From Ectothiorhodospira sp. BSL-9 (GTDB lineage: Bacteria; Pseudomonadota; Gammaproteobacteria; Ectothiorhodospirales; Ectothiorhodospiraceae): a stretch of DNA of 64,000 nucleotides. The notes below the pieces were generated by a model. The model ran no database searches. It saw nothing but the letters and a program-made list of their open reading frames with translations, and was not told where the DNA came from. Each line of letters starts with the position of its first letter. Position 1 is the first letter of the stretch. The stretch lies in the NCBI RefSeq assembly GCF_001632845.1, contig NZ_CP011994.1, forward strand, positions 372,001-436,000. The letters are read 5' to 3'. Both the position numbers and the translations under genes were made by a program. This document shows, one piece after another, positions 1 to 64,000 of the stretch.

Positions 1-454
1 CCGGATCGACAAACTGGGTGAGCAGTTTTTCAGGGGTCTTCTCGGCCACCTCCTCGATATCCATCCCCCCGGAGGCGGAGACCATCACGGCCACCCTGCG
101 GGTGCCGCGATCCACCAACAGGCTCACGTAGAGTTCCCGCTGGATATCGGTGAGGGATTCCATGAGCAGGGTGTTGACCGGCAGGCCCTCGGGACCGGTC
201 TGGTGGGTCACCAGGGTGGTGCCCAGCAGGTCCGAGACCGCCGCCAGCAGTTCCGCACGCCCGCGTACCCGTTTGACCCCGCCGGCCTTGCCCCGGCCGC
301 CCGCGTGCACCTGGGCCTTGACCATCCAGGCGTCGCCGCCCAGGTGCTCCATGGCCTCGTCCACATCCTCGGGACGCTGAATGGAGACCCCCTCGGGCAC
401 GGGGATCTGGTGTTCTCTGAACAGGGCCTTGGCCTGGAATTCGTGAAGGTTCAT
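1..454 (-). CDS. sucC: Succinyl-CoA synthetase (ADP-forming) beta subunit, 5' part only
   Basis: This is the N-terminal 151 codons of the beta subunit of succinyl-CoA synthetase, the TCA-cycle enzyme that converts succinyl-CoA to succinate with substrate-level phosphorylation. The protein begins MNLHEFQAKALF, the standard SucC opening, and continues into the ATP-grasp fold with the basic Gly-rich loop VHAGGRGKAGGV around residues 42-53. The gene runs off the left edge, so its C-terminal part and the expected sucD partner are outside the window. The ATG at 454 is preceded by an AGGA-like site. It is divergent from the small gene at 602. Confidence 0.93.
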   Translation of the reverse strand, partial: MNLHEFQAKALFREHQIPVPEGVSIQRPEDVDEAMEHLGGDAWMVKAQVHAGGRGKAGGVKRVRGRAELLAAVSDLLGTTLVTHQTGPEGLPVNTLLMESLTDIQRELYVSLLVDRGTRRVAVMVSASGGMDIEEVAEKTPEKLLTQFVDP

Positions 455-554
455 GGATCCTGAGTATCAAAGGGGATGAATTTCGCCGGCGGGCTGCCCG
501 ATATCAAGGGCCAGGCCCGTAATGGCTGATCACATACTCACTGCCGACGCCTTT

Positions 555-583
555 TATGTAGTACCTTTTTATACACCACTCAA
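555..583 (-). promoter_or_regulatory. Candidate sigma70 promoter for sucC
   Basis: Read on the minus strand, TTGAGT (578-583) and TACATA (555-560) are separated by 17 nt in the gap between the divergent genes sucC and the small ORF at 602. The -35 is good and the -10 is imperfect. No other obvious promoter was seen for sucC. This is inference from consensus only. Confidence 0.3.
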
Positions 584-601
584 ACCCGAATCACCGTACC
601 C

Positions 602-844
602 ATGAACATCCTGTTCCTGATCGCTGCCTTCGTACTGGTCTTTATGGTGGTCCGACTGCTGCTTAAAACCCCGGACGTAAAACGACCCAAGCATCCACAG
701 CAGGTGAGTTCCAGCCACATGCTGCGTTGCGAATACTGTGGCCTGCACGTCCCGGAGAACGAAGCGGTCAAGGAAGGCCCGCGGGCCTTCTGCTCCAACG
801 AGCACCGCGAACTGGCACTGGCTCAAGAGTCTACACGAGAATGA
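602..844 (+). CDS. PP0621-family small membrane-anchored zinc-ribbon protein
   Basis: An 80-residue protein of unknown function that resembles the PP0621 family, often found beside pilS. Residues 2-20 form one hydrophobic segment, probably an inner-membrane anchor with the rest in the cytoplasm. The C-terminal part has C43-x2-C46 and C64-x3-H68, a likely single zinc site. It sits 52 bp upstream of pilS on the same strand, so co-expression with the pilus regulators is plausible. The family assignment is from memory of the pattern; no biochemical role is known to me. Confidence 0.75.
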   Translation: MNILFLIAAFVLVFMVVRLLLKTPDVKRPKHPQQVSSSHMLRCEYCGLHVPENEAVKEGPRAFCSNEHRELALAQESTRE

Positions 845-896
845 TGCGTACCGCGGCATGAGCCCCGTCCGCCCCGCCAGCCCCGCTTGACGGGGC

Positions 897-2537
897 ATGA
901 AGCTCTCAGGCCTGCCCCCTGCCGGCTGGACACGGCGCCCGATGGACGATGTCTGGCGGGCGCTACGCCTGTTCAGCCTGTATCGCTTCTTCATTGCCGG
1001 GATGCTGCTGGCCCTGGTGGTGCTGGGCACCGGCCCCGAAACCCTGGGGCAATCCCACCCCCGGCTGTTTCTGGTGTGCGCGTCCGCCTATCTGGTACTG
1101 AGCTTCGGGTTCGGCACGGCGGCACGCCTTTTCACCCCTTCTGCCGAGGCCCAGGTCTACGCCCAGGCCGTCACCGACACCCTGTGCATCACCCTGCTCA
1201 TGTATGCCAGCGGCGGCGTGACCAGCGGCCTGGGCATGCTGACCATTCCGGCCATGGCCGGCCTGAGCATCCTGGCACCGGGGCGTCCGGCGCTGTTCTT
1301 TGCGGCGCTGGGTTCCATCGCCCTGTTGCTGGCGCAGATTCACGGCTATCTGTTCGACCCCACCCGGGACGCAGCCCTGACCCAGACCGGCCTGCTGGGC
1401 GCGGCCCTGTTCGCCACGGCCCTGCTGGGACTGGTGCTGTCCCGCCGGGTGCGGGAAAGCGAGGCGCGGGCGGAGCGCCACAGCGTGGACCTGGCCAACA
1501 TGGCCGAACTCAATGCCCACATCATCGAGCGCATGCAATCGGGGGTCATCGTCGTCAACGACACCGGCCACGTGCACCTGATCAACGAGGCGGCCTGGGG
1601 GCTGCTGGGCAACCCCAGCGCCGACAATCCCAGCGATCTGGGGCAGATAGCCCCGCAGATCGAGGGCGCCCTGCAACAGTGGCTGGCAAAGCCCGGCCTC
1701 CAGGGTCATCAGACCCTGGAGGCCGGGGCCTACGGACCCGAGTTACGGGTGCGATTCACTCGCCTGGGAGTGGACCGGGCCGTGGGAACCCTGATCTTCC
1801 TGGAGGACACCGCTGAACTGCATCGCCAGATGCAGGCCATCAAGCTGGCCTCCCTGGGGCGCCTGACCGCCAGCATTGCCCACGAGATCCGCAACCCCCT
1901 GGGGGCCATCAGCCACGCTGCCCAGCTGCTGGGGGAATCGGAATCCCTGGACAAGGCGGACCGTCGTCTGGCGGGCATCATCCAGGATCAGAGCCAGCGC
2001 ATGAACGCGCTGATCCAGAATATCCTCGGCCTGTCCCGGCAGGCCTCGCCCCGGGGTGAGTCCCTGATCCTCAAGCCCTGGCTTGAGCAGTTCACGGAGG
2101 AGTTCCGGCGGCATTACAATCTGGAACCGGCGCAGTTGCAGGTGGCCATCCGTCCCGATGACGCCCGCGGGCGTTTCGACCCGGAACAGCTCCACCAGGT
2201 CCTGTGGAATCTGTGCGTGAATGCCCTGCGCTATGGCACCCGCGCTGGCGAGCCGCCGCGCATCCGCATCCAGGGCGGCACCCAGGACATCTCCCGGCAA
2301 CCGGTGGTGGACGTGATTGACGAGGGTCACGGCGTAAAGCCAGGCATTGCACGTCAACTCTTCGAGCCATTCGTCACCTCCGGCAGCCAGGGCACCGGAC
2401 TCGGGCTGTACATTGCGCGGGAGCTGTGCGAGAACAATGGAGGCGGGCTGGAATACCTGCCCCTGCCCACCGGCGGCAGTTGCTTTCGCATCCGATTCCC
2501 CATACCCGAACACACCGCCACTCAACCGGCCCCTTGA
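897..2537 (+). CDS. pilS: Type IV pilus sensor histidine kinase PilS
   Basis: Membrane-bound sensor kinase that partners PilR to control pilin transcription. The N-terminal ~190 residues hold about six hydrophobic segments, followed by a PAS-like region (about 200-310). The HisKA H-box IAHEIRNPLG places the phosphorylated histidine at about residue 329. The HATPase domain shows N-box NLCVNALRYG, G1 DEGHG and G2 GTGLGLYIAREL. At 546 aa it matches PilS length. An in-frame ATG at 942 is an alternative start, and neither start has a strong ribosome-binding site. The stop is 21 bp before pilR, so the two are co-transcribed. Confidence 0.94.
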   Translation: MKLSGLPPAGWTRRPMDDVWRALRLFSLYRFFIAGMLLALVVLGTGPETLGQSHPRLFLVCASAYLVLSFGFGTAARLFTPSAEAQVYAQAVTDTLCITLLMYASGGVTSGLGMLTIPAMAGLSILAPGRPALFFAALGSIALLLAQIHGYLFDPTRDAALTQTGLLGAALFATALLGLVLSRRVRESEARAERHSVDLANMAELNAHIIERMQSGVIVVNDTGHVHLINEAAWGLLGNPSADNPSDLGQIAPQIEGALQQWLAKPGLQGHQTLEAGAYGPELRVRFTRLGVDRAVGTLIFLEDTAELHRQMQAIKLASLGRLTASIAHEIRNPLGAISHAAQLLGESESLDKADRRLAGIIQDQSQRMNALIQNILGLSRQASPRGESLILKPWLEQFTEEFRRHYNLEPAQLQVAIRPDDARGRFDPEQLHQVLWNLCVNALRYGTRAGEPPRIRIQGGTQDISRQPVVDVIDEGHGVKPGIARQLFEPFVTSGSQGTGLGLYIARELCENNGGGLEYLPLPTGGSCFRIRFPIPEHTATQPAP

Positions 2538-2558
2538 GCCGCAGCCGATAACAACCCC

Positions 2559-3920
2559 ATGGGCATCCAGCACGTACTGATCATCGACGACGAACCGGAC
2601 ATCCGGGAACTCCTGGAGATCACCCTGGGCCGCATGAAACTGCACACCCACTCTGCCGCCTCGGTGCGGGAAGCCAAGGCCCTGCTGGGAAGCGAGACCT
2701 TTGATCTGTGCCTCACCGACATGCGTCTGCCTGACGGTGATGGCATCGAACTGGTGGAACACATCCAGGCCTACCACCCCTGCCTGCCGGTGGCGGTGAT
2801 CACGGCCTATGGCAGCATGGATACGGCCGTGCAGGCACTCAAGTCCGGGGCCTTCGACTTCGTCTCCAAACCCGTGGACCTGACCACCCTGCGGGACCTG
2901 GTGAGCAGCGCCCTCAAACTCTCGGCCCCGCCCACCATGCCTTCGGTCGACCGGACTCAGGACACGGCTCAGGGGGACGACCACCTGCTGGGCGATGCCC
3001 CGGCCATGCGCAAGCTCAAGGCCACCATCGCCAAACTGGCCCGCAGCCAGGCCCCGGTCTACATCCTGGGGGAGTCGGGCAGTGGCAAGGAGCGGGTGGC
3101 CCAGGAAATCCACCGGCTGGGACCCCGGGCCGAGCGCCCCTTTGTACCGGTGAACTGTGGCGCCATCCCCGCCGAACTCATGGAAAGCGAATTCTTCGGT
3201 CATATCAAGGGCAGTTTCACCGGGGCGGTCACCGACAAGCAGGGCCTGTTTCAGGCCGCCCAGGGGGGCACCCTGTTCCTGGACGAAGTGGCGGAACTGC
3301 CCCTGCACATGCAGGTAAAGCTGCTGCGTGCCATTCAGGAACGGGCCATCAAGCCGGTGGGAGCGGCCCGGGAGATCTCCGTGGATGCCAGAATTCTCTC
3401 GGCCTCCCACAAGAACCTGGCCAACGAGGTGGAGAGTGGCCGCTTCCGCCAGGACCTGTACTACCGGCTCAACGTCATCGAACTCAAGGTCCCCAGCCTG
3501 CGCGAAAGGCTTGAAGATCTGCCCCGACTGGCCGATTACATCCTTGGGCGGCTGGCCGAGCGCTGGGACGAGCCGCCCAGGTGCCTGAGCGAGGCAGCCA
3601 TGAGCCAGCTGGCGGGCTATCACTATCCGGGTAACGTGCGGGAACTGGAAAACATCCTGGAGCGGGCCGCCACCTTGTGCGACGGGGATGTCATTGAGGC
3701 AGAGGATCTACAGCTCCCCCGGGGGGTGGAATCTTCAAACCCGGGCCAGCACGCCTCCAGGCTGTCACTGGAGGAGCGCCTGGTTCACGAAGAGCGGCAG
3801 GTCATCCAGGAGGCTCTGGAGGCCGTGGGCGGTGATCGCGAGCAGGCGGCGCAGAGGCTGGGGCTGAGCACCCGGCAACTGGGTTTTCGGCTGCGTCGAC
3901 TGGGCCTTGAGAGCGCCTGA
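2559..3920 (+). CDS. pilR: Type IV pilus response regulator PilR (NtrC family)
   Basis: Sigma54-dependent activator driven by PilS. The order is receiver domain (residues 5-120, phospho-acceptor D54 in LTDMRLPD), AAA+ ATPase with Walker A GESGSGKE and the sigma54-contact loop as GSFTGA (a variant of the usual GAFTGA), then a Fis-type helix-turn-helix at the C-terminus (QAAQRLGLSTRQLGFRLRRL). 453 aa is normal for PilR. It needs RpoN, whose gene is also in this window at 60868. No pilA is found nearby, so its main target must lie elsewhere. Confidence 0.95.
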   Translation: MGIQHVLIIDDEPDIRELLEITLGRMKLHTHSAASVREAKALLGSETFDLCLTDMRLPDGDGIELVEHIQAYHPCLPVAVITAYGSMDTAVQALKSGAFDFVSKPVDLTTLRDLVSSALKLSAPPTMPSVDRTQDTAQGDDHLLGDAPAMRKLKATIAKLARSQAPVYILGESGSGKERVAQEIHRLGPRAERPFVPVNCGAIPAELMESEFFGHIKGSFTGAVTDKQGLFQAAQGGTLFLDEVAELPLHMQVKLLRAIQERAIKPVGAAREISVDARILSASHKNLANEVESGRFRQDLYYRLNVIELKVPSLRERLEDLPRLADYILGRLAERWDEPPRCLSEAAMSQLAGYHYPGNVRELENILERAATLCDGDVIEAEDLQLPRGVESSNPGQHASRLSLEERLVHEERQVIQEALEAVGGDREQAAQRLGLSTRQLGFRLRRLGLESA

Positions 3921-4074
3921 CATCCCGAAGAGGTCTGCCGCGAAATGACGTCAACCAGGAATGCCCATATACTTCTGATGGATCAAGACAGTTCCACAGG
4001 CGGCGCGGGGCTTGAGCCTGGCGCCCTTAACCCCGAGACTAAACCCTCGCAACCCTCTGCCTGAACGGTCGCCC

Positions 4075-5790
4075 ATGTCCACACCAGCCAGTTCCATCCC
4101 CCTGAGCGGCCTCGCCCGCAGACTTGTCCAGGATGGCCAGCTCAATGAGGCGGACGCTAACCGGGCTCTGGAGCAGTCGCGCAAGAAACGCGTGCCACTG
4201 GTGGCCTACCTGGTGGACGAGAAGCTGGTGGAAGCCCGCAGCCTGGCACAATCCGCCTGCGAGGAATTTGGCACCCCGGTGTTCGACCTGGACACCCTGG
4301 ACCGGGATCACCTGCCCAAGAATCTCATGGACGAAAAGCTGGTCCGCCAGCACCAGGCCCTGCCCCTGTACAAGCGCGGCAATCGCCTGTTCGTGGGCCT
4401 GGCCGACCCCATGAACCTCACCGCCCTGGACGAGATCAAGTTCAACACCGGCATCGCCACCGAGCCGGTGCTGGTGGAACAGGACAAGCTGGTCAAGCTG
4501 ATCGAGGATGCCCTCAACGATTCGGGGGCCATGATGGACGGCCTCATGGACGAGGATCTGGACGATCTGCAGATCAAGGGGGATGACGACGACCGGGGCC
4601 AGGATGTTTCGGAAAGCGACATCGACGACACCCCGGTGGTGCGCTTCGTCAACAAGGTGCTGCTGGATGCCATCAACAAGAAGGCCTCGGACATCCACTT
4701 CGAGCCCTACGAGAAGAACTTCCGGGTGCGCTTTCGCCTGGACGGGGTGCTCTCGGAGGTGGCTCACCCGCCCTCCAACCTGGCCCCCCGCATCACCGCC
4801 CGCATCAAGGTCATGTCCCGCATGGACATTTCCGAGCGCCGCATCCCCCAGGATGGCCGCATCAAGATGCAGCTTTCCAAGAACCGGGCCATCGACTTTC
4901 GGGTGAACACCTGCCCCACGCTGTACGGGGAGAAGGTGGTCCTGCGTATCCTGGACCCCACCAGTGCCTTTCTGGGGATCGACCAACTGGGCTATGAGCC
5001 GCACCAGAAAGACCTCTACATGAATGCCCTGAGCAAGCCCTATGGCATGATCCTGGTCACCGGCCCCACCGGCTCCGGCAAGACCGTGTCACTGTATACG
5101 GGCCTGGGCATCCTCAACACGGCGGACCGCAACATCTCCACCGCCGAGGATCCGGCCGAGATCAACATGCCCGGGGTCAACCAGGTGAACGTGAACCCCA
5201 AGGTGGGCCTCACCTTCGCTGCTGCCCTGCGGGCTTTCTTGCGCCAGGATCCGGACATCATCATGGTGGGGGAGATCCGCGATCTGGAAACCGCCGAGAT
5301 CGCCATCAAGGCGGCGCAGACGGGCCACCTGGTGCTGTCCACCCTGCACACCAACGACGCCCCACAGACCCTCACCCGGCTGGCCAACATGGGGGTGCCC
5401 TCCTACAACATCGCCTCCTCCATCCTCCTGATCATCGCCCAGCGACTGGGGCGCCGCCTGTGCAATCATTGCAAGACCCCCCACGATGTGCCCGACGATG
5501 TGCTGCTGGAGGAGGGTTTCACCGAACAGGAGGTCAAGGAGGGTGTCAAGCTGTTCAAGCCGGTGGGATGCGACCGCTGCACCCTGGGTTACAAGGGGCG
5601 TGTCGGCATCTATCAGGTGCTGCCCATCTCCGAAGGCATGCAGCGACTGATCCTGGAGGGGGGCAACGCCATGCAGCTGGCCGAACAGGCCAACAAGGAA
5701 GGCATTGCGGACCTGCGGCGCTCGGGACTGCTCAAGGTCAAGGCCGGCATCACCAGCCTTGAAGAAATCAACCGTATCACCAAGGACTAA
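4075..5790 (+). CDS. pilB: Type IV pilus assembly ATPase PilB
   Basis: Cytoplasmic hexameric ATPase that powers pilus extension. The N-terminal T2SSE domain (about residues 40-150) is followed by the GspE-type motor with Walker A GPTGSGKT, Walker B in DPDIIMVGEIRD, and a zinc-binding tetracysteine made of CNHC and CDRC about 40 residues apart. 571 aa fits the family. The ATG at 4075 was chosen because it matches where PilB homologues begin; a TTG at 4012 would add 21 residues rich in Pro/Arg. It is followed after 3 bp by pilC. Confidence 0.95.
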   Translation: MSTPASSIPLSGLARRLVQDGQLNEADANRALEQSRKKRVPLVAYLVDEKLVEARSLAQSACEEFGTPVFDLDTLDRDHLPKNLMDEKLVRQHQALPLYKRGNRLFVGLADPMNLTALDEIKFNTGIATEPVLVEQDKLVKLIEDALNDSGAMMDGLMDEDLDDLQIKGDDDDRGQDVSESDIDDTPVVRFVNKVLLDAINKKASDIHFEPYEKNFRVRFRLDGVLSEVAHPPSNLAPRITARIKVMSRMDISERRIPQDGRIKMQLSKNRAIDFRVNTCPTLYGEKVVLRILDPTSAFLGIDQLGYEPHQKDLYMNALSKPYGMILVTGPTGSGKTVSLYTGLGILNTADRNISTAEDPAEINMPGVNQVNVNPKVGLTFAAALRAFLRQDPDIIMVGEIRDLETAEIAIKAAQTGHLVLSTLHTNDAPQTLTRLANMGVPSYNIASSILLIIAQRLGRRLCNHCKTPHDVPDDVLLEEGFTEQEVKEGVKLFKPVGCDRCTLGYKGRVGIYQVLPISEGMQRLILEGGNAMQLAEQANKEGIADLRRSGLLKVKAGITSLEEINRITKD

Positions 5791-5793
5791 GCC

Positions 5794-7002
5794 ATGGCCG
5801 AGACAATGACCGTGTTTGTCTGGGAAGGCGTGGACAAGAAGGGAGCCCGGGTCAAGGGAGAGACCACGGCCGCCAACGAGAACCTGGCCAAGGCGGATCT
5901 GCGCCGCCAGGGTATCAATCCCCTCAAGGTCCGCAAGAAACCCAAGCCCCTGTTCGGTGGCAAGAAGAAGATCACGCCCAAGGATATCGCCGTGTTCCTG
6001 CGGCAGATGTCCACCATGATGAGCGCTGGCGTGCCCCTGGTGCAGGCCTTCGAGATCGTCGGGCGGGGCCATGAAAACCCCTCCATGCAGGAGCTCATCC
6101 TGCGCATCAAATCGGATGTTGAAGGCGGTTCCACCTTCGCCAGCGCCCTGGCCAAGCACCCGCTCTACTTCGATAACCTGGTGGTCAACCTGGTGGGGGC
6201 CGGCGAACAATCGGGTGCGCTGGAGACGCTGCTGGATCGCATCGCCACGTACAAGGAAAAGACCGAGTCCCTCAAGGCCAAGATCAAGAAGGCCATGTTC
6301 TACCCGGCAGCGGTCATCGTGGTGGCCTTCATCGTCACCGCCATCCTGCTGATCTTCGTGGTGCCCCAGTTCCAGGACCTGTTCCAGGGCTTTGGCGCCG
6401 ACCTGCCCGTGTTCACCCAGTTCGTGATCGGCATTTCCGATTTCTTCCAGAACTACTGGTGGGCCATCTTCGGGGGGATTGGTCTGGCGGTATTCGCCTT
6501 CACTCAGGGCAAGCGACGATCTCCCGGCTTCCGGCGCCAGCTGGACCTGTGGTCCTTGAGGGTCCCGGTGGTGGGTGAACTGCTGCGCAAGGCCTCCATC
6601 GCCCGTTTTGCCCGCACCCTGTCCACCATGTTCTCCGCCGGGGTACCGCTGGTGGAGGCCATGCAGTCGGTGGCGGGGGCCACCGGCAATGCCCTGTACT
6701 ACGAAGCCACCATGCGCATGCGGGACGAAACCGCCGGCGGCACCCAGTTGCAGCAGGCCATGCGCAATACCGGGGTATTCCCCAACATGGTGGTGCAGAT
6801 GGTGGCCATCGGCGAGGAATCCGGGTCCCTGGACGAGATGCTGAGCAAGGTGGCGGACTTCTATGAAGAGGAGGTGGACAACATGGTGGATGGCCTCTCC
6901 AGCCTCATGGAGCCCATGATCATGGCCTTCCTCGGGGTCGTGGTGGGCGGCCTGGTGATCGCCATGTATCTGCCCATCTTCCAGCTGGGAGCAGTGGTGT
7001 GA
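5794..7002 (+). CDS. pilC: Type IV pilus inner-membrane platform protein PilC
   Basis: Polytopic inner-membrane protein that couples the PilB motor to pilin insertion. It shows two T2SSF domains (about residues 65-190 and 270-390), each followed by hydrophobic segments, with the repeated motif of the type FLRQMSTMMSAGVPLVQAFE and FARTLSTMFSAGVPLVEAM. 402 aa is standard. The start ATG at 5794 has AAGGA seven bases upstream. Its stop overlaps the GTG start of pilD. Confidence 0.95.
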   Translation: MAETMTVFVWEGVDKKGARVKGETTAANENLAKADLRRQGINPLKVRKKPKPLFGGKKKITPKDIAVFLRQMSTMMSAGVPLVQAFEIVGRGHENPSMQELILRIKSDVEGGSTFASALAKHPLYFDNLVVNLVGAGEQSGALETLLDRIATYKEKTESLKAKIKKAMFYPAAVIVVAFIVTAILLIFVVPQFQDLFQGFGADLPVFTQFVIGISDFFQNYWWAIFGGIGLAVFAFTQGKRRSPGFRRQLDLWSLRVPVVGELLRKASIARFARTLSTMFSAGVPLVEAMQSVAGATGNALYYEATMRMRDETAGGTQLQQAMRNTGVFPNMVVQMVAIGEESGSLDEMLSKVADFYEEEVDNMVDGLSSLMEPMIMAFLGVVVGGLVIAMYLPIFQLGAVV

Positions 7003-7874
7003 TCGAACTCATGGCAAGTACCCCCTGGCTGCTGCTCACCGTGACCGGGCTGTTCAGCCTGCTCATCGGCAGTTTCCTTAATGTGGTGATCCACCGGCTG
7101 CCCATCATGATGGAGCGCCAGTGGCAGAGTGAGGCCCGGGCCTGGTTGCAGACCCAGGGGCAATCCGGTGACGGTGGCGAGGTGGCCGGTCCTTACAATC
7201 TGGTGGTGCCCCGCTCCGGCTGCCCCCATTGCGGGCACCACATCAAGGCGGTGGAAAACATTCCGGTGCTGAGCTACCTGTTCCTGCGGGGTCGGTGCTC
7301 GTCCTGCGGTGCCCGCATCTCCAGCCAGTACCCGCTGGTGGAGGCCGCCACGGCGCTGCTGTCCATGCTGGTGGTGTGGCATTTCGGGTTCACCTGGGCC
7401 GGCGGCGCGGCGCTGCTGTTCACCTGGGCCCTCATCGCCCTGGCGGTCATCGACCTGCGCACCACCCTGCTGCCGGACATGATCACCCTGCCCATGCTCT
7501 GGCTGGGCCTGATCGTCAACCTGCCCGGCCTGTTCACCGATGCCACCAGCAGCCTCATCGGTGCCATCGCCGGCTATCTCAGCCTGTGGCTGATCTATCA
7601 TGCCTTCCGGTTGCTCACCGGCAAGGAGGGTATGGGCTATGGGGACTTCAAGCTCTTTGCCCTGATCGGGGCCTGGCTGGGCTGGCAGGTCCTGCCACTG
7701 GTCATCCTGCTCTCCTCCCTGGTGGGTGCCGTGGTGGGCATTGCCCTGATCGTGGCACGGGGGCGCGACCGCGACATCCCCATCCCGTTCGGCCCCTACC
7801 TGGCCGCCGCCGGCTTCATCGCCCTGTTATGGGGAGATGCCATTATCGGGGTCTATCTGCAGGCCCTTGCCTGA
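6999..7874 (+). CDS. pilD: Prepilin leader peptidase / N-methyltransferase PilD
   Basis: Inner-membrane aspartic protease (A24 family) that cleaves and N-methylates type IV prepilins and type II pseudopilins. The N-terminal domain has two CxxC pairs (CPHC and CSSC) that bind zinc. The catalytic aspartates are in VIDLRTTLLPD and GYGDFKLF (GxGD). Several transmembrane helices follow. The GTG at 6999 overlaps the pilC stop and has GGGAG seven bases upstream, so I prefer it to the ATG at 7011, whose spacing is poor. It shares one base with coaE (TGATG). Confidence 0.94.
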   Translation: MIELMASTPWLLLTVTGLFSLLIGSFLNVVIHRLPIMMERQWQSEARAWLQTQGQSGDGGEVAGPYNLVVPRSGCPHCGHHIKAVENIPVLSYLFLRGRCSSCGARISSQYPLVEAATALLSMLVVWHFGFTWAGGAALLFTWALIALAVIDLRTTLLPDMITLPMLWLGLIVNLPGLFTDATSSLIGAIAGYLSLWLIYHAFRLLTGKEGMGYGDFKLFALIGAWLGWQVLPLVILLSSLVGAVVGIALIVARGRDRDIPIPFGPYLAAAGFIALLWGDAIIGVYLQALA

Positions 7875-8473
7875 TGCTGACCGTTGGCCTGACCGGCGGC
7901 ATCGGCAGCGGAAAGTCCACGGTGGGGCGCCTGTTCCAGGAGCATGGCGCGGCGCTCATCGACTCGGACGTGGTGGCCCGACAGGTGGTGGAACCCGGCA
8001 GCGAGGGGCTCGAGCGCCTTCGGAAGGCCTTCGGCGAAACCATTCTGGATGCCCAGGGCCATCTGGACCGGGCCGCGATGCGGGAAGTGATCTTTCAGAA
8101 CAGCCAAGCCCGTCACAGATTGGAGTCTTTGTTACACCCTATGATCTGGGCTGAGATAGACCGCCAAAAATCAGAAACTAACGCCCCTTACTGCATGCTG
8201 GTTATCCCGTTACTGGTGGAATCGGGCGCGCAGGAGCGGGTGGATCGTGTGCTGGTGGTGGACTGTCCCGAGGACAGGCAACGCTCCCGGGCCAGCGCAC
8301 GGGATGGGGTATCCCCACAGCAGATTCAGGCAATCCTTGATGCGCAGGCTACCCGAACCCAGCGTCTGGCCGCCGCCGACGACGTCATCGACAATAGCGG
8401 CGCCACCGGGGCCCTCGCGAACCGGGTGGAAGAGCTGCATCGGCGGTATCTGGACCTGGCCGACGCCCGCTGA
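7874..8473 (+). CDS. coaE: Dephospho-CoA kinase
   Basis: Catalyses the last step of coenzyme A synthesis, phosphorylating the 3'-OH of dephospho-CoA. The P-loop GGIGSGKS is at residues 8-15. 199 aa is typical. An open frame continues upstream through pilD, but the real start is the ATG overlapping the pilD stop. Between about 8104 and 8216 codon use changes sharply to AT-ending codons (TTG, TTA, ATA, AAA, TCA), unlike the rest of the gene, with no break in the frame. Confidence 0.95.
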   Translation: MLTVGLTGGIGSGKSTVGRLFQEHGAALIDSDVVARQVVEPGSEGLERLRKAFGETILDAQGHLDRAAMREVIFQNSQARHRLESLLHPMIWAEIDRQKSETNAPYCMLVIPLLVESGAQERVDRVLVVDCPEDRQRSRASARDGVSPQQIQAILDAQATRTQRLAAADDVIDNSGATGALANRVEELHRRYLDLADAR

Positions 8474-8530
8474 AACAACGCGGATCCGCCGCGGCCAATA
8501 GCGCCAGCCCCACAATTCAGAGGTGATAAC

Positions 8531-9373
8531 ATGTTTGTGAATTTCGGCCGCAAAGCGGAAAATAACGAGTATGTGGTTCACAATCCGCCGTCGGTCGCAC
8601 CTGTGAAGGGATCCGTCATCTACGAACAGCCTCTCCACGAGCGCATGCGCCTGTTCATGCGCCTGGAGGTGTTGATGCACCGTTTCTGGCACAGCCTGCA
8701 GCACGACGGTGGCCCCGACACCCATAATGCCCTGCTCACCCTGATCGAGTTGCTCAACCTGACCAACCGGGTGGATCTCAAGCGGGAACTCATGAAGGAG
8801 CTGGAGCGCCAGACCACCAACCTGAGCCGACTCAAGGAAGACCCCGGCGTGGACCAGCGGCGCCTGCAGGCGGTGATTGATCAACAGCGCAAGCTGATCG
8901 AGAACATTCACACCATCAGCGGCCAGCTGGATCAGCAGGTGAAGGGCAACGACTTTTTCAACAGTGTGCGCCAACGGGTCTCCATCCCCGGTGGCACCTG
9001 TGACTTCGACCTGCCCGCCTATCATTTCTGGCTCATGCGACCGGTGTCCGAGCGACGCAAGTTGCTGGAAGAGTGGGCCCGCCCCTTCGATGACATTCAC
9101 GAGGCCGTGGGGCTGATCCTGCAACTCATCCGCAACGCCGGCGCGCCGCGGGAGCTGACCGCCAGCAAGGGCTTCTATGAGCAGACCCTGGACACCAGTC
9201 AGCCCTGGCAGATCATCCGCATCGCCCTGCCCCATAACGCCCACTTCTATCCCGAGATCAGCGCCGGTCGGCAGCGCTTCAATGTGCGCTTCCTGCAGCC
9301 GGGAGACATGCGTGAACGGGCGCCGCAGTGCCAGGGAGATATCCGGTTCTCACTGACGTGCTGCGCCCTGTAG
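8531..9373 (+). CDS. zapD: Cell division protein ZapD (YacF)
   Basis: Cytoplasmic FtsZ-bundling protein that stabilises the Z-ring. The sequence shows the family pattern YEQPLHERMRLFMRLE near residues 36-51 and FWHSL soon after, is mainly helical, and at 280 aa is slightly longer than the E. coli protein. The start has AGAGGTGATAAC upstream of ATG. In many gammaproteobacteria yacG follows zapD; it is absent here, and the next gene is convergent. Confidence 0.93.
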   Translation: MFVNFGRKAENNEYVVHNPPSVAPVKGSVIYEQPLHERMRLFMRLEVLMHRFWHSLQHDGGPDTHNALLTLIELLNLTNRVDLKRELMKELERQTTNLSRLKEDPGVDQRRLQAVIDQQRKLIENIHTISGQLDQQVKGNDFFNSVRQRVSIPGGTCDFDLPAYHFWLMRPVSERRKLLEEWARPFDDIHEAVGLILQLIRNAGAPRELTASKGFYEQTLDTSQPWQIIRIALPHNAHFYPEISAGRQRFNVRFLQPGDMRERAPQCQGDIRFSLTCCAL

Positions 9374-9374
9374 C

Positions 9375-9397
9375 AACCGCTTGAAGTGAACGCGGTT
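9375..9397. terminator. Hairpin between convergent zapD and the gene ending at 9398
   Basis: AACCGC (9375-9380) and GCGGTT (9392-9397) form a six-base-pair stem with an 11-nt loop exactly filling the gap between two convergent genes. There is no U-run on either side, so it would be a weak or factor-assisted bidirectional terminator. Confidence 0.4.
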
Positions 9398-9913
9398 TCA
9401 GCCCCCCGTGCTGCGCTCCATACGGCGCGCCGGGCGTTCGAGCAGCACCGGCACCCGCGCCTCGTAAGCCTGCCCCTGGTAGGCAAACCGCACCTGGGCC
9501 ACCCAGTCCAGTCGACCCGACATGCATAGGGGCAGGGCCGATGGGGCGCGCCATACGCCATCGTCCCCCTCCCCGAAGGCAAACCGGTTCACACCCATGT
9601 CCATGCCCGGCATGATGTAGGACACCTCCAGGGGCTCCACCGGCCCTTGCGCTTCCAGGATCAGGTCAAAGTCCTCCAGAGGCGGGAGGGTGTCCGGGCC
9701 GCGAATGGTCAGGCGCATCCCGTCCAACTCCACGGTGCAGCCCGCACGATTCAGCTCGCAGCCCTCGGGCGCCTCCAGCACCACTCGATCCCCGGCGCCA
9801 GGGTCCAGCATCGGGCGCAACCAGGTTTCGCTGCCCCAGATACTCAGGCCAAGGACCAGCAGGATCACCGGCAGAACCTGCCAGGGACGGGGGTTGCGAA
9901 GGCTCATGAACAT
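9398..9913 (-). CDS. Membrane-anchored periplasmic protein, FixH/YtkA-like (uncharacterised)
   Basis: A 171-residue protein I cannot name. Residues 10-30 are one hydrophobic segment (signal anchor); the rest is predicted periplasmic. The motif YIMPGMDMG followed by a W and then LPLCMSGRLDW recalls FixH/YtkA-type beta-sandwich domains that contribute to copper-protein or oxidase maturation, but this is pattern resemblance only. There are two possible ATG starts (9913 and 9907), with AGGAG close upstream. It begins 6 bp after the Nudix/ThiE gene and is probably the last gene of the secA-argJ transcription unit. Confidence 0.6.
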   Translation of the reverse strand: MFMSLRNPRPWQVLPVILLVLGLSIWGSETWLRPMLDPGAGDRVVLEAPEGCELNRAGCTVELDGMRLTIRGPDTLPPLEDFDLILEAQGPVEPLEVSYIMPGMDMGVNRFAFGEGDDGVWRAPSALPLCMSGRLDWVAQVRFAYQGQAYEARVPVLLERPARRMERSTGG

Positions 9914-9919
9914 GCGCTC

Positions 9920-10897
9920 CTATTCGGATGAACAAGCGGGCCATACCCCACGGATGCCGGCCACACCCTGACCTCCATGGATACGGGCAAGAGGGATATC
10001 TTCCGGGGTCATTCCCCCCAGGGCGTAGACCGGACAGACCGCCTCGCCGACCAGGGCCTGGAAACCCGACCACCCCAGTGGCGCGGCACCGGGGTGCGTC
10101 CGGGTGGGCGCCACCGGGGAGACCACCACGAAATCGCAGCCCGCCCGCCTGGCCATCGCCATGGACGAGGCATCATGTACCGAGGCGGCCACGAGAAAAC
10201 CAGAGGGCACGCCGGACGGAAGCCCCCGCCAGCCGCACAAACGCCGATGGTTGAGATGGACGCCATCCACCCCCAGGTCACGGGCGAGTTCGAGGTCGGC
10301 ATTGAGCATCAGTCGAACCCCTTGCCGCCGGCACAGGGCCAGGGCATCCCGGGCCAGCGAGGCATAGGCCCCGGCATCCAGCTGAGGGGCGCGCAGTTGC
10401 ACCAGGCTCACAGAGGGGTCCCCCAGACTGCACTCCAGATGGACCCGCAACTGCTCCGGGTCCCAGTGATCCGGGGTGATGAGGTAACGTTCCGGCAGGG
10501 AGAGGGCCCGGATGATGGGACGGTTGGCCTCGGGGAAGTCCCGGGCATGGAGGGCCTCCACAGGCACCCACTCCAGGGGTTGACCTTCCAGCCCCTGAGG
10601 CGTGCCCTGAAAATCGGTCACCCGCACCACGTCCAGCTGGACCCGCAGGTCCGGGTAATCATGGGTGAGACTGATCAAGGGTTCGTGACTCAGGGGGGTG
10701 ATGCCCAGCTCTTCCCGAAGCTCCCGGGTCAGGGCCTGACCCAGGGACTCCCCCGGCTCCCGCTTGCCTCCCGGAAACTCCCAGCGCCCCCCCTGATGGA
10801 CACCCTGCGGACGGCGGGCGATCAGGCACCGCCCCTGGTCGTCCATGATGACAGCCACCACCACCGGCAGGGGAGAACAATCGTTACGGGTGCCCAT
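9920..10897 (-). CDS. Nudix hydrolase fused to thiamine-phosphate-synthase-like domain (MutT/ThiE fusion)
   Basis: A two-domain protein of 325 aa. Residues 8-135 are a MutT-type Nudix domain whose box fits GX5EX7REUXEEXGU (G44, E50, R58, E59, E62, E63), implying hydrolysis of oxidised nucleotides such as 8-oxo-dGTP. Residues ~145-320 resemble the ThiE/TenI TIM barrel (ALCRRQGVRLMLNAD, VDGVHLNHR, VASVHDASS). The same fusion occurs as PA4400 in Pseudomonas. Thiamine activity of the second domain is doubtful because no other thi genes are near. It lies 17 bp downstream of argJ. Confidence 0.88.
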   Translation of the reverse strand: MGTRNDCSPLPVVVAVIMDDQGRCLIARRPQGVHQGGRWEFPGGKREPGESLGQALTRELREELGITPLSHEPLISLTHDYPDLRVQLDVVRVTDFQGTPQGLEGQPLEWVPVEALHARDFPEANRPIIRALSLPERYLITPDHWDPEQLRVHLECSLGDPSVSLVQLRAPQLDAGAYASLARDALALCRRQGVRLMLNADLELARDLGVDGVHLNHRRLCGWRGLPSGVPSGFLVAASVHDASSMAMARRAGCDFVVVSPVAPTRTHPGAAPLGWSGFQALVGEAVCPVYALGGMTPEDIPLARIHGGQGVAGIRGVWPACSSE

Positions 10898-10914
10898 GAC
10901 CGCCCTCCCCGGGC

Positions 10915-12129
10915 TCAGGAGCGGTATTCTGCGTTGATGCGCACGTAGTCGTAGGAGAAGTCACAGGTGTACACCTCGGCCTGGTCATGCCCTCTTCCAC
11001 CCAGGTCAATGGTCATCATGATCTCCGCCTGATCCATGACCCGCTGGCCGGCCTGCTCGGTGTACTCCGGTGCCCGCCCGCCATCGACCACGATGCGCAC
11101 ATCGCCCAGGTGGATGGTCACCGCATCCACGTCCAGCTCCGGCAGACCGGCACGCCCCACGGCAGCCAGAATGCGTCCCCAGTTGGGATCGGAAGCGAAC
11201 AAGGCCGTTTTCACCAATGGTGATTGGGCCACGGTCATGCCCACGACGCGGGCCTCCCGGGCATCCCGGGCGCCAGTCACCCGCACGGTGACGAACTTGG
11301 TGGCACCCTCCCCGTCCCTGACGATGGCCTGGGCCAGATAGCGACAGACGCGCAGCAGGGCCGCCTCGAAGGCATCCCGGTCCTCGGTGCTTTCCACCGC
11401 CACACCCGAGGCCCCGGTGGCCGCCAGCACGCAGGCATCGTTGGTGGAGGTATCACCGTCCACGGTGATGACATTGAAACTCTGATCGGCACAGCGCCCC
11501 AGCATGGCCTGCAAAAGGCCGGATTCCACCCGGGCATCGCTGGCCACATAGGCCAGCATCGTGGCCATGTCCGGATGGACCATCCCGGAGCCCTTGGCAA
11601 TCCCGGTGAGGGTCACCGTGCCACCGGAGAGTGCCACCTGCTCGCTGATGCCCTTGCCCACCGTATCGGTGGTCATGATGGCGCGCATGGCGGCCATCCA
11701 GCCCTGTGGATTCAGGCCCTGGATGGCCGCCGGCAGAACGTCGGTGATGCGCTCCACGGGCAGGGGTTCGCCAATCACGCCGGTGGAGAAAGGCAGTACC
11801 CGCTCGGGCCGGGTGTGCCCCACCTCGGCCACGGCGGCACAGCAGGCCAGCGCCGCATGCATGCCCGGCTGCCCTGTTCCGGCGTTGGCATTACCGGCGT
11901 TGATCAGCAGATAGCGCGGAGCCTCACGGGCCAGATGATCCCGCGCCACATGCACCGGCGCGGCGCAGAAGGCGTTACGGGTGAAGACAGCAGCACACTC
12001 GCTACCGGGTGCCAGTTCCATCAGCACCAGGTCGTTGCGATCCTTGTAGCGGATGCCTGCCGCCACGGCGCACAGGCGTACGCCGGGAACCGGCAGCAGT
12101 CGATCGGGTTCAGAGAGGTGAACAGCCAC
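10915..12129 (-). CDS. argJ: Glutamate N-acetyltransferase / amino-acid acetyltransferase ArgJ
   Basis: Transfers the acetyl group from N-acetylornithine to glutamate (and may make N-acetylglutamate from acetyl-CoA) in arginine synthesis. The protein is made as a precursor that cleaves itself before a threonine; the motif KGSGMVHPDMATMLAY shows the nucleophile at T190. 404 aa is normal for the family. It starts 3 bp after the secA stop, so it is co-transcribed with secA, an arrangement also seen in Pseudomonas. Confidence 0.95.
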   Translation of the reverse strand: MAVHLSEPDRLLPVPGVRLCAVAAGIRYKDRNDLVLMELAPGSECAAVFTRNAFCAAPVHVARDHLAREAPRYLLINAGNANAGTGQPGMHAALACCAAVAEVGHTRPERVLPFSTGVIGEPLPVERITDVLPAAIQGLNPQGWMAAMRAIMTTDTVGKGISEQVALSGGTVTLTGIAKGSGMVHPDMATMLAYVASDARVESGLLQAMLGRCADQSFNVITVDGDTSTNDACVLAATGASGVAVESTEDRDAFEAALLRVCRYLAQAIVRDGEGATKFVTVRVTGARDAREARVVGMTVAQSPLVKTALFASDPNWGRILAAVGRAGLPELDVDAVTIHLGDVRIVVDGGRAPEYTEQAGQRVMDQAEIMMTIDLGGRGHDQAEVYTCDFSYDYVRINAEYRS

Positions 12130-12132
12130 GGC

Positions 12133-14985
<2,853 letters not shown>

Positions 14986-15092
14986 GAAGGTTTCGCGCTG
15001 CGTGACTGGGTTTCTGATCGACCATGATAACTGATCGTCCACCGGGGCGCAGGAGGCCGGGGGCCTGCACCCGATGGGCTCACCCGGGGAGG

Positions 15093-16010
15093 TCAGCCGG
15101 AGGACTCGATGAACCGATGGGGATTGGTATGACGACCATCCTTGAGCACCTCGAAGTGCACATGCGTGCCGGTGGCCCGACCGGTGGCGCCCATTTTGGC
15201 GATCACATCGCCCCTGCGCACCGTATCCCCCACCGAGACCAGCATCTCCTTATTGTGGGCATAGCGCGTGACATAGCCGTTACCGTGATCAATCTCCACC
15301 AACTTGCCAAAGGCGTCGTTATAGTCGGCAAAGACCACGATCCCACCGGCCACGGCGATGATCTCGGTGCCCGGAGCGGCGGCGAAGTCCACCCCCCGAT
15401 GGAAGGCCTGGCGGCCGGTGAACGGATCGGTGCGGGTGCCATAGCCGGAGGACATCCAGCCCGTCCTCACCGGACGCCCTGCAGGGGTCACCTCTTCCTG
15501 CAACTGGTCGGAGAGGATCAGCCGACCCAGCAGCCGCAACTGGGACTCCCGATCGTCCAGCACTCGGGCCAGATCGTCCAGCTCCCGCGTCAGGTCGGAT
15601 CGCCGGGTGTCCTGCAGGACATCCTCAGGCCCCCCGATGCCAGGGAGCCCGGCAAAATTGAATTCGCCATCGTCCAGCCCGGCCATGCTCACCAGCTTGC
15701 TGCCCAGGGCGTCCAGGCGTGTGGCCTGGGCCTGAAGCTGCGCCACCCTGAGGGTGAGCGCATCGAGGCTGGCCTCGGTGGTGTCCCGGGTCTGGCTGAG
15801 TTGTTCACGTTGCTCCACCAGCGCCCTTTCCCACTGGACGAAAATGGCATCCGGGGGGGCCTGACGGCTGCCCAACTGGAATCCGGCCCACAGCAGCATG
15901 CCACCGACCACCAGCAAGGCGGCGATGGGCATGGCAAACTGTTGCCAGCGGGTAAACTGGATACGACGTGGACCGTTTTGGCCCTGACCTGCCAGTAGGA
16001 TGATCTGCAT
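15093..16010 (-). CDS. M23-family peptidoglycan endopeptidase with N-terminal membrane anchor
   Basis: Likely cell-wall hydrolase or hydrolase regulator of the LytM/NlpD type. One transmembrane helix lies at about residues 24-44, then a coiled-coil-like region (residues ~60-150), then the M23 domain with HRGVDFA (H-x3-D) and the C-terminal THVHFE (HxH) zinc ligands, so it looks catalytically intact. The ATG at 16010 gives a short cytoplasmic tail before the helix; the frame is open further upstream but would run into the dciA promoter region. It ends 107 bp before secA. It is commonly found upstream of secA in related genomes. Confidence 0.9.
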
Positions 16011-16108
16011 GGCGACCTGAGTTTGTGAGTGACACCACCCGACCAAACCACGAGCCGGAATAAGGCGGGGGATGCGCTCGGCACAATCCCGTATAAAACT
16101 ACAAACTT

Positions 16109-16117
16109 TGGGATAAT
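16109..16117 (+). promoter_or_regulatory. Candidate extended -10 promoter for dciA
   Basis: TGGGATAAT matches the TGnTATAAT extended -10 pattern at 5 of 6 hexamer positions, about 60 bp upstream of dciA in the 167-bp divergent gap with the M23 gene. No convincing -35 box was seen. Confidence 0.33.
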
Positions 16118-16177
16118 AGCGAACGAACCCGCTCAAGGGAAACCATTCACGCCCAGACCACCCCGGGAAGATTCACC

Positions 16178-16588
16178 ATGCGTGCCCCCCGAACCTATCT
16201 CGATCCCACGATGCTGGACCAGGCGCGACGACTGGAAGCCATGACCCAGAGCGTGCGCACGCTGCTGCCGCCGGGGCTGCGGGATCATTGCTGGGTGGGG
16301 AACATCAAGGACGGCGTATTGATCCTGGTGACCGATTCCGGCACCTGGGCGCATCAGTTACGCTACATGCAGCGGGAGGTGCTCAAGCAGATGAAGGCCT
16401 ACCACGGCATCAGCGCTCGATCCGTCAAGATCCGCGTGCGCCCGGTGATGCAGGCCTTTACGCCACGCCCCGGCAAGCCGCTACCCCCGCTCAACGAGGA
16501 CGCCCGCGAGGCCCTTTCCCGGGCCGCGGATTCAGTGGAGGATCCGGAACTGAGGAAGACCCTGCGTCGCTTTGCAACGCAGGGCTGA
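16178..16588 (+). CDS. DciA-like helicase-loader / DUF721 protein
   Basis: A 136-residue protein with the DUF721 pattern: a central segment with LPPGLRDHCWVGNIKDGVLI and WAHQLRYMQREVL, followed by an I-x-V-x-P turn (KIRVRP). DUF721 members (DciA) load the replicative helicase DnaB in bacteria that lack DnaC. The location between secA/M23 and lpxC is the usual one for this family in gammaproteobacteria. It converges on lpxC with an 11-bp gap. Confidence 0.85.
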   Translation: MRAPRTYLDPTMLDQARRLEAMTQSVRTLLPPGLRDHCWVGNIKDGVLILVTDSGTWAHQLRYMQREVLKQMKAYHGISARSVKIRVRPVMQAFTPRPGKPLPPLNEDAREALSRAADSVEDPELRKTLRRFATQG

Positions 16589-16599
16589 TGTGAAAGCGC

Positions 16600-17511
16600 T
16601 CAGGCGGTGGCCGCCTGGGCGTAGGAGATGGGCAGACGCTCGGACTCGTCCTCGAAGGTGACGATCTCGTAGGCGTCCGGCTGCTTGATCAGCTGGCGGA
16701 TCAGGTGATTGTTCAAGGCGTGACCGGACTTGTAACCCTCAAAAGCGCCAATCAGGCTGTAGCCCAACTGGTACAGGTCACCGATGGCATCCAGGATCTT
16801 GTGCTTGACGAACTCGTCCTCGTAACGCAGGCCGTCCTCGTTGAGCACGCGGAAGTCATCAAGCACCACGGCATTGTCCAGACTGCCCCCCAGGGCCAGC
16901 TGCTTGCCCCGCAACGCCTCGATATCGCGCATGAAGCCGAAGGTGCGGGCCCGGCTCACTTCCTTGACGAAGGAGGTAGTGGAAAAATCCAGCTCAGCAC
17001 TCTGGATGCCACCGCTGAAGATGGGGTGATCAAAACCGATGGAAAAGGCCACCTTGAAGCCATCGAAGGGTTCGAATCGGGCCCACTTGTCATCCTCACG
17101 CACCTCCACCGGCTTCTTGATCCGGATGAAGCGTTTGGGCGCGTTCTGTTCAACGATGCCCGCTGACTGGATCAGGAACACAAAGGGGCCTGCACTGCCG
17201 TCCATGATGGGCACCTCGGCAGCACTGACCTCCACGTACAGGTTGTCGATCCCAAGGCCAGCCACGGCCGAGAGCAGATGCTCCACCGTGGAAACCCGCA
17301 CCGGCCCATCCACCATGGTGGTGGACAGACAGGTATCTCCCACATTCTCGGGGTGGGCCTTGATTTCCACCACCGGATCCAGATCGACGCGCCGAAAGAC
17401 CACACCGGTGTCCGCCGGGGCGGGGCGCAACATCAGGTAGATCTTCTCCCCTGTGTGAAGCCCCACGCCGGTGGCCCGGATGGTGTTCTTGAGTGTGCGT
17501 TGTCTGATCAC
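16600..17511 (-). CDS. lpxC: UDP-3-O-acyl-N-acetylglucosamine deacetylase LpxC
   Basis: Zinc amidase for the committed step of lipid A synthesis. Metal ligands are visible as H78 (TVEHLLS), H237 and D241 ([10 protein letters not shown]), with the catalytic base H264 (SGHALNNH). 303 aa is standard. The start codon is GTG, not ATG. It lies downstream of ftsZ as in E. coli, separated by 221 bp that may hold its own promoter. The C-terminal ISYAQAATA tail is short and ends in small residues, consistent with, but not proof of, FtsH-dependent turnover. Confidence 0.97.
16601..16617. terminator. Hairpin at the convergent dciA/lpxC ends
   Basis: CAGGCGG and CCGCCTG pair perfectly around a TGG loop. 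The hairpin overlaps the last codons of lpxC and lies 13 bp after the dciA stop. There is no U-run on the dciA side, so termination is only a possibility. Confidence 0.3.
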
Positions 17512-17597
17512 AGTGATGTCCTCGGAGCACCGGACAGCCTCGAAAGGGCGCCCTGCCGTTCCCGCCAGGGCCGGACCGGCGTCGATAAAAGTTGACG

Positions 17598-17625
17598 ACT
17601 ATAGCACAGCATTATGTCATGTGCA
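17598..17625 (-). promoter_or_regulatory. Candidate lpxC promoter
   Basis: On the minus strand, TGCACA (17620-17625) and TATAGT (17598-17603) are separated by 16 nt, about 87 bp upstream of the lpxC start. The -10 is good and the -35 is partial. A separate lpxC promoter between ftsZ and lpxC is known in E. coli. Confidence 0.33.
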
Positions 17626-17675
17626 GTGCAGCATAAGCGGCCGATCGTCGGCTGAAAGTCTCCGATGAGCGCCCG

Positions 17676-17695
17676 CCCGGCGCCGGGGGTACCCC
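17676..17695. repeat. Two overlapping perfect palindromes downstream of ftsZ
   Basis: A 12-bp perfect palindrome (17676-17687, CCCGGCGCCGGG) overlaps a 10-bp palindrome (17686-17695, GGGGTACCCC) in the ftsZ-lpxC gap. They could form a very stable GC hairpin in the transcript after the ftsZ stop, but there is no U-run. The role is unknown. Confidence 0.4.
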
Positions 17696-17732
17696 GCCCC
17701 GCGAGGCACCCCCTGCCCTCCCCCGGCCATGA

Positions 17733-18944
17733 TCAATCCGCCTGTTTGCGCAGGAAAGCCGGGATATCCAGGTAGTCCATATTGGTATTGCCGGAAGAGT
17801 CATAACCGCCACCACTTTGCTGCTTGCGCATGACGGCAGGACGGTCCAGCTTCTCGTAGTCCACCACTTCCAGTTCCGACTGACCGTGCTGCACGGCCGC
17901 AGCCGCTGCACCGCCGGCGGCAGCCACCTGATGGGTCTCCACCAGCTTGACGGCCGGCTTCTCCCGGGTGGGACGGGTGGCCTGCCCCGGGGTGCCCAGA
18001 CCGGTGGCCACCAGGGTCACGCGCAGTTCGTCGCCCATGTCCGGATCGATGACCGTACCCACCACCACAGTGGCGTCTTCGGAGGCGAACTCCTTGACGG
18101 CAGCGCCCACTTCCTCGAACTCGCCGATGGACATGTCCATACCGGCGGTCACATTCACCAGGATGCCGCGAGCCCCGGAAAGGTTCACGTCCTCCAGCAA
18201 GGGGCTGGAGATGGCGGCCTCGGCGGCCACCCGGGCGCGGTCACCGCCGGAAGCAGTACCCGTACCCATCATGGCCATACCCATCTCCGACATCACCGTG
18301 CGCACGTCAGCGAAGTCCACGTTGATCAGGCCCGGACGGGTGATCAACTCGGCAATACCCTGAACCGCACCCAGCAGCACGTCATTGGCGGCCTTGAAGG
18401 CATCCAGCAGGGTGACGTTCTTGCCCAGCACCGAGAGCAGCTTGTCATTGGGAATGGTGATCAGGGAATCCACATACTTGGCCAGATTCTCCATCCCCGT
18501 CTGGGCCACCTGCATGCGCTTCTTGCCCTCGAACGGGAAGGGCTTGGTGACCACCGCCACGGTGAGCACGCCCATTTCCTTGGCGATCTGCGCCACCACG
18601 GGCGCGGCGCCGGTGCCCGTGCCACCGCCCATACCGGCGGTGATGAAGACCATGTCGGCCCCATCGATCATCTCCTGGATGCGCTCCCGATCCTCCAGGG
18701 CGGCCTCGCGGCCCACCGTGGGGTCGGCACCGGCACCCAGCCCCTTGGTGATGTGGGCGCCCATCTGCAGCAGCGTCTTGGCGTCCACCCGTTTCAGCGC
18801 CTGGGCATCCGTGTTGGCGCAGACAAAGTCCACGCCCTCGATAGAGGCGTTGACCATGTGCTGCACCGCATTACCACCGCCGCCACCGACGCCGATGACC
18901 TTGATGACCGCGTTTTGCGGATAGGTATCCATCAGTTCAAACAT
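17733..18944 (-). CDS. ftsZ: Cell division GTPase FtsZ
   Basis: Tubulin homologue that forms the Z-ring. The tubulin signature GGGTGTGAAP is present, as are the N-terminal GVGGGGGNAV nucleotide loop and the conserved C-terminal peptide (DYLDIPAFLRKQAD) that binds FtsA, ZipA and ZapD. 403 aa. A strong site AGGAGGT lies seven bases before the ATG. It is 119 bp downstream of ftsA, with no clear promoter seen in that gap. Confidence 0.98.
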   Translation of the reverse strand: MFELMDTYPQNAVIKVIGVGGGGGNAVQHMVNASIEGVDFVCANTDAQALKRVDAKTLLQMGAHITKGLGAGADPTVGREAALEDRERIQEMIDGADMVFITAGMGGGTGTGAAPVVAQIAKEMGVLTVAVVTKPFPFEGKKRMQVAQTGMENLAKYVDSLITIPNDKLLSVLGKNVTLLDAFKAANDVLLGAVQGIAELITRPGLINVDFADVRTVMSEMGMAMMGTGTASGGDRARVAAEAAISSPLLEDVNLSGARGILVNVTAGMDMSIGEFEEVGAAVKEFASEDATVVVGTVIDPDMGDELRVTLVATGLGTPGQATRPTREKPAVKLVETHQVAAAGGAAAAAVQHGQSELEVVDYEKLDRPAVMRKQQSGGGYDSSGNTNMDYLDIPAFLRKQAD

Positions 18945-19063
18945 TTCCGTTACCTCCTAGAACCCATTGGTTCATTCACCGAATTGATTTTGCGATTCCC
19001 GATCTCACCCAACCAGCCGCCGCATTCCCGTCTATTCTTTGCCATTCCCTTACCCCGCCCGCA

Positions 19064-20299
19064 TCACAGGTTCCCCTGGAACCAACTGCGCATGCGCGCC
19101 CAGACCGATTTCATGCCACCGCCGCGCACCCCCTCACCGGTACGCTCCAGACGGCTTTCATGACCAAACAAAAGCAGGCCCACACCGGTGGAATGCACCG
19201 GGTTGCGAACCGCATCCACCAGCCCGGTCACGTAATGGGGCAACCCCAGTCGCACCGGCATGTGGAACACCTCTTCCGCCAGTTCGGCGACACCTTCCAT
19301 CTTCGAGGAACCCCCGGTGAGCACCACGCCGGCTGCCACCATCTCCTCGCAGCCGGAGCGCCGCAGTTCCGACTGCACCAGGGACATGAGTTCCTCGTAG
19401 CGAGGCTCCACCACCCCGGCCAGTGTCTGGCGTGACAACCGACGCGGGGGACGATCCCCCACGCCCGGCACCTCGATGGTTTCCTCCGGATCCGCCAGCT
19501 GACGCAGGGCGCAGGCATACTTGATCTTCAAATCCTCGGCATACTGGGTGGGCGTGCGCAGGGCCACGGCAATGTCGTTGGTCACCTGATCGCCGGCAAT
19601 GGGGATCACCGCCGTGTGACGGATGGCCCCATCGGTGAACACGGCGATATCGGTGGTGCCGCCACCGATATCCACCAGGCACACCCCCAGTTCCTTCTCA
19701 TCCTCGGTGAGCACCGCGTAACTGGACGCCAGTTGCTCGAGGATGATGTCGTCCACCTCCAGACCACAGCGGCGGACGCACTTGATGATGTTCTGGGCCG
19801 CGGAGACGGCGCCCGTGACCAGATGCACCTTGGCCTCCAGCCTTACCCCGGACATGCCCACCGGCTCGCGAATACCCTCCTGCTCGTCGATGATGAATTC
19901 CTGGGGCAGCACATGCAGGATGCGCTGGTCCGCCGGGATGGCCACCGCCCGGGCGGCATCGATCACCCGCTCCACATCCGCCGGCGTGACCTCCTGGTCC
20001 TTGATGGCCACCACGCCGGTGGAGTTGAGGCTCTTCACATGGCTGCCGGCGATACCGGTGAACACCGAGTGGATCTGACAGCCGGCCATCAGCTCGGCCT
20101 CCTCGATGGCCCGCTGAATGGACTGCACGGTGGACTCGATGTTGACCACCACACCTTTCTTGAGGCCTCGTGAGGGGTGCGAGCCGATACCGACGATCTC
20201 GATCTCCCCTTCATCAGAGATCTCGCCGACGATGGCCTCCACCTTGGAGGTCCCGATATCCAGGCCGACGATCATTCCCTTATCCGATCGCTTCGACAT
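19064..20299 (-). CDS. ftsA: Cell division protein FtsA
   Basis: Actin-like ATPase that tethers FtsZ to the membrane. Phosphate loops are visible as GLDIGTSKVEAIVGEI near the N-terminus and DIGGGTTDIAVF near residue 205, and an adenosine motif GVVLTGGSS. The C-terminus ends in an amphipathic helix-like MRSWFQGNL, the membrane-targeting sequence. 411 aa. It follows ftsQ by 75 bp. Confidence 0.97.
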   Translation of the reverse strand: MSKRSDKGMIVGLDIGTSKVEAIVGEISDEGEIEIVGIGSHPSRGLKKGVVVNIESTVQSIQRAIEEAELMAGCQIHSVFTGIAGSHVKSLNSTGVVAIKDQEVTPADVERVIDAARAVAIPADQRILHVLPQEFIIDEQEGIREPVGMSGVRLEAKVHLVTGAVSAAQNIIKCVRRCGLEVDDIILEQLASSYAVLTEDEKELGVCLVDIGGGTTDIAVFTDGAIRHTAVIPIAGDQVTNDIAVALRTPTQYAEDLKIKYACALRQLADPEETIEVPGVGDRPPRRLSRQTLAGVVEPRYEELMSLVQSELRRSGCEEMVAAGVVLTGGSSKMEGVAELAEEVFHMPVRLGLPHYVTGLVDAVRNPVHSTGVGLLLFGHESRLERTGEGVRGGGMKSVWARMRSWFQGNL

Positions 20300-20374
20300 A
20301 AGTCTTGTTCTCCCGTACCCGGACGTTCGCTGTCTGTCGCTGTTGCCTATTGGCCATAAACGTCTTCAAGTCAT

Positions 20375-21157
20375 TCATTCCAATGCCTCCGCCGGCTCTC
20401 CCCAGGCGACGGCAATACCGTTGGTGTAACGCATGTCGATGCGCTTGATGGGTTCGTCCCGGTGTTCTGTCAGTCGCGGATACATGCGCACCAGGCGATC
20501 CAGCCGATCCGTATCCATGCCGCGCCCCATGACCACCTGACTGCCATCCTGCAGGTGGATCACCCAGGAGCGGCGTGCATCCTCCTTGAGTCCTTCCACC
20601 TCCAGCCCCACGTCCGCGAGACGGGCCTGAACCGCAAGATAACGCTCCATCAGCGGCCGCTCCCGCCCGGCGCGACCCCACAGGGCGGGCAGTCCCTCGG
20701 GCTGACTCTCCATCGGGGGGTGGAAAAGCTCGCCATACTGGTTGAGCAGGGCCGTCTCGCCCCAACGGGCCACCGGGACCTGCTCATCCACCCGCACCAC
20801 CAGACGATCCGGCCATTCACGGCGCACGGAGACGCCATGCACCCAGGGCATCGCTTCCACCGCCCGCTCCACCGGGCGCAGATCAAGACTGAAGAACCCG
20901 CCGCTCACATAGGGCACCAGGGTCTCCGATATGGCCTGGCGATCCAGGTACTGGAAGTCCCCCTCGATCACCACGCTGCGTACCGGCAGGGTCTCCGGAT
21001 GCAGGAGTCGCTCCACGCCCTGGATCACAAGCGCCATCAGCAGCACGGCCGCCCCTCCCAGCCACACAAGGCGCAGGCCACGGCGCAGCCAGGGCTGGCG
21101 CCACCAGGGTGGTCGCGACAGATGACGCCGTGCCATGGTGCGTTTGCGCATGCGCAC
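20375..21157 (-). CDS. ftsQ: Cell division protein FtsQ
   Basis: Bitopic divisome protein that bridges FtsA/FtsZ and the septal synthase through FtsBL. A basic N-terminal cytoplasmic tail is followed by one transmembrane helix (about residues 30-48) and a POTRA domain beginning near LPVRSVVIEGDFQYLDRQ. 260 aa. The GTG at 21157 has GGTG five bases upstream and lies 4 bp after ddlB; ATG codons at 21151 and 21136 are alternatives. Confidence 0.95.
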   Translation of the reverse strand: MRMRKRTMARRHLSRPPWWRQPWLRRGLRLVWLGGAAVLLMALVIQGVERLLHPETLPVRSVVIEGDFQYLDRQAISETLVPYVSGGFFSLDLRPVERAVEAMPWVHGVSVRREWPDRLVVRVDEQVPVARWGETALLNQYGELFHPPMESQPEGLPALWGRAGRERPLMERYLAVQARLADVGLEVEGLKEDARRSWVIHLQDGSQVVMGRGMDTDRLDRLVRMYPRLTEHRDEPIKRIDMRYTNGIAVAWGEPAEALE

Positions 21158-21161
21158 TGCA

Positions 21162-22992
<1,831 letters not shown>

Positions 22993-22996
<4 letters not shown>

Positions 22997-24422
22997 GTCA
23001 CCCCCCCTTGCACGCCCAGGGCTCGCGGCAGGCTGGCGGACAGGGCGCCCACATTGCCGGCGCCCTGCGTGAGCAGCACATCGCCATCCTCGAGAACGCC
23101 CTTGAGGGCCTCCACCAGGCGCTCCGGGGCGTCCACAAAGACCGGGTCCACCCGTCCACGCACGCGGATCGCCCGGGCCAGGGTACGGCCATCGGCGCCC
23201 TGAATGGGCTCCTCGCCCGCCGGATAGACCTCCAGCAGCACCAGGGCATCGGGCTCGGACAAGGTTTCGGTAAAGTCCTCGAACAGGTCCCGGGTACGGG
23301 TGTAGCGATGCGGCTGGAAGGCCAGCACCAGGCGGCGGTCCGGCCAGGCGGCACGGGCGGCGGCCAGGGTAGCGGCCACCTCAGTGGGGTGATGACCATA
23401 GTCATCCACCAGCAGCACCTGGCCGTTGGCGGTTTGCAGCTCGCCATACACCTGGAAACGACGCCCGATACCCTGGAAACCCTGCAGGGCCCGCTGGATG
23501 GCCTCGTCACCGACCCCCAGTTCGTGGGCTACAGCCACGGCCGCCAGGGCGTTGAGCACGTTGTGACGCCCAGGCAGGTTCAGGGTGACCGGGAAGCCCG
23601 TATCCCGCCCCGGCAGATGCAAAAGGAAATGGGTACGGGTGCCATTGGCCCGCACCTGCGTGGCCCGCACATCGGCTGGATGCTCCACCCCGTAGGTGAG
23701 CATGGGGCGCCCAATACGGTCGATCAGCTGGCGGATCTGGTCATCATCCACGCACAGCACCGCCAGACCATAGAAAGGCAGGTGATGCAGGAACTCCAGG
23801 AAGGCGTCCTTGAGCCGTGTGAAATCCCCCTCATAGGTCGCCAGATGGTCGGCATCGATATTGGTGACCACGGAAATCATGGGTTGCAGGCACAGGAAGG
23901 AGGCGTCGCTCTCATCGGCCTCCGCCACCAGGTAACTGCCCTGCCCCAGCCGGGAATGGCTGGCGGTGCTATTGAGGCGCCCGCCGATGACGAAGGTTGG
24001 GTCCAGCCCCCCTCGGCCAGCAGACTCGCCACCAGGCTGGTGGTGGTGGTCTTGCCATGGGTGCCGGCCACGGCAATGCCATAACGGAACCGCATCAGCT
24101 CGGCCAGCATCTCGGCGCGGGCCACCACCGGGATGCGCCGCTCGCGGGCCGCCCGCAGCTCAGCGTTGTCCGGATGGATGGCACTGGAGACCACCAGCAC
24201 ATCGGCGCGGGCCACATGGGCAGCATCATGGCCCCGATGCACATCCACCCCCAGCTCTTCCAGGCGCCGGGTGACCGCATTCTCGGCCATATCCGAGCCA
24301 CTGACCTGATACCCCAGGTTGGCCAGCACTTCGGCGATACCGCCCATGCCCGAGCCGCCGATACCCACGAAGTGAATACGGCGGATGCGGCGCATACCGA
24401 TCATGGCAGTGGGTGCATTCAT
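22993..24422 (-). CDS. murC: UDP-N-acetylmuramate--L-alanine ligase MurC, interrupted by a one-base frameshift
   Basis: Adds L-Ala to UDP-MurNAc. The first 5' frame (from ATG 24422) reads MurC normally through GIGGSGMGG and the P-loop [12 protein letters not shown] up to LLAEGG. It then loses homology and stops at 23877. The downstream frame continues exactly with [14 protein letters not shown] and [10 protein letters not shown] through the C-terminus at 22993. The break is at the G run 24007-24012 (six G on the coding strand; seven would restore one 476-residue protein). The context G GGG GGC is also a canonical -1 slippery heptamer. MurC is essential, so either the base is missing from the data or it is recoded. 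ATGA overlaps join it to murG and murB. Confidence 0.93.
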
Positions 24423-25507
24423 TGCCCGTCACCTCCTCGCGCCAGGGCCTGACAGGCCTCTGCCACCCGCCGGGTCGCTTCGGGATGGGCCAGGGAGCGG
24501 GCCTTCTCGGCCATATCCAGCAGTCGCGGACGGGTCATCGCCCCCAGTCGCGCCGCCAGTTCTTCGGGATTGAATTCTGTTTGCGGCACCAACCAGGCCG
24601 CGCCAGGATCGGCCAGATAGCGCCCATTGGTGCGCTGATGGTCATCCACCGCATGGGGATAGGGCACCAGCAGCGAGGCCACGCCGGCCGCCGCCAGTTC
24701 GGACACGGTCAGGGCACCGGAGCGGCAGATGACCACGTCGGCCCAGGCATAGGCCTCGGCCATATCCTCGATGAAGGCGTCTACCCGGGCCTCCACATCG
24801 GCGGCCTGATAAGCCGCCCGGGCCTGCTCCACGGTACGCTCGCCCGCCTGATGGCGGATCAGGGGACGTTCTTCCCGGGGCAGTCGCGCCACGGCCTCGG
24901 GCACGCAGGTGTTCAGGGCCAGGGCCCCCAGGCTTCCCCCCACCACCAGCAGGCGTAGCCGCCCTTCCCGACCGGCCATGCGCTGGGCGGGGGCCGGCAG
25001 GCGCAGGATCTGTTCGCGCACCGGGTTGCCCACGGTCACCGCCTCGTGACGGGCGGCGAAGGTATCGGGAAACGCCTCCAGTACCAGATCGGCGGGGCCC
25101 GCCAGCCAGCGATTGGTCAGACCCGCCACGGCATTCTGTTCATGGATCACGAGGGGGCGTCCCAGGGCCGCAGCCATCAGCCCACCCGGACCGGAGGCGA
25201 AACCGCCCAGTCCCAGCACGGCGCGAGGCTTGAGGCGCATGAGCAGGGCAAGTGCGGCCCAGAGGGCCACACCCACACGCCATGGGGCCAGCAACCAGGT
25301 GCCCAGCCCCTTGCCGCGCAGGCCGCTCACCGGCAGCGTGTGAAAGGGGATGCCAGCCTCGGGCACCAGCCGGGCCTCCAGGCCACGCGCCGTGCCGAGC
25401 CAGCAGACCTCTTCCCCCTGGGCCTGAAGATGGGCTGCCACCGCCAGCCCCGGGAAGACATGCCCACCGGTACCTCCGGCCATGATGAGGATGGGACGCT
25501 GGCTCAT
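24419..25507 (-). CDS. murG: Undecaprenyl-PP-MurNAc-pentapeptide GlcNAc transferase MurG
   Basis: Peripheral inner-membrane glycosyltransferase (GT28) that converts lipid I to lipid II. The N-terminal glycine loop [16 protein letters not shown] is clear, as is the second loop [10 protein letters not shown] and the UDP-GlcNAc site [17 protein letters not shown]. 362 aa. It overlaps ftsW upstream and murC downstream by ATGA-type junctions. Confidence 0.97.
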
Positions 25508-26703
25508 GCGTTAGCCTCCGCTCGTACCTTGCGCCGGGGGCTGCGACGGCGCCAGCCTCCGCTTTCCACGGTTTCCCGGTGCACCCGTGCCAGCAGCCCC
25601 ATGGCGGCGCAGGTCACCAGCATGGAACTGCCTCCGTAGCTCATCAGAGGCAAGGTCAAACCCTTGGTGGGCAACAGTCCCATGTTCACTCCCATGTTGA
25701 TGAAGGCCTGCAGACCGATCCAGATGCCAATGCCGTAGGCCAGGAAGGCCCCGAACCGGTGGCCCACCGCCTCGGCCGCCTGGCCGATGGCAAAACTGCG
25801 CCAGACCAGGAAAACGAACAGCCCCACCACCACGCAGACACCCACCAGACCCAGTTCCTCGGCCATCACCGCAAACAGGAAGTCGTTGTGGGCCTCGGGC
25901 AGGTAGAACAGCTTCTGCACGCTACCCCCCAGCCCCACGCCGAACCAGGAGCCACTGCCGATGGCAATCAGCGACTGGGTGAGCTGGAAGCCAGTGTTGA
26001 AGGGATCGGTCCAGGGATCCATGAAGCCGGTGAGGCGGGCGATTCGATAGGGGGTCTGGATGGCCAGATAGGCCATGGCACTGCTCACCACGCCAAGCAG
26101 CAGAATGAACTGCCAAAGACGGGCACCACCCAGAAAGAGCATGCCCAGACCGATGGCCAGCAACACCACCGCGGCCCCGAAATCCGGCTGCATCAGCAGC
26201 GGTATGGTGGCCACTCCCAGCAACATCAGGGGTTTGACAAAGCCCATCAGGCTCTCGCGCACCTGGCGTCCATGGCGCACCAGGTACCCTGCCAGATAGA
26301 CCGTCACCAGCAGCTTGACCACCTCGGACACCTGCAGGTTGAACAGGCCCAGGGAGATCCAGCGAGTGGAACCATTCACCGTCTTGCCCACGCCGGGGAG
26401 CAGCACCGCTATCAGCAGGACATACACCAGCACCAGCAGCAGCAGACCTGCCTGCTCCCAGTAGGCCAGACGCAGGGAATACAGGGCCCAGGCGGCCACC
26501 ATCCCCAGCGCCACGAAGACCACCTGCCGCTGCAGAAAATAGAAGGGCTCGGCCATGCCAACGGAGGCAGATGCCACCATGACCAACCCAAGCGACAGCA
26601 GGGCCAGCACCACCAGGGCCAGACCCACGTCGACCCGCTGGTGAATCTCCACCGTCAGGCGGGTGCCCACATCGCGGCTTGCCTGGAGATCCAGCATCTT
26701 CAT
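25504..26703 (-). CDS. ftsW: Septal peptidoglycan glycosyltransferase FtsW (SEDS)
   Basis: Ten-helix SEDS-family polymerase that works with FtsI at the septum. Typical motifs are WISLGLFNLQVSEVVKL, MLQPDFG-like LLMQPDFGAAVV and the C-terminal LPLMSYGGSSMLV. The C-terminus is basic and cytoplasmic. 399 aa. It overlaps murD by ATGA. Confidence 0.97.
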   Translation of the reverse strand: MKMLDLQASRDVGTRLTVEIHQRVDVGLALVVLALLSLGLVMVASASVGMAEPFYFLQRQVVFVALGMVAAWALYSLRLAYWEQAGLLLLVLVYVLLIAVLLPGVGKTVNGSTRWISLGLFNLQVSEVVKLLVTVYLAGYLVRHGRQVRESLMGFVKPLMLLGVATIPLLMQPDFGAAVVLLAIGLGMLFLGGARLWQFILLLGVVSSAMAYLAIQTPYRIARLTGFMDPWTDPFNTGFQLTQSLIAIGSGSWFGVGLGGSVQKLFYLPEAHNDFLFAVMAEELGLVGVCVVVGLFVFLVWRSFAIGQAAEAVGHRFGAFLAYGIGIWIGLQAFINMGVNMGLLPTKGLTLPLMSYGGSSMLVTCAAMGLLARVHRETVESGGWRRRSPRRKVRAEANA

Positions 26704-28016
26704 GACACCAGCCTCCGCACCGCCGCCTCAAAGACCTCGCCGCGGTGCTCGTAACCCCGGAACATGTCGAAGCTGGCACAGGCCGGCGAGAGCAGCACGC
26801 TGTCCTTGCGGCGCGCCAGACGCGCCGCCTCATCGACGGCCTGATCCAGGTCACGGGCCCGCACTACCGGCACCACGCCCCCCAGGGCCTGTTCGATGAC
26901 ACCGGCATCCTGCCCCAGAAGCACCACTGCCCGGGCCTTTTGCTGGGCCACCTGGCGCAGCGGGGTGAAATCCTGGCCCTTGCCCTGACCACCGGCGATC
27001 AGCACCACACGGCCGGGCAGCCCCGTCAGGGCCGCCAGCGTGGAGCCCAGGTTGGTCCCCTTGGAATCGTTGTACCAGTTCACGCCCCGGTAGGTGGTCA
27101 GCCACTGGCAGCGATGGGGCAAACCCGTGAAATCCCCCAGAGCCACGATACTGGTCTCCAGCGGGAGACCGATGGCGTCGGCCAGGGCCAGGGCCGCCAG
27201 GGCATTGGCGATGTTGTGGCTACCGGCCAGCCGAAGGGTGGATTCCGCCACCAGGGTCTGCTCCCCCCGGGACAGCCAGTGCACGCCACTGCGGGCATGC
27301 AGACCGAACTGCCCCTTTTGCGGGGCGTCCAGACCGAAACTCACCGGGGTCACCTCCGGTTGCATGGCGCTGACCACCGGGTCGTCCCGGTTGATCACCG
27401 CGGCCCGGGCCCGCTGGTAGATCCGGGCCTTGGCCTGGGCATAGTCGGTGAGGTCGCGGTAACGATCCAGGTGGTCTGCCGAGACATTGAGCACCACTGC
27501 CGCGGCACAGGCCAGGGAATAGGTGGTCTCCAGCTGAAAACTGGACAACTCCAGGACATAAAGGTCCGGCTCCGGGTCGCTGAGCAGATCCAGGGCCGGC
27601 GGGCCCAGGTTGCCACCCACAGCCACTCGGCGACCGGTGGCACGGGCCATTTCCCCCAGCAGGGTGGTCACGGTGCTCTTGCCGTTGGAGCCGGTGATGG
27701 CCACTACCGGAGCCGTGGCGGCCTGGGCGAACAGTTCGATATCTCCCTCCACCCGGGCCCCCGCCGCCACGGCGGCACGCACCGCAGGTTCCTGCACACT
27801 GACGCCGGGGCTCACCACCAGTCGATCGAAACCCGCGAACAGTTCGGGATCAAAGGGGCCGCAGTGCAGGGAAACCTCCGGAGCCAGGACCCTGAGGGCT
27901 TCGGCACCAGGCGGAGTCTCGCGGGAGTCGGCCACGCAGAAGGGCTCGCCGCGGGCGGTCAGATGCCGCGCCACGGAAAGCCCTGTGCTGCCCAGTCCCA
28001 CGATCAAGGTATTCAT
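26700..28016 (-). CDS. murD: UDP-N-acetylmuramoylalanine--D-glutamate ligase MurD
   Basis: Adds D-Glu to UDP-MurNAc-L-Ala. The N-terminal Rossmann motif is VGLGSTGLSVA, the P-loop GSNGKSTVTTLL, and the C-terminal domain shows NDSKGTNLGST. The frame is open further upstream, but the ATG at 28016 matches the family start (MNTLIVGLG). 438 aa. The gap to mraY is 25 bp. Confidence 0.96.
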   Translation of the reverse strand: MNTLIVGLGSTGLSVARHLTARGEPFCVADSRETPPGAEALRVLAPEVSLHCGPFDPELFAGFDRLVVSPGVSVQEPAVRAAVAAGARVEGDIELFAQAATAPVVAITGSNGKSTVTTLLGEMARATGRRVAVGGNLGPPALDLLSDPEPDLYVLELSSFQLETTYSLACAAAVVLNVSADHLDRYRDLTDYAQAKARIYQRARAAVINRDDPVVSAMQPEVTPVSFGLDAPQKGQFGLHARSGVHWLSRGEQTLVAESTLRLAGSHNIANALAALALADAIGLPLETSIVALGDFTGLPHRCQWLTTYRGVNWYNDSKGTNLGSTLAALTGLPGRVVLIAGGQGKGQDFTPLRQVAQQKARAVVLLGQDAGVIEQALGGVVPVVRARDLDQAVDEAARLARRKDSVLLSPACASFDMFRGYEHRGEVFEAAVRRLVS

Positions 28017-28041
28017 ATCCGTCGTCACATCCACACCGCTG

Positions 28042-29124
28042 TCAGCGGATCTTGAGGGTGGCCAGACCAATGAGCACGAGCACCACGGTGATGATCCAGA
28101 AACGGACAATCACCCTGGGCTCCGGCCAACCCTTGAGTTCAAAATGATGATGCAGCGGCGCCATCCGGAAGATGCGCCGCCCCGTCAGCTTGTAGGAGAC
28201 CACCTGCAGGATCACCGACAGGGTCTCCACCACGAATACACCGCCCATGATCACCAGCACGACCTCCTGGCGGGTGGTCACCGCCAGCACACCCAGGGCC
28301 GCCCCCAGGGCCAGGGCACCCACATCGCCCATGAAGACCTGCGCCGGATAGGCGTTGAACCACAGAAAGCCCATGCCGGCCCCCACCAGAGCGGCCGAAA
28401 AGACCACCAGATCCCCCACGCCCGGCACGTAGGGAATGCCCAGGTAATCGGCGAAGATGGCATGGCCGGAGACATAGGCAAACACGCCCAGGGCGCCGGC
28501 CACCAGCACACAGGGCATGATGGCCAGGCCGTCGAGACCATCGGTGAGGTTCACCGCGTTGCTCGAGCCCACGATCACCAGCCAGGTGAGGGGGATGAAC
28601 CAAAGGCCCAGATCGATGGCCACGTCCTTGAAGACAGGCATGATCAGGGTGGTCTCGATGGGGGTCTGCGCCGTGTAGAAGAGCAGGAACGCCGTGGCAA
28701 AGGCCACGACTGACTGCCAGAAGAATTTCTTGCGGGCCGACAGGCCCTGGCTGTTGCCGTAACGAAGCTTCAAGTAATCGTCAATCCCGCCGATTAATCC
28801 AAACAGGAGGGTGACGATGAGCACGATCCAGACAAATCGATTCCCCAGATCGCTCCACAGCAGGGTACTGACGGCCACCGCCACCAGGATCAATGCCCCC
28901 CCCATGGTGGGCGTGCCTGCCTTGCCCAGGTGGGTCTGGGGGCCATCGTCACGAATATGCTGGCCAATCTTGTACAGGGTCAGGCGCTTGATCATGGTGG
29001 GGCCCACCCAGAAGGCGATCAGCAGCGCCGTGAGCACACCCAGGATGGCGCGCAGGGTCAGGTACTGGAAGACGCTCAGTGCCGTGTAGTACTGGCTGAG
29101 ATACTCAAACAGAATGAGCAGCAT
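28042..29124 (-). CDS. mraY: Phospho-N-acetylmuramoyl-pentapeptide transferase MraY
   Basis: Ten-helix membrane enzyme that transfers phospho-MurNAc-pentapeptide to undecaprenyl phosphate to form lipid I. The Asp-rich motifs IDDYLKL and NLTDGLDGL and the C-terminal HHHFELKGW loop are present. The ATG at 29124 gives exactly 360 aa, the E. coli length; it overlaps the end of murF by 20 bp. An upstream in-frame start at 29160 is unlikely. Confidence 0.97.
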
Positions 29125-30484
29125 GCTCTTGACTCTCCGATTGTTCCTGTTGCCGCTCATCCGGCGTGATCAATGCTTCCACCACTCGCTCCATGCGTTG
29201 CCCCCGCGACCCCTTGACCAGCAGGGTTCCGTTCTTGTGCAAGGGGTTTTCAAGGGCAAGGATCAGGGCCTCCTGATCCTTGAAATGAAGGGCACCTTCC
29301 CCAAAGCCTTCCACCGCGTGCCGACACAGCGGCCCCACCGCCAGCAGTTGGTCCACCCCCCGGGCAGCGGCATATTCACCCGTCTGCCGGTGCAGGGCCG
29401 GACCATCGTCTCCCAATTCCCCCATGTCGCCGAGCACCAGGATCCGCGGCCCCGGCTCGTCCAGCAGCATGTCCACGGCGGCTCGCGTGGAGGCGGGATT
29501 GGCGTTGTAACTGTCATCGATGATGTTCAGGCCATCGGGTCCTGTGCGCCGCATCAGGCGACCGGGCACCGGGGCCAACGAACTCAGCCCGGCGGCAATG
29601 GTGTCAAGGCCAAGGCCCAGGGCCAGGGAGGCAGCGGCCGCCGCAGCCGCGTTGAGGCGGTTATGGGCCCCCGGCAGCGCCAGGTTCACGGGCAGGCACA
29701 CGCCTTCATGACGAATCCATGCACCGCCATCGCCCCCCTGCCCCACCTGTACCTGTGCCCCTTCACCGGTGCCGAACAGCAGTGTGCGACGCCCCGTATT
29801 CAGGCCTTCCCAGAACGGCGCATAGGGATCATCGGCATTGATCACCGCCACCCCGTCGGGGCCCAGTCCCTGGAAGATCTCGCCCTTGGCCCGTGCCACC
29901 CCATCCAGACTCCCGAAGCCCTCCAGGTGTGCGGGGCCGGCATTGGTGATCAGCGCCACCTGAGGCCCCGCCAGGGACGTGAGATTCGCGATCTCCCCGG
30001 CATGATTGGCCCCCATCTCGATCACCGCAAACCGATGCTCCGTGGACAGACCCAGCAAGGTCAGGGGCACGCCGATATCGTTGTTCAGGTTGCCACGGGT
30101 GGCCAGGGTATTCCCCGCCTGCTGCAGGATGGCGGCCAGCATCTCCTTGACGGTGGTCTTGCCATTACTGCCGGTCAGGCCCACCACCCGGGCCGGGCAG
30201 CGACGACGCCAGCCCGCGGCCAGGGCGCCCAGGGCCTGACGGGTATCCTTCACCAGGATCCGGGGATGCCCGGATGCCACGGGACGACTCACCATCACGG
30301 CAGCGGCCGGCAGGTGGGCATCAATGAACTCGTGGGCATCAAAACGTGGCCCCTGCAAGGCCACGAACAGCGACCCTTCCGATACCTGGCGGGTATCCGT
30401 GGACACACCCGTCACGGTGACATCCTCGCCCCCTGGGGTGCCGTGACACAGGGCCGCCGCCTCCTGAAGGGAGAGCCGCATCAT
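29105..30484 (-). CDS. murF: UDP-MurNAc-tripeptide--D-alanyl-D-alanine ligase MurF
   Basis: Adds D-Ala-D-Ala to the UDP-MurNAc-tripeptide. The P-loop is [12 protein letters not shown], followed by the Mur central-domain motif [10 protein letters not shown] and the C-terminal [13 protein letters not shown]. 459 aa. It overlaps murE (ATGA) upstream and mraY downstream. Confidence 0.96.
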
Positions 30485-31989
30485 GCGCCACCTCCGGTCA
30501 GGGCCAGCGCCAGTTGCCGGTCGCTGAAGGGCCGAACCTCGGTACCCACCGTCTGCCCGGTTTCGTGGCCCTTGCCGGCAATCAGCACCATGTCCCCGGA
30601 CCCCGCCTGCATGAAGGCATGGCGGATGGCCGCATCCCGGTCCGCCTCGATGCGCGCGGCATCTGCGCGCGCGAAACCCCGGCTCACCTCCTCGATGATG
30701 GCCATGGGGTCCTCCCGTCGCGGGTTATCGCTGGTGAGGATCACATGATCCGCATGCCGTTCGGCGGCCCTGGCCATCAGCGGACGCTTGCCCCGGTCCC
30801 GGTTTCCGCCGCAGCCGAACACGCACCACAGCCGACCGGCGCAATGGTCCCGGGCCGCCTGCAGGGCCTGGGCCAGGGCCTCGGGGGTGTGAGCGTAGTC
30901 CACCACCAGGGTCGGCCCCCGGCTGCCCCGGAAACATTCCATGCGCCCGGGGATCACCGGACTGCGCGACAGGCGTTCCAGGGCATCGGAGAGGGTCACG
31001 TCCAGGGTGAGCAATGCGCCCAGGGCAGCGAGCAGGTTCAGCACGTTGAACCGGCCCAGCAAACGGGTTTCCAGTTCGCCGTCACCCCAGGGGGTATGCA
31101 CCCGGCAACGCACGCCCTCGGGCCCAAAGTGCAGATCCGAGGCATGCAGGTGATCACGTCCACCCGGATCGGCCCGCAGACCATAGCCGAGTATCTGCAC
31201 ATGATCTTCAATGCGACCGACCAGCATCTGGCCGAAGGGATCATCCAGGTTGAGAACCGCCGTCTTCAGGCCCGGCCATTCGAACAGCCTGGCCTTGGCC
31301 TCGCCGTACGCGGTGGCGGTGACGTGGTAGTCCAGGTGATCGTGGCCCAGGTTGGTCAGGATCGCCAGGTCAAAGTCCACGCCCGCCACCCGGGACTGGG
31401 CCAGGGCATGGGAGGAGACCTCCATCACCACCTGGCGAACACCCTGGGCGCCCATCTCGGCCAGGCGTCGATGCAGGGTGACCGGGTCGGGTGTGGTCAG
31501 CCCCGGATCCCGCAACTCGCCCCATCGGCCACAGCCCAGGGTCCCCAGGACTCCACAGGGGGCGCTCTCGCTATCCAGCGCGGCCGCCAGGATCTGCGAT
31601 ACCGAGGTCTTGCCATCCGTGCCGGTCACCCCGACCACCTTCATGGATCGACTGGGATGACCATGAAAACGCGCTGCCACCTGCCCCAGATACCGGCGAA
31701 GGTCCGGCGCCTCGATGTAAGGGACCTCTTCTCCCAGGCCAGGAGGACTGACCCCCTTGAGGGGTTCCCAGACCACGGCCGCCACGCCCCGACGCACGGC
31801 CTCGCTGGCATGCGTCAGACCATGATGATCATGGCCGGCCAGGGCAAAAAAGACTTCGCCGGGTTGAGCCCGGCGACTGTCAAGACACAGGCCGCTGATC
31901 TCTCGATCCCGTTCCACGGGCACGCTCACATGCGGACTCAGAAGGTCCGACAGGCGCCAGGCTTGAGTGGAGGAGCGGCGCGCGTTCAT
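30481..31989 (-). CDS. murE: UDP-MurNAc-L-Ala-D-Glu--meso-diaminopimelate ligase MurE
   Basis: Adds the third stem-peptide residue. The P-loop is GTDGKTSVSQIL and the specificity motif TSDNPRREDP contains DNPR, which marks a meso-diaminopimelate ligase rather than a lysine ligase. 502 aa. It overlaps ftsI upstream and murF downstream by ATGA. Confidence 0.96.
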   Translation of the reverse strand: MNARRSSTQAWRLSDLLSPHVSVPVERDREISGLCLDSRRAQPGEVFFALAGHDHHGLTHASEAVRRGVAAVVWEPLKGVSPPGLGEEVPYIEAPDLRRYLGQVAARFHGHPSRSMKVVGVTGTDGKTSVSQILAAALDSESAPCGVLGTLGCGRWGELRDPGLTTPDPVTLHRRLAEMGAQGVRQVVMEVSSHALAQSRVAGVDFDLAILTNLGHDHLDYHVTATAYGEAKARLFEWPGLKTAVLNLDDPFGQMLVGRIEDHVQILGYGLRADPGGRDHLHASDLHFGPEGVRCRVHTPWGDGELETRLLGRFNVLNLLAALGALLTLDVTLSDALERLSRSPVIPGRMECFRGSRGPTLVVDYAHTPEALAQALQAARDHCAGRLWCVFGCGGNRDRGKRPLMARAAERHADHVILTSDNPRREDPMAIIEEVSRGFARADAARIEADRDAAIRHAFMQAGSGDMVLIAGKGHETGQTVGTEVRPFSDRQLALALTGGGA

Positions 31990-33701
31990 GCGGGATTGTC
32001 CTGACCGGGGCCGGAGACTGAGCGCAACGCGGGCAGATCGTCCGGCGGGATGTCCATCAGACGCAGGGCGCCACGCATGACATTGGAAAAGACAGGTGCC
32101 GCCACCTGCCCGCCGTAATACTGATCACCGCTGGGCTCGTCCACCATCACCACCATCACTAGGCGGGGATTGCTGGCTGGCGCCATGCCGGCGAACAGGG
32201 ACAGATACCGCCGCTCGGTGTAACCGCCGGCACCGGACTTGCGCACGGTCCCGGTCTTGCCCGCCACCCGATAGCCTTCCACGCGGGCCCGTACCCCCGT
32301 GCCACCCGGTGCCACCGAGGCCTCCAGCATGTCCACCAGGGTGCGGGCCGTGCTGGCATGCATGACCTGCTCTCCAGGCCGGACTTCCTGAGATTGCACG
32401 AAGCGGGGCGCAGGCATCACTCCATCATTGGCGATGGCAGCATAGGCCTGGGCCAGTTGCAGCATGGACACGGACACACCGTAGCCAAAGGCCAGAGTGG
32501 CACGATCCACTTCCCGCCAGTAGAGAAAATCACGCAGGGTGCCACCGGCCTCCCCGGGAAAACCGCTGCCAGTGGTCCGACCGAAGCCCACCTGGTAGAA
32601 GGTTTCCCACAACGCCTGTGGCTCGATGGCCATGGCCAGCTTGCTGGCGCCCACATTGGAGGACTTGACCAGCAGGGTGGACAGATCAATCAGACCATAA
32701 TTGCGGATATCGCGAATGGTGTGCCGTCCCACGCGCAGGGTGCCCGGGCTGGTTTCCAGCAGGGATTCCGGCTGAAACTGGCCCGACTCCAGGGCAGCGG
32801 CCACGGTAAAGGGCTTGATGGTGGAGCCGGGCTCAATCAAATCCGTCACGGCCCGGTTGCGAAACCGGTCCCCCTGGAGGGTTTCACGGTTATTGGGGTT
32901 GTAGGAGGGCTGATTGACCATGGCAAGCACATCGCCGTTCTGGGCGTCGAGGATCACAGCTGATCCCGCCCTCGCGCCGTGGGTACGGACCGCCGCCTTG
33001 AGCTCCCGATAAGCCAGGTATTGCAGACGCTGATCGATGGTGAGGTGAAGATCCTGACCATGGCTTGCGGGCCGGATGTTTTCCACGTCCCGGATCACCC
33101 GCCCAAGGCGATCACGGAGCACCCGCTTGGCCCCCGGCTCGCCCGTCAGCCAGGCGTTGTACCCCAGTTCGATGCCCTCCTGGCCCTGATCGTCGATATT
33201 GGTGAAGCCCAGTACGTGGGAAGCCACCTCACCCATGGGGTAATAGCGGCGGTATTCACGCTGCAGCGCCACGCCCGGCACGCCCAGCGCGGACACGCGC
33301 GCCCCCACCTCGGGGGTGACGTGGCGGCGCAGGAAGACGAATTCACGCCCGGTCCTATCCGACACCCGTCGATAAAGGGCGGTCGGATCCACGCCCAGCA
33401 CCTGGGCCACCTCATGCAGGCGCTGTGGTTCTTCCAGGACCTCCTGAGGATTGGCCCAGACGGTATCCACGGGTGTACTCACCGCCATGGGCTCGCCCTG
33501 GCGGTCCATGATCATGCCCCGGTGTGCCGGCAGGGCGACCACGCGCAAGTGTCGCGCATCACCTTCACCACGCAGGAAGTCCTGCTGCACCACCTGCAGG
33601 TCCACGCCCCGGGCGAGCACGGCTGAAAAGGCGAGCACAAGGGCGCCCAGCACCACCAGGCGCCGCCAGCGGGATACTACCCCTGTGGTTTCTCCTTTCA
33701 T
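31986..33701 (-). CDS. ftsI: Septal peptidoglycan transpeptidase FtsI (PBP3)
   Basis: Class B penicillin-binding protein. A single N-terminal transmembrane helix (about residues 12-32) precedes the dimerisation domain and the transpeptidase domain with SxxK at S293 (GSTIKPF), SxN (KSSNVG) and KTGT (GKTGTVRK). An alternative GTG start at 33707 overlaps the ftsL stop, but the ATG at 33701 has GGAG five bases upstream, so it was chosen. 571 aa. Confidence 0.96.
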   Translation of the reverse strand: MKGETTGVVSRWRRLVVLGALVLAFSAVLARGVDLQVVQQDFLRGEGDARHLRVVALPAHRGMIMDRQGEPMAVSTPVDTVWANPQEVLEEPQRLHEVAQVLGVDPTALYRRVSDRTGREFVFLRRHVTPEVGARVSALGVPGVALQREYRRYYPMGEVASHVLGFTNIDDQGQEGIELGYNAWLTGEPGAKRVLRDRLGRVIRDVENIRPASHGQDLHLTIDQRLQYLAYRELKAAVRTHGARAGSAVILDAQNGDVLAMVNQPSYNPNNRETLQGDRFRNRAVTDLIEPGSTIKPFTVAAALESGQFQPESLLETSPGTLRVGRHTIRDIRNYGLIDLSTLLVKSSNVGASKLAMAIEPQALWETFYQVGFGRTTGSGFPGEAGGTLRDFLYWREVDRATLAFGYGVSVSMLQLAQAYAAIANDGVMPAPRFVQSQEVRPGEQVMHASTARTLVDMLEASVAPGGTGVRARVEGYRVAGKTGTVRKSGAGGYTERRYLSLFAGMAPASNPRLVMVVMVDEPSGDQYYGGQVAAPVFSNVMRGALRLMDIPPDDLPALRSVSGPGQDNPA

Positions 33702-33703
33702 CG

Positions 33704-33973
33704 TCACTCCAGCAGGATCACGGTGGTGCGGCTACCGGGCAGACGCATGTCCAGCCGCTGACTCGCCGCGTCCTCGATCCGGCCATGGGTGGCCCAGGTA
33801 CTCTGCTCCAACTGCAACTGCCCCCACTCGATATTCAGTTCGTCCCTCAGGTTCACTTCCCTTTGCAGTTCCATGAACAGCAGGCGGCTCTGGTGCTTGC
33901 TGTGGATCACGGCCAGGGCACTGGCCATGACTGCCACGAACAGCACCCCGATCCCGGCCAGTTGCCAATTCAC
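33704..33973 (-). CDS. ftsL: Cell division protein FtsL
   Basis: Small bitopic divisome protein of 89 aa. Residues 3-22 form the transmembrane helix, and residues 30-70 are a leucine-rich periplasmic coiled coil (RLLFMELQREVNLRDEL). It forms a complex with FtsB and FtsQ that activates FtsWI. It overlaps rsmH by 4 bp and lies directly before ftsI. Confidence 0.93.
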   Translation of the reverse strand: MNWQLAGIGVLFVAVMASALAVIHSKHQSRLLFMELQREVNLRDELNIEWGQLQLEQSTWATHGRIEDAASQRLDMRLPGSRTTVILLE

Positions 33974-34953
33974 GACAGGCGCTCGGCAACGCGCAGTACG
34001 GCACTGCGGGCGCGTGGATTGACGGCCAGTTCGGCCTCACCGGACCGCTGAGCCTTGCCCACGTGACGCAAGGTGCGGCCTGGCGGCAGATCACGTACCG
34101 GCAAGCCACGGGGCACGGGCTCCCCCTCCACCTGACGACGGATGAAGCGCTTGACCCGCCGATCCTCCAGGGAATGAAAACTGATCACCGCCAGGCGCCC
34201 GCCGGGTGCCAGCACCTGGGGAACCTGGGCCAGACACGCATCCAGGGATTCCAGCTCCTGGTTCACATGCAGCCGAATGGCCTGAAAACTGCGCGTCGCC
34301 GGGTGCTTGTGACGCTCGTGCCGCGGCACGGCCTCGCTGATCAATTCCGCCAGGCGCCCGGTGCGTTCCACAGGCGCCTCCTCACGGGCCTCCACCAGGC
34401 GCCGTGCGATACGCCGGGCGAAGCGCTCCTCGCCCAGTTCCCGCAGGACCCTGACGATTTCACCTTCCTCGGCACGCGCCACCCATTGGGCTGCGGATTC
34501 ACCCCGGTCCGGGTCCATGCGCATGTCCAGAGGGCCATCATTCATGAAGCTGAAACCCCTTGTTGCATCATCCAGTTGGGGTGAAGAGACCCCCAGATCC
34601 AGGAGCAATCCCTGCACGTGGCCCATGACGCCACACCCCTCCAGCAGACCGGACAGATCGGCGAATGAACCGCGCAGGAACTGAAAGCGTGGCTCGGCAC
34701 CGAAACGCCGGCTGGCCACCGCCTGCGCCTGCGGATCCTGATCCAGGGCGATCAGACGCCCCCGCGGCCCCAGGCAGTCGAGGATGGCCGCACTATGACC
34801 GCCGCGCCCGAAGGTGGCGTCCACATAGATGCCATCTTCCTGCACCGCAAGCCCCGCCAGGGCCTCTTCCAGCAATACCGGTCGATGCGTGTCGGGGGCA
34901 GATGCCCCCCCATCAGAGGACGAGGGACTCAAGGGTCGAGCTGGGATCACCAT
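33970..34953 (-). CDS. rsmH: 16S rRNA m4C1402 N4-methyltransferase RsmH (MraW)
   Basis: SAM-dependent enzyme that methylates the N4 of C1402 in 16S rRNA. The SAM loop DATFGRGGHSAAIL, the motif LLLDLGVSSPQLDD and the C-terminal ISFHSLEDRRVKRF are all family hallmarks. The ATG at 34953 (or 34959) overlaps the mraZ end by about 40 bp; the much longer upstream frame is antisense-free but lacks homology. About 327 aa. It complements RsmI, which modifies the same nucleotide and is encoded at 36214. Confidence 0.95.
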   Translation of the reverse strand: MVIPARPLSPSSSDGGASAPDTHRPVLLEEALAGLAVQEDGIYVDATFGRGGHSAAILDCLGPRGRLIALDQDPQAQAVASRRFGAEPRFQFLRGSFADLSGLLEGCGVMGHVQGLLLDLGVSSPQLDDATRGFSFMNDGPLDMRMDPDRGESAAQWVARAEEGEIVRVLRELGEERFARRIARRLVEAREEAPVERTGRLAELISEAVPRHERHKHPATRSFQAIRLHVNQELESLDACLAQVPQVLAPGGRLAVISFHSLEDRRVKRFIRRQVEGEPVPRGLPVRDLPPGRTLRHVGKAQRSGEAELAVNPRARSAVLRVAERLS

Positions 34954-35365
34954 CTTCATCTTCTTCCTGCAACCAGGCATCCCGGCTACGTGTCCAGGCA
35001 TCCTCGTCCCATAATTCGAATTTCTTGCCTTGCCCCACCAGCACGGCCCGTTTATCCAGACCGGCATAGTCGCGCAAGGGCGTTGGAAGCAGGATGCGCC
35101 CCTGCCCGTCCAGCTCGCACTCGGTGGCATGACCGACGAGCAGACGCTGCATGCGGCGCGTCTTGCGATCCATATTGGGGCGGGAGACGAGGGCCTCTTC
35201 GATCCGCTCCCACACGGGCAGCGGATACACCAAGAGGCAGCCATCGCGATCAATGGTGATCACCAGACGACCCTGACAGGACTCCATCAGGCGGTCGCGA
35301 TACCGTGCTGGCATCGCCATGCGCCCCTTGGCATCCAGATTCAGGTTGGTGATACCTCTAAACAC
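34913..35365 (-). CDS. mraZ: Transcriptional regulator MraZ
   Basis: AbrB-like (SpoVT/AbrB) ring-forming DNA-binding protein that represses the dcw operon. The two motif copies are NLDAKGRMAMPARYRD and ELDGQGRILLPTPLRDY, each a DxxGR turn. The open frame extends past the promoter to 35479, but homologues start at (M/V)FRGITNLNLD, which makes the GTG at 35365 the likely start (150 aa). It is the first gene of the dcw operon, and its own operator lies at 35455-35480. Confidence 0.93.
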   Translation of the reverse strand: MFRGITNLNLDAKGRMAMPARYRDRLMESCQGRLVITIDRDGCLLVYPLPVWERIEEALVSRPNMDRKTRRMQRLLVGHATECELDGQGRILLPTPLRDYAGLDKRAVLVGQGKKFELWDEDAWTRSRDAWLQEEDEDGDPSSTLESLVL

Positions 35366-35454
35366 GACAGCCCGGGCCCTCTGTATCGCCACCGGCAGGG
35401 GTGGCGATGGAGTCACGGGAACACAACGGTCGATGCTCGAAAGCACGACCCGAT

Positions 35455-35480
35455 ACCACCCATCCCCACGTTTCCCCACT
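35455..35480 (-). promoter_or_regulatory. MraZ operator: three GTGG boxes with 10-bp period
   Basis: On the minus strand, GTGGG (35475-35479), GTGGG (35465-35469) and a degenerate GTGGT (35455-35459) repeat every 10 bp just downstream of the -10 box. This matches the known MraZ site, TGGGN boxes separated by 5 nt, and its usual location between the promoter and mraZ. It predicts autorepression of the dcw operon. Confidence 0.8.
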
Positions 35481-35487
35481 TTTCTAC

Positions 35488-35517
35488 ACTATAGGTAGGG
35501 CCTCGCTGGGGTGTCAA
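35488..35517 (-). promoter_or_regulatory. dcw (mraZ) sigma70 promoter
   Basis: On the minus strand there is a perfect -35 TTGACA (35512-35517) and a -10 TATAGT (35488-35493), 18 nt apart. The expected transcription start is near 35481, directly before the MraZ boxes. This is the strongest promoter signature in the window and probably drives most of the dcw cluster. Confidence 0.8.
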
Positions 35518-35720
35518 GGGAAAAGCCGGAAGCGGCCCTGAAGATTTATACTTACGTCACAAATACTTACAAAAACCTTCACAGGTGGGTTAACGGATCT
35601 CGAAGCCTGCAGGAAGGGTTTCAAGAATAGTCAGCTGGTTGCGGAACACTTCTGAAAAAAGAATACGAAAAAGGCTCCATGAGCTTGGCTCACCGAGCTT
35701 TTTTCCCAACAAGGGGCGGC
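35518..35720. other. AT-rich intergenic spacer between dcw promoter and rnpB terminator
   Basis: No coding gene is supported here. The composition is clearly more AT-rich than its surroundings. An 8-bp direct repeat ATACTTAC occurs at 35548-35555 and 35563-35570 (15-bp period), about 30-50 bp upstream of the dcw -35 box, which could be a regulator site. Nothing else is recognised. Confidence 0.5.
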
Positions 35721-35748
35721 GGGGAAAAGTGGGGGCCAGAAGGCCCCC
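35721..35748 (-). terminator. Rho-independent terminator of rnpB
   Basis: On the minus strand, GGGGGCC and GGCCCCC (35731-35748) form a perfect seven-base-pair stem with a TTCT loop, followed by ACTTTT. It begins about 12 nt after the expected 3' end of RNase P RNA. Confidence 0.75.
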
Positions 35749-35760
35749 GGAGGGGAAATA

Positions 35761-36124
35761 AGGAGGAGTCGGCCGGTAAGCCGGGTTCTGTCGTGGACAA
35801 TCATTCCTCTGGGGCGCGCGTCACCACGCGCCTCTAGCAGCCTACCCGGGTGCAGTGCGGGCCACACCAATGCACCCCTATTTGGCCTTGCTCCGGACGG
35901 GGTTTACCCTGCCGCGGCGTGTTGCCACCCGCGCGGTGCGCTCTTACCGCACCTTTTCAACCTTACCTGTGTCCGTGCCCGAAGGCCGCGGACCATCGGC
36001 GGTGTATTTTCTGTGGCACTTTCCGTCGGCTCGCGCCGCCCAGGCGTTACCTGGCGCCCTGCCCTGTGGAGCCCGGACTTTCCTCTGCGGCGTGGGGTCC
36101 GCAGCGACTGTCTGGCCAACTCCA
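35761..36124 (-). ncRNA. rnpB: RNase P RNA (M1 RNA, class A)
   Basis: Catalytic RNA that removes 5' leaders from tRNA precursors. On the minus strand the 5' end GGAGTTGGCCAGACAGTCGC pairs with the 3' GGCCGACTCC (P1), and the conserved blocks GAGGAAAGTCCGGGCTCC, CAGGGCGCCAGGTAACGCC, AAAGGTGCGGTAAGAGCGC, GGAGCAAGGCCAAATAGG and GACAGAACCCGGCTTA occur in the right order. About 364 nt, matching bacterial type A. Short open frames in both directions here are chance. It has its own promoter and terminator. Confidence 0.97.
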
Positions 36125-36130
36125 GGGATC

Positions 36131-36158
36131 ATCATACTGTAAATTTGGATAGTTTCAA
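36131..36158 (-). promoter_or_regulatory. rnpB sigma70 promoter
   Basis: On the minus strand, TTGAAA (36153-36158) and TATGAT (36131-36136) are 16 nt apart, and the -10 lies 7 nt before the predicted 5' end of RNase P RNA. The position agrees well with the RNA start. Confidence 0.75.
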
Positions 36159-36183
36159 GAGTGGCCGCCACCCTTTTTCACTC

Positions 36184-36195
36184 ACCGCCGGCGGT
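36184..36195. repeat. Perfect 12-bp palindrome downstream of rsmI
   Basis: ACCGCCGGCGGT, followed by a CCCCCGGGG stretch, lies between the rsmI stop and the rnpB promoter. It can fold as a GC hairpin in the rsmI transcript, but without a U-run. It may separate the two transcription units. Confidence 0.3.
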
Positions 36196-36213
36196 CCCCC
36201 GGGGCAACCGGCG

Positions 36214-37065
36214 TCACCCCTGCCCCTTGAGCGCCAATGCCTGCTGATACAGGTCATTCTTGGGGGCCCCGGTGATCTGCGACGCCAGTTTCGCCGCCTG
36301 CTTCACGGGCATCTGCGCCAGACACAGCTCCAGCACCCGGATCGACTCGGCCGCCAGGGCATCCCTGGGGGCGTCGGGAGCCCCGGACACCAGCACCACG
36401 AACTCCCCTCGAGCATGATTGGGGTCGCTGGACACCCAGGCGCACAGATCTTCCAGGCTCCCTCCCTGGATCTGCTCGAAGGTCTTCGTCAGCTCCCTGG
36501 CCACCACCGCCTGACGCTCTCCCCCCAGGGTGTGGGCCATATCCTCCAGGCTGGCCTGAATGCGATGACTGGATTCGTAGAAGATGAGCGTGCCGGAAAC
36601 GGCTACCAGGGCCTCCAGGCGGTGGCGGCGCGCCTGAGCCCGGGCAGGGAGAAAACCCTCGAACCAGAAACGGTCGGAGGGCAGGCCACTGACGGACAGG
36701 GCCGCAATCAGGGCGGCAGGACCGGGGATGGGCGCCACCCGGATGCCGGCGGCACGGGCGGCCGCCACCAGCCGAAAGCCCGGATCGCTGATCAGCGGGG
36801 TGCCGGCATCGCTGACCAGGGCCAGGGATTCTCCCTGTCTGAGCCGCTGGATCAGGGCCGGTACCTGTCGGTCCTCGTTATGCTCGTGCAGGCTCACACG
36901 AGGTGTCTGGACCCCATAATGGGTGAGCAGCCCGGCCGTGTGGCGAGTATCCTCGGCTGCGATCAGGTCGACACCGGCGAGCACCTGCACGGCGCGCGGG
37001 GACAGATCACCCAGATTCCCGATGGGCGTGGCCACCACATGCAGCACCCCACCCTCAATTGACAC
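36214..37065 (-). CDS. rsmI: 16S rRNA 2'-O-ribose C1402 methyltransferase RsmI
   Basis: SAM-dependent enzyme of the tetrapyrrole-methylase fold that methylates the 2'-OH of C1402. Motifs include VATPIGNLGDLSPRA, AAEDTRHT, SDAGTPLISDPG and PIPGPAALIAALSVSGL. ATG codons exist at 37098 and 37092, but the GTG at 37065 has GAGG six bases upstream and matches where homologues begin (283 aa). It is divergent from lpoA, the usual neighbour. Confidence 0.94.
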   Translation of the reverse strand: MSIEGGVLHVVATPIGNLGDLSPRAVQVLAGVDLIAAEDTRHTAGLLTHYGVQTPRVSLHEHNEDRQVPALIQRLRQGESLALVSDAGTPLISDPGFRLVAAARAAGIRVAPIPGPAALIAALSVSGLPSDRFWFEGFLPARAQARRHRLEALVAVSGTLIFYESSHRIQASLEDMAHTLGGERQAVVARELTKTFEQIQGGSLEDLCAWVSSDPNHARGEFVVLVSGAPDAPRDALAAESIRVLELCLAQMPVKQAAKLASQITGAPKNDLYQQALALKGQG

Positions 37066-37180
37066 ACTGCACCTCGGCCAAGATACTGACATTCCCATGA
37101 AAACAATACGTCAGTCTAACCCGGTACAAGCCCGCCGGGAAGGCTCGGCCACCCGCCCAATGCGACCCTGTGGATCACTG

Positions 37181-39151
37181 ATGGACAGACAACACCACGC
37201 CGGCCAGCCCCTCCATGGAAACACCCACCGGGCAAGCCCCCCCTGGCGCGGCGCACGCACCGTGGCAGCCCTGCTGGTGATCACGCTGCTGATCTCTGCC
37301 TGCGCCGGCATCCCCCGCCCCATGGACGACGCCGAAGAGCGCCTGGCGCAGGCGCAGGCCCTGGAAGAGGCCCAGGAGTACCAGCAAGCGGCGGACCTCT
37401 ACCTGGAGATCGCCCAGGGCCTGAGGGCCACACCCCGTGCGCGCGTGCAACTGGAGGCCCTGGAGATCCTCACCCGGGAGGACGCCACCCCGGCCCAGCG
37501 GGACCGCGCCGGGCAGTTACTGGAGGAAATCGACCGAGGCCGCCTGGAAGGCGACGAGCCCGCGCGCCTGGACATCCTGTCGGCACGACTGGCATTGCTG
37601 GAGGACGACCCCCGCGCCGCCCTGGAGAGGCTGCCGGAAGACCCCAGGGCCCTGCCCGACCGCCTGGCCCGCCAGGCCCTGGAAGTGGAGGCCCTTGCCC
37701 ATGCAGCACAAGAGGACTGGATACGGGCAGTGGACGCCTGGGACGCCCTGGGTGCGCGCCAGCCCGATGCTGAACGGCGTCAGCAAACATTCGAACGACT
37801 CTGGGCCCTGACCCAGGAACGGGACCCGGACGCCCTGGAGGCCCTGCGGGACCGGGCCGACCGAGCGGCCACCCGGGGCTGGCTGGACCTGGGTTACGTA
37901 GCCCGGACCACGCCCCCCAGTCCGCGCGTTCTGGAGGATGCCCTGGATGACTGGCGTGAGCGGCACCAGGATCACCCGGCTGACCCGGTCTTCCTGGAAC
38001 GCCTGCGAGAGCAATGGGCTGCCTACACACGGCACCCGGATCACGTGGCCGTGCTGCTGCCGCTCACCGGGCGCTTCGGATCCTCGGCCAATGCCATCCT
38101 TGAGGGCATCGTCGCCGCCTACTACGACACCCCCAGGGAAGAACGCACAACGCTTCGGGTGTACGACACGGGCGAGCAAGCCGACGCCAGCTGGACCCAG
38201 TACGAAAAGGCCGTGGAAGCCGGCGCCAGCCTGGTGATCGGCCCCCTGGAGCGCTCCGCTGTGAACCGCTTCGCGCGAGAATCCTCCTTGCCGGTGCCGG
38301 TGCTGGCGCTGAACCGGGCCGAGTCCCGGGACAGTTACCCGGATAATCTCTATCAATTCGGGCTGAACCCGGAGGATGAGGCCGTCCAGGCGGCAGAACG
38401 CGCGGTGCTGGACGGGCATCATGATGCGGTGGTGATGGTGCCCCGCACCGAACTGGGCGACCGCCTGCATCGGGCCTTTGAAGACCGTTACGAGGCCTTG
38501 GGTGGCCTGGTGCGCGATGTTCAGTTCTATGCCCCCGAGGCCACGGATTACAGCGACACGATCATCCAGGGGCTGCAGATCCGCGATACCCGCCCCACCC
38601 ATCGACGCCGTTCATCGGATGGCGATCGGGCGGACCGTGGTTCTGATGAGCCCCGGTATCGCAGCGATGTGGACGTCATCTTCCTGTCCGGTGGCCCCCG
38701 TCAGGCCCGGTTGATCCGCCCGCAACTGCGCTACTACCAGGCCGGTGACCTGCCGGTGATCGCCACTTCGCATATCTACTCGGGGCAACCCGATGCCCGT
38801 GCCGATGCCGACCTCAACGGCATCGTCTTTGCCGACATCCCCTGGCTTCTGGATCAGGCCAACCCCCGTCCGGAACTGCGCGAGACCCTGAGCGACCAAC
38901 TCTCGAGCACCTCACAGCAGTTGCCGCGACTGGTGGCCCTGGGCTTCGATGCCCTGCAGGTGAGCCCCATGGTGGAACGGCTGGCCCGCCACCGGGGTGA
39001 ATATCACCAGGGCCTGACCGGGCGACTGCACATGGACGAGCAACGACGCATCATCCGCGAACTCAACTGGGCCCGTTTCATCGACGGGGAACCGCGGGTC
39101 ATCGGCATTGGCGATGGGCTGATCAACCCGCTGGGCGACGAGGCATGGTGA
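37181..39151 (+). CDS. lpoA: Penicillin-binding protein activator LpoA (lipoprotein)
   Basis: Outer-membrane lipoprotein that activates PBP1A. A basic start is followed by the hydrophobic signal VAALLVITLLISAC; the lipobox LISAC predicts lipidation of the Cys. The N-terminal ~270 residues look like TPR-type helices (EYQQAADLYLEIAQ), and the C-terminal part is a periplasmic-binding-protein-like fold (VAVLLPLTGRFGSSANAILE). The frame is open to 36923; the ATG at 37181 gives a plausible signal peptide (656 aa), and ATG 37097 is an alternative. It ends overlapping yraN. Confidence 0.93.
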   Translation: MDRQHHAGQPLHGNTHRASPPWRGARTVAALLVITLLISACAGIPRPMDDAEERLAQAQALEEAQEYQQAADLYLEIAQGLRATPRARVQLEALEILTREDATPAQRDRAGQLLEEIDRGRLEGDEPARLDILSARLALLEDDPRAALERLPEDPRALPDRLARQALEVEALAHAAQEDWIRAVDAWDALGARQPDAERRQQTFERLWALTQERDPDALEALRDRADRAATRGWLDLGYVARTTPPSPRVLEDALDDWRERHQDHPADPVFLERLREQWAAYTRHPDHVAVLLPLTGRFGSSANAILEGIVAAYYDTPREERTTLRVYDTGEQADASWTQYEKAVEAGASLVIGPLERSAVNRFARESSLPVPVLALNRAESRDSYPDNLYQFGLNPEDEAVQAAERAVLDGHHDAVVMVPRTELGDRLHRAFEDRYEALGGLVRDVQFYAPEATDYSDTIIQGLQIRDTRPTHRRRSSDGDRADRGSDEPRYRSDVDVIFLSGGPRQARLIRPQLRYYQAGDLPVIATSHIYSGQPDARADADLNGIVFADIPWLLDQANPRPELRETLSDQLSSTSQQLPRLVALGFDALQVSPMVERLARHRGEYHQGLTGRLHMDEQRRIIRELNWARFIDGEPRVIGIGDGLINPLGDEAW

Positions 39152-39498
39152 ACCGACGGGCCCAGGGGGACGTGGCCGAGGCCCGTGCGCGGGCCTATCT
39201 GGAATCCCGGGGCTTGCGGTTCATCCGTGCCCAGTTTCGCTGCAAGGTGGGCGAGATCGACCTGGTCATGGAGGACCGCGACAGCCTGGTGTTCGTTGAA
39301 GTCCGCCAGCGCCGATCAGCCCGCTATGGGGGCGCGGCGGCCAGCATCAACCACCGCAAGCAGCGACGCATCCTGCGCGCCGCAGCGTATTATCTGCAAA
39401 TCCACGGCTGCCAGCGCCCGGCCCGTCTCGACGTGATCGCCATTGAGGCCGACAACCGCATCCAGTGGATACCCAATGCCTTTGAGGCGCAAGCCTGA
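39145..39498 (+). CDS. yraN: YraN/UPF0102 family nuclease-like protein
   Basis: A 117-residue protein with a PD-(D/E)XK-like core: G-E-I-D near residue 33 and FVEVRQR near residue 50. It is thought to belong to the Holliday-junction-resolvase-like fold, but its function is not established. The start overlaps the lpoA stop, and the order lpoA-yraN-diaA is the same as in E. coli. Confidence 0.93.
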   Translation: MVNRRAQGDVAEARARAYLESRGLRFIRAQFRCKVGEIDLVMEDRDSLVFVEVRQRRSARYGGAAASINHRKQRRILRAAAYYLQIHGCQRPARLDVIAIEADNRIQWIPNAFEAQA

Positions 39499-41519
<2,021 letters not shown>

Positions 41520-41550
41520 CCCGCCACCGGACGTTTCGCCGCATACGCAC

Positions 41551-41792
41551 GTGGGAGCGGCCCTCGGACGCGAAGGGTCTTTTCAAAACGAAGCCACAAC
41601 AGCCTCCGAACCTCGGCGGGGCGGTATGCCTGGGAGCGGGTGTTCGCCGCATGGATGCGGCGGCCAAGCCTACAGGGATGTATTCACGGCGTCCCGCGGA
41701 CAGGCATACCGCCCCGCCGAGGTTCACTCCGCTGCCAACCGAGGGGGTTGGTGCGCGGGCTCTGACCCTTCGCGGCCGAGGGCCGCTCCCAC
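41551..41792. repeat. Outer inverted repeat of a 242-bp nested palindromic element
   Basis: A 29-nt arm at 41551-41579 is matched in reverse complement by 41764-41792 with one mismatch (A at 41568). The right arm contains its own 6-bp stem, GCGGCC-gag-GGCCGC. The element fills the gap between the convergent FAD oxidase and sspB genes. It has no ORF of its own and looks like a REP/BIME- or MITE-type extragenic element. A 25-nt part of the right arm recurs exactly at 47928-47952. Confidence 0.85.
41608..41725. repeat. Inner inverted repeat (two perfect 25-nt arms) with central hairpin
   Basis: The 25-nt arm at 41608-41632 is perfectly complementary to 41701-41725. Between them, CGCCGCAT and ATGCGGCG (41645-41662) form a third, REP-like hairpin with a 2-nt loop. 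Another stem, CCAACC/GGTTGG, lies just outside at 41735-41751. Together they give a transcript that can fold into one long branched stem between two convergent genes. Confidence 0.85.
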
Positions 41793-41820
41793 ATCCAGAC
41801 TCACACAGGGCGGTGAGGGC

Positions 41821-42225
41821 CTACTTGACCACCCTAAGGCTCGGACCCTTCTTCTGTGTGCCGGAATCGCCACTGCCGGGGCCGTCATCGTCCCCTTCCG
41901 GCGGTGGATCGTCCCCATCGCCGGGCTCGGCGAACATCATGCCCTGGCCGTTCTCACGCGTGTAGATGGCCAGCACCCGATCAACGGGGATGATCACGTT
42001 CATGGGGCGCCCACCAAAGCGGGCACTGAAGGTGACCTCTTCATTGCCGATGTTCAGCGCGCTGACCGCCATGGGCGCCACGTTCAGCACGATGCGCCCG
42101 GCCTCCACATACTCACGCGGCACCACCACTTCCGGCGCCGCATCCACCAGCAAGTGGGGCGTCATGTCATTGTCGGCGATCCATTCGTAGATGGCTCGAA
42201 TCAGGTAGGGACGACTGGAAGTCAT
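41821..42225 (-). CDS. sspB: ClpXP protease specificity-enhancing factor SspB
   Basis: Adaptor that hands ssrA-tagged and other substrates to ClpXP. The ~110-residue substrate-binding domain (RPYLIRAIYEWIADND, GRIVLNVAPMAVSALNI, RFGG) is followed by a flexible, very acidic linker and the ClpX-binding tail LRVVK at the C-terminus. The ATG at 42225 is used; the in-frame TTG at 42237 is less likely. It follows sspA on the same strand, as in E. coli. Confidence 0.94.
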   Translation of the reverse strand: MTSSRPYLIRAIYEWIADNDMTPHLLVDAAPEVVVPREYVEAGRIVLNVAPMAVSALNIGNEEVTFSARFGGRPMNVIIPVDRVLAIYTRENGQGMMFAEPGDGDDPPPEGDDDGPGSGDSGTQKKGPSLRVVK

Positions 42226-42321
42226 GGTAGGGCTCAAACTGGGCTGCTCTTGCTGACGTGGGTCGCAGGGCGCCTGCGCGGTGCCCGGTAACGGAAACGC
42301 ACCCCGCCCGAGGCCCTGTGA

Positions 42322-42948
42322 TCAGTGCATTTCCTTTTCTGCCTCGGTGAGGCTGTGCTGAAAGGCCTCGCGTGCAAACACGCGGCGAGTATAGTCCCGC
42401 ATGGGCTTTGGCAGCTTGTCCATGGGGATTCCCAGGGTGGGCAAGCGCCACAGCACCGGTGCCACCGCAGCATCCACCAGGCTGAATTCATCACTGAGAA
42501 AATAGGGTTTGATGGCGAAGATCTCGCTTGAGGACACAAGGCTCTCCAGCAGGATCTTGCGCGCGCGATTGGCTGATGCCTTGTCAGTGGCCGCCTCCAG
42601 ATTCTCCACACCCCGATACCAGTCCTGCTCGATGCGATACAGGGCCAGCCGGGCCGTGGCGCGGGAAACCGGGTCCACCGGCATCAGCGGTGGATGAGGA
42701 AATCGCTCATCCAGATATTCTTGTATGACCTGCGTACCGTACAAAACCAGGTCCCGGTCCACAAGGGTGGGTACGGAATTGTAGGGATTCAGATGGGACA
42801 GGTCTTCGGGTCTGGATTCCGGATCGATATGGGTGATATCGACGGTGATGTCCTTTTCAGCCAGCACAACCCTCACCGCGTGACAACGCGGACAGGCAGG
42901 TGCTGAAAAGAGCGTCATGACGGATCTACGGTTGGCGACTAACGCCAT
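42322..42948 (-). CDS. sspA: Stringent starvation protein A (SspA)
   Basis: GST-fold protein that binds RNA polymerase and redirects transcription in stress. The core TLVDRDLVLYG, EYLDERFPHPPLMPVDP and KPYFLSDEFSLVDAAVAP are family hallmarks. 208 aa from the ATG at 42948, with GGAG seven bases upstream. Unusually, the region after MTLFSAP reads CPRC, a CxxC pair where the E. coli protein has no cysteines. It lies 81 bp downstream of petC. Confidence 0.94.
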   Translation of the reverse strand: MALVANRRSVMTLFSAPACPRCHAVRVVLAEKDITVDITHIDPESRPEDLSHLNPYNSVPTLVDRDLVLYGTQVIQEYLDERFPHPPLMPVDPVSRATARLALYRIEQDWYRGVENLEAATDKASANRARKILLESLVSSSEIFAIKPYFLSDEFSLVDAAVAPVLWRLPTLGIPMDKLPKPMRDYTRRVFAREAFQHSLTEAEKEMH

Positions 42949-43029
42949 GGAGGCTCTCCAAAAGGCAGGCCGCGCCATGCGCGACCGCCAAACACGGGGG
43001 GCTTCCCTGCCCCGGGCTAACGATGACGA

Positions 43030-43767
43030 TCAATGAACGTCGCGCCAGTATTCCTTCTTCAGCAAGTAGGCCAGGATGGTGAACAGGATCAGGAACCCGA
43101 TCACATACATGCCCATGGCTTCGCGCTCCATCCGGATCGGTTCGGCCACGTAGGTCATGAAGGCAGTGATGTCACGGACCACTTCATCGTATTCCTCGGC
43201 GGACATCTTGCCTTCTTCCACCAGCTCCAGCTTGATCTGACCGTCCTCACCCACATTCTTCTGCCAGCCCTGAAGCTCCCACAGGACATGGGGCATACCC
43301 ATGGCCTCGAAGGTGGCGTTGTTCACGCCCAGCGGGCGAGAATCATCCAGGTAGAAGTTGCGCAGCACGGTATAGATCCAGTCCGGGCTGTTGGCACGGG
43401 CGGTGAGGGTCAGATCCGGCGCGGGCTGCGCGAACCATTCCTCGGCGTCGTCCGCACGCATGGCGATCTTGATCAATTCGCCCACACCCGTGGGATCACC
43501 CGAGGCATCCCGGGTGTGGATGAACATCTCCTCCACCTGCTCGTTAGTGAGGCCCAGATCCTGACCGATACGGTTGTAACGCGCATGCTCCAGGGAATGG
43601 CAACCGATGCAGTACTGGAAGAAGTACTCGGCACCACGCTGAATGGACGCAGTATCGCTCAGGTCGATATTGGCCCGATCCAGGGAGCCGGACGGACCGG
43701 CCGCCAGGGCCGGACCCGCCGGCACCAGGCAGGCCACTACAAATGCTAATGTCGCAAATTTTTTCAT
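43030..43767 (-). CDS. petC: Ubiquinol-cytochrome c reductase, cytochrome c1 subunit
   Basis: Membrane-anchored haem c subunit of the bc1 complex that takes electrons from the Rieske protein and passes them to a soluble cytochrome c. An N-terminal signal peptide (cleavage near ALA-AGP) is followed by the haem motif C53-I-G-C56-H57, an axial-Met region AMGMPHVL, and a C-terminal transmembrane anchor (YVIGFLILFTILAYLL). The ATG at 43767 shares one base with the petB stop. 245 aa, a short proteobacterial c1. Confidence 0.95.
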   Translation of the reverse strand: MKKFATLAFVVACLVPAGPALAAGPSGSLDRANIDLSDTASIQRGAEYFFQYCIGCHSLEHARYNRIGQDLGLTNEQVEEMFIHTRDASGDPTGVGELIKIAMRADDAEEWFAQPAPDLTLTARANSPDWIYTVLRNFYLDDSRPLGVNNATFEAMGMPHVLWELQGWQKNVGEDGQIKLELVEEGKMSAEEYDEVVRDITAFMTYVAEPIRMEREAMGMYVIGFLILFTILAYLLKKEYWRDVH

Positions 43768-45149
43768 CACGAAGTCACCCTCGCCGGAACCGGCTTTTCC
43801 TCGTTGAAGCTCGTGTACAGGGGTGCCAGCAGGCAGATCATCAGATACGCCGTGGGCAGCAACCACCAGGTCATGGCCATGGTCGCATCGGCGCCACCTT
43901 CGACCCGCAGGAAATCCCAGTAGGTGTAACCCGCCACGATCACCAGGAAGGAAGCCCAACTGAACGTGAAGGACCGAGGCTTGCTATGGAACCAGATCAC
44001 GAAGAAGAACGCGCAGTAGATCGTGGTCAGACGCAGGTTCAACTCCGAGTAGAACGGTTCCACCGCCTGCATGCCAAGCCAACCCAGGATGATGAACGCA
44101 ATGGCGAACACGATCAGGTTGAACTTGTGGATGGCGCTACGATAGCGCACGGAGTTGATCGGGTTCCGATCCAGCCAGGGCAGGAAGAACAGAATCAGCA
44201 CCGCACCGAACATCAGCAGCACACCGAGGAACGGATCCGGCACCACCCGCAGGATGGAGTAGAAGGTACCGAAATACCAAACAGGGTGGATCAGTTCCGG
44301 GGTCACCATCGGATCGGCCGGCTCGAAGTTGGCCTTCTCGATGAAGTAGCCCCCGGCTTCCGGCGCGAAGAACACCACGCCGAAGAACAGGATCAGGAAG
44401 ACCCCGAAGCCGATCATGTCCTTGACGGTGTAGTAGGGATGGAACGGGATGCCGTCCAGCGGAACGCCGTCGTCACCCTTGAACTTCTTGATGTCCACGC
44501 CGTCCGGGTTATTGGAACCCACGGCATGCAGCGCCACGATGTGGGCAAACACCAGCATGATCAGCACCAGCGGCAGAGCAGCCACGTGCAGGGCAAAGAA
44601 CCGGGTCAGCGTCGCATCGGAGATCAGGAAGTCGCCGCGGATCCAGGTCACCAGTTCAGGGCCGATGAACGGAATGGTCGCAAACAGGTTCACGATCACC
44701 TGCGCACCCCAGTAGGACATCTGACCCCAGGGCAGCATGTAACCGGCAAACGCTTCGGCCATGAGCACCAGGTAAATGGCCACACCGATCACCCACACCA
44801 GCTCACGCGGCTTCTTGTAGGAGCCGTAGAGCAGCGCCCGGAACATGTGCAGATAGACCACGATGAAGAAGGCTGACGCCCCCGTGGTGTGCATGTAGCG
44901 GATGAGCCAGCCCCATTCCACGTCACGCATGATGTACTCGACGGAGGCGAACGCCAGTTCGGCATCCGGCTTGTAGAACATGGTCAGGAAGATGCCCGAC
45001 ACGATCTGGATGGCCAGTACCAGCATGGCCAGGGAGCCGAAGTAATACCAGAAGTTGAAGTTCTTCGGCGCGTAGTATTGCGCCAGGTGCTCATTCCAGG
45101 TCTTGGTGAGCGGATACCTGGCGTCGACCCATTCTAGAAGAGCTCTCAT
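43767..45149 (-). CDS. petB: Ubiquinol-cytochrome c reductase, cytochrome b subunit
   Basis: Core membrane subunit carrying haems bL and bH and the two quinone sites. It shows the family motifs WGWLIRYMHTTGAS, VVYLHMFRALLYG, GYMLPWGQMSYWGA, and the Qo-site PEW-type motif as PVWYFG; the histidine pairs sit in helices 2 and 4. 460 aa. It overlaps petA by ATGA and petC by one base, giving the usual petABC operon. Confidence 0.96.
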   Translation of the reverse strand: MRALLEWVDARYPLTKTWNEHLAQYYAPKNFNFWYYFGSLAMLVLAIQIVSGIFLTMFYKPDAELAFASVEYIMRDVEWGWLIRYMHTTGASAFFIVVYLHMFRALLYGSYKKPRELVWVIGVAIYLVLMAEAFAGYMLPWGQMSYWGAQVIVNLFATIPFIGPELVTWIRGDFLISDATLTRFFALHVAALPLVLIMLVFAHIVALHAVGSNNPDGVDIKKFKGDDGVPLDGIPFHPYYTVKDMIGFGVFLILFFGVVFFAPEAGGYFIEKANFEPADPMVTPELIHPVWYFGTFYSILRVVPDPFLGVLLMFGAVLILFFLPWLDRNPINSVRYRSAIHKFNLIVFAIAFIILGWLGMQAVEPFYSELNLRLTTIYCAFFFVIWFHSKPRSFTFSWASFLVIVAGYTYWDFLRVEGGADATMAMTWWLLPTAYLMICLLAPLYTSFNEEKPVPARVTS

Positions 45150-45748
45150 AATGCGACTCCTTCCTCGTCCTCGCCGATGACGAGCAGCGTTTCCGACTCA
45201 AACTTGTGCACGGGTACCACCAGGTTGGTGGGCGCGGGCATGTTGCGCCATACGCGCCCGGCCAGATCGAAGCGCGAGCCGTGGCAGGCACAGAAATAGC
45301 CACCCGTCCAGTTATCCCCCAGATCAGAGGGTGCCAGCTCAGGACGATAACTCGGTGAGCAACCCAGGTGGGTGCAGATGCCGACCAGCACGGAGTATTC
45401 CGGCTTTCTGGAGCGGGTCTCGTTTTGCGCATAGGCGGGCTGCTGCGACTCCACCTGGGAGTCCGGATCCACCAGGCGCGCCCGGTTTTCCGGTAGCAGA
45501 TCCAGCATTTCCGGCGTGCGATGGGTGATCCACACAGGCTGGCCGCGCCACTCGACACGGACCAACTGCCCAGGTTCCACCCCGCTCACGTCGAATTCCA
45601 CCGGAGCACCCGCCGCCTGGGCACGCGCACTGGGGGACCACGACGCCAGATGCGCATAGCCTACCGCTGCAACCCCGGCCCCGCCGACCACGCTGGTCGC
45701 CGCTACCAGGAATCGCCGTCGATTCTGGTTCACGTCTTCATAAGACAT
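45146..45748 (-). CDS. petA: Ubiquinol-cytochrome c reductase, Rieske iron-sulfur subunit
   Basis: The [2Fe-2S] subunit of the bc1 complex. The N-terminus carries a twin-arginine-type signal (RRRFLVAATSVVGG), consistent with Tat-dependent insertion of the folded protein. The cluster ligands are in CTHLGCSP and CACHGSRFD. 200 aa. It is the first gene of petABC and has a candidate promoter about 130 bp upstream. Confidence 0.96.
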   Translation of the reverse strand: MSYEDVNQNRRRFLVAATSVVGGAGVAAVGYAHLASWSPSARAQAAGAPVEFDVSGVEPGQLVRVEWRGQPVWITHRTPEMLDLLPENRARLVDPDSQVESQQPAYAQNETRSRKPEYSVLVGICTHLGCSPSYRPELAPSDLGDNWTGGYFCACHGSRFDLAGRVWRNMPAPTNLVVPVHKFESETLLVIGEDEEGVAL

Positions 45749-45879
45749 TAATTAAGATCTCCCGTTGAGTTCCAACAAAAAGCCGCTGGCCGCTGGGCGC
45801 CCGGCATCGGCCGAGCGCATGGAAAGACGCTCGCCTACCACTAAAACCCCTCGACCCACCGGGGCACTCAAAACGCGGT

Positions 45880-45908
45880 AGCATTCCCGAAGACGCTCCA
45901 CAGGTCAA
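45880..45908 (-). promoter_or_regulatory. Candidate petABC promoter
   Basis: On the minus strand, TTGACC (45903-45908) is followed 17 nt later by AATGCT (45880-45885), upstream of petA. The -35 is strong and the -10 weak, so an activator may be needed. Inference from consensus only. Confidence 0.35.
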
Positions 45909-45942
45909 GAGAAAACTCGTGCCGAATCCGCAATACATTGAT

Positions 45943-46692
45943 TTAAATAGGGTTATCAATATCTATAAATTCATGCGAAAGTGCTAATGTTTGTGCCAGG
46001 TACTCACCCAGCGCCTTCGGGCCATAACGTTCGGTGGCATGGTGCCCCGCCGCAAAAAAGTGGATACCCTCCTCGCGCGCCACATGCACGGTCTGCTCGG
46101 AGACCTCACCGGTAATGAAGGCATCCAGCCCCAGGGCCACGGCCTGCTCGATCATTCCCTGGGCACCGCCGGTGCACCAACCCACACGCTGGATGGACTC
46201 CCGACCTGATGCAATCCACAAGGGTTCACGCTGCAGGCGCCGGGCGATGCGATCCTTCAATTCCTGCCCTGATATGACCTGCTGCGGACGACCAAAGTTG
46301 CCCACGCCGTCGGGGCGCATGGGGCCCTCCACCTGAAACTCCAGCAACCGCGCCAGTTGGGCGTTGTTGCCCAGTTCCGGATGGGCATCCAGAGGCAGAT
46401 GATAGGCCAGCAGATTGATGTCGTGGGCCAGCAGCAGGCGCAAGCGCTCCCGCTTCATGCCCGTAACGCGGGCATCCTCACCTTTCCAGAAATACCCATG
46501 ATGCACCAGCAGGGCATCGGCCCCATGCTGGATCGCCGCTTCGATCAGGGCGCGACTGGCAGTGACGCCGGTGACCAGCCGCCCCACGTGGGGCCGACCC
46601 TGTACCTGCAACCCATTGGGGCTGTAGTCGGTAAAGGCACTCACGTTGAGCAGGTCATCGACGTGACTCACCAGATCCTGGATGGCAACCAT
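45943..46692 (-). CDS. Nif3-like dinuclear metal centre protein (YbgI/GTP cyclohydrolase I type 2 family)
   Basis: A 249-residue Nif3-family protein whose function is not firmly known. Metal-binding motifs are HHGYFW (with VHHG), HLPLDAHPE and the C-terminal HFFAAGHHATERYG. The ATG at 46692 has GGAGG six bases upstream, better than the ATG-like start ten codons earlier. It is divergent from the DegS-type protease and is on the same strand as petABC, 194 bp upstream. Confidence 0.92.
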   Translation of the reverse strand: MVAIQDLVSHVDDLLNVSAFTDYSPNGLQVQGRPHVGRLVTGVTASRALIEAAIQHGADALLVHHGYFWKGEDARVTGMKRERLRLLLAHDINLLAYHLPLDAHPELGNNAQLARLLEFQVEGPMRPDGVGNFGRPQQVISGQELKDRIARRLQREPLWIASGRESIQRVGWCTGGAQGMIEQAVALGLDAFITGEVSEQTVHVAREEGIHFFAAGHHATERYGPKALGEYLAQTLALSHEFIDIDNPI

Positions 46693-46756
46693 GGGGGACC
46701 TCCGTAATGGGCAGTGCTTCAAACTGCGTATATAAGCATTGTGTTATTGTAGCGGC

Positions 46757-47911
46757 ATGACCCGAATCAGTCCCTTCCTGCTCCAGGTGGTTGGCGTCGG
46801 CGTGGCCGTGGCCGTCCTCATGCTGCTGTTCTTCCCCGACCTGCTGCGGCAACCGCAGCCGCGGGTGGAAGTGCTGCAGAGCGACCGGCCTGCGCCGCTC
46901 GCCATTGGAGAGGGGCCTGTCTCCTACGCCAACGCGGTGGACCGGGCCACCCCTGCAGTGGTGAACATCCACACACGCAAGACGGTGGTGCAACGCAGTC
47001 ATCCCTTCATGGATGACCCGGTGTTTCGTCAGTTCTTCGGTGATCGCTTCGACACACCGCAACGCCGCACCCAGACCAGCCTGGGTTCCGGCGTGATCAT
47101 CAGCCCACAAGGGTACATCCTCACCAACAACCATGTCATTGAGGGCGCCGACGAGATCGAGACCATGCTCGCCGATGGGCGCAACCTGCCGGCCCAGGTG
47201 GTGGGCACGGATCCGGAGACGGACCTGGCCGTGCTGCGCATCGAATCCGGTGAAGGCCCCTTGCCCAGCATTGTGGTGGGGGACTCGCGGCACCTGCGTG
47301 TGGGGGATGTGGTGCTGGCCATCGGCAACCCCTTTGGCGTGGGGCAGACCGTGACCCAGGGGATTGTCAGCGCCACCGGTCGCAGTCGACTGGGCATCAA
47401 TACCTACGAGGATTTCATTCAGACCGACGCTGCCATCAATCCTGGCAACTCAGGCGGCGCCCTGGTCAACGCCCATGGCGAACTGGTGGGCGTGAACACC
47501 GCCATCTTCACCCGCTCGGGGGGTTCACAGGGCATCGGTTTTGCCATCCCTGTGGATCTGGCTCGGGACGTGATGACCCAGATCATCGAGCAGGGTGCCG
47601 TGGTGCGCGGCTGGCTGGGCATCGAGGTTCAGGAGATCACGCCGCAACTGGCCCAGTCCTTCGGTCTCGCGGACAGCCGGGGCATCCTCATCGCCGGCGT
47701 GCTGGGCACCGGACCGGCGGCCCGGGCCGGTATCCGCCCTGGAGACATCTTCACCCATATCGATGGCGACCGCATCAACGATGCCCAGGACGCCCTGAAC
47801 TTCATCGCCCGCAAAAAGCCGGGCAAGACCCTGCGCATCCAGGGGCTGCGGGATGGAGAGCCCTTCGAGATCCGGGCCGAGGTGGGGAAAAGGCCGACGG
47901 CGCGGCGTTGA
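46757..47911 (+). CDS. Trypsin-like periplasmic serine protease, DegS/AlgW type
   Basis: A 384-residue HtrA-family protease with one N-terminal membrane anchor (residues 6-26), a trypsin domain with the triad H126 (TNNHVI), D156 (TDLAVL) and S232 (GNSGGA), and a single C-terminal PDZ domain (about 270-370). One PDZ and a membrane anchor fit DegS/AlgW, which starts cleavage of the anti-sigma factor RseA/MucA on envelope stress, rather than DegP. Its position next to nif3 and near hisC matches AlgW in Pseudomonas. Confidence 0.9.
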   Translation: MTRISPFLLQVVGVGVAVAVLMLLFFPDLLRQPQPRVEVLQSDRPAPLAIGEGPVSYANAVDRATPAVVNIHTRKTVVQRSHPFMDDPVFRQFFGDRFDTPQRRTQTSLGSGVIISPQGYILTNNHVIEGADEIETMLADGRNLPAQVVGTDPETDLAVLRIESGEGPLPSIVVGDSRHLRVGDVVLAIGNPFGVGQTVTQGIVSATGRSRLGINTYEDFIQTDAAINPGNSGGALVNAHGELVGVNTAIFTRSGGSQGIGFAIPVDLARDVMTQIIEQGAVVRGWLGIEVQEITPQLAQSFGLADSRGILIAGVLGTGPAARAGIRPGDIFTHIDGDRINDAQDALNFIARKKPGKTLRIQGLRDGEPFEIRAEVGKRPTARR

Positions 47912-47927
47912 TTCAACGACCACCGCT

Positions 47928-47952
47928 TTCGCGGCCGAGGGCCGCTCCCACA
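47928..47952. repeat. Dispersed copy of the REP-like arm found at 41769-41793
   Basis: A 25-nt segment identical to 41769-41793, in the same orientation, with the internal stem GCGGCC-gag-GGCCGC (47931-47945). It sits 16 bp after the protease stop, in the gap with the convergent hisC gene. Like the larger element, it occupies a convergent 3' gap. Confidence 0.8.
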
Positions 47953-47990
47953 CGGCCCCCTGGCAGCCAAGGGTCGCCGCCGATCGTCCT

Positions 47991-49073
47991 TCAGGGGACG
48001 GTGGCGAGCGCGCCTTCCAGGGCCTGCAGGAACTGCTGATTCTCCGCGGGCGTGCCCACGGTCACTCGCAGGCAATCGGCAAGCAGGCCACCCTGGCCAG
48101 AGAGGTCCTTGATGAGCACGCCGCGATCCCGGATGCCCTCGAACACCGCTCGTCCCTTGCCTCGCGGCACCCGGAACAGGATGAAATTGGCCTCACTGGG
48201 GAACGGCTTCACCCCCGATATCGACGCCAGCGACTGGTGCAGGGCCTCGCGATCCCGGCGAATGGCAGCGGCCTGCTCATCCAGCACGTCGTGATGGTCC
48301 AGGGCAAATTCCGCCGCCACCTGGGTGAGCACGTTCACGTTGTAGGGCAGACGCACCTTCTCCAGCTCATCCATCCACGGCGCAGGGCCGCACAGATACC
48401 CCAGTCGCAGGCCGGCCAGACCCAGCTTGGATACGGTCCGCATCACCAGCAGGCGCTCATGCCGATCCAGGTCAGCCAGGAAGCTGTCATCGGCAAAGGG
48501 CCCGTAGGCCTCGTCCAAGACCACCAGCCCCGGTGCACGGGCAATCAGCGACTCCACATCCTGCCGCGACCAGCGATTACCGGTGGGGTTATTGGGATAG
48601 GCCAGAAAGACCACCGCCGGTTGATGGGTGTCCAGGGCCCGCTCCATGGCGGGCATGTCCAGGGAGAAGTCCTCATTGAGGGGGACACCCACGAATTCCA
48701 GGCCCAGCCAGCGGGAGATCATGCGATACATGACGAAACCCGGCTCTGGCGCCATGATCACGCGCCCCGGGGAGGCCACGGCCATGAGCAGGATCTGAAT
48801 CAATTCGTCCGAGCCATTGCCGAGCATCAATCGCGCCGCATCGGGCACCCGCATGACCCGGCGCAGCGCCAGGGTGAGACGCGTGCCCTGGGGGTCGGGA
48901 TACCGGTTCATGGCCACCCGGGACAGGCGCTCCGCCCAGGCTGATTGCAGTGATGCGGGCCATTCGTAGGGGTTTTCCATGGCGTCCAGCTTAACCAGTC
49001 CCTGGGACGAAGGCACGGGATAGGCAGACAGTTCCCGAATCTGGGGCCGAATGAGATCCGCAGGCAGGGTCAT
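47991..49073 (-). CDS. hisC: Histidinol-phosphate aminotransferase
   Basis: PLP enzyme (class I/II aminotransferase) of the histidine pathway. The PLP lysine is in [17 protein letters not shown]; upstream motifs are [12 protein letters not shown] and [13 protein letters not shown]. 360 aa. The ATG at 49073 overlaps the hisD stop (ATGA). Upstream open codons are not homologous. Confidence 0.95.
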
Positions 49074-50383
49074 GACTGGGCGCCCGGGTCCTGGCGGTAT
49101 TCCGCCGAGCGGGCGTGGGCGATGAGGCCCTCGCCCCGGGCCAGAACCGAGGCCGTGCGGCCCAGGTCGGCAGCGCCGGCCGGGGAACACTGGATCAGGC
49201 TGGAACGCTTCTGGAAGTCATACACCCCCAGTGGCGAGGAGAAGCGGGCCGTACGCGAGGTGGGCAGCACATGGTTGGGTCCGGCGCAGTAATCCCCCAC
49301 CGCCTCGGCCGTGTGCCGTCCCATGAAGATGGCGCCCGCATGACGAATACCCGGCAACAGGGTATCGGGATCCGCCACCGACAACTCCAGGTGCTCTGGT
49401 GCAATGTGGTTGGCCACCTGCACCGCCTCGTCCATGTCCCGCACCTGGATCAGCGCCCCCCGATCCGCCAGGGAGGTCCGAATGATTTCGGCCCGCGGCA
49501 TTTCAGTGAGCAAGTCGTCCATGGCAGCCGCGACACTCTCCAGAAACGGACCATCCGGGCTGACCAGCATGGCCTGGGCATCCTCGTCATGCTCGGCCTG
49601 GGAGAACAGGTCAGCAGCAATCCAGCGCGGGTCGGTCTTGCCATCGCAGATCACCAGGATTTCCGAGGGGCCGGCCACCATGTCGATGCCCACGGTACCA
49701 AAGACCATGCGCTTGGCGGTGGCCACATAGATGTTGCCGGGTCCGACGATCTTGTCCACCGGTGGCACCGTCTGGGTGCCATAGGCCAGGGCGGCCACCG
49801 CCTGGGCGCCACCGATGGCGAACACCCGATCAACACCGGCCACGGCCGCCGCCGCCAGCACCAGATCATTCACCACGCCATCCGGGGTAGGCACCACCAT
49901 GATCACCTCGGGCACCCCGGCCACCTTGGCGGGCACGGCGTTCATGATCACCGACGAGGGATAGGCGGCCTTGCCACCGGGCACGTACAGGCCCACCCGG
50001 TCCAGGGGCGTGATCTGCTGCCCCAGCACGGTGCCATCGGCCTCGGTGTAGCACCAATCGGACATCTTCTGGTGTTCGGCATAGCTGCGCACGCGATCGG
50101 CGGCGCGCTCCAGGGCCTCACGCTGTTCCTGGGGAATGGTTTCCAGTGCCCGGGCCAGGCGTGCCTGGGGGATCTCCAGTTCACGCAGGTCGTGGCATTC
50201 CAGGCGATCGAAACGGGCGGTGTATTCCAGCACCGCCGCATCGCCACGCTGGCGCACGTCCGCCAGGATGTCGGTGACGGCGCGGGTCACGGCCTCATCG
50301 GAGACCCCTTCCCAGGCCAGCAGCTCATCGAGCCGGGCCATGAAGTCGGTCTGAGTGGAATCCAGTCGATTGATCTGTGGCAT
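49070..50383 (-). CDS. hisD: Histidinol dehydrogenase
   Basis: Zinc enzyme for the last two steps of histidine synthesis (histidinol to histidine, NAD-dependent). The motifs [44 protein letters not shown] and PSGHTAEA-like [22 protein letters not shown] are present. 437 aa. It overlaps hisC by ATGA and starts 14 bp after the DAHP synthase. Confidence 0.96.
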
Positions 50384-50397
50384 GACGATATCTCCGG

Positions 50398-51459
50398 CTA
50401 CGACGCCTTGGAACGGCGCTCCCGTACACCTGCGGCCAGGTCGCGCAACACGGGGATGGTGTCGTCCCAGTTCATGCAGGCGTCAGTGATGCTCTGCCCA
50501 TACACCAGGGGCTTGTCGGCGACCAGGTCCTGCCGTCCAGCCACCAGGTGACTCTCCAGCATAACACCCATGATGCGCCGATCGCCGCTGCCCACCTGGC
50601 GGGCCACGGAATGGGCCACGTCCACCTGCTTTGCCGGGTCCTTGCGGCTGTTGGCATGGCTGCAATCGATCATCATGTGAGCCGGCAGACCGGCGTCCTG
50701 AAGGGCCTCGGCCGCCTCGTCCAGGCTCTTGGCATCGTAATTGGGTTTGCGGCCACCGCGCAGGATGATATGGCAGTCGGGATTGCCGGCGGTGGAGAAG
50801 ATCGCCGAGTGACCCGCCTTGGTCACGGAGAGGAAGTGATGCGGCTTGGAGGCCGAGCGGATGGCGTCGATGGCCACCTGCAGGCTGCCATCGGTGCTGT
50901 TCTTGAACCCCACCGGACAGGACAGGCCCGAGGCCAGCTCCCGGTGCACCTGGCTCTCGGTGGTGCGCGCGCCGATGGCGCCCCAGGCCACCAGGTCGGA
51001 GACATACTGGGGGCTGATCAGGTCCAGGTATTCCGTGGCCGCCGGCATGCCTTCCCGGGCCAGGTCCAGCAACAGCCCCCGGGCCAGCCGCAGCCCCTTG
51101 TTGATCTCGAAACTACCGTCCAGGTTGGGGTCGTTGATCAGGCCCTTCCAGCCCACCACCGTGCGCGGCTTCTCGAAATACACCCGCATGATGATCACCA
51201 GGTCGCGGGACAACTCGTCCCGCAGGACCTTGAGCCGCCGCGCATACTCCTTTCCGGCCTCCACATCGTGAATGGAGCAGGGGCCGGCAATCACGAGAAG
51301 GCGGTCATCCGTGCCCTGCAGGATGCCCTGAATCGCCTGGCGGGCTTCGTAAACCGTGGTGGCGGCCGCCTCGTTGATGGGCAACTCCTCGTGCAACTGC
51401 CGTGGTGGCAGGGCCTCGCGGATATTGATGATCTTCAGGTCGTCGGTGGGGTGCTGCAT
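50398..51459 (-). CDS. 3-deoxy-7-phosphoheptulonate (DAHP) synthase, class I
   Basis: First enzyme of the shikimate pathway, condensing PEP and erythrose-4-phosphate. The sequence aligns closely with AroG/AroF/Aro[77 protein letters not shown] and [12 protein letters not shown]. 353 aa. The N-terminal [14 protein letters not shown] resembles AroG, but the feedback inhibitor cannot be read off securely. It sits between hisG and hisD, which is not its usual location. Confidence 0.94.
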
Positions 51460-51541
51460 GGGTACCTTGGGCAATGCGTGTCGAGTCTGAGGGGGATCTT
51501 CCCTGGCTGGGTACGGGCACCTGCGTCGCCCGGGTGGAGGT

Positions 51542-52183
51542 TCACGCCGCCTGAGAAACCGCCGCATCCATCGACTGGATCAGCGCCTTGACGCGGTCGG
51601 ACTTCATCTTCATCGATGCCTTGTTGACGATCAGACGGGAGCTGATGTCGGCAATATGCTCCAGCGGTTCCAGGCCATTGGCGCGCAGCGTATTTCCGGT
51701 GTCCACCAGGTCCACGATGCAATCGGCCAGACCCACCAGGGGTGCCAGCTCCATGGAGCCATAAAGCTTGATGATCTCCACCTGCCGGCCCTGCTCGGCA
51801 TAATAACGGCGCGTGGTGTTGACGAACTTGGTGGCCACCCGCAGGCGCCCGGCCCGCTGTGTCGCACCCGGGTGCCCGGCCACCATCAGGCGGCAGCGGG
51901 CAATGCGCAGGTCCAGGGGCTCGTAGATGCCTTCCCCGCCATGCTCCATGAGCACATCCTTGCCGGAGACCCCCACATCGGCGGCTCCGTACTGCACATA
52001 GGTGGGCACGTCGGTGGCACGGATCACCACCACCTTCACATTCGGGTGGTTGGTATCCAGGATGAGCTTGCGGCTGGTTTCCGGATCGTCCACCGGCTCG
52101 ATGCCGGCCTGGGCCAGCAGAGGGAGTGTGTCCTTGTAGATGCGCCCCTTGGACAGGGCAATGGTCAATGTCTGTTCAGGCAT
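51542..52183 (-). CDS. hisG: ATP phosphoribosyltransferase catalytic subunit, short form
   Basis: First enzyme of histidine synthesis. At 213 aa it is the short HisG, which lacks the C-terminal regulatory domain and needs HisZ; no hisZ is in the window. Motifs are [16 protein letters not shown] and the phosphate loop [17 protein letters not shown]. The ATG at 52183 follows the murA stop by 4 bp. Confidence 0.95.
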
Positions 52184-52187
52184 GAAA

Positions 52188-53477
<1,290 letters not shown>

Positions 53478-53786
53478 TCAGTCGTCCCGCTCCAGGGGCA
53501 TCACGCCATCCAGGTCGCTGAGACGGACCAGGTCCCACATGCGATCCGGCACACCCACGAACCGCAGCCCGCCCTGCGGGCCGCCGCACAGACGCATCCA
53601 CTCCACCAGCAGGGCCACCCCGGCCGAATCGGTGCGGGTCACCCCGGACAGATCCACCCGACAGCCGCCCTGCCCCTCCTTGAAGCGCTTCTGGGACTCG
53701 GCCCAGAGGCCGGGCACGGTCTCCTGGGTCAGTTCGCCCACCAGGCGCAACCCCCGATCCGCAGATTCCAGGTGTGCCTCGCTCAC
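53478..53786 (-). CDS. mlaB: MlaB, STAS-domain subunit of the Mla lipid transporter
   Basis: Cytoplasmic STAS protein of 102 aa that stabilises the MlaF ATPase. The STAS core DLSGVTRTDSAGVALLVEW carries the conserved Thr/Ser-containing loop. It overlaps mlaC by ATGA and is the last gene of the mla operon. Confidence 0.9.
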   Translation of the reverse strand: MSEAHLESADRGLRLVGELTQETVPGLWAESQKRFKEGQGGCRVDLSGVTRTDSAGVALLVEWMRLCGGPQGGLRFVGVPDRMWDLVRLSDLDGVMPLERDD

Positions 53787-54436
53787 TCGCCCTGCCCCGC
53801 CTCTACGGCTTCCTCGATGAGGGACTCATCCCCCGCCTCAAGGCGCTCGATCAAGGCCTCCAGCCCGTGGCGATCCACCTCGGCACCAAAATTGGTGCGG
53901 AAGTTGGTGACGAAACTCAGCCCCTCCACGGTCAGGTCGAAGACCTTCCACTCCCCGTCCACGGGGCGCAGGCTGTAGTTCACGCTGATGTTGGACTGCC
54001 CCCGCCCCATGACGATCTCGCTGGCCACCGAGGCCATGCGGTCATCGGTGAAACTGCGATGGGGCAGCACGCGGATATCCTTGTCCATGTGCTCGGCCAT
54101 CTGCAGGGTATAGGTGCGCACCAGCATGGTGCGGAAGGCCTTCACGAAACGTTCCCGCTGCTCGGGCTCGGCGGTACGCCAGTGGCGGGCCAGGATCAGC
54201 CGCGACATGCCCTGCCAGTCGATCAGGGGCAGAATGATGTCGTCCACCAGTTCGAACAGGAACTCGGGATCCTCGCGGGTTCTTTCGGGGTCTTCGCGCA
54301 GCTTCTGCAGGACCTCGTCGGCCGTGTTCCTGACCAGATCCACAGGATCCTTGTCCGGCAAGGAGGCATGGGCAACGGAGACGGATGCGGCGAAAGCCAC
54401 AATGGCGGCCAGCAAGAGATGGGTAAACGACTTCAT
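53783..54436 (-). CDS. mlaC: MlaC, periplasmic phospholipid-binding protein
   Basis: Soluble carrier that shuttles phospholipid between the outer-membrane MlaA complex and MlaFEDB. A clear signal peptide (residues 1-24, ending VAHA) precedes the Tgt2/MlaC domain with DPVDLVRNTADEVLQKL and YTLQMAEHMDK. 217 aa. Confidence 0.93.
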   Translation of the reverse strand: MKSFTHLLLAAIVAFAASVSVAHASLPDKDPVDLVRNTADEVLQKLREDPERTREDPEFLFELVDDIILPLIDWQGMSRLILARHWRTAEPEQRERFVKAFRTMLVRTYTLQMAEHMDKDIRVLPHRSFTDDRMASVASEIVMGRGQSNISVNYSLRPVDGEWKVFDLTVEGLSFVTNFRTNFGAEVDRHGLEALIERLEAGDESLIEEAVEAGQGE

Positions 54437-54521
54437 GACAGACTCCGGGTGGATGGTTCTGCAATCCTGCGCCCCGGGGGGTGAACCGGGGCTGAATGGC
54501 TCTGGTAGATCAGCCGAGGGC

Positions 54522-54980
54522 TTAATCCCCGGTGATATTGACCAGCATGCGCCCGATCAATTCCTCAAGCACCACCGCCGATTGGGTGAACAGGATGGTG
54601 TCGCCATGCGCCAGCACCTCTTCCTCCCCACCAGGCTCCAGAGCGATGTATTGCTCCCCCAGCAGACCGGCGGTATAGATGCTGGCCTGGGTGTCGGTGG
54701 GCAGATAATCGTGGGCAGCGGAGATATTCATGGTCACCCGCGCCTGGTAGCGCTGAGGATCGTAGCGAATATCCGTCACCCGACCGATGCGAACGCCGGA
54801 CATGGTGACCGGGGCCCGCACCTTGAGCCCGCCGATGTTGTTGAAATGGGCATGCACCTCGTAACCCTCGCCGCCGCGGTATTCACCCAGGTTGCTTACC
54901 TGCAACGCCAGCATGAACAGGCCCGCCAGGCCCAGGGCCACGAAGATGCCCACGGTGATCTCGATCCTGCGCGTCGTCAT
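54522..54980 (-). CDS. mlaD: MlaD, MCE-domain subunit of the Mla lipid transporter
   Basis: Membrane-anchored substrate-binding subunit. An N-terminal transmembrane helix (residues 7-26) precedes one MCE domain with the motif FNNIGGLKVRAPVTMSGVRIGRV. 152 aa, close to the minimal MlaD. It forms a hexamer on MlaE in the periplasm. It lies 15 bp after mlaE. Confidence 0.94.
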   Translation of the reverse strand: MTTRRIEITVGIFVALGLAGLFMLALQVSNLGEYRGGEGYEVHAHFNNIGGLKVRAPVTMSGVRIGRVTDIRYDPQRYQARVTMNISAAHDYLPTDTQASIYTAGLLGEQYIALEPGGEEEVLAHGDTILFTQSAVVLEELIGRMLVNITGD

Positions 54981-54995
54981 CTTGCCGTCCCGTTA

Positions 54996-55775
54996 TCAGA
55001 GGTCACCGAACATCAGTCCGGTGAGAATAAAGTCCAGGGCCAGTACGGCCAGTGCGGTGTGCACCACGGTGCGGGTGGTGGAGCGGCTCACGCCTTCGGA
55101 GGTGGGCGTGCAGTCATAGCCCTCGAAGACCGCGATCCAGGCGGCCACCAACCCAAAGACCATGCTCTTGATGACACCGTTCATCACGTCATCAAAAAGA
55201 TCCACGTTGGCCTGCATGTGCGACCAGTAGGATCCGGCATCCACGCCCAGCAGACCCACACCAATGAAGTACCCACCCATGACCCCCACCGCGCTGAAGA
55301 TGGCGGCCAGCAGGGGCAGGGAGATCACCGCAGCCAGAAACCGCGGGGCGATCACCCGCTTGTAGGGGTCCACCGCCATCATTTCCATGCTGGAGAGCTG
55401 CTCGGTGGCCTTCATCAGGCCAATCTCGGCGGTCAGCGCCGAACCGGCACGACCGGCAAACAGCAGCGCGGTGACCACCGGGCCCAGTTCCCGCACCAGG
55501 GACAGGGCCACCACCGTACCCAGGACCTCGGCCGCACCGAAGTCCACCAGGGTGATGTAGCTCTGGTAGCCCAGCACCATGCCCACGAAGAGCCCCGAAA
55601 CCACGATGATGAGCAGCGAGAGCACCCCCACCGAATACAGTTCGCGGATCAGCAATCGGGGGCGCAGCGCCAGTGGCCCCAGGGCCAGCAGGGTACGGAA
55701 CAGGAACAGATGCCCGCGCCCCAGCCGCTCCAGCACTCCCAGACTCCATTGGCCCAACCTTTGGAATGCACCCAT
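54996..55775 (-). CDS. mlaE: MlaE, permease of the Mla lipid transporter
   Basis: Integral membrane permease of 259 aa with the Mla/YrbE pattern ([57 protein letters not shown]). It begins with an amphipathic N-terminal segment and then about five hydrophobic helices. The ATG at 55775 shares one base with the mlaF stop. Confidence 0.94.
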
Positions 55776-56596
55776 CAGGATCGCCCGCCTCCCATCAGAT
55801 CGTCCAGATAATCCGGGGCCGGGTAGTGGAATGGCACCGGCCCGTCGGGCAGCCCTTCCAGGAACTGGCGCGACCAGTCCGAGGCGTCCTGCTGCAATTG
55901 TGACGGAGAGCCCTGATCCACCACCCGGCCATCGGAGATGAGATACACCCAGTCGGCAATGGAATTGGCCTCGGCCACGTCGTGGGAGACCACGATACTG
56001 GTCATGCCCAGGGCATCGTGGAGGCGGCGGATCAGCGAGACGATGACGGCCATGGTGATGGGATCCAGGCCCGTGAAGGGCTCGTCATACATCATCAGCA
56101 CCGGATCCAGGGCGATGGCGCGGGCCAGGGCCACACGCCGTGCCATTCCGCCGGAGAGTTCGCTGGGTTGCAACGCCCAGGCGCCGCGCAAACCCACGGC
56201 CTCCAGTTTCATCAGCACCAGGTTGCGCACCACAGGCTCAGGCAGCCGCGTGTTCTCACGGATGGGGAAGGCCACATTGTCGAAGACATTGAGGTCGGTG
56301 AGCAGCGCGCCGCTCTGGAACAGCATGCCCATGCGCCGACGCAGACGGTACAGTTCCCGCAGGGAAAGGCGATGCACGTCCTGCCCCTCCACCAGCACCT
56401 GCCCCCGATCCGGTTTGAGTTGGCCGCCGATCAACCGCAGCAAGGTGGTCTTGCCCGTGCCGCTGGGCCCCATGATGGCAGTCACCTGCCCCTGGGGGAT
56501 GGTGATATCCAGCCCATCAAAGATCTTGCGGTCGCCGCGGGCGAAATGCACATCGCGGATCTCGATCCAGGGGGTTTTATCGGGTGCGGGGGAAAT
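55775..56596 (-). CDS. mlaF: MlaF, ATPase of the Mla lipid transporter (probable ATT start)
   Basis: ABC ATPase that powers MlaE. Walker [10 protein letters not shown], the signature [14 protein letters not shown], Walker [15 protein letters not shown] and the switch histidine VVSHD are all intact. The first usable ordinary start, GTG at 56551, would delete the first beta strand (WIEIRDV). No ATG, GTG or TTG exists in frame between an upstream TGA and that GTG. An ATT at 56596, with AAGGA eight bases upstream, would give [20 protein letters not shown], a normal MlaF N-terminus of 273 aa. Either a rare ATT start or a base error is implied. Confidence 0.9.
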
Positions 56597-56674
56597 AGGG
56601 ACGTTCCTTGGCAGGGTAATGATCGTCGAATACCAATCGAGCGGTTCTCATCTTCTTTCGGAGCGCCGAGACTG

Positions 56675-57307
56675 TCAAGTGAACCCCAGCAGGCCGGCCA
56701 GGGTGACGGCTTGCCCCATGACGGCGGGCGGGGCATCCAGGAACAACACACCTGAGCCACCTTCCGAGCAGCGGGCGAACGCCTCCAGGTGATCCCGCAG
56801 GACACGCGGGTGCGCCCCCGATGGCAGGACCACCCGCCCCACCGGCCCGCAGGGCGACTGCGTTTCCGGCCCCGTCCACAGACGGGCATGTGTCGCCGGG
56901 GCGTTGGCCGAGTAACAAGGGAGGCCATCCGGCCATGGGCCCATGGCCGGGGTGTCTCCTGCCCCGTCCACGGGCACGCCCGTCGCCTCCGGCAGCACCA
57001 GGCCAGCCAATTGGGGACCCAGGGTCGCCTGCAGGCGTCTCAGGTGCTCCACATCCACGCCCCGGGGGCCCGCCAGTTCCAGATAAAACCGAAAGTCCTC
57101 CCGCACCTCACCGAGCCAACCCCGCCAATCCGACACCTCGGTACCTTGCCAGCGCTGCGCCGGCACCAGCACCGCCGAAAACTCATTGGCGTAAAAGCAC
57201 AGACGCCAGGACGCCGGCATGTCCTGGGGGTAGAATTGCGCCACCCACGCCGGATGCTCCCAGTCACGGGCGCCCAGCGTGAGGTGGAAAGGCTTGCCTT
57301 GTCCCAT
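56675..57307 (-). CDS. Uncharacterised protein, weakly DUF72-like N-terminus
   Basis: A 210-residue protein I do not recognise. Residues 10-50 read LGARDWEHPAWVAQFYPQDM and then a LCFYANEFSAV stretch, reminiscent of the opening of DUF72 (YecE) proteins, but the similarity is short and the rest does not match. There is no signal peptide or membrane segment. Residues 150-200 are Gly/Pro-rich. It is divergent from kdsD (38-bp gap) and points towards mlaF, 78 bp away, so it may lead the mla operon. Confidence 0.65.
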   Translation of the reverse strand: MGQGKPFHLTLGARDWEHPAWVAQFYPQDMPASWRLCFYANEFSAVLVPAQRWQGTEVSDWRGWLGEVREDFRFYLELAGPRGVDVEHLRRLQATLGPQLAGLVLPEATGVPVDGAGDTPAMGPWPDGLPCYSANAPATHARLWTGPETQSPCGPVGRVVLPSGAHPRVLRDHLEAFARCSEGGSGVLFLDAPPAVMGQAVTLAGLLGFT

Positions 57308-57345
57308 TGTTTAATCCGCTCCCGCCTTGAGGTAGTGTTTTGCCG

Positions 57346-58323
57346 ATGAAGCTCAATCCCGACAAGACTTTGGACATGGCCCGGGCCGTCCTGGAGACCG
57401 AGGCTCAGGGTATCCGCGATCTCATCTCCCGCCTGGATGAACGCTTTGTGCGCGCCTGCGAGTACATGCTGGCCTGCACCGGGCGGGTGGTGGTCACCGG
57501 CATGGGAAAATCCGGCCACGTGGGTGGCAAGATCGCTGCCACCCTGGCCAGCACCGGCACCCCGGCCTTTTTTGTCCATCCGGGCGAGGCCAGCCACGGT
57601 GATCTGGGCATGATCACCACCGGGGATACGGTGCTGGCCCTGTCCAATTCCGGGGAGACCGATGAACTCCTCACCATCCTGCCATTGATCCGTCGCCTGG
57701 GCGCCCCCCTGATCGCCCTGACCGGCAATCCGCGCTCCACACTGGCCCGGGAGGCCAACGTGCACCTGGATGTAAGCGTGGCCGCCGAGGCCTGCCCCCT
57801 GGGCCTGGCCCCCACCTCCAGCACCACTGCCACCCTGGCCATGGGTGATGCCCTGGCTGTGGCAATGCTGGAGGCCCGGGGTTTCACCGCCGATGACTTT
57901 GCCCGCTCCCACCCCGGTGGTCGCCTGGGGCGGCGCCTGCTGCTGCATGTCGGGGATATCATGCACACGGGTGAACGCATCCCCCTGGTGCGGGCCGACG
58001 CCCCACTGACCGATGCCCTCATGGAAATCACCCGCCAGGGTCTGGGGATGACCGCGGTGGTGGACGAGCACCGCAACCTGATCGGCGTGTACACGGACGG
58101 CGACCTGCGCCGCACCCTGGACCGCGGCATCGACATTCGCAGCACGTGCATCGGTGATGTGATGACCCGTCAATGCAAGACGGTGCAGTCGGGCATGCTG
58201 GCAGCCGAGGCCCTCAAGGTGATGGAGGACCACAAGATCAGCGCCCTGCCGGTGGTGGACGTGGGCCAGCGCCTGGTGGGAGCCCTGAACATGCATGACC
58301 TGCTGCGCGCCGGCGTGGTCTGA
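57346..58323 (+). CDS. kdsD: Arabinose-5-phosphate isomerase KdsD
   Basis: Converts ribulose-5-phosphate to arabinose-5-phosphate for Kdo. A SIS domain (residues 35-170, TGMGKSGHVGGKIAATLAST, SNSGETDEL) is followed by two CBS domains (about 200-325). 325 aa. An in-frame TTG at 57340 has GAGG seven bases upstream and is a credible alternative to the ATG at 57346. It is followed 33 bp later by kdsC. Confidence 0.95.
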   Translation: MKLNPDKTLDMARAVLETEAQGIRDLISRLDERFVRACEYMLACTGRVVVTGMGKSGHVGGKIAATLASTGTPAFFVHPGEASHGDLGMITTGDTVLALSNSGETDELLTILPLIRRLGAPLIALTGNPRSTLAREANVHLDVSVAAEACPLGLAPTSSTTATLAMGDALAVAMLEARGFTADDFARSHPGGRLGRRLLLHVGDIMHTGERIPLVRADAPLTDALMEITRQGLGMTAVVDEHRNLIGVYTDGDLRRTLDRGIDIRSTCIGDVMTRQCKTVQSGMLAAEALKVMEDHKISALPVVDVGQRLVGALNMHDLLRAGVV

Positions 58324-58356
58324 AGTGGTACGGCGGGCCCGTGGTATCCTTGCCCC

Positions 58357-58884
58357 ATGAATGATACGCCTAGACAACGTGCCCGCGACGTGCGCTTCCT
58401 CATCCTTGACGTGGACGGCGTGCTCACCGACGGCAGCCTCTACCTGGGGGACGATGGCCAGCAGTACAAGGCCTTCAATAGCCGCGATGGCCATGGCATC
58501 CGCATGCTGGCCGACAGCGGCGTGCAGATCGGCATCCTCACCGGGCGACGCTCCCAGGTGGTGGAACACCGCTGTCGCGACCTGGGCATCGAGCACATCG
58601 TCCAGGGCCGTCGCGACAAGCTGGATGCCCTGGGTGGATTGCTGAAGGCGGCCGGTGTGGGTATCGAACAGACGGCCTACATGGGCGACGATGTGGTGGA
58701 TCTGCCCGTGATGCGTCGCGCCGTGCTGGCGATCGCCGTGGCCGACGCCCACCCCCTGGTGCGCGAGCATGCCCATTACATCACCCGGGCAGGCGGCGGC
58801 CGTGGAGCGGTGCGCGAGGCCTGCGAGTTCATCCTGGAGGCCCAGGACAACCTGCAGGCCGCCCTGGCCCCCTATCTGGAATGA
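58357..58884 (+). CDS. kdsC: 3-deoxy-D-manno-octulosonate-8-phosphate phosphatase KdsC
   Basis: HAD-superfamily phosphatase that releases Kdo from Kdo-8-phosphate. The nucleophile loop is D18-V-D20-G-V-L-T-D, and the Mg motif is YMGDDVVDLPVM. 175 aa, capless C0 type. It overlaps lptC by ATGA. Confidence 0.95.
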   Translation: MNDTPRQRARDVRFLILDVDGVLTDGSLYLGDDGQQYKAFNSRDGHGIRMLADSGVQIGILTGRRSQVVEHRCRDLGIEHIVQGRRDKLDALGGLLKAAGVGIEQTAYMGDDVVDLPVMRRAVLAIAVADAHPLVREHAHYITRAGGGRGAVREACEFILEAQDNLQAALAPYLE

Positions 58885-59453
58885 GTCGCCGCCTTTCAGG
58901 ACTGCTGCTGATCATGGCACTCACCCTGGTGGCCGCCGTGGGCTTCTGGCTCGCGGAGAATGCCCAGGAACGGCGCGTGGTGCCGACCACCCAGGTGGAC
59001 CCCGAGGCCAATCAGTTCTTCGCCGAGGATTTTGTGGTCTGGAGCATGGACGAGTCCGGCAATCTCAAGTACCGGCTCTCCGGCGCCCGAATGGAGCAAC
59101 GCCAGGCAGACCGTTCCAGCCATGTGGAGGCCCCGGTGCTGATCATGGAACACCCCCCCGCTCCCGACTGGACCCTGCGTTCCGAACGCGGCTGGGTTTC
59201 ACCCGCTGGCGACGAGGTGCAGCTGCTGGGCAACGTGCGCCTGAACCGCCCCGAGGCCCCCGATCACCCCCCCATCACCATCACCAGCCGGGATGTCACC
59301 GTATGGACCCTTTCCCGCCAGGCGCAAACCGACGCCCTGGCCCGTATGGTGAGCACTCACCGCGAGGCAGAAGGGGTGGGCATGACTTTGGATCTGACCC
59401 GGGATACCCTGGAACTTGAGAGTCAGGTAAGAGGCACCTATGTTCCGCACTGA
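58881..59453 (+). CDS. lptC: LPS export protein LptC
   Basis: Inner-membrane bitopic subunit of the Lpt bridge that passes LPS from LptBFG to LptA. One N-terminal helix (residues 6-24) precedes a beta-jellyroll periplasmic domain. 190 aa. It overlaps lptA by 14 bp. Confidence 0.93.
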   Translation: MSRRLSGLLLIMALTLVAAVGFWLAENAQERRVVPTTQVDPEANQFFAEDFVVWSMDESGNLKYRLSGARMEQRQADRSSHVEAPVLIMEHPPAPDWTLRSERGWVSPAGDEVQLLGNVRLNRPEAPDHPPITITSRDVTVWTLSRQAQTDALARMVSTHREAEGVGMTLDLTRDTLELESQVRGTYVPH

Positions 59454-59979
59454 CATCCCCACGGGCCCGCACCTGGCGGGGCTGCTATTGGCCGTTTCGC
59501 TGGCCTGGATGCCTGCCGCACAGGGCCAGCACGACCCCGATCTGCCCATCCGCATCGAGGCGGATCGCGCCAGCCTGGACGATCAGCGGGGGGTGAGTGT
59601 TTACAAGGGTAACGTCACCATCACCCAGGGCGACACCGTCATCACGGGCGACGAGGTGACAGTGCATGCCCCCCAGCGGCAACTCCAGCGCATGGTCTCC
59701 GAAGGACGCCTGGCCACCCTGACCACGCGGGATGAATCCAACCGCGAGGTTCGCGCCGAGGCACGACGCATGGAGTTCTTTCCGGATGGACCGCGGGTGG
59801 TGCTCACCGGCGAGGCCCGGGTATGGCAGGGGGACGACGAATTCCGCGGCAGCAGCATCGTCTATAACCTGGAGGCCGCCACCCTTGAAGCCAGCACCGG
59901 TGACACAGGCCGGGTAGAGGCCATCTTCGCACCCCGTGACCGTGATCGCTCTCGCCCAGAGGACGGCGACACGCCATGA
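59440..59979 (+). CDS. lptA: LPS transport periplasmic protein LptA
   Basis: Periplasmic beta-jellyroll bridge protein. A signal peptide (about residues 1-30, ending AAQGQ) is followed by the OstA-type repeat with [18 protein letters not shown] and [16 protein letters not shown]. 179 aa. The C-terminus is acidic and disordered. It overlaps lptB by ATGA. Confidence 0.93.
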
Positions 59980-60701
59980 GCCGCCTGGAGACCGACAAGC
60001 TGGTCAAGCGTTACCGGGCGATCAAACCCGTGGACGGCGCCTCCATCCACATCAATAGTGGGGAGGTGGTGGGCCTGCTGGGCCCCAATGGCGCTGGCAA
60101 GACCACCTGCTTCTACATGATCGTGGGCCTGGTACCCTGCGACGAAGGCCAGATCCGCCTGGACGGCCGCGACATCACCCGACTGCCCATGCACGCAAGG
60201 GCCCGCATGGGCGTGGGCTATCTCCCCCAGGAGCCCTCGGTATTCCGCAAGCTCTCCGTGGCAGACAACATCATGGCTGTGCTGGAGGTCCGCCGCGACC
60301 TCAACAAGGCCCAGCGTCTGGAGAAGATGGAATCCCTGCTGGAGGAGTTCCAGATCCAGCACATCCGCGACAACGCCGGGGTCAGTCTCTCCGGTGGCGA
60401 ACGACGGCGCGTGGAGATCGCCCGTGCCCTGGCCACCGAGCCGGCCTTCATCCTTCTGGACGAGCCCTTCGCCGGCGTGGACCCCATCTCGGTGATCGAG
60501 ATCCAGCGGATCATCACCCATCTCACGTCACGGAACATCGGTGTACTGATCACCGACCACAATGTGCGCGAGACCCTGGGCATCTGCAACCGGGCCTACA
60601 TCCTCAGTGGCGGGCACATCATCAGCCAGGGCGCGCCGGAAGACGTACTGGCCGACCCGCAGGTCCGCCGCGTCTATCTAGGGGAGAACTTCCGCCTGTG
60701 A
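59976..60701 (+). CDS. lptB: LPS export ATPase LptB
   Basis: ABC ATPase that powers LPS extraction by LptFG. Walker [10 protein letters not shown], the signature [15 protein letters not shown], Walker [14 protein letters not shown], and the switch TDHNVRETL are intact. 241 aa. It is the last gene before rpoN, the conserved gammaproteobacterial order. Confidence 0.97.
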
Positions 60702-60733
60702 AGCCGAGACTCCCCATTCAGCGTGCGGTTTTC

Positions 60734-60753
60734 GGGACATGGGTCCCATTTTT
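60734..60753 (+). terminator. Weak terminator-like hairpin after lptB
   Basis: GGGAC and GTCCC form a 5-bp stem with an ATGG loop, followed by ATTTTT. It is short, so partial termination of the kds-lpt transcript is all that can be claimed. Confidence 0.4.
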
Positions 60754-60765
60754 GCTGGCACACCG

Positions 60766-60771
60766 TATAAT
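60766..60771 (+). promoter_or_regulatory. Candidate -10 box of the rpoN promoter
   Basis: A perfect TATAAT lies 96 bp upstream of the rpoN start, just after the weak terminator. No good -35 was found at 16-18 bp spacing. Confidence 0.35.
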
Positions 60772-60867
60772 CTCTCTTGAAAGCATCATTTACGCCGGGG
60801 GCCTGCCCCCGCCTTCATCATCAGGCATCAAAGACCCGGGCCCCGGCCCGATGGCGCGCGTCGTGCT

Positions 60868-62367
60868 ATGTTGAAACCGTCCGTCCAGCTCCGGCTGGGT
60901 CAAAACCTGACCATGACCCCGCAGCTGCAGCAGGCCATTCGCCTGCTGCAGCTCTCGACGCTGGAATTGCAGGCCCAGATCCAGGAGACCCTGGAAATCA
61001 ATCCCATGCTCGAGGCCGTGGAGGGCACGGAGGCAGATCAGGAGACCGCCAGCGAGGAGCCTCGCGAGCAGGAGCAGGCCGATACCTCCGAGGCAGCAGA
61101 AGCAGCGGAGGCCGCCGCCGAGACGGAAGGCAACGCCGAGGGCAGTCAGGAGCAGATCCCCGACGAATTACCGGTGGACAGCAACTGGGACGACATCTAC
61201 GATGTGCCCCCTTCCAGCGCCGGACAGTCGGATCACGACGGGCGCGACCTTTTCGAGAACCAGACCGGACCCTCGGAAAGCCTGCATGAACACCTCATGT
61301 GGCAGGTGCATTTGTCGTCCATGAGTGAGCGTGACCGGGCCATTGCCTTGACCATCATTGATTCCATTAACGAAGACGGCTATCTGGCCGAACCCATCGA
61401 ACAGATCCACGCAGCCCTGGCCACGGACCGGGAGATGGACCTGGAACTGGACGAGGTGGAAGCCGTGCTGAACATGGTTCAGCACCTGGACCCGGTGGGC
61501 GTGGGCGCACGTGACCTGGCCGAATGCCTGGGCCTGCAACTGGCCCAGTTCCCGGAGGACACACCCTGGCTGACCGAGGCCCGCACCCTGGCCCGTGAAC
61601 ACCTGGACGCTCTGGGTGCACGTGATTACAAGGGCGTGCAGCGGCGCCTGGGGCTGGATGATGGCGAGTTGCAGCAGGTGATCGCCCTGATTCAGACACT
61701 GAACCCGCGCCCAGGCGGGGTCATCAGCAGCAGTTCGCCCGAATACATCATTCCCGATGTCTTCGTGCGCAAGCGAGAGGGCCGCTGGCAGGTGGAGCTC
61801 AACCCGGAAATCGCGCCACGCTTGCGGGTCAACCCCCTGTATGCCAGTTTCGTGCGCCGCGCCGATTCCAGCCAGGACAACACCTACATGCGCAACAGCC
61901 TCCAGGAGGCCCGCTGGTTCATCAAGAGCCTGCAAAGCCGCAACGAGACTCTGCTACGGGTGGGCACCGCCATTGTCGAGCACCAGCGTGCCTTCCTGGA
62001 ATACGGTGACGAGGCCATGAAACCTCTGGTGCTGCGCGATATTGCCGAACAACTGGAGATGCATGAGTCCACCATCTCCCGGGTGACCACCCAGAAATTC
62101 ATGCATACCCCCCGGGGTATCTACGAATTCAAGTATTTCTTCTCCAGCCATGTGGGCACGGCCGACGGCGGTGAGTGTTCAGCCACCGCGATCCGCGCCA
62201 TGATCCGCAAGCTGGTTGCCGAAGAGCCCCAGGGCAAGCCCATGAGTGACAGCAAGATCGCCCAGGTCCTGGTGGATCGGGGTATTCATGTGGCACGACG
62301 CACCGTGGCCAAGTACCGTGAGGCCATGGCCATTCCGCCATCCAACGAACGCAAGCGGCTCGTCTGA
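60868..62367 (+). CDS. rpoN: RNA polymerase sigma-54 factor RpoN
   Basis: Alternative sigma factor that recognises -24/-12 promoters and needs activators such as PilR. The Gln/Leu-rich region I ([20 protein letters not shown]) is followed by an acidic region II (about 55-110), the core-binding domain, the helix-turn-helix [19 protein letters not shown] and the RpoN box [10 protein letters not shown]. 499 aa. It leads the hpf-ptsN-hprK cluster. Confidence 0.97.
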
Positions 62368-62429
62368 AGCAAACCCACGCAGCCGTCCTGCTCATTACCC
62401 ATCCCTACCTATTTCCAAGGAGTCATCTC

Positions 62430-62753
62430 ATGCAGATCAACCTCACCGGTCATCACGTCGACCTGACCGACGCCCTGCGCAACTACGTCAACGAGAAGTT
62501 CGAGCGCCTGGAGCGGCATTTTGACAACGTCATCGACGTGCACGTGATCCTGACCGTGGAGAAGCTGCAGCAAAAGGCCGAGAGCAACCTGTTGCTCAGC
62601 GGTAACAGCATCCATGCCGAGGCCAGCCACACGGACATGTACGCCGCCATCGACGCCCTGGTGGACAAACTGGATCGCCAGGTGGTGAAGCACAAGGAGA
62701 AGCTCAAGGACCACCACCGGGCTGAAGGCTCCCACCGCAACCACATCGAGTGA
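62430..62753 (+). CDS. hpf: Ribosome hibernation promoting factor, short form (HPF)
   Basis: A 107-residue HPF/YfiA-type protein that binds the 30S decoding site and helps form 100S dimers in stationary phase. The motifs MQINLTGHHVDLTDALRNYV and DMYAAIDALVDKLDRQVVKH are typical, and the length shows the short form. AAGGAG precedes the ATG. It lies 62 bp after rpoN. Confidence 0.95.
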   Translation: MQINLTGHHVDLTDALRNYVNEKFERLERHFDNVIDVHVILTVEKLQQKAESNLLLSGNSIHAEASHTDMYAAIDALVDKLDRQVVKHKEKLKDHHRAEGSHRNHIE

Positions 62754-62760
62754 ACGCTTC

Positions 62761-63228
62761 ATGAACATCGGTGATCTTCTCGCCCCTGAGCGGGTGCACT
62801 GCCAGACGGACGTGAGCAGTAAGAAACGTGCGCTGGAGATGCTGGGCGAGATGCTCTCCAATCATCTGCCCAAGCTCACCCAGGGCGAGATCTTCGACAG
62901 CCTGCTGGCCCGGGAGCGCCTGGGCAGCACGGGCCTGGGGCATGGCGTGGCCATCCCCCATGGTCGTCTGGCCGGCGCCAGCGAGGCCTGTGCCGCGCTG
63001 CTCAAGCTGGAAAAGGGCGTCGACTACGATGCCCCAGACAGTGAGCCGGTGGACATCCTGTTCGCGCTGGTGGTGCCGGCAGACTGCACAGACGAGCATC
63101 TTCAGATCCTCGCGTTGCTGGCCAGGATGTTCTCCGATCCGGAGACGCTGGCCCGGCTGCGCAGCACCTCCGGCCCTTCGGACCTGCTGACTCTGGTGCA
63201 GGAATGGGACACCGAAGACACCGGATGA
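62761..63228 (+). CDS. ptsN: PTS nitrogen-regulatory EIIA protein PtsN
   Basis: EIIA(Ntr) of the nitrogen PTS, phosphorylated at H67 in GVAIPHGRL. The EIIA fold is complete in 155 aa. It usually controls K+ transport and stress responses according to its phosphorylation. The start is 7 bp after hpf, and the stop is 4 bp before hprK. Confidence 0.95.
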   Translation: MNIGDLLAPERVHCQTDVSSKKRALEMLGEMLSNHLPKLTQGEIFDSLLARERLGSTGLGHGVAIPHGRLAGASEACAALLKLEKGVDYDAPDSEPVDILFALVVPADCTDEHLQILALLARMFSDPETLARLRSTSGPSDLLTLVQEWDTEDTG

Positions 63229-63232
63229 CCCC

Positions 63233-64000
63233 ATGACCGACTCGCTCACCGTCAGCAACATCATGGAGGTCATGGAGGAGCGCCTGGGCCTCGTCTGGGT
63301 GGCGGGCACCCAGGGGTGTGGCCGGAGCATATCGCACCGTTCCACCCCCCATGGGAGCCCGTCCCTGGTGGGTCACCTGAACATCATCCACCCCAATCAG
63401 ATCCAGGTACTGGGGAGCGACGAGATGCGCTACCTGTGGTCGCTGCGCAAGAACTCCCAGCGAGACATTCTGGAGCAATTGTGCAGCGGCGCCTCCTCCA
63501 TGCTGATCGTCACCGATAACCTGGAGCCCCTCCCCGAGCTGCGCACCCTGTCGGAACGCCAGTCGGTACCGCTGCTGCGCACCGCCCTGCCCAGCCATGA
63601 ACTGATCAATATCCTGCGTTACTTCTTCAGCAACAAGCTGGCGGAAACCACCACCCTGCACGGGGTGTTCATGGAAGTGCTGGGAATCGGGGTGCTGGTG
63701 ACCGGCGAGAGCGCCGTGGGCAAGAGCGAACTGGCCCTGGAACTCATCAGCCGGGGCCACCGTCTGGTGGCGGACGATGCCCCGGAATTCGCCCGAATCG
63801 CCCCGGACATCCTGCGCGGTACCTGCCCGCCGGTGCTGGAGAACTTTCTTGAGGTCAGGGGTTTGGGCGTACTCAATGTGAAGGCCATGTACGGCGACAG
63901 CGCCATCAAGAACAGCAAGTACCTGCGCCTGATCATCGACCTCAAGGATCAGGCCAAGGTGCAGGCCGAGGATATCGACCGCCTGCACGGGGTGCGCTTC
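63233..64000 (+). CDS. hprK: HPr kinase/phosphorylase, 3' truncated by window
   Basis: The first 256 codons of HPr(Ser) kinase/phosphorylase. The N-terminal MurF-like domain (about 1-125, SLVGHLNIIHPNQIQVLG) is followed by the kinase domain with TLHGVFMEVLGIGVLVTGES and the Walker A motif GESAVGKS (residues 158-165). The C-terminal part lies beyond the right edge. In proteobacteria this kinase acts on Npr/HPr of the Ntr-PTS. ptsH and rapZ are expected further downstream but are not visible. Confidence 0.92.
   Translation, partial: MTDSLTVSNIMEVMEERLGLVWVAGTQGCGRSISHRSTPHGSPSLVGHLNIIHPNQIQVLGSDEMRYLWSLRKNSQRDILEQLCSGASSMLIVTDNLEPLPELRTLSERQSVPLLRTALPSHELINILRYFFSNKLAETTTLHGVFMEVLGIGVLVTGESAVGKSELALELISRGHRLVADDAPEFARIAPDILRGTCPPVLENFLEVRGLGVLNVKAMYGDSAIKNSKYLRLIIDLKDQAKVQAEDIDRLHGVRF

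Follow-up and report, generated by a model that had tools for sequence, protein, structure and literature searches.

The frameshift that interrupts murC in the assembly of Ectothiorhodospira sp. BSL-9 is, judged from comparison with related genomes, very probably an assembly artefact, in which a G/C run was counted one base short. We infer that the reads or the consensus, rather than the DNA, lack one base; in BSL-9 itself murC is most likely whole and in a single frame, as it is in the relatives. The gene lies in the window (the whole 64-kb stretch of DNA that was analysed) and encodes an enzyme, MurC, that is essential in walled bacteria.

The features of the locus are collected in Table 1. 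Exactly six Cs occupy positions 24007-24012 of the plus strand and the two murC frames meet there, as the earlier note had described. In frame 0 the minus strand reads GCC GAG GGG GGC TGG, then WTQPSSS, then a stop. The −1 frame restarts at 24006 with LDPTFVIGG, said in the same note to continue for more than 300 residues, and indeed runs for 337 residues to a stop that ends at 22993; its first ATG, GTG or TTG codon is the GTG at 23928. The N-terminal piece matches positions 1-127 of the TIGR01082 profile and contains the Pfam domain Mur_ligase. The C-terminal piece contains Mur_ligase_M and Mur_ligase_C, and matches profile positions 154-447 when taken from GTG 23928 (126-447 in the genome search); compared with solved MurC structures, it matches 6cau with an E value of 7e-122. 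The split falls just after GTHGKTTTT, which we take to be the ATP-binding motif of MurC. From their sequence and the gene order, the flanking ORFs (24419-25507 and 22094-22996) are presumably the dcw-cluster genes murG and murB, respectively.

Table 1. Features of the murC locus (window coordinates).
Feature	Position	Strand	Evidence or remark
murC (UDP-N-acetylmuramate--L-alanine ligase), two frames in the BSL-9 assembly	22993..24422	-	ORFs; NCBIfam TIGR01082 on both pieces; Pfam
Frame-0 ORF, 181 aa, MurC homology as far as the G run, out of frame beyond	23877..24422	-	
−1 frame, remaining 337 MurC residues from LDPTFVIGG	22993..24006	-	
Six-G run at the frame break	24007..24012	-	Seven Gs in G007 and G009, the nearest two relatives
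6-bp hairpin CCAGCC/GGCTGG	23946..23963	-	43 nt past the G run; present in G007 too

The run is ordinary in itself, and what sets it apart is the frame break. Words of six Gs are common: both strands of the window together hold 57 matches, fewer than the mean of 192 matches in dinucleotide shuffles, and these fall in 47 G/C runs of at least six bases, the murC run included.

The earlier note had proposed that the run be compared in close relatives. This comparison gave seven Gs in the nearest two genomes, G007 and G009, against six in BSL-9, and the break thus lies in a homopolymer that is one base off its relatives. That MurC is normally encoded in one frame was borne out by all 110 fetched loci of relatives among the matches listed (109 distinct, since L023 and L037 cover one and the same stretch), each of which crosses the junction in one frame; 13 of these 110 do so with continuous-frame runs of six or seven Gs. 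The loci comprise the 30 best of a family search and 80 among the matches listed of a second search. The family search took in 58 genomes, BSL-9 counted, with a match in 57 and a match over the cut-off in 56; in the same genus (G001-G009), murC exceeds the cut-off in one open frame in 9/9 genomes. Partial matches occur in G010, G022 and G044, G040 has only a match below the cut-off and G054 has none; these five stand outside the 110 loci, and of them G022 was the one inspected. The split murC of G022 was considered as a shared trait and rejected, as the gene is interrupted there by an assembly gap of two Ns (L144, G022:C14:1-4500, about 2606).

A TIGR01082 profile search of the BSL-9 genome found no second MurC. 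Four other places matched, all below the cut-off. The strongest (C1:2301763) covers the whole profile and is probably Mpl; the other three, weaker, are probably other Mur ligases.

In genes under selection, differences between relatives sit at third codon positions, and a shift of frame can be followed in the phase of the substitutions. We counted the differences within 240 alignment columns on each side of the run in the three phases. Against G007, the counts in BSL-9 coordinates are 0, 0, 10 to the left of the run and 3, 20, 1 to the right, a shift, whereas G007 coordinates give 0, 0, 10 and 1, 3, 20, no shift. Against G009, the corresponding counts are 2, 3, 23 and 4, 16, 3 in BSL-9 coordinates versus 3, 23, 2 and 4, 16, 3 in G009 coordinates. 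In both comparisons the main substitution phase changes at the run in BSL-9 coordinates only. Of 136 codons in the N-terminal piece, 28 differ from G007 synonymously and 5 nonsynonymously; in the C-terminal piece the figures are 34 and 7 of 338 codons. Both pieces thus differ from G007 mostly synonymously, and the second piece is free of any sign of decay.

The phase test was used in place of a stop-to-stop ORF comparison (tblastn), in which antisense ORFs and the ends of genes produced many false breaks. Since it also flags clustered or compensated gaps and intergenic gaps as broken, the breaks counted below are uncompensated single-base gaps in recognisable genes, judged by eye.

G/C runs were then compared between 504 kb of BSL-9 (14% of the genome) and 551 kb of G007, with 411,461 BSL-9 bases aligned; alignments of more than 1000 bases and more than 84% identity were used, and run differences of one base were counted. 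Among 126 runs of at least six bases in either genome, 117 are equal, 7 are one base shorter in BSL-9 and 2 are one base longer. This bias is not significant alone (one-sided binomial, 0.09). Three of the seven shorter runs break a BSL-9 gene, namely murC, rluD and the gene of a family-5 peptide-binding protein. The rluD gene (23S rRNA pseudouridine synthase; C1:366626, L137:14626, 5.4 kb before the window) loses its frame close to the start, at a G/C run of five bases, six in G007, whose protein is over the RluD cut-off; its automatic label was 'other', as the flank enters the next gene, and the break was taken from the translations. The peptide-binding protein (C1:201685, L148:9685) is split at a G run of five bases, also six in G007, where the protein matches PF00496 and spans 671 codons from stop to stop. 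A fourth shorter run, a non-coding one of Gs, lies shortly after ftsZ (window 17685; five in BSL-9, six in G007), another precedes the start of a gene for a protease, presumably lon, and the remaining two are outside any recognised gene. Of the two longer runs, that at 480071 is without coding phase and that at 303025 is situated where an aligned block ends. No G007 gene was seen to be broken at such a run in the 411 kb aligned; the single automatic label of a G007 break, at a run of three or four, concerns a position before a gene start.

A separate observation concerns a short repeat like AAAAAAGGGGACAGACACCTTTT, which recurs, whole or as parts and as its reverse complement, at about 16140-16220 of L137 (C1:368140-368220), at C1:437728 and at C1:534001.

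The BSL-9 genome (CP011994) is a single contig of 3,550,080 bases, the length tabulated for it in PMC8877833, and its announcement reports PacBio sequencing at about 300x assembled with HGAP v2, mentioning no other reads (PMC5064118). The platform is prone to this kind of error, and no polishing with other reads is reported. Streptomyces albus SM254 offers a precedent: in the sections of its report available to us (PMC4832174), a Quiver-polished HGAP v3 assembly at 262x still held 205 indels in 7.17 Mb, nearly all in G/C homopolymers. Both cases combine high-coverage long-read HGAP assembly, G+C-rich DNA and one-base differences in G/C runs. The residual density in SM254 is one indel per 35 kb (PMC4832174), compared with one per 59 kb for the seven candidate under-counts in 411 kb of BSL-9, a figure to be taken as an upper limit, as real differences may be among the seven. 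The two also differ, in that the SM254 indels were found with Illumina reads and the candidates in BSL-9 by comparison with relatives only, and in that SM254 was assembled with HGAP v3 (PMC4832174) and BSL-9 with HGAP v2 (PMC5064118).

The weight for an under-count comes from the three genes broken alike (murC included, in 411,461 aligned bases) and from the platform, not from the bias of 7 to 2. The PacBio consensus would have under-counted the G/C run by one base, which would split murC on paper, and the loss of one base from GGG GGG C would leave an apparent −1 slippery site, G_GGG_GGC. Some observations stand against an artefact. With 117 of the 126 runs equal in length to those of G007, the consensus is correct for the most part. 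At G/C runs of 4 the direction is reversed, BSL-9 being longer at 8 and shorter at 1; four of those eight cases were inspected, of which three are situated immediately ahead of a gene start and one was not placed. The precedent, too, is richer in G+C, 73% in SM254 (PMC4832174) against 63% in BSL-9 (PMC5064118). The earlier note had made a homopolymer sequencing error its first choice, and that choice is favoured by the assembly reported as PacBio-only, the seven Gs of the nearest two relatives and the two further genes broken in the same way.

If the run truly held six Gs, ribosomes might slip by −1 on G_GGG_GGC and so produce full-length MurC, as a programmed or a corrective event; we regard this as very unlikely. 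The earlier note was right that the run fits the heptamer in the proper frame and that a −1 slip would yield AEGG-LDPTF, and the pattern is that of programmed −1 frameshifting on X_XXZ_ZZN (Sharma et al. 2014; PMC4066793, available in part). Neither point is independent support for recoding, because whenever GGG GGG C loses one base, what remains is G_GGG_GGC, and the frame lost in this way is in every case recovered by a −1 slip.

With a strong pseudoknot in E. coli, 61 of 64 heptamers shifted at more than double the background, and the three named as exceptions in the available sections of that study (PMC4066793) do not include G_GG.G_GG.C; low-level compensatory frameshifting on G runs is also documented in the accessible text of PMC5009743. 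On the other hand, the text of Sharma et al. (2014, PMC4066793) ranks GGN codons below UUN and AAN as shift sites and places ZZN codons of mixed purine and pyrimidine, of which GGC is one, among the worse shifters. Where a stimulator was lacking, G_GG.G_GG.U reached 0.018%, at the lower end of the range reported. The 21 search motifs given there, which were picked by efficiency and mostly also by under-representation, do not include G_GG.G_GG.C (PMC4066793).

The surroundings of the run argue against recoding as well. The RNA downstream folds about as well as shuffled sequences (z of +0.88, -0.42 and +1.12 over 81, 61 and 26 nt, respectively), and the similar 80 nt of G007, where no shift is needed, fold slightly better, at z -1.60. 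Downstream structure as a stimulator was therefore dropped as unsupported by the z scores, no stimulatory structure having been found a few nt downstream in a model that places pseudoknots and upstream elements outside its scope. The hairpin that the earlier note had put about 45 nt downstream exists, 43 nt away, and is found also in G007, whose murC is read in a single frame. The split arrangement is not kept among relatives, and the slippery site is not conserved as a break, in any of the 110 fetched loci among the matches listed. The murC site thus differs from the programmed sites of the published work in its weak motif class, in the stimulator that was not found and in being unconserved and unneeded in relatives (PMC4066793, in the portion available). 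Literature searches on murC with frameshift, on BSL-9 with peptidoglycan and on programmed frameshifting in essential genes returned no title naming the murC locus. Programmed frameshifting at murC is poorly supported. An essential wall ligase made only by a −1 slip at G_GGG_GGC would be a recent, lineage-specific corrective recoding, for which we see very little probability; with six true Gs, the reliance of an essential enzyme on so weak a frameshift site would be surprising.

Even less probable is a real deletion in the culture, which would leave murC broken in some or all cells, or its two pieces working as separate polypeptides. The assembly as given agrees with this, and the GTG at 23928 could start the second piece; a start there would, however, lose 26 residues, the conserved LDPTFVIGG block included. 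It is well established that walled bacteria depend on MurC, and the BSL-9 genome has no second copy to replace it. By analogy with wall-less E. coli L-forms, in which the essential wall genes mraY and ftsI are frameshifted, essential wall genes might be broken here too, which would speak against an artefact; murC itself shows missense changes only in those L-forms, in the parts of the report available (PMC10600066), and the BSL-9 announcement (PMC5064118) contains nothing of a wall-less state. The lack of any sign of decay in the second piece, and a split directly behind the presumed ATP-binding motif, also weigh against a deletion.

Least probable of all is slippage of RNA polymerase at a true run of six Gs, with part of the mRNA encoding MurC, as the bacterial cases of transcriptional slippage known to us use longer A or T runs and, with 47 G/C runs of at least six bases in the window alone (the murC run among them), slippage at G6 would disturb many genes.

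With a one-base under-count as the preferred reading, the breaks in murC, rluD and the gene of the family-5 peptide-binding protein should not be read as gene loss or recoding in this reference genome.
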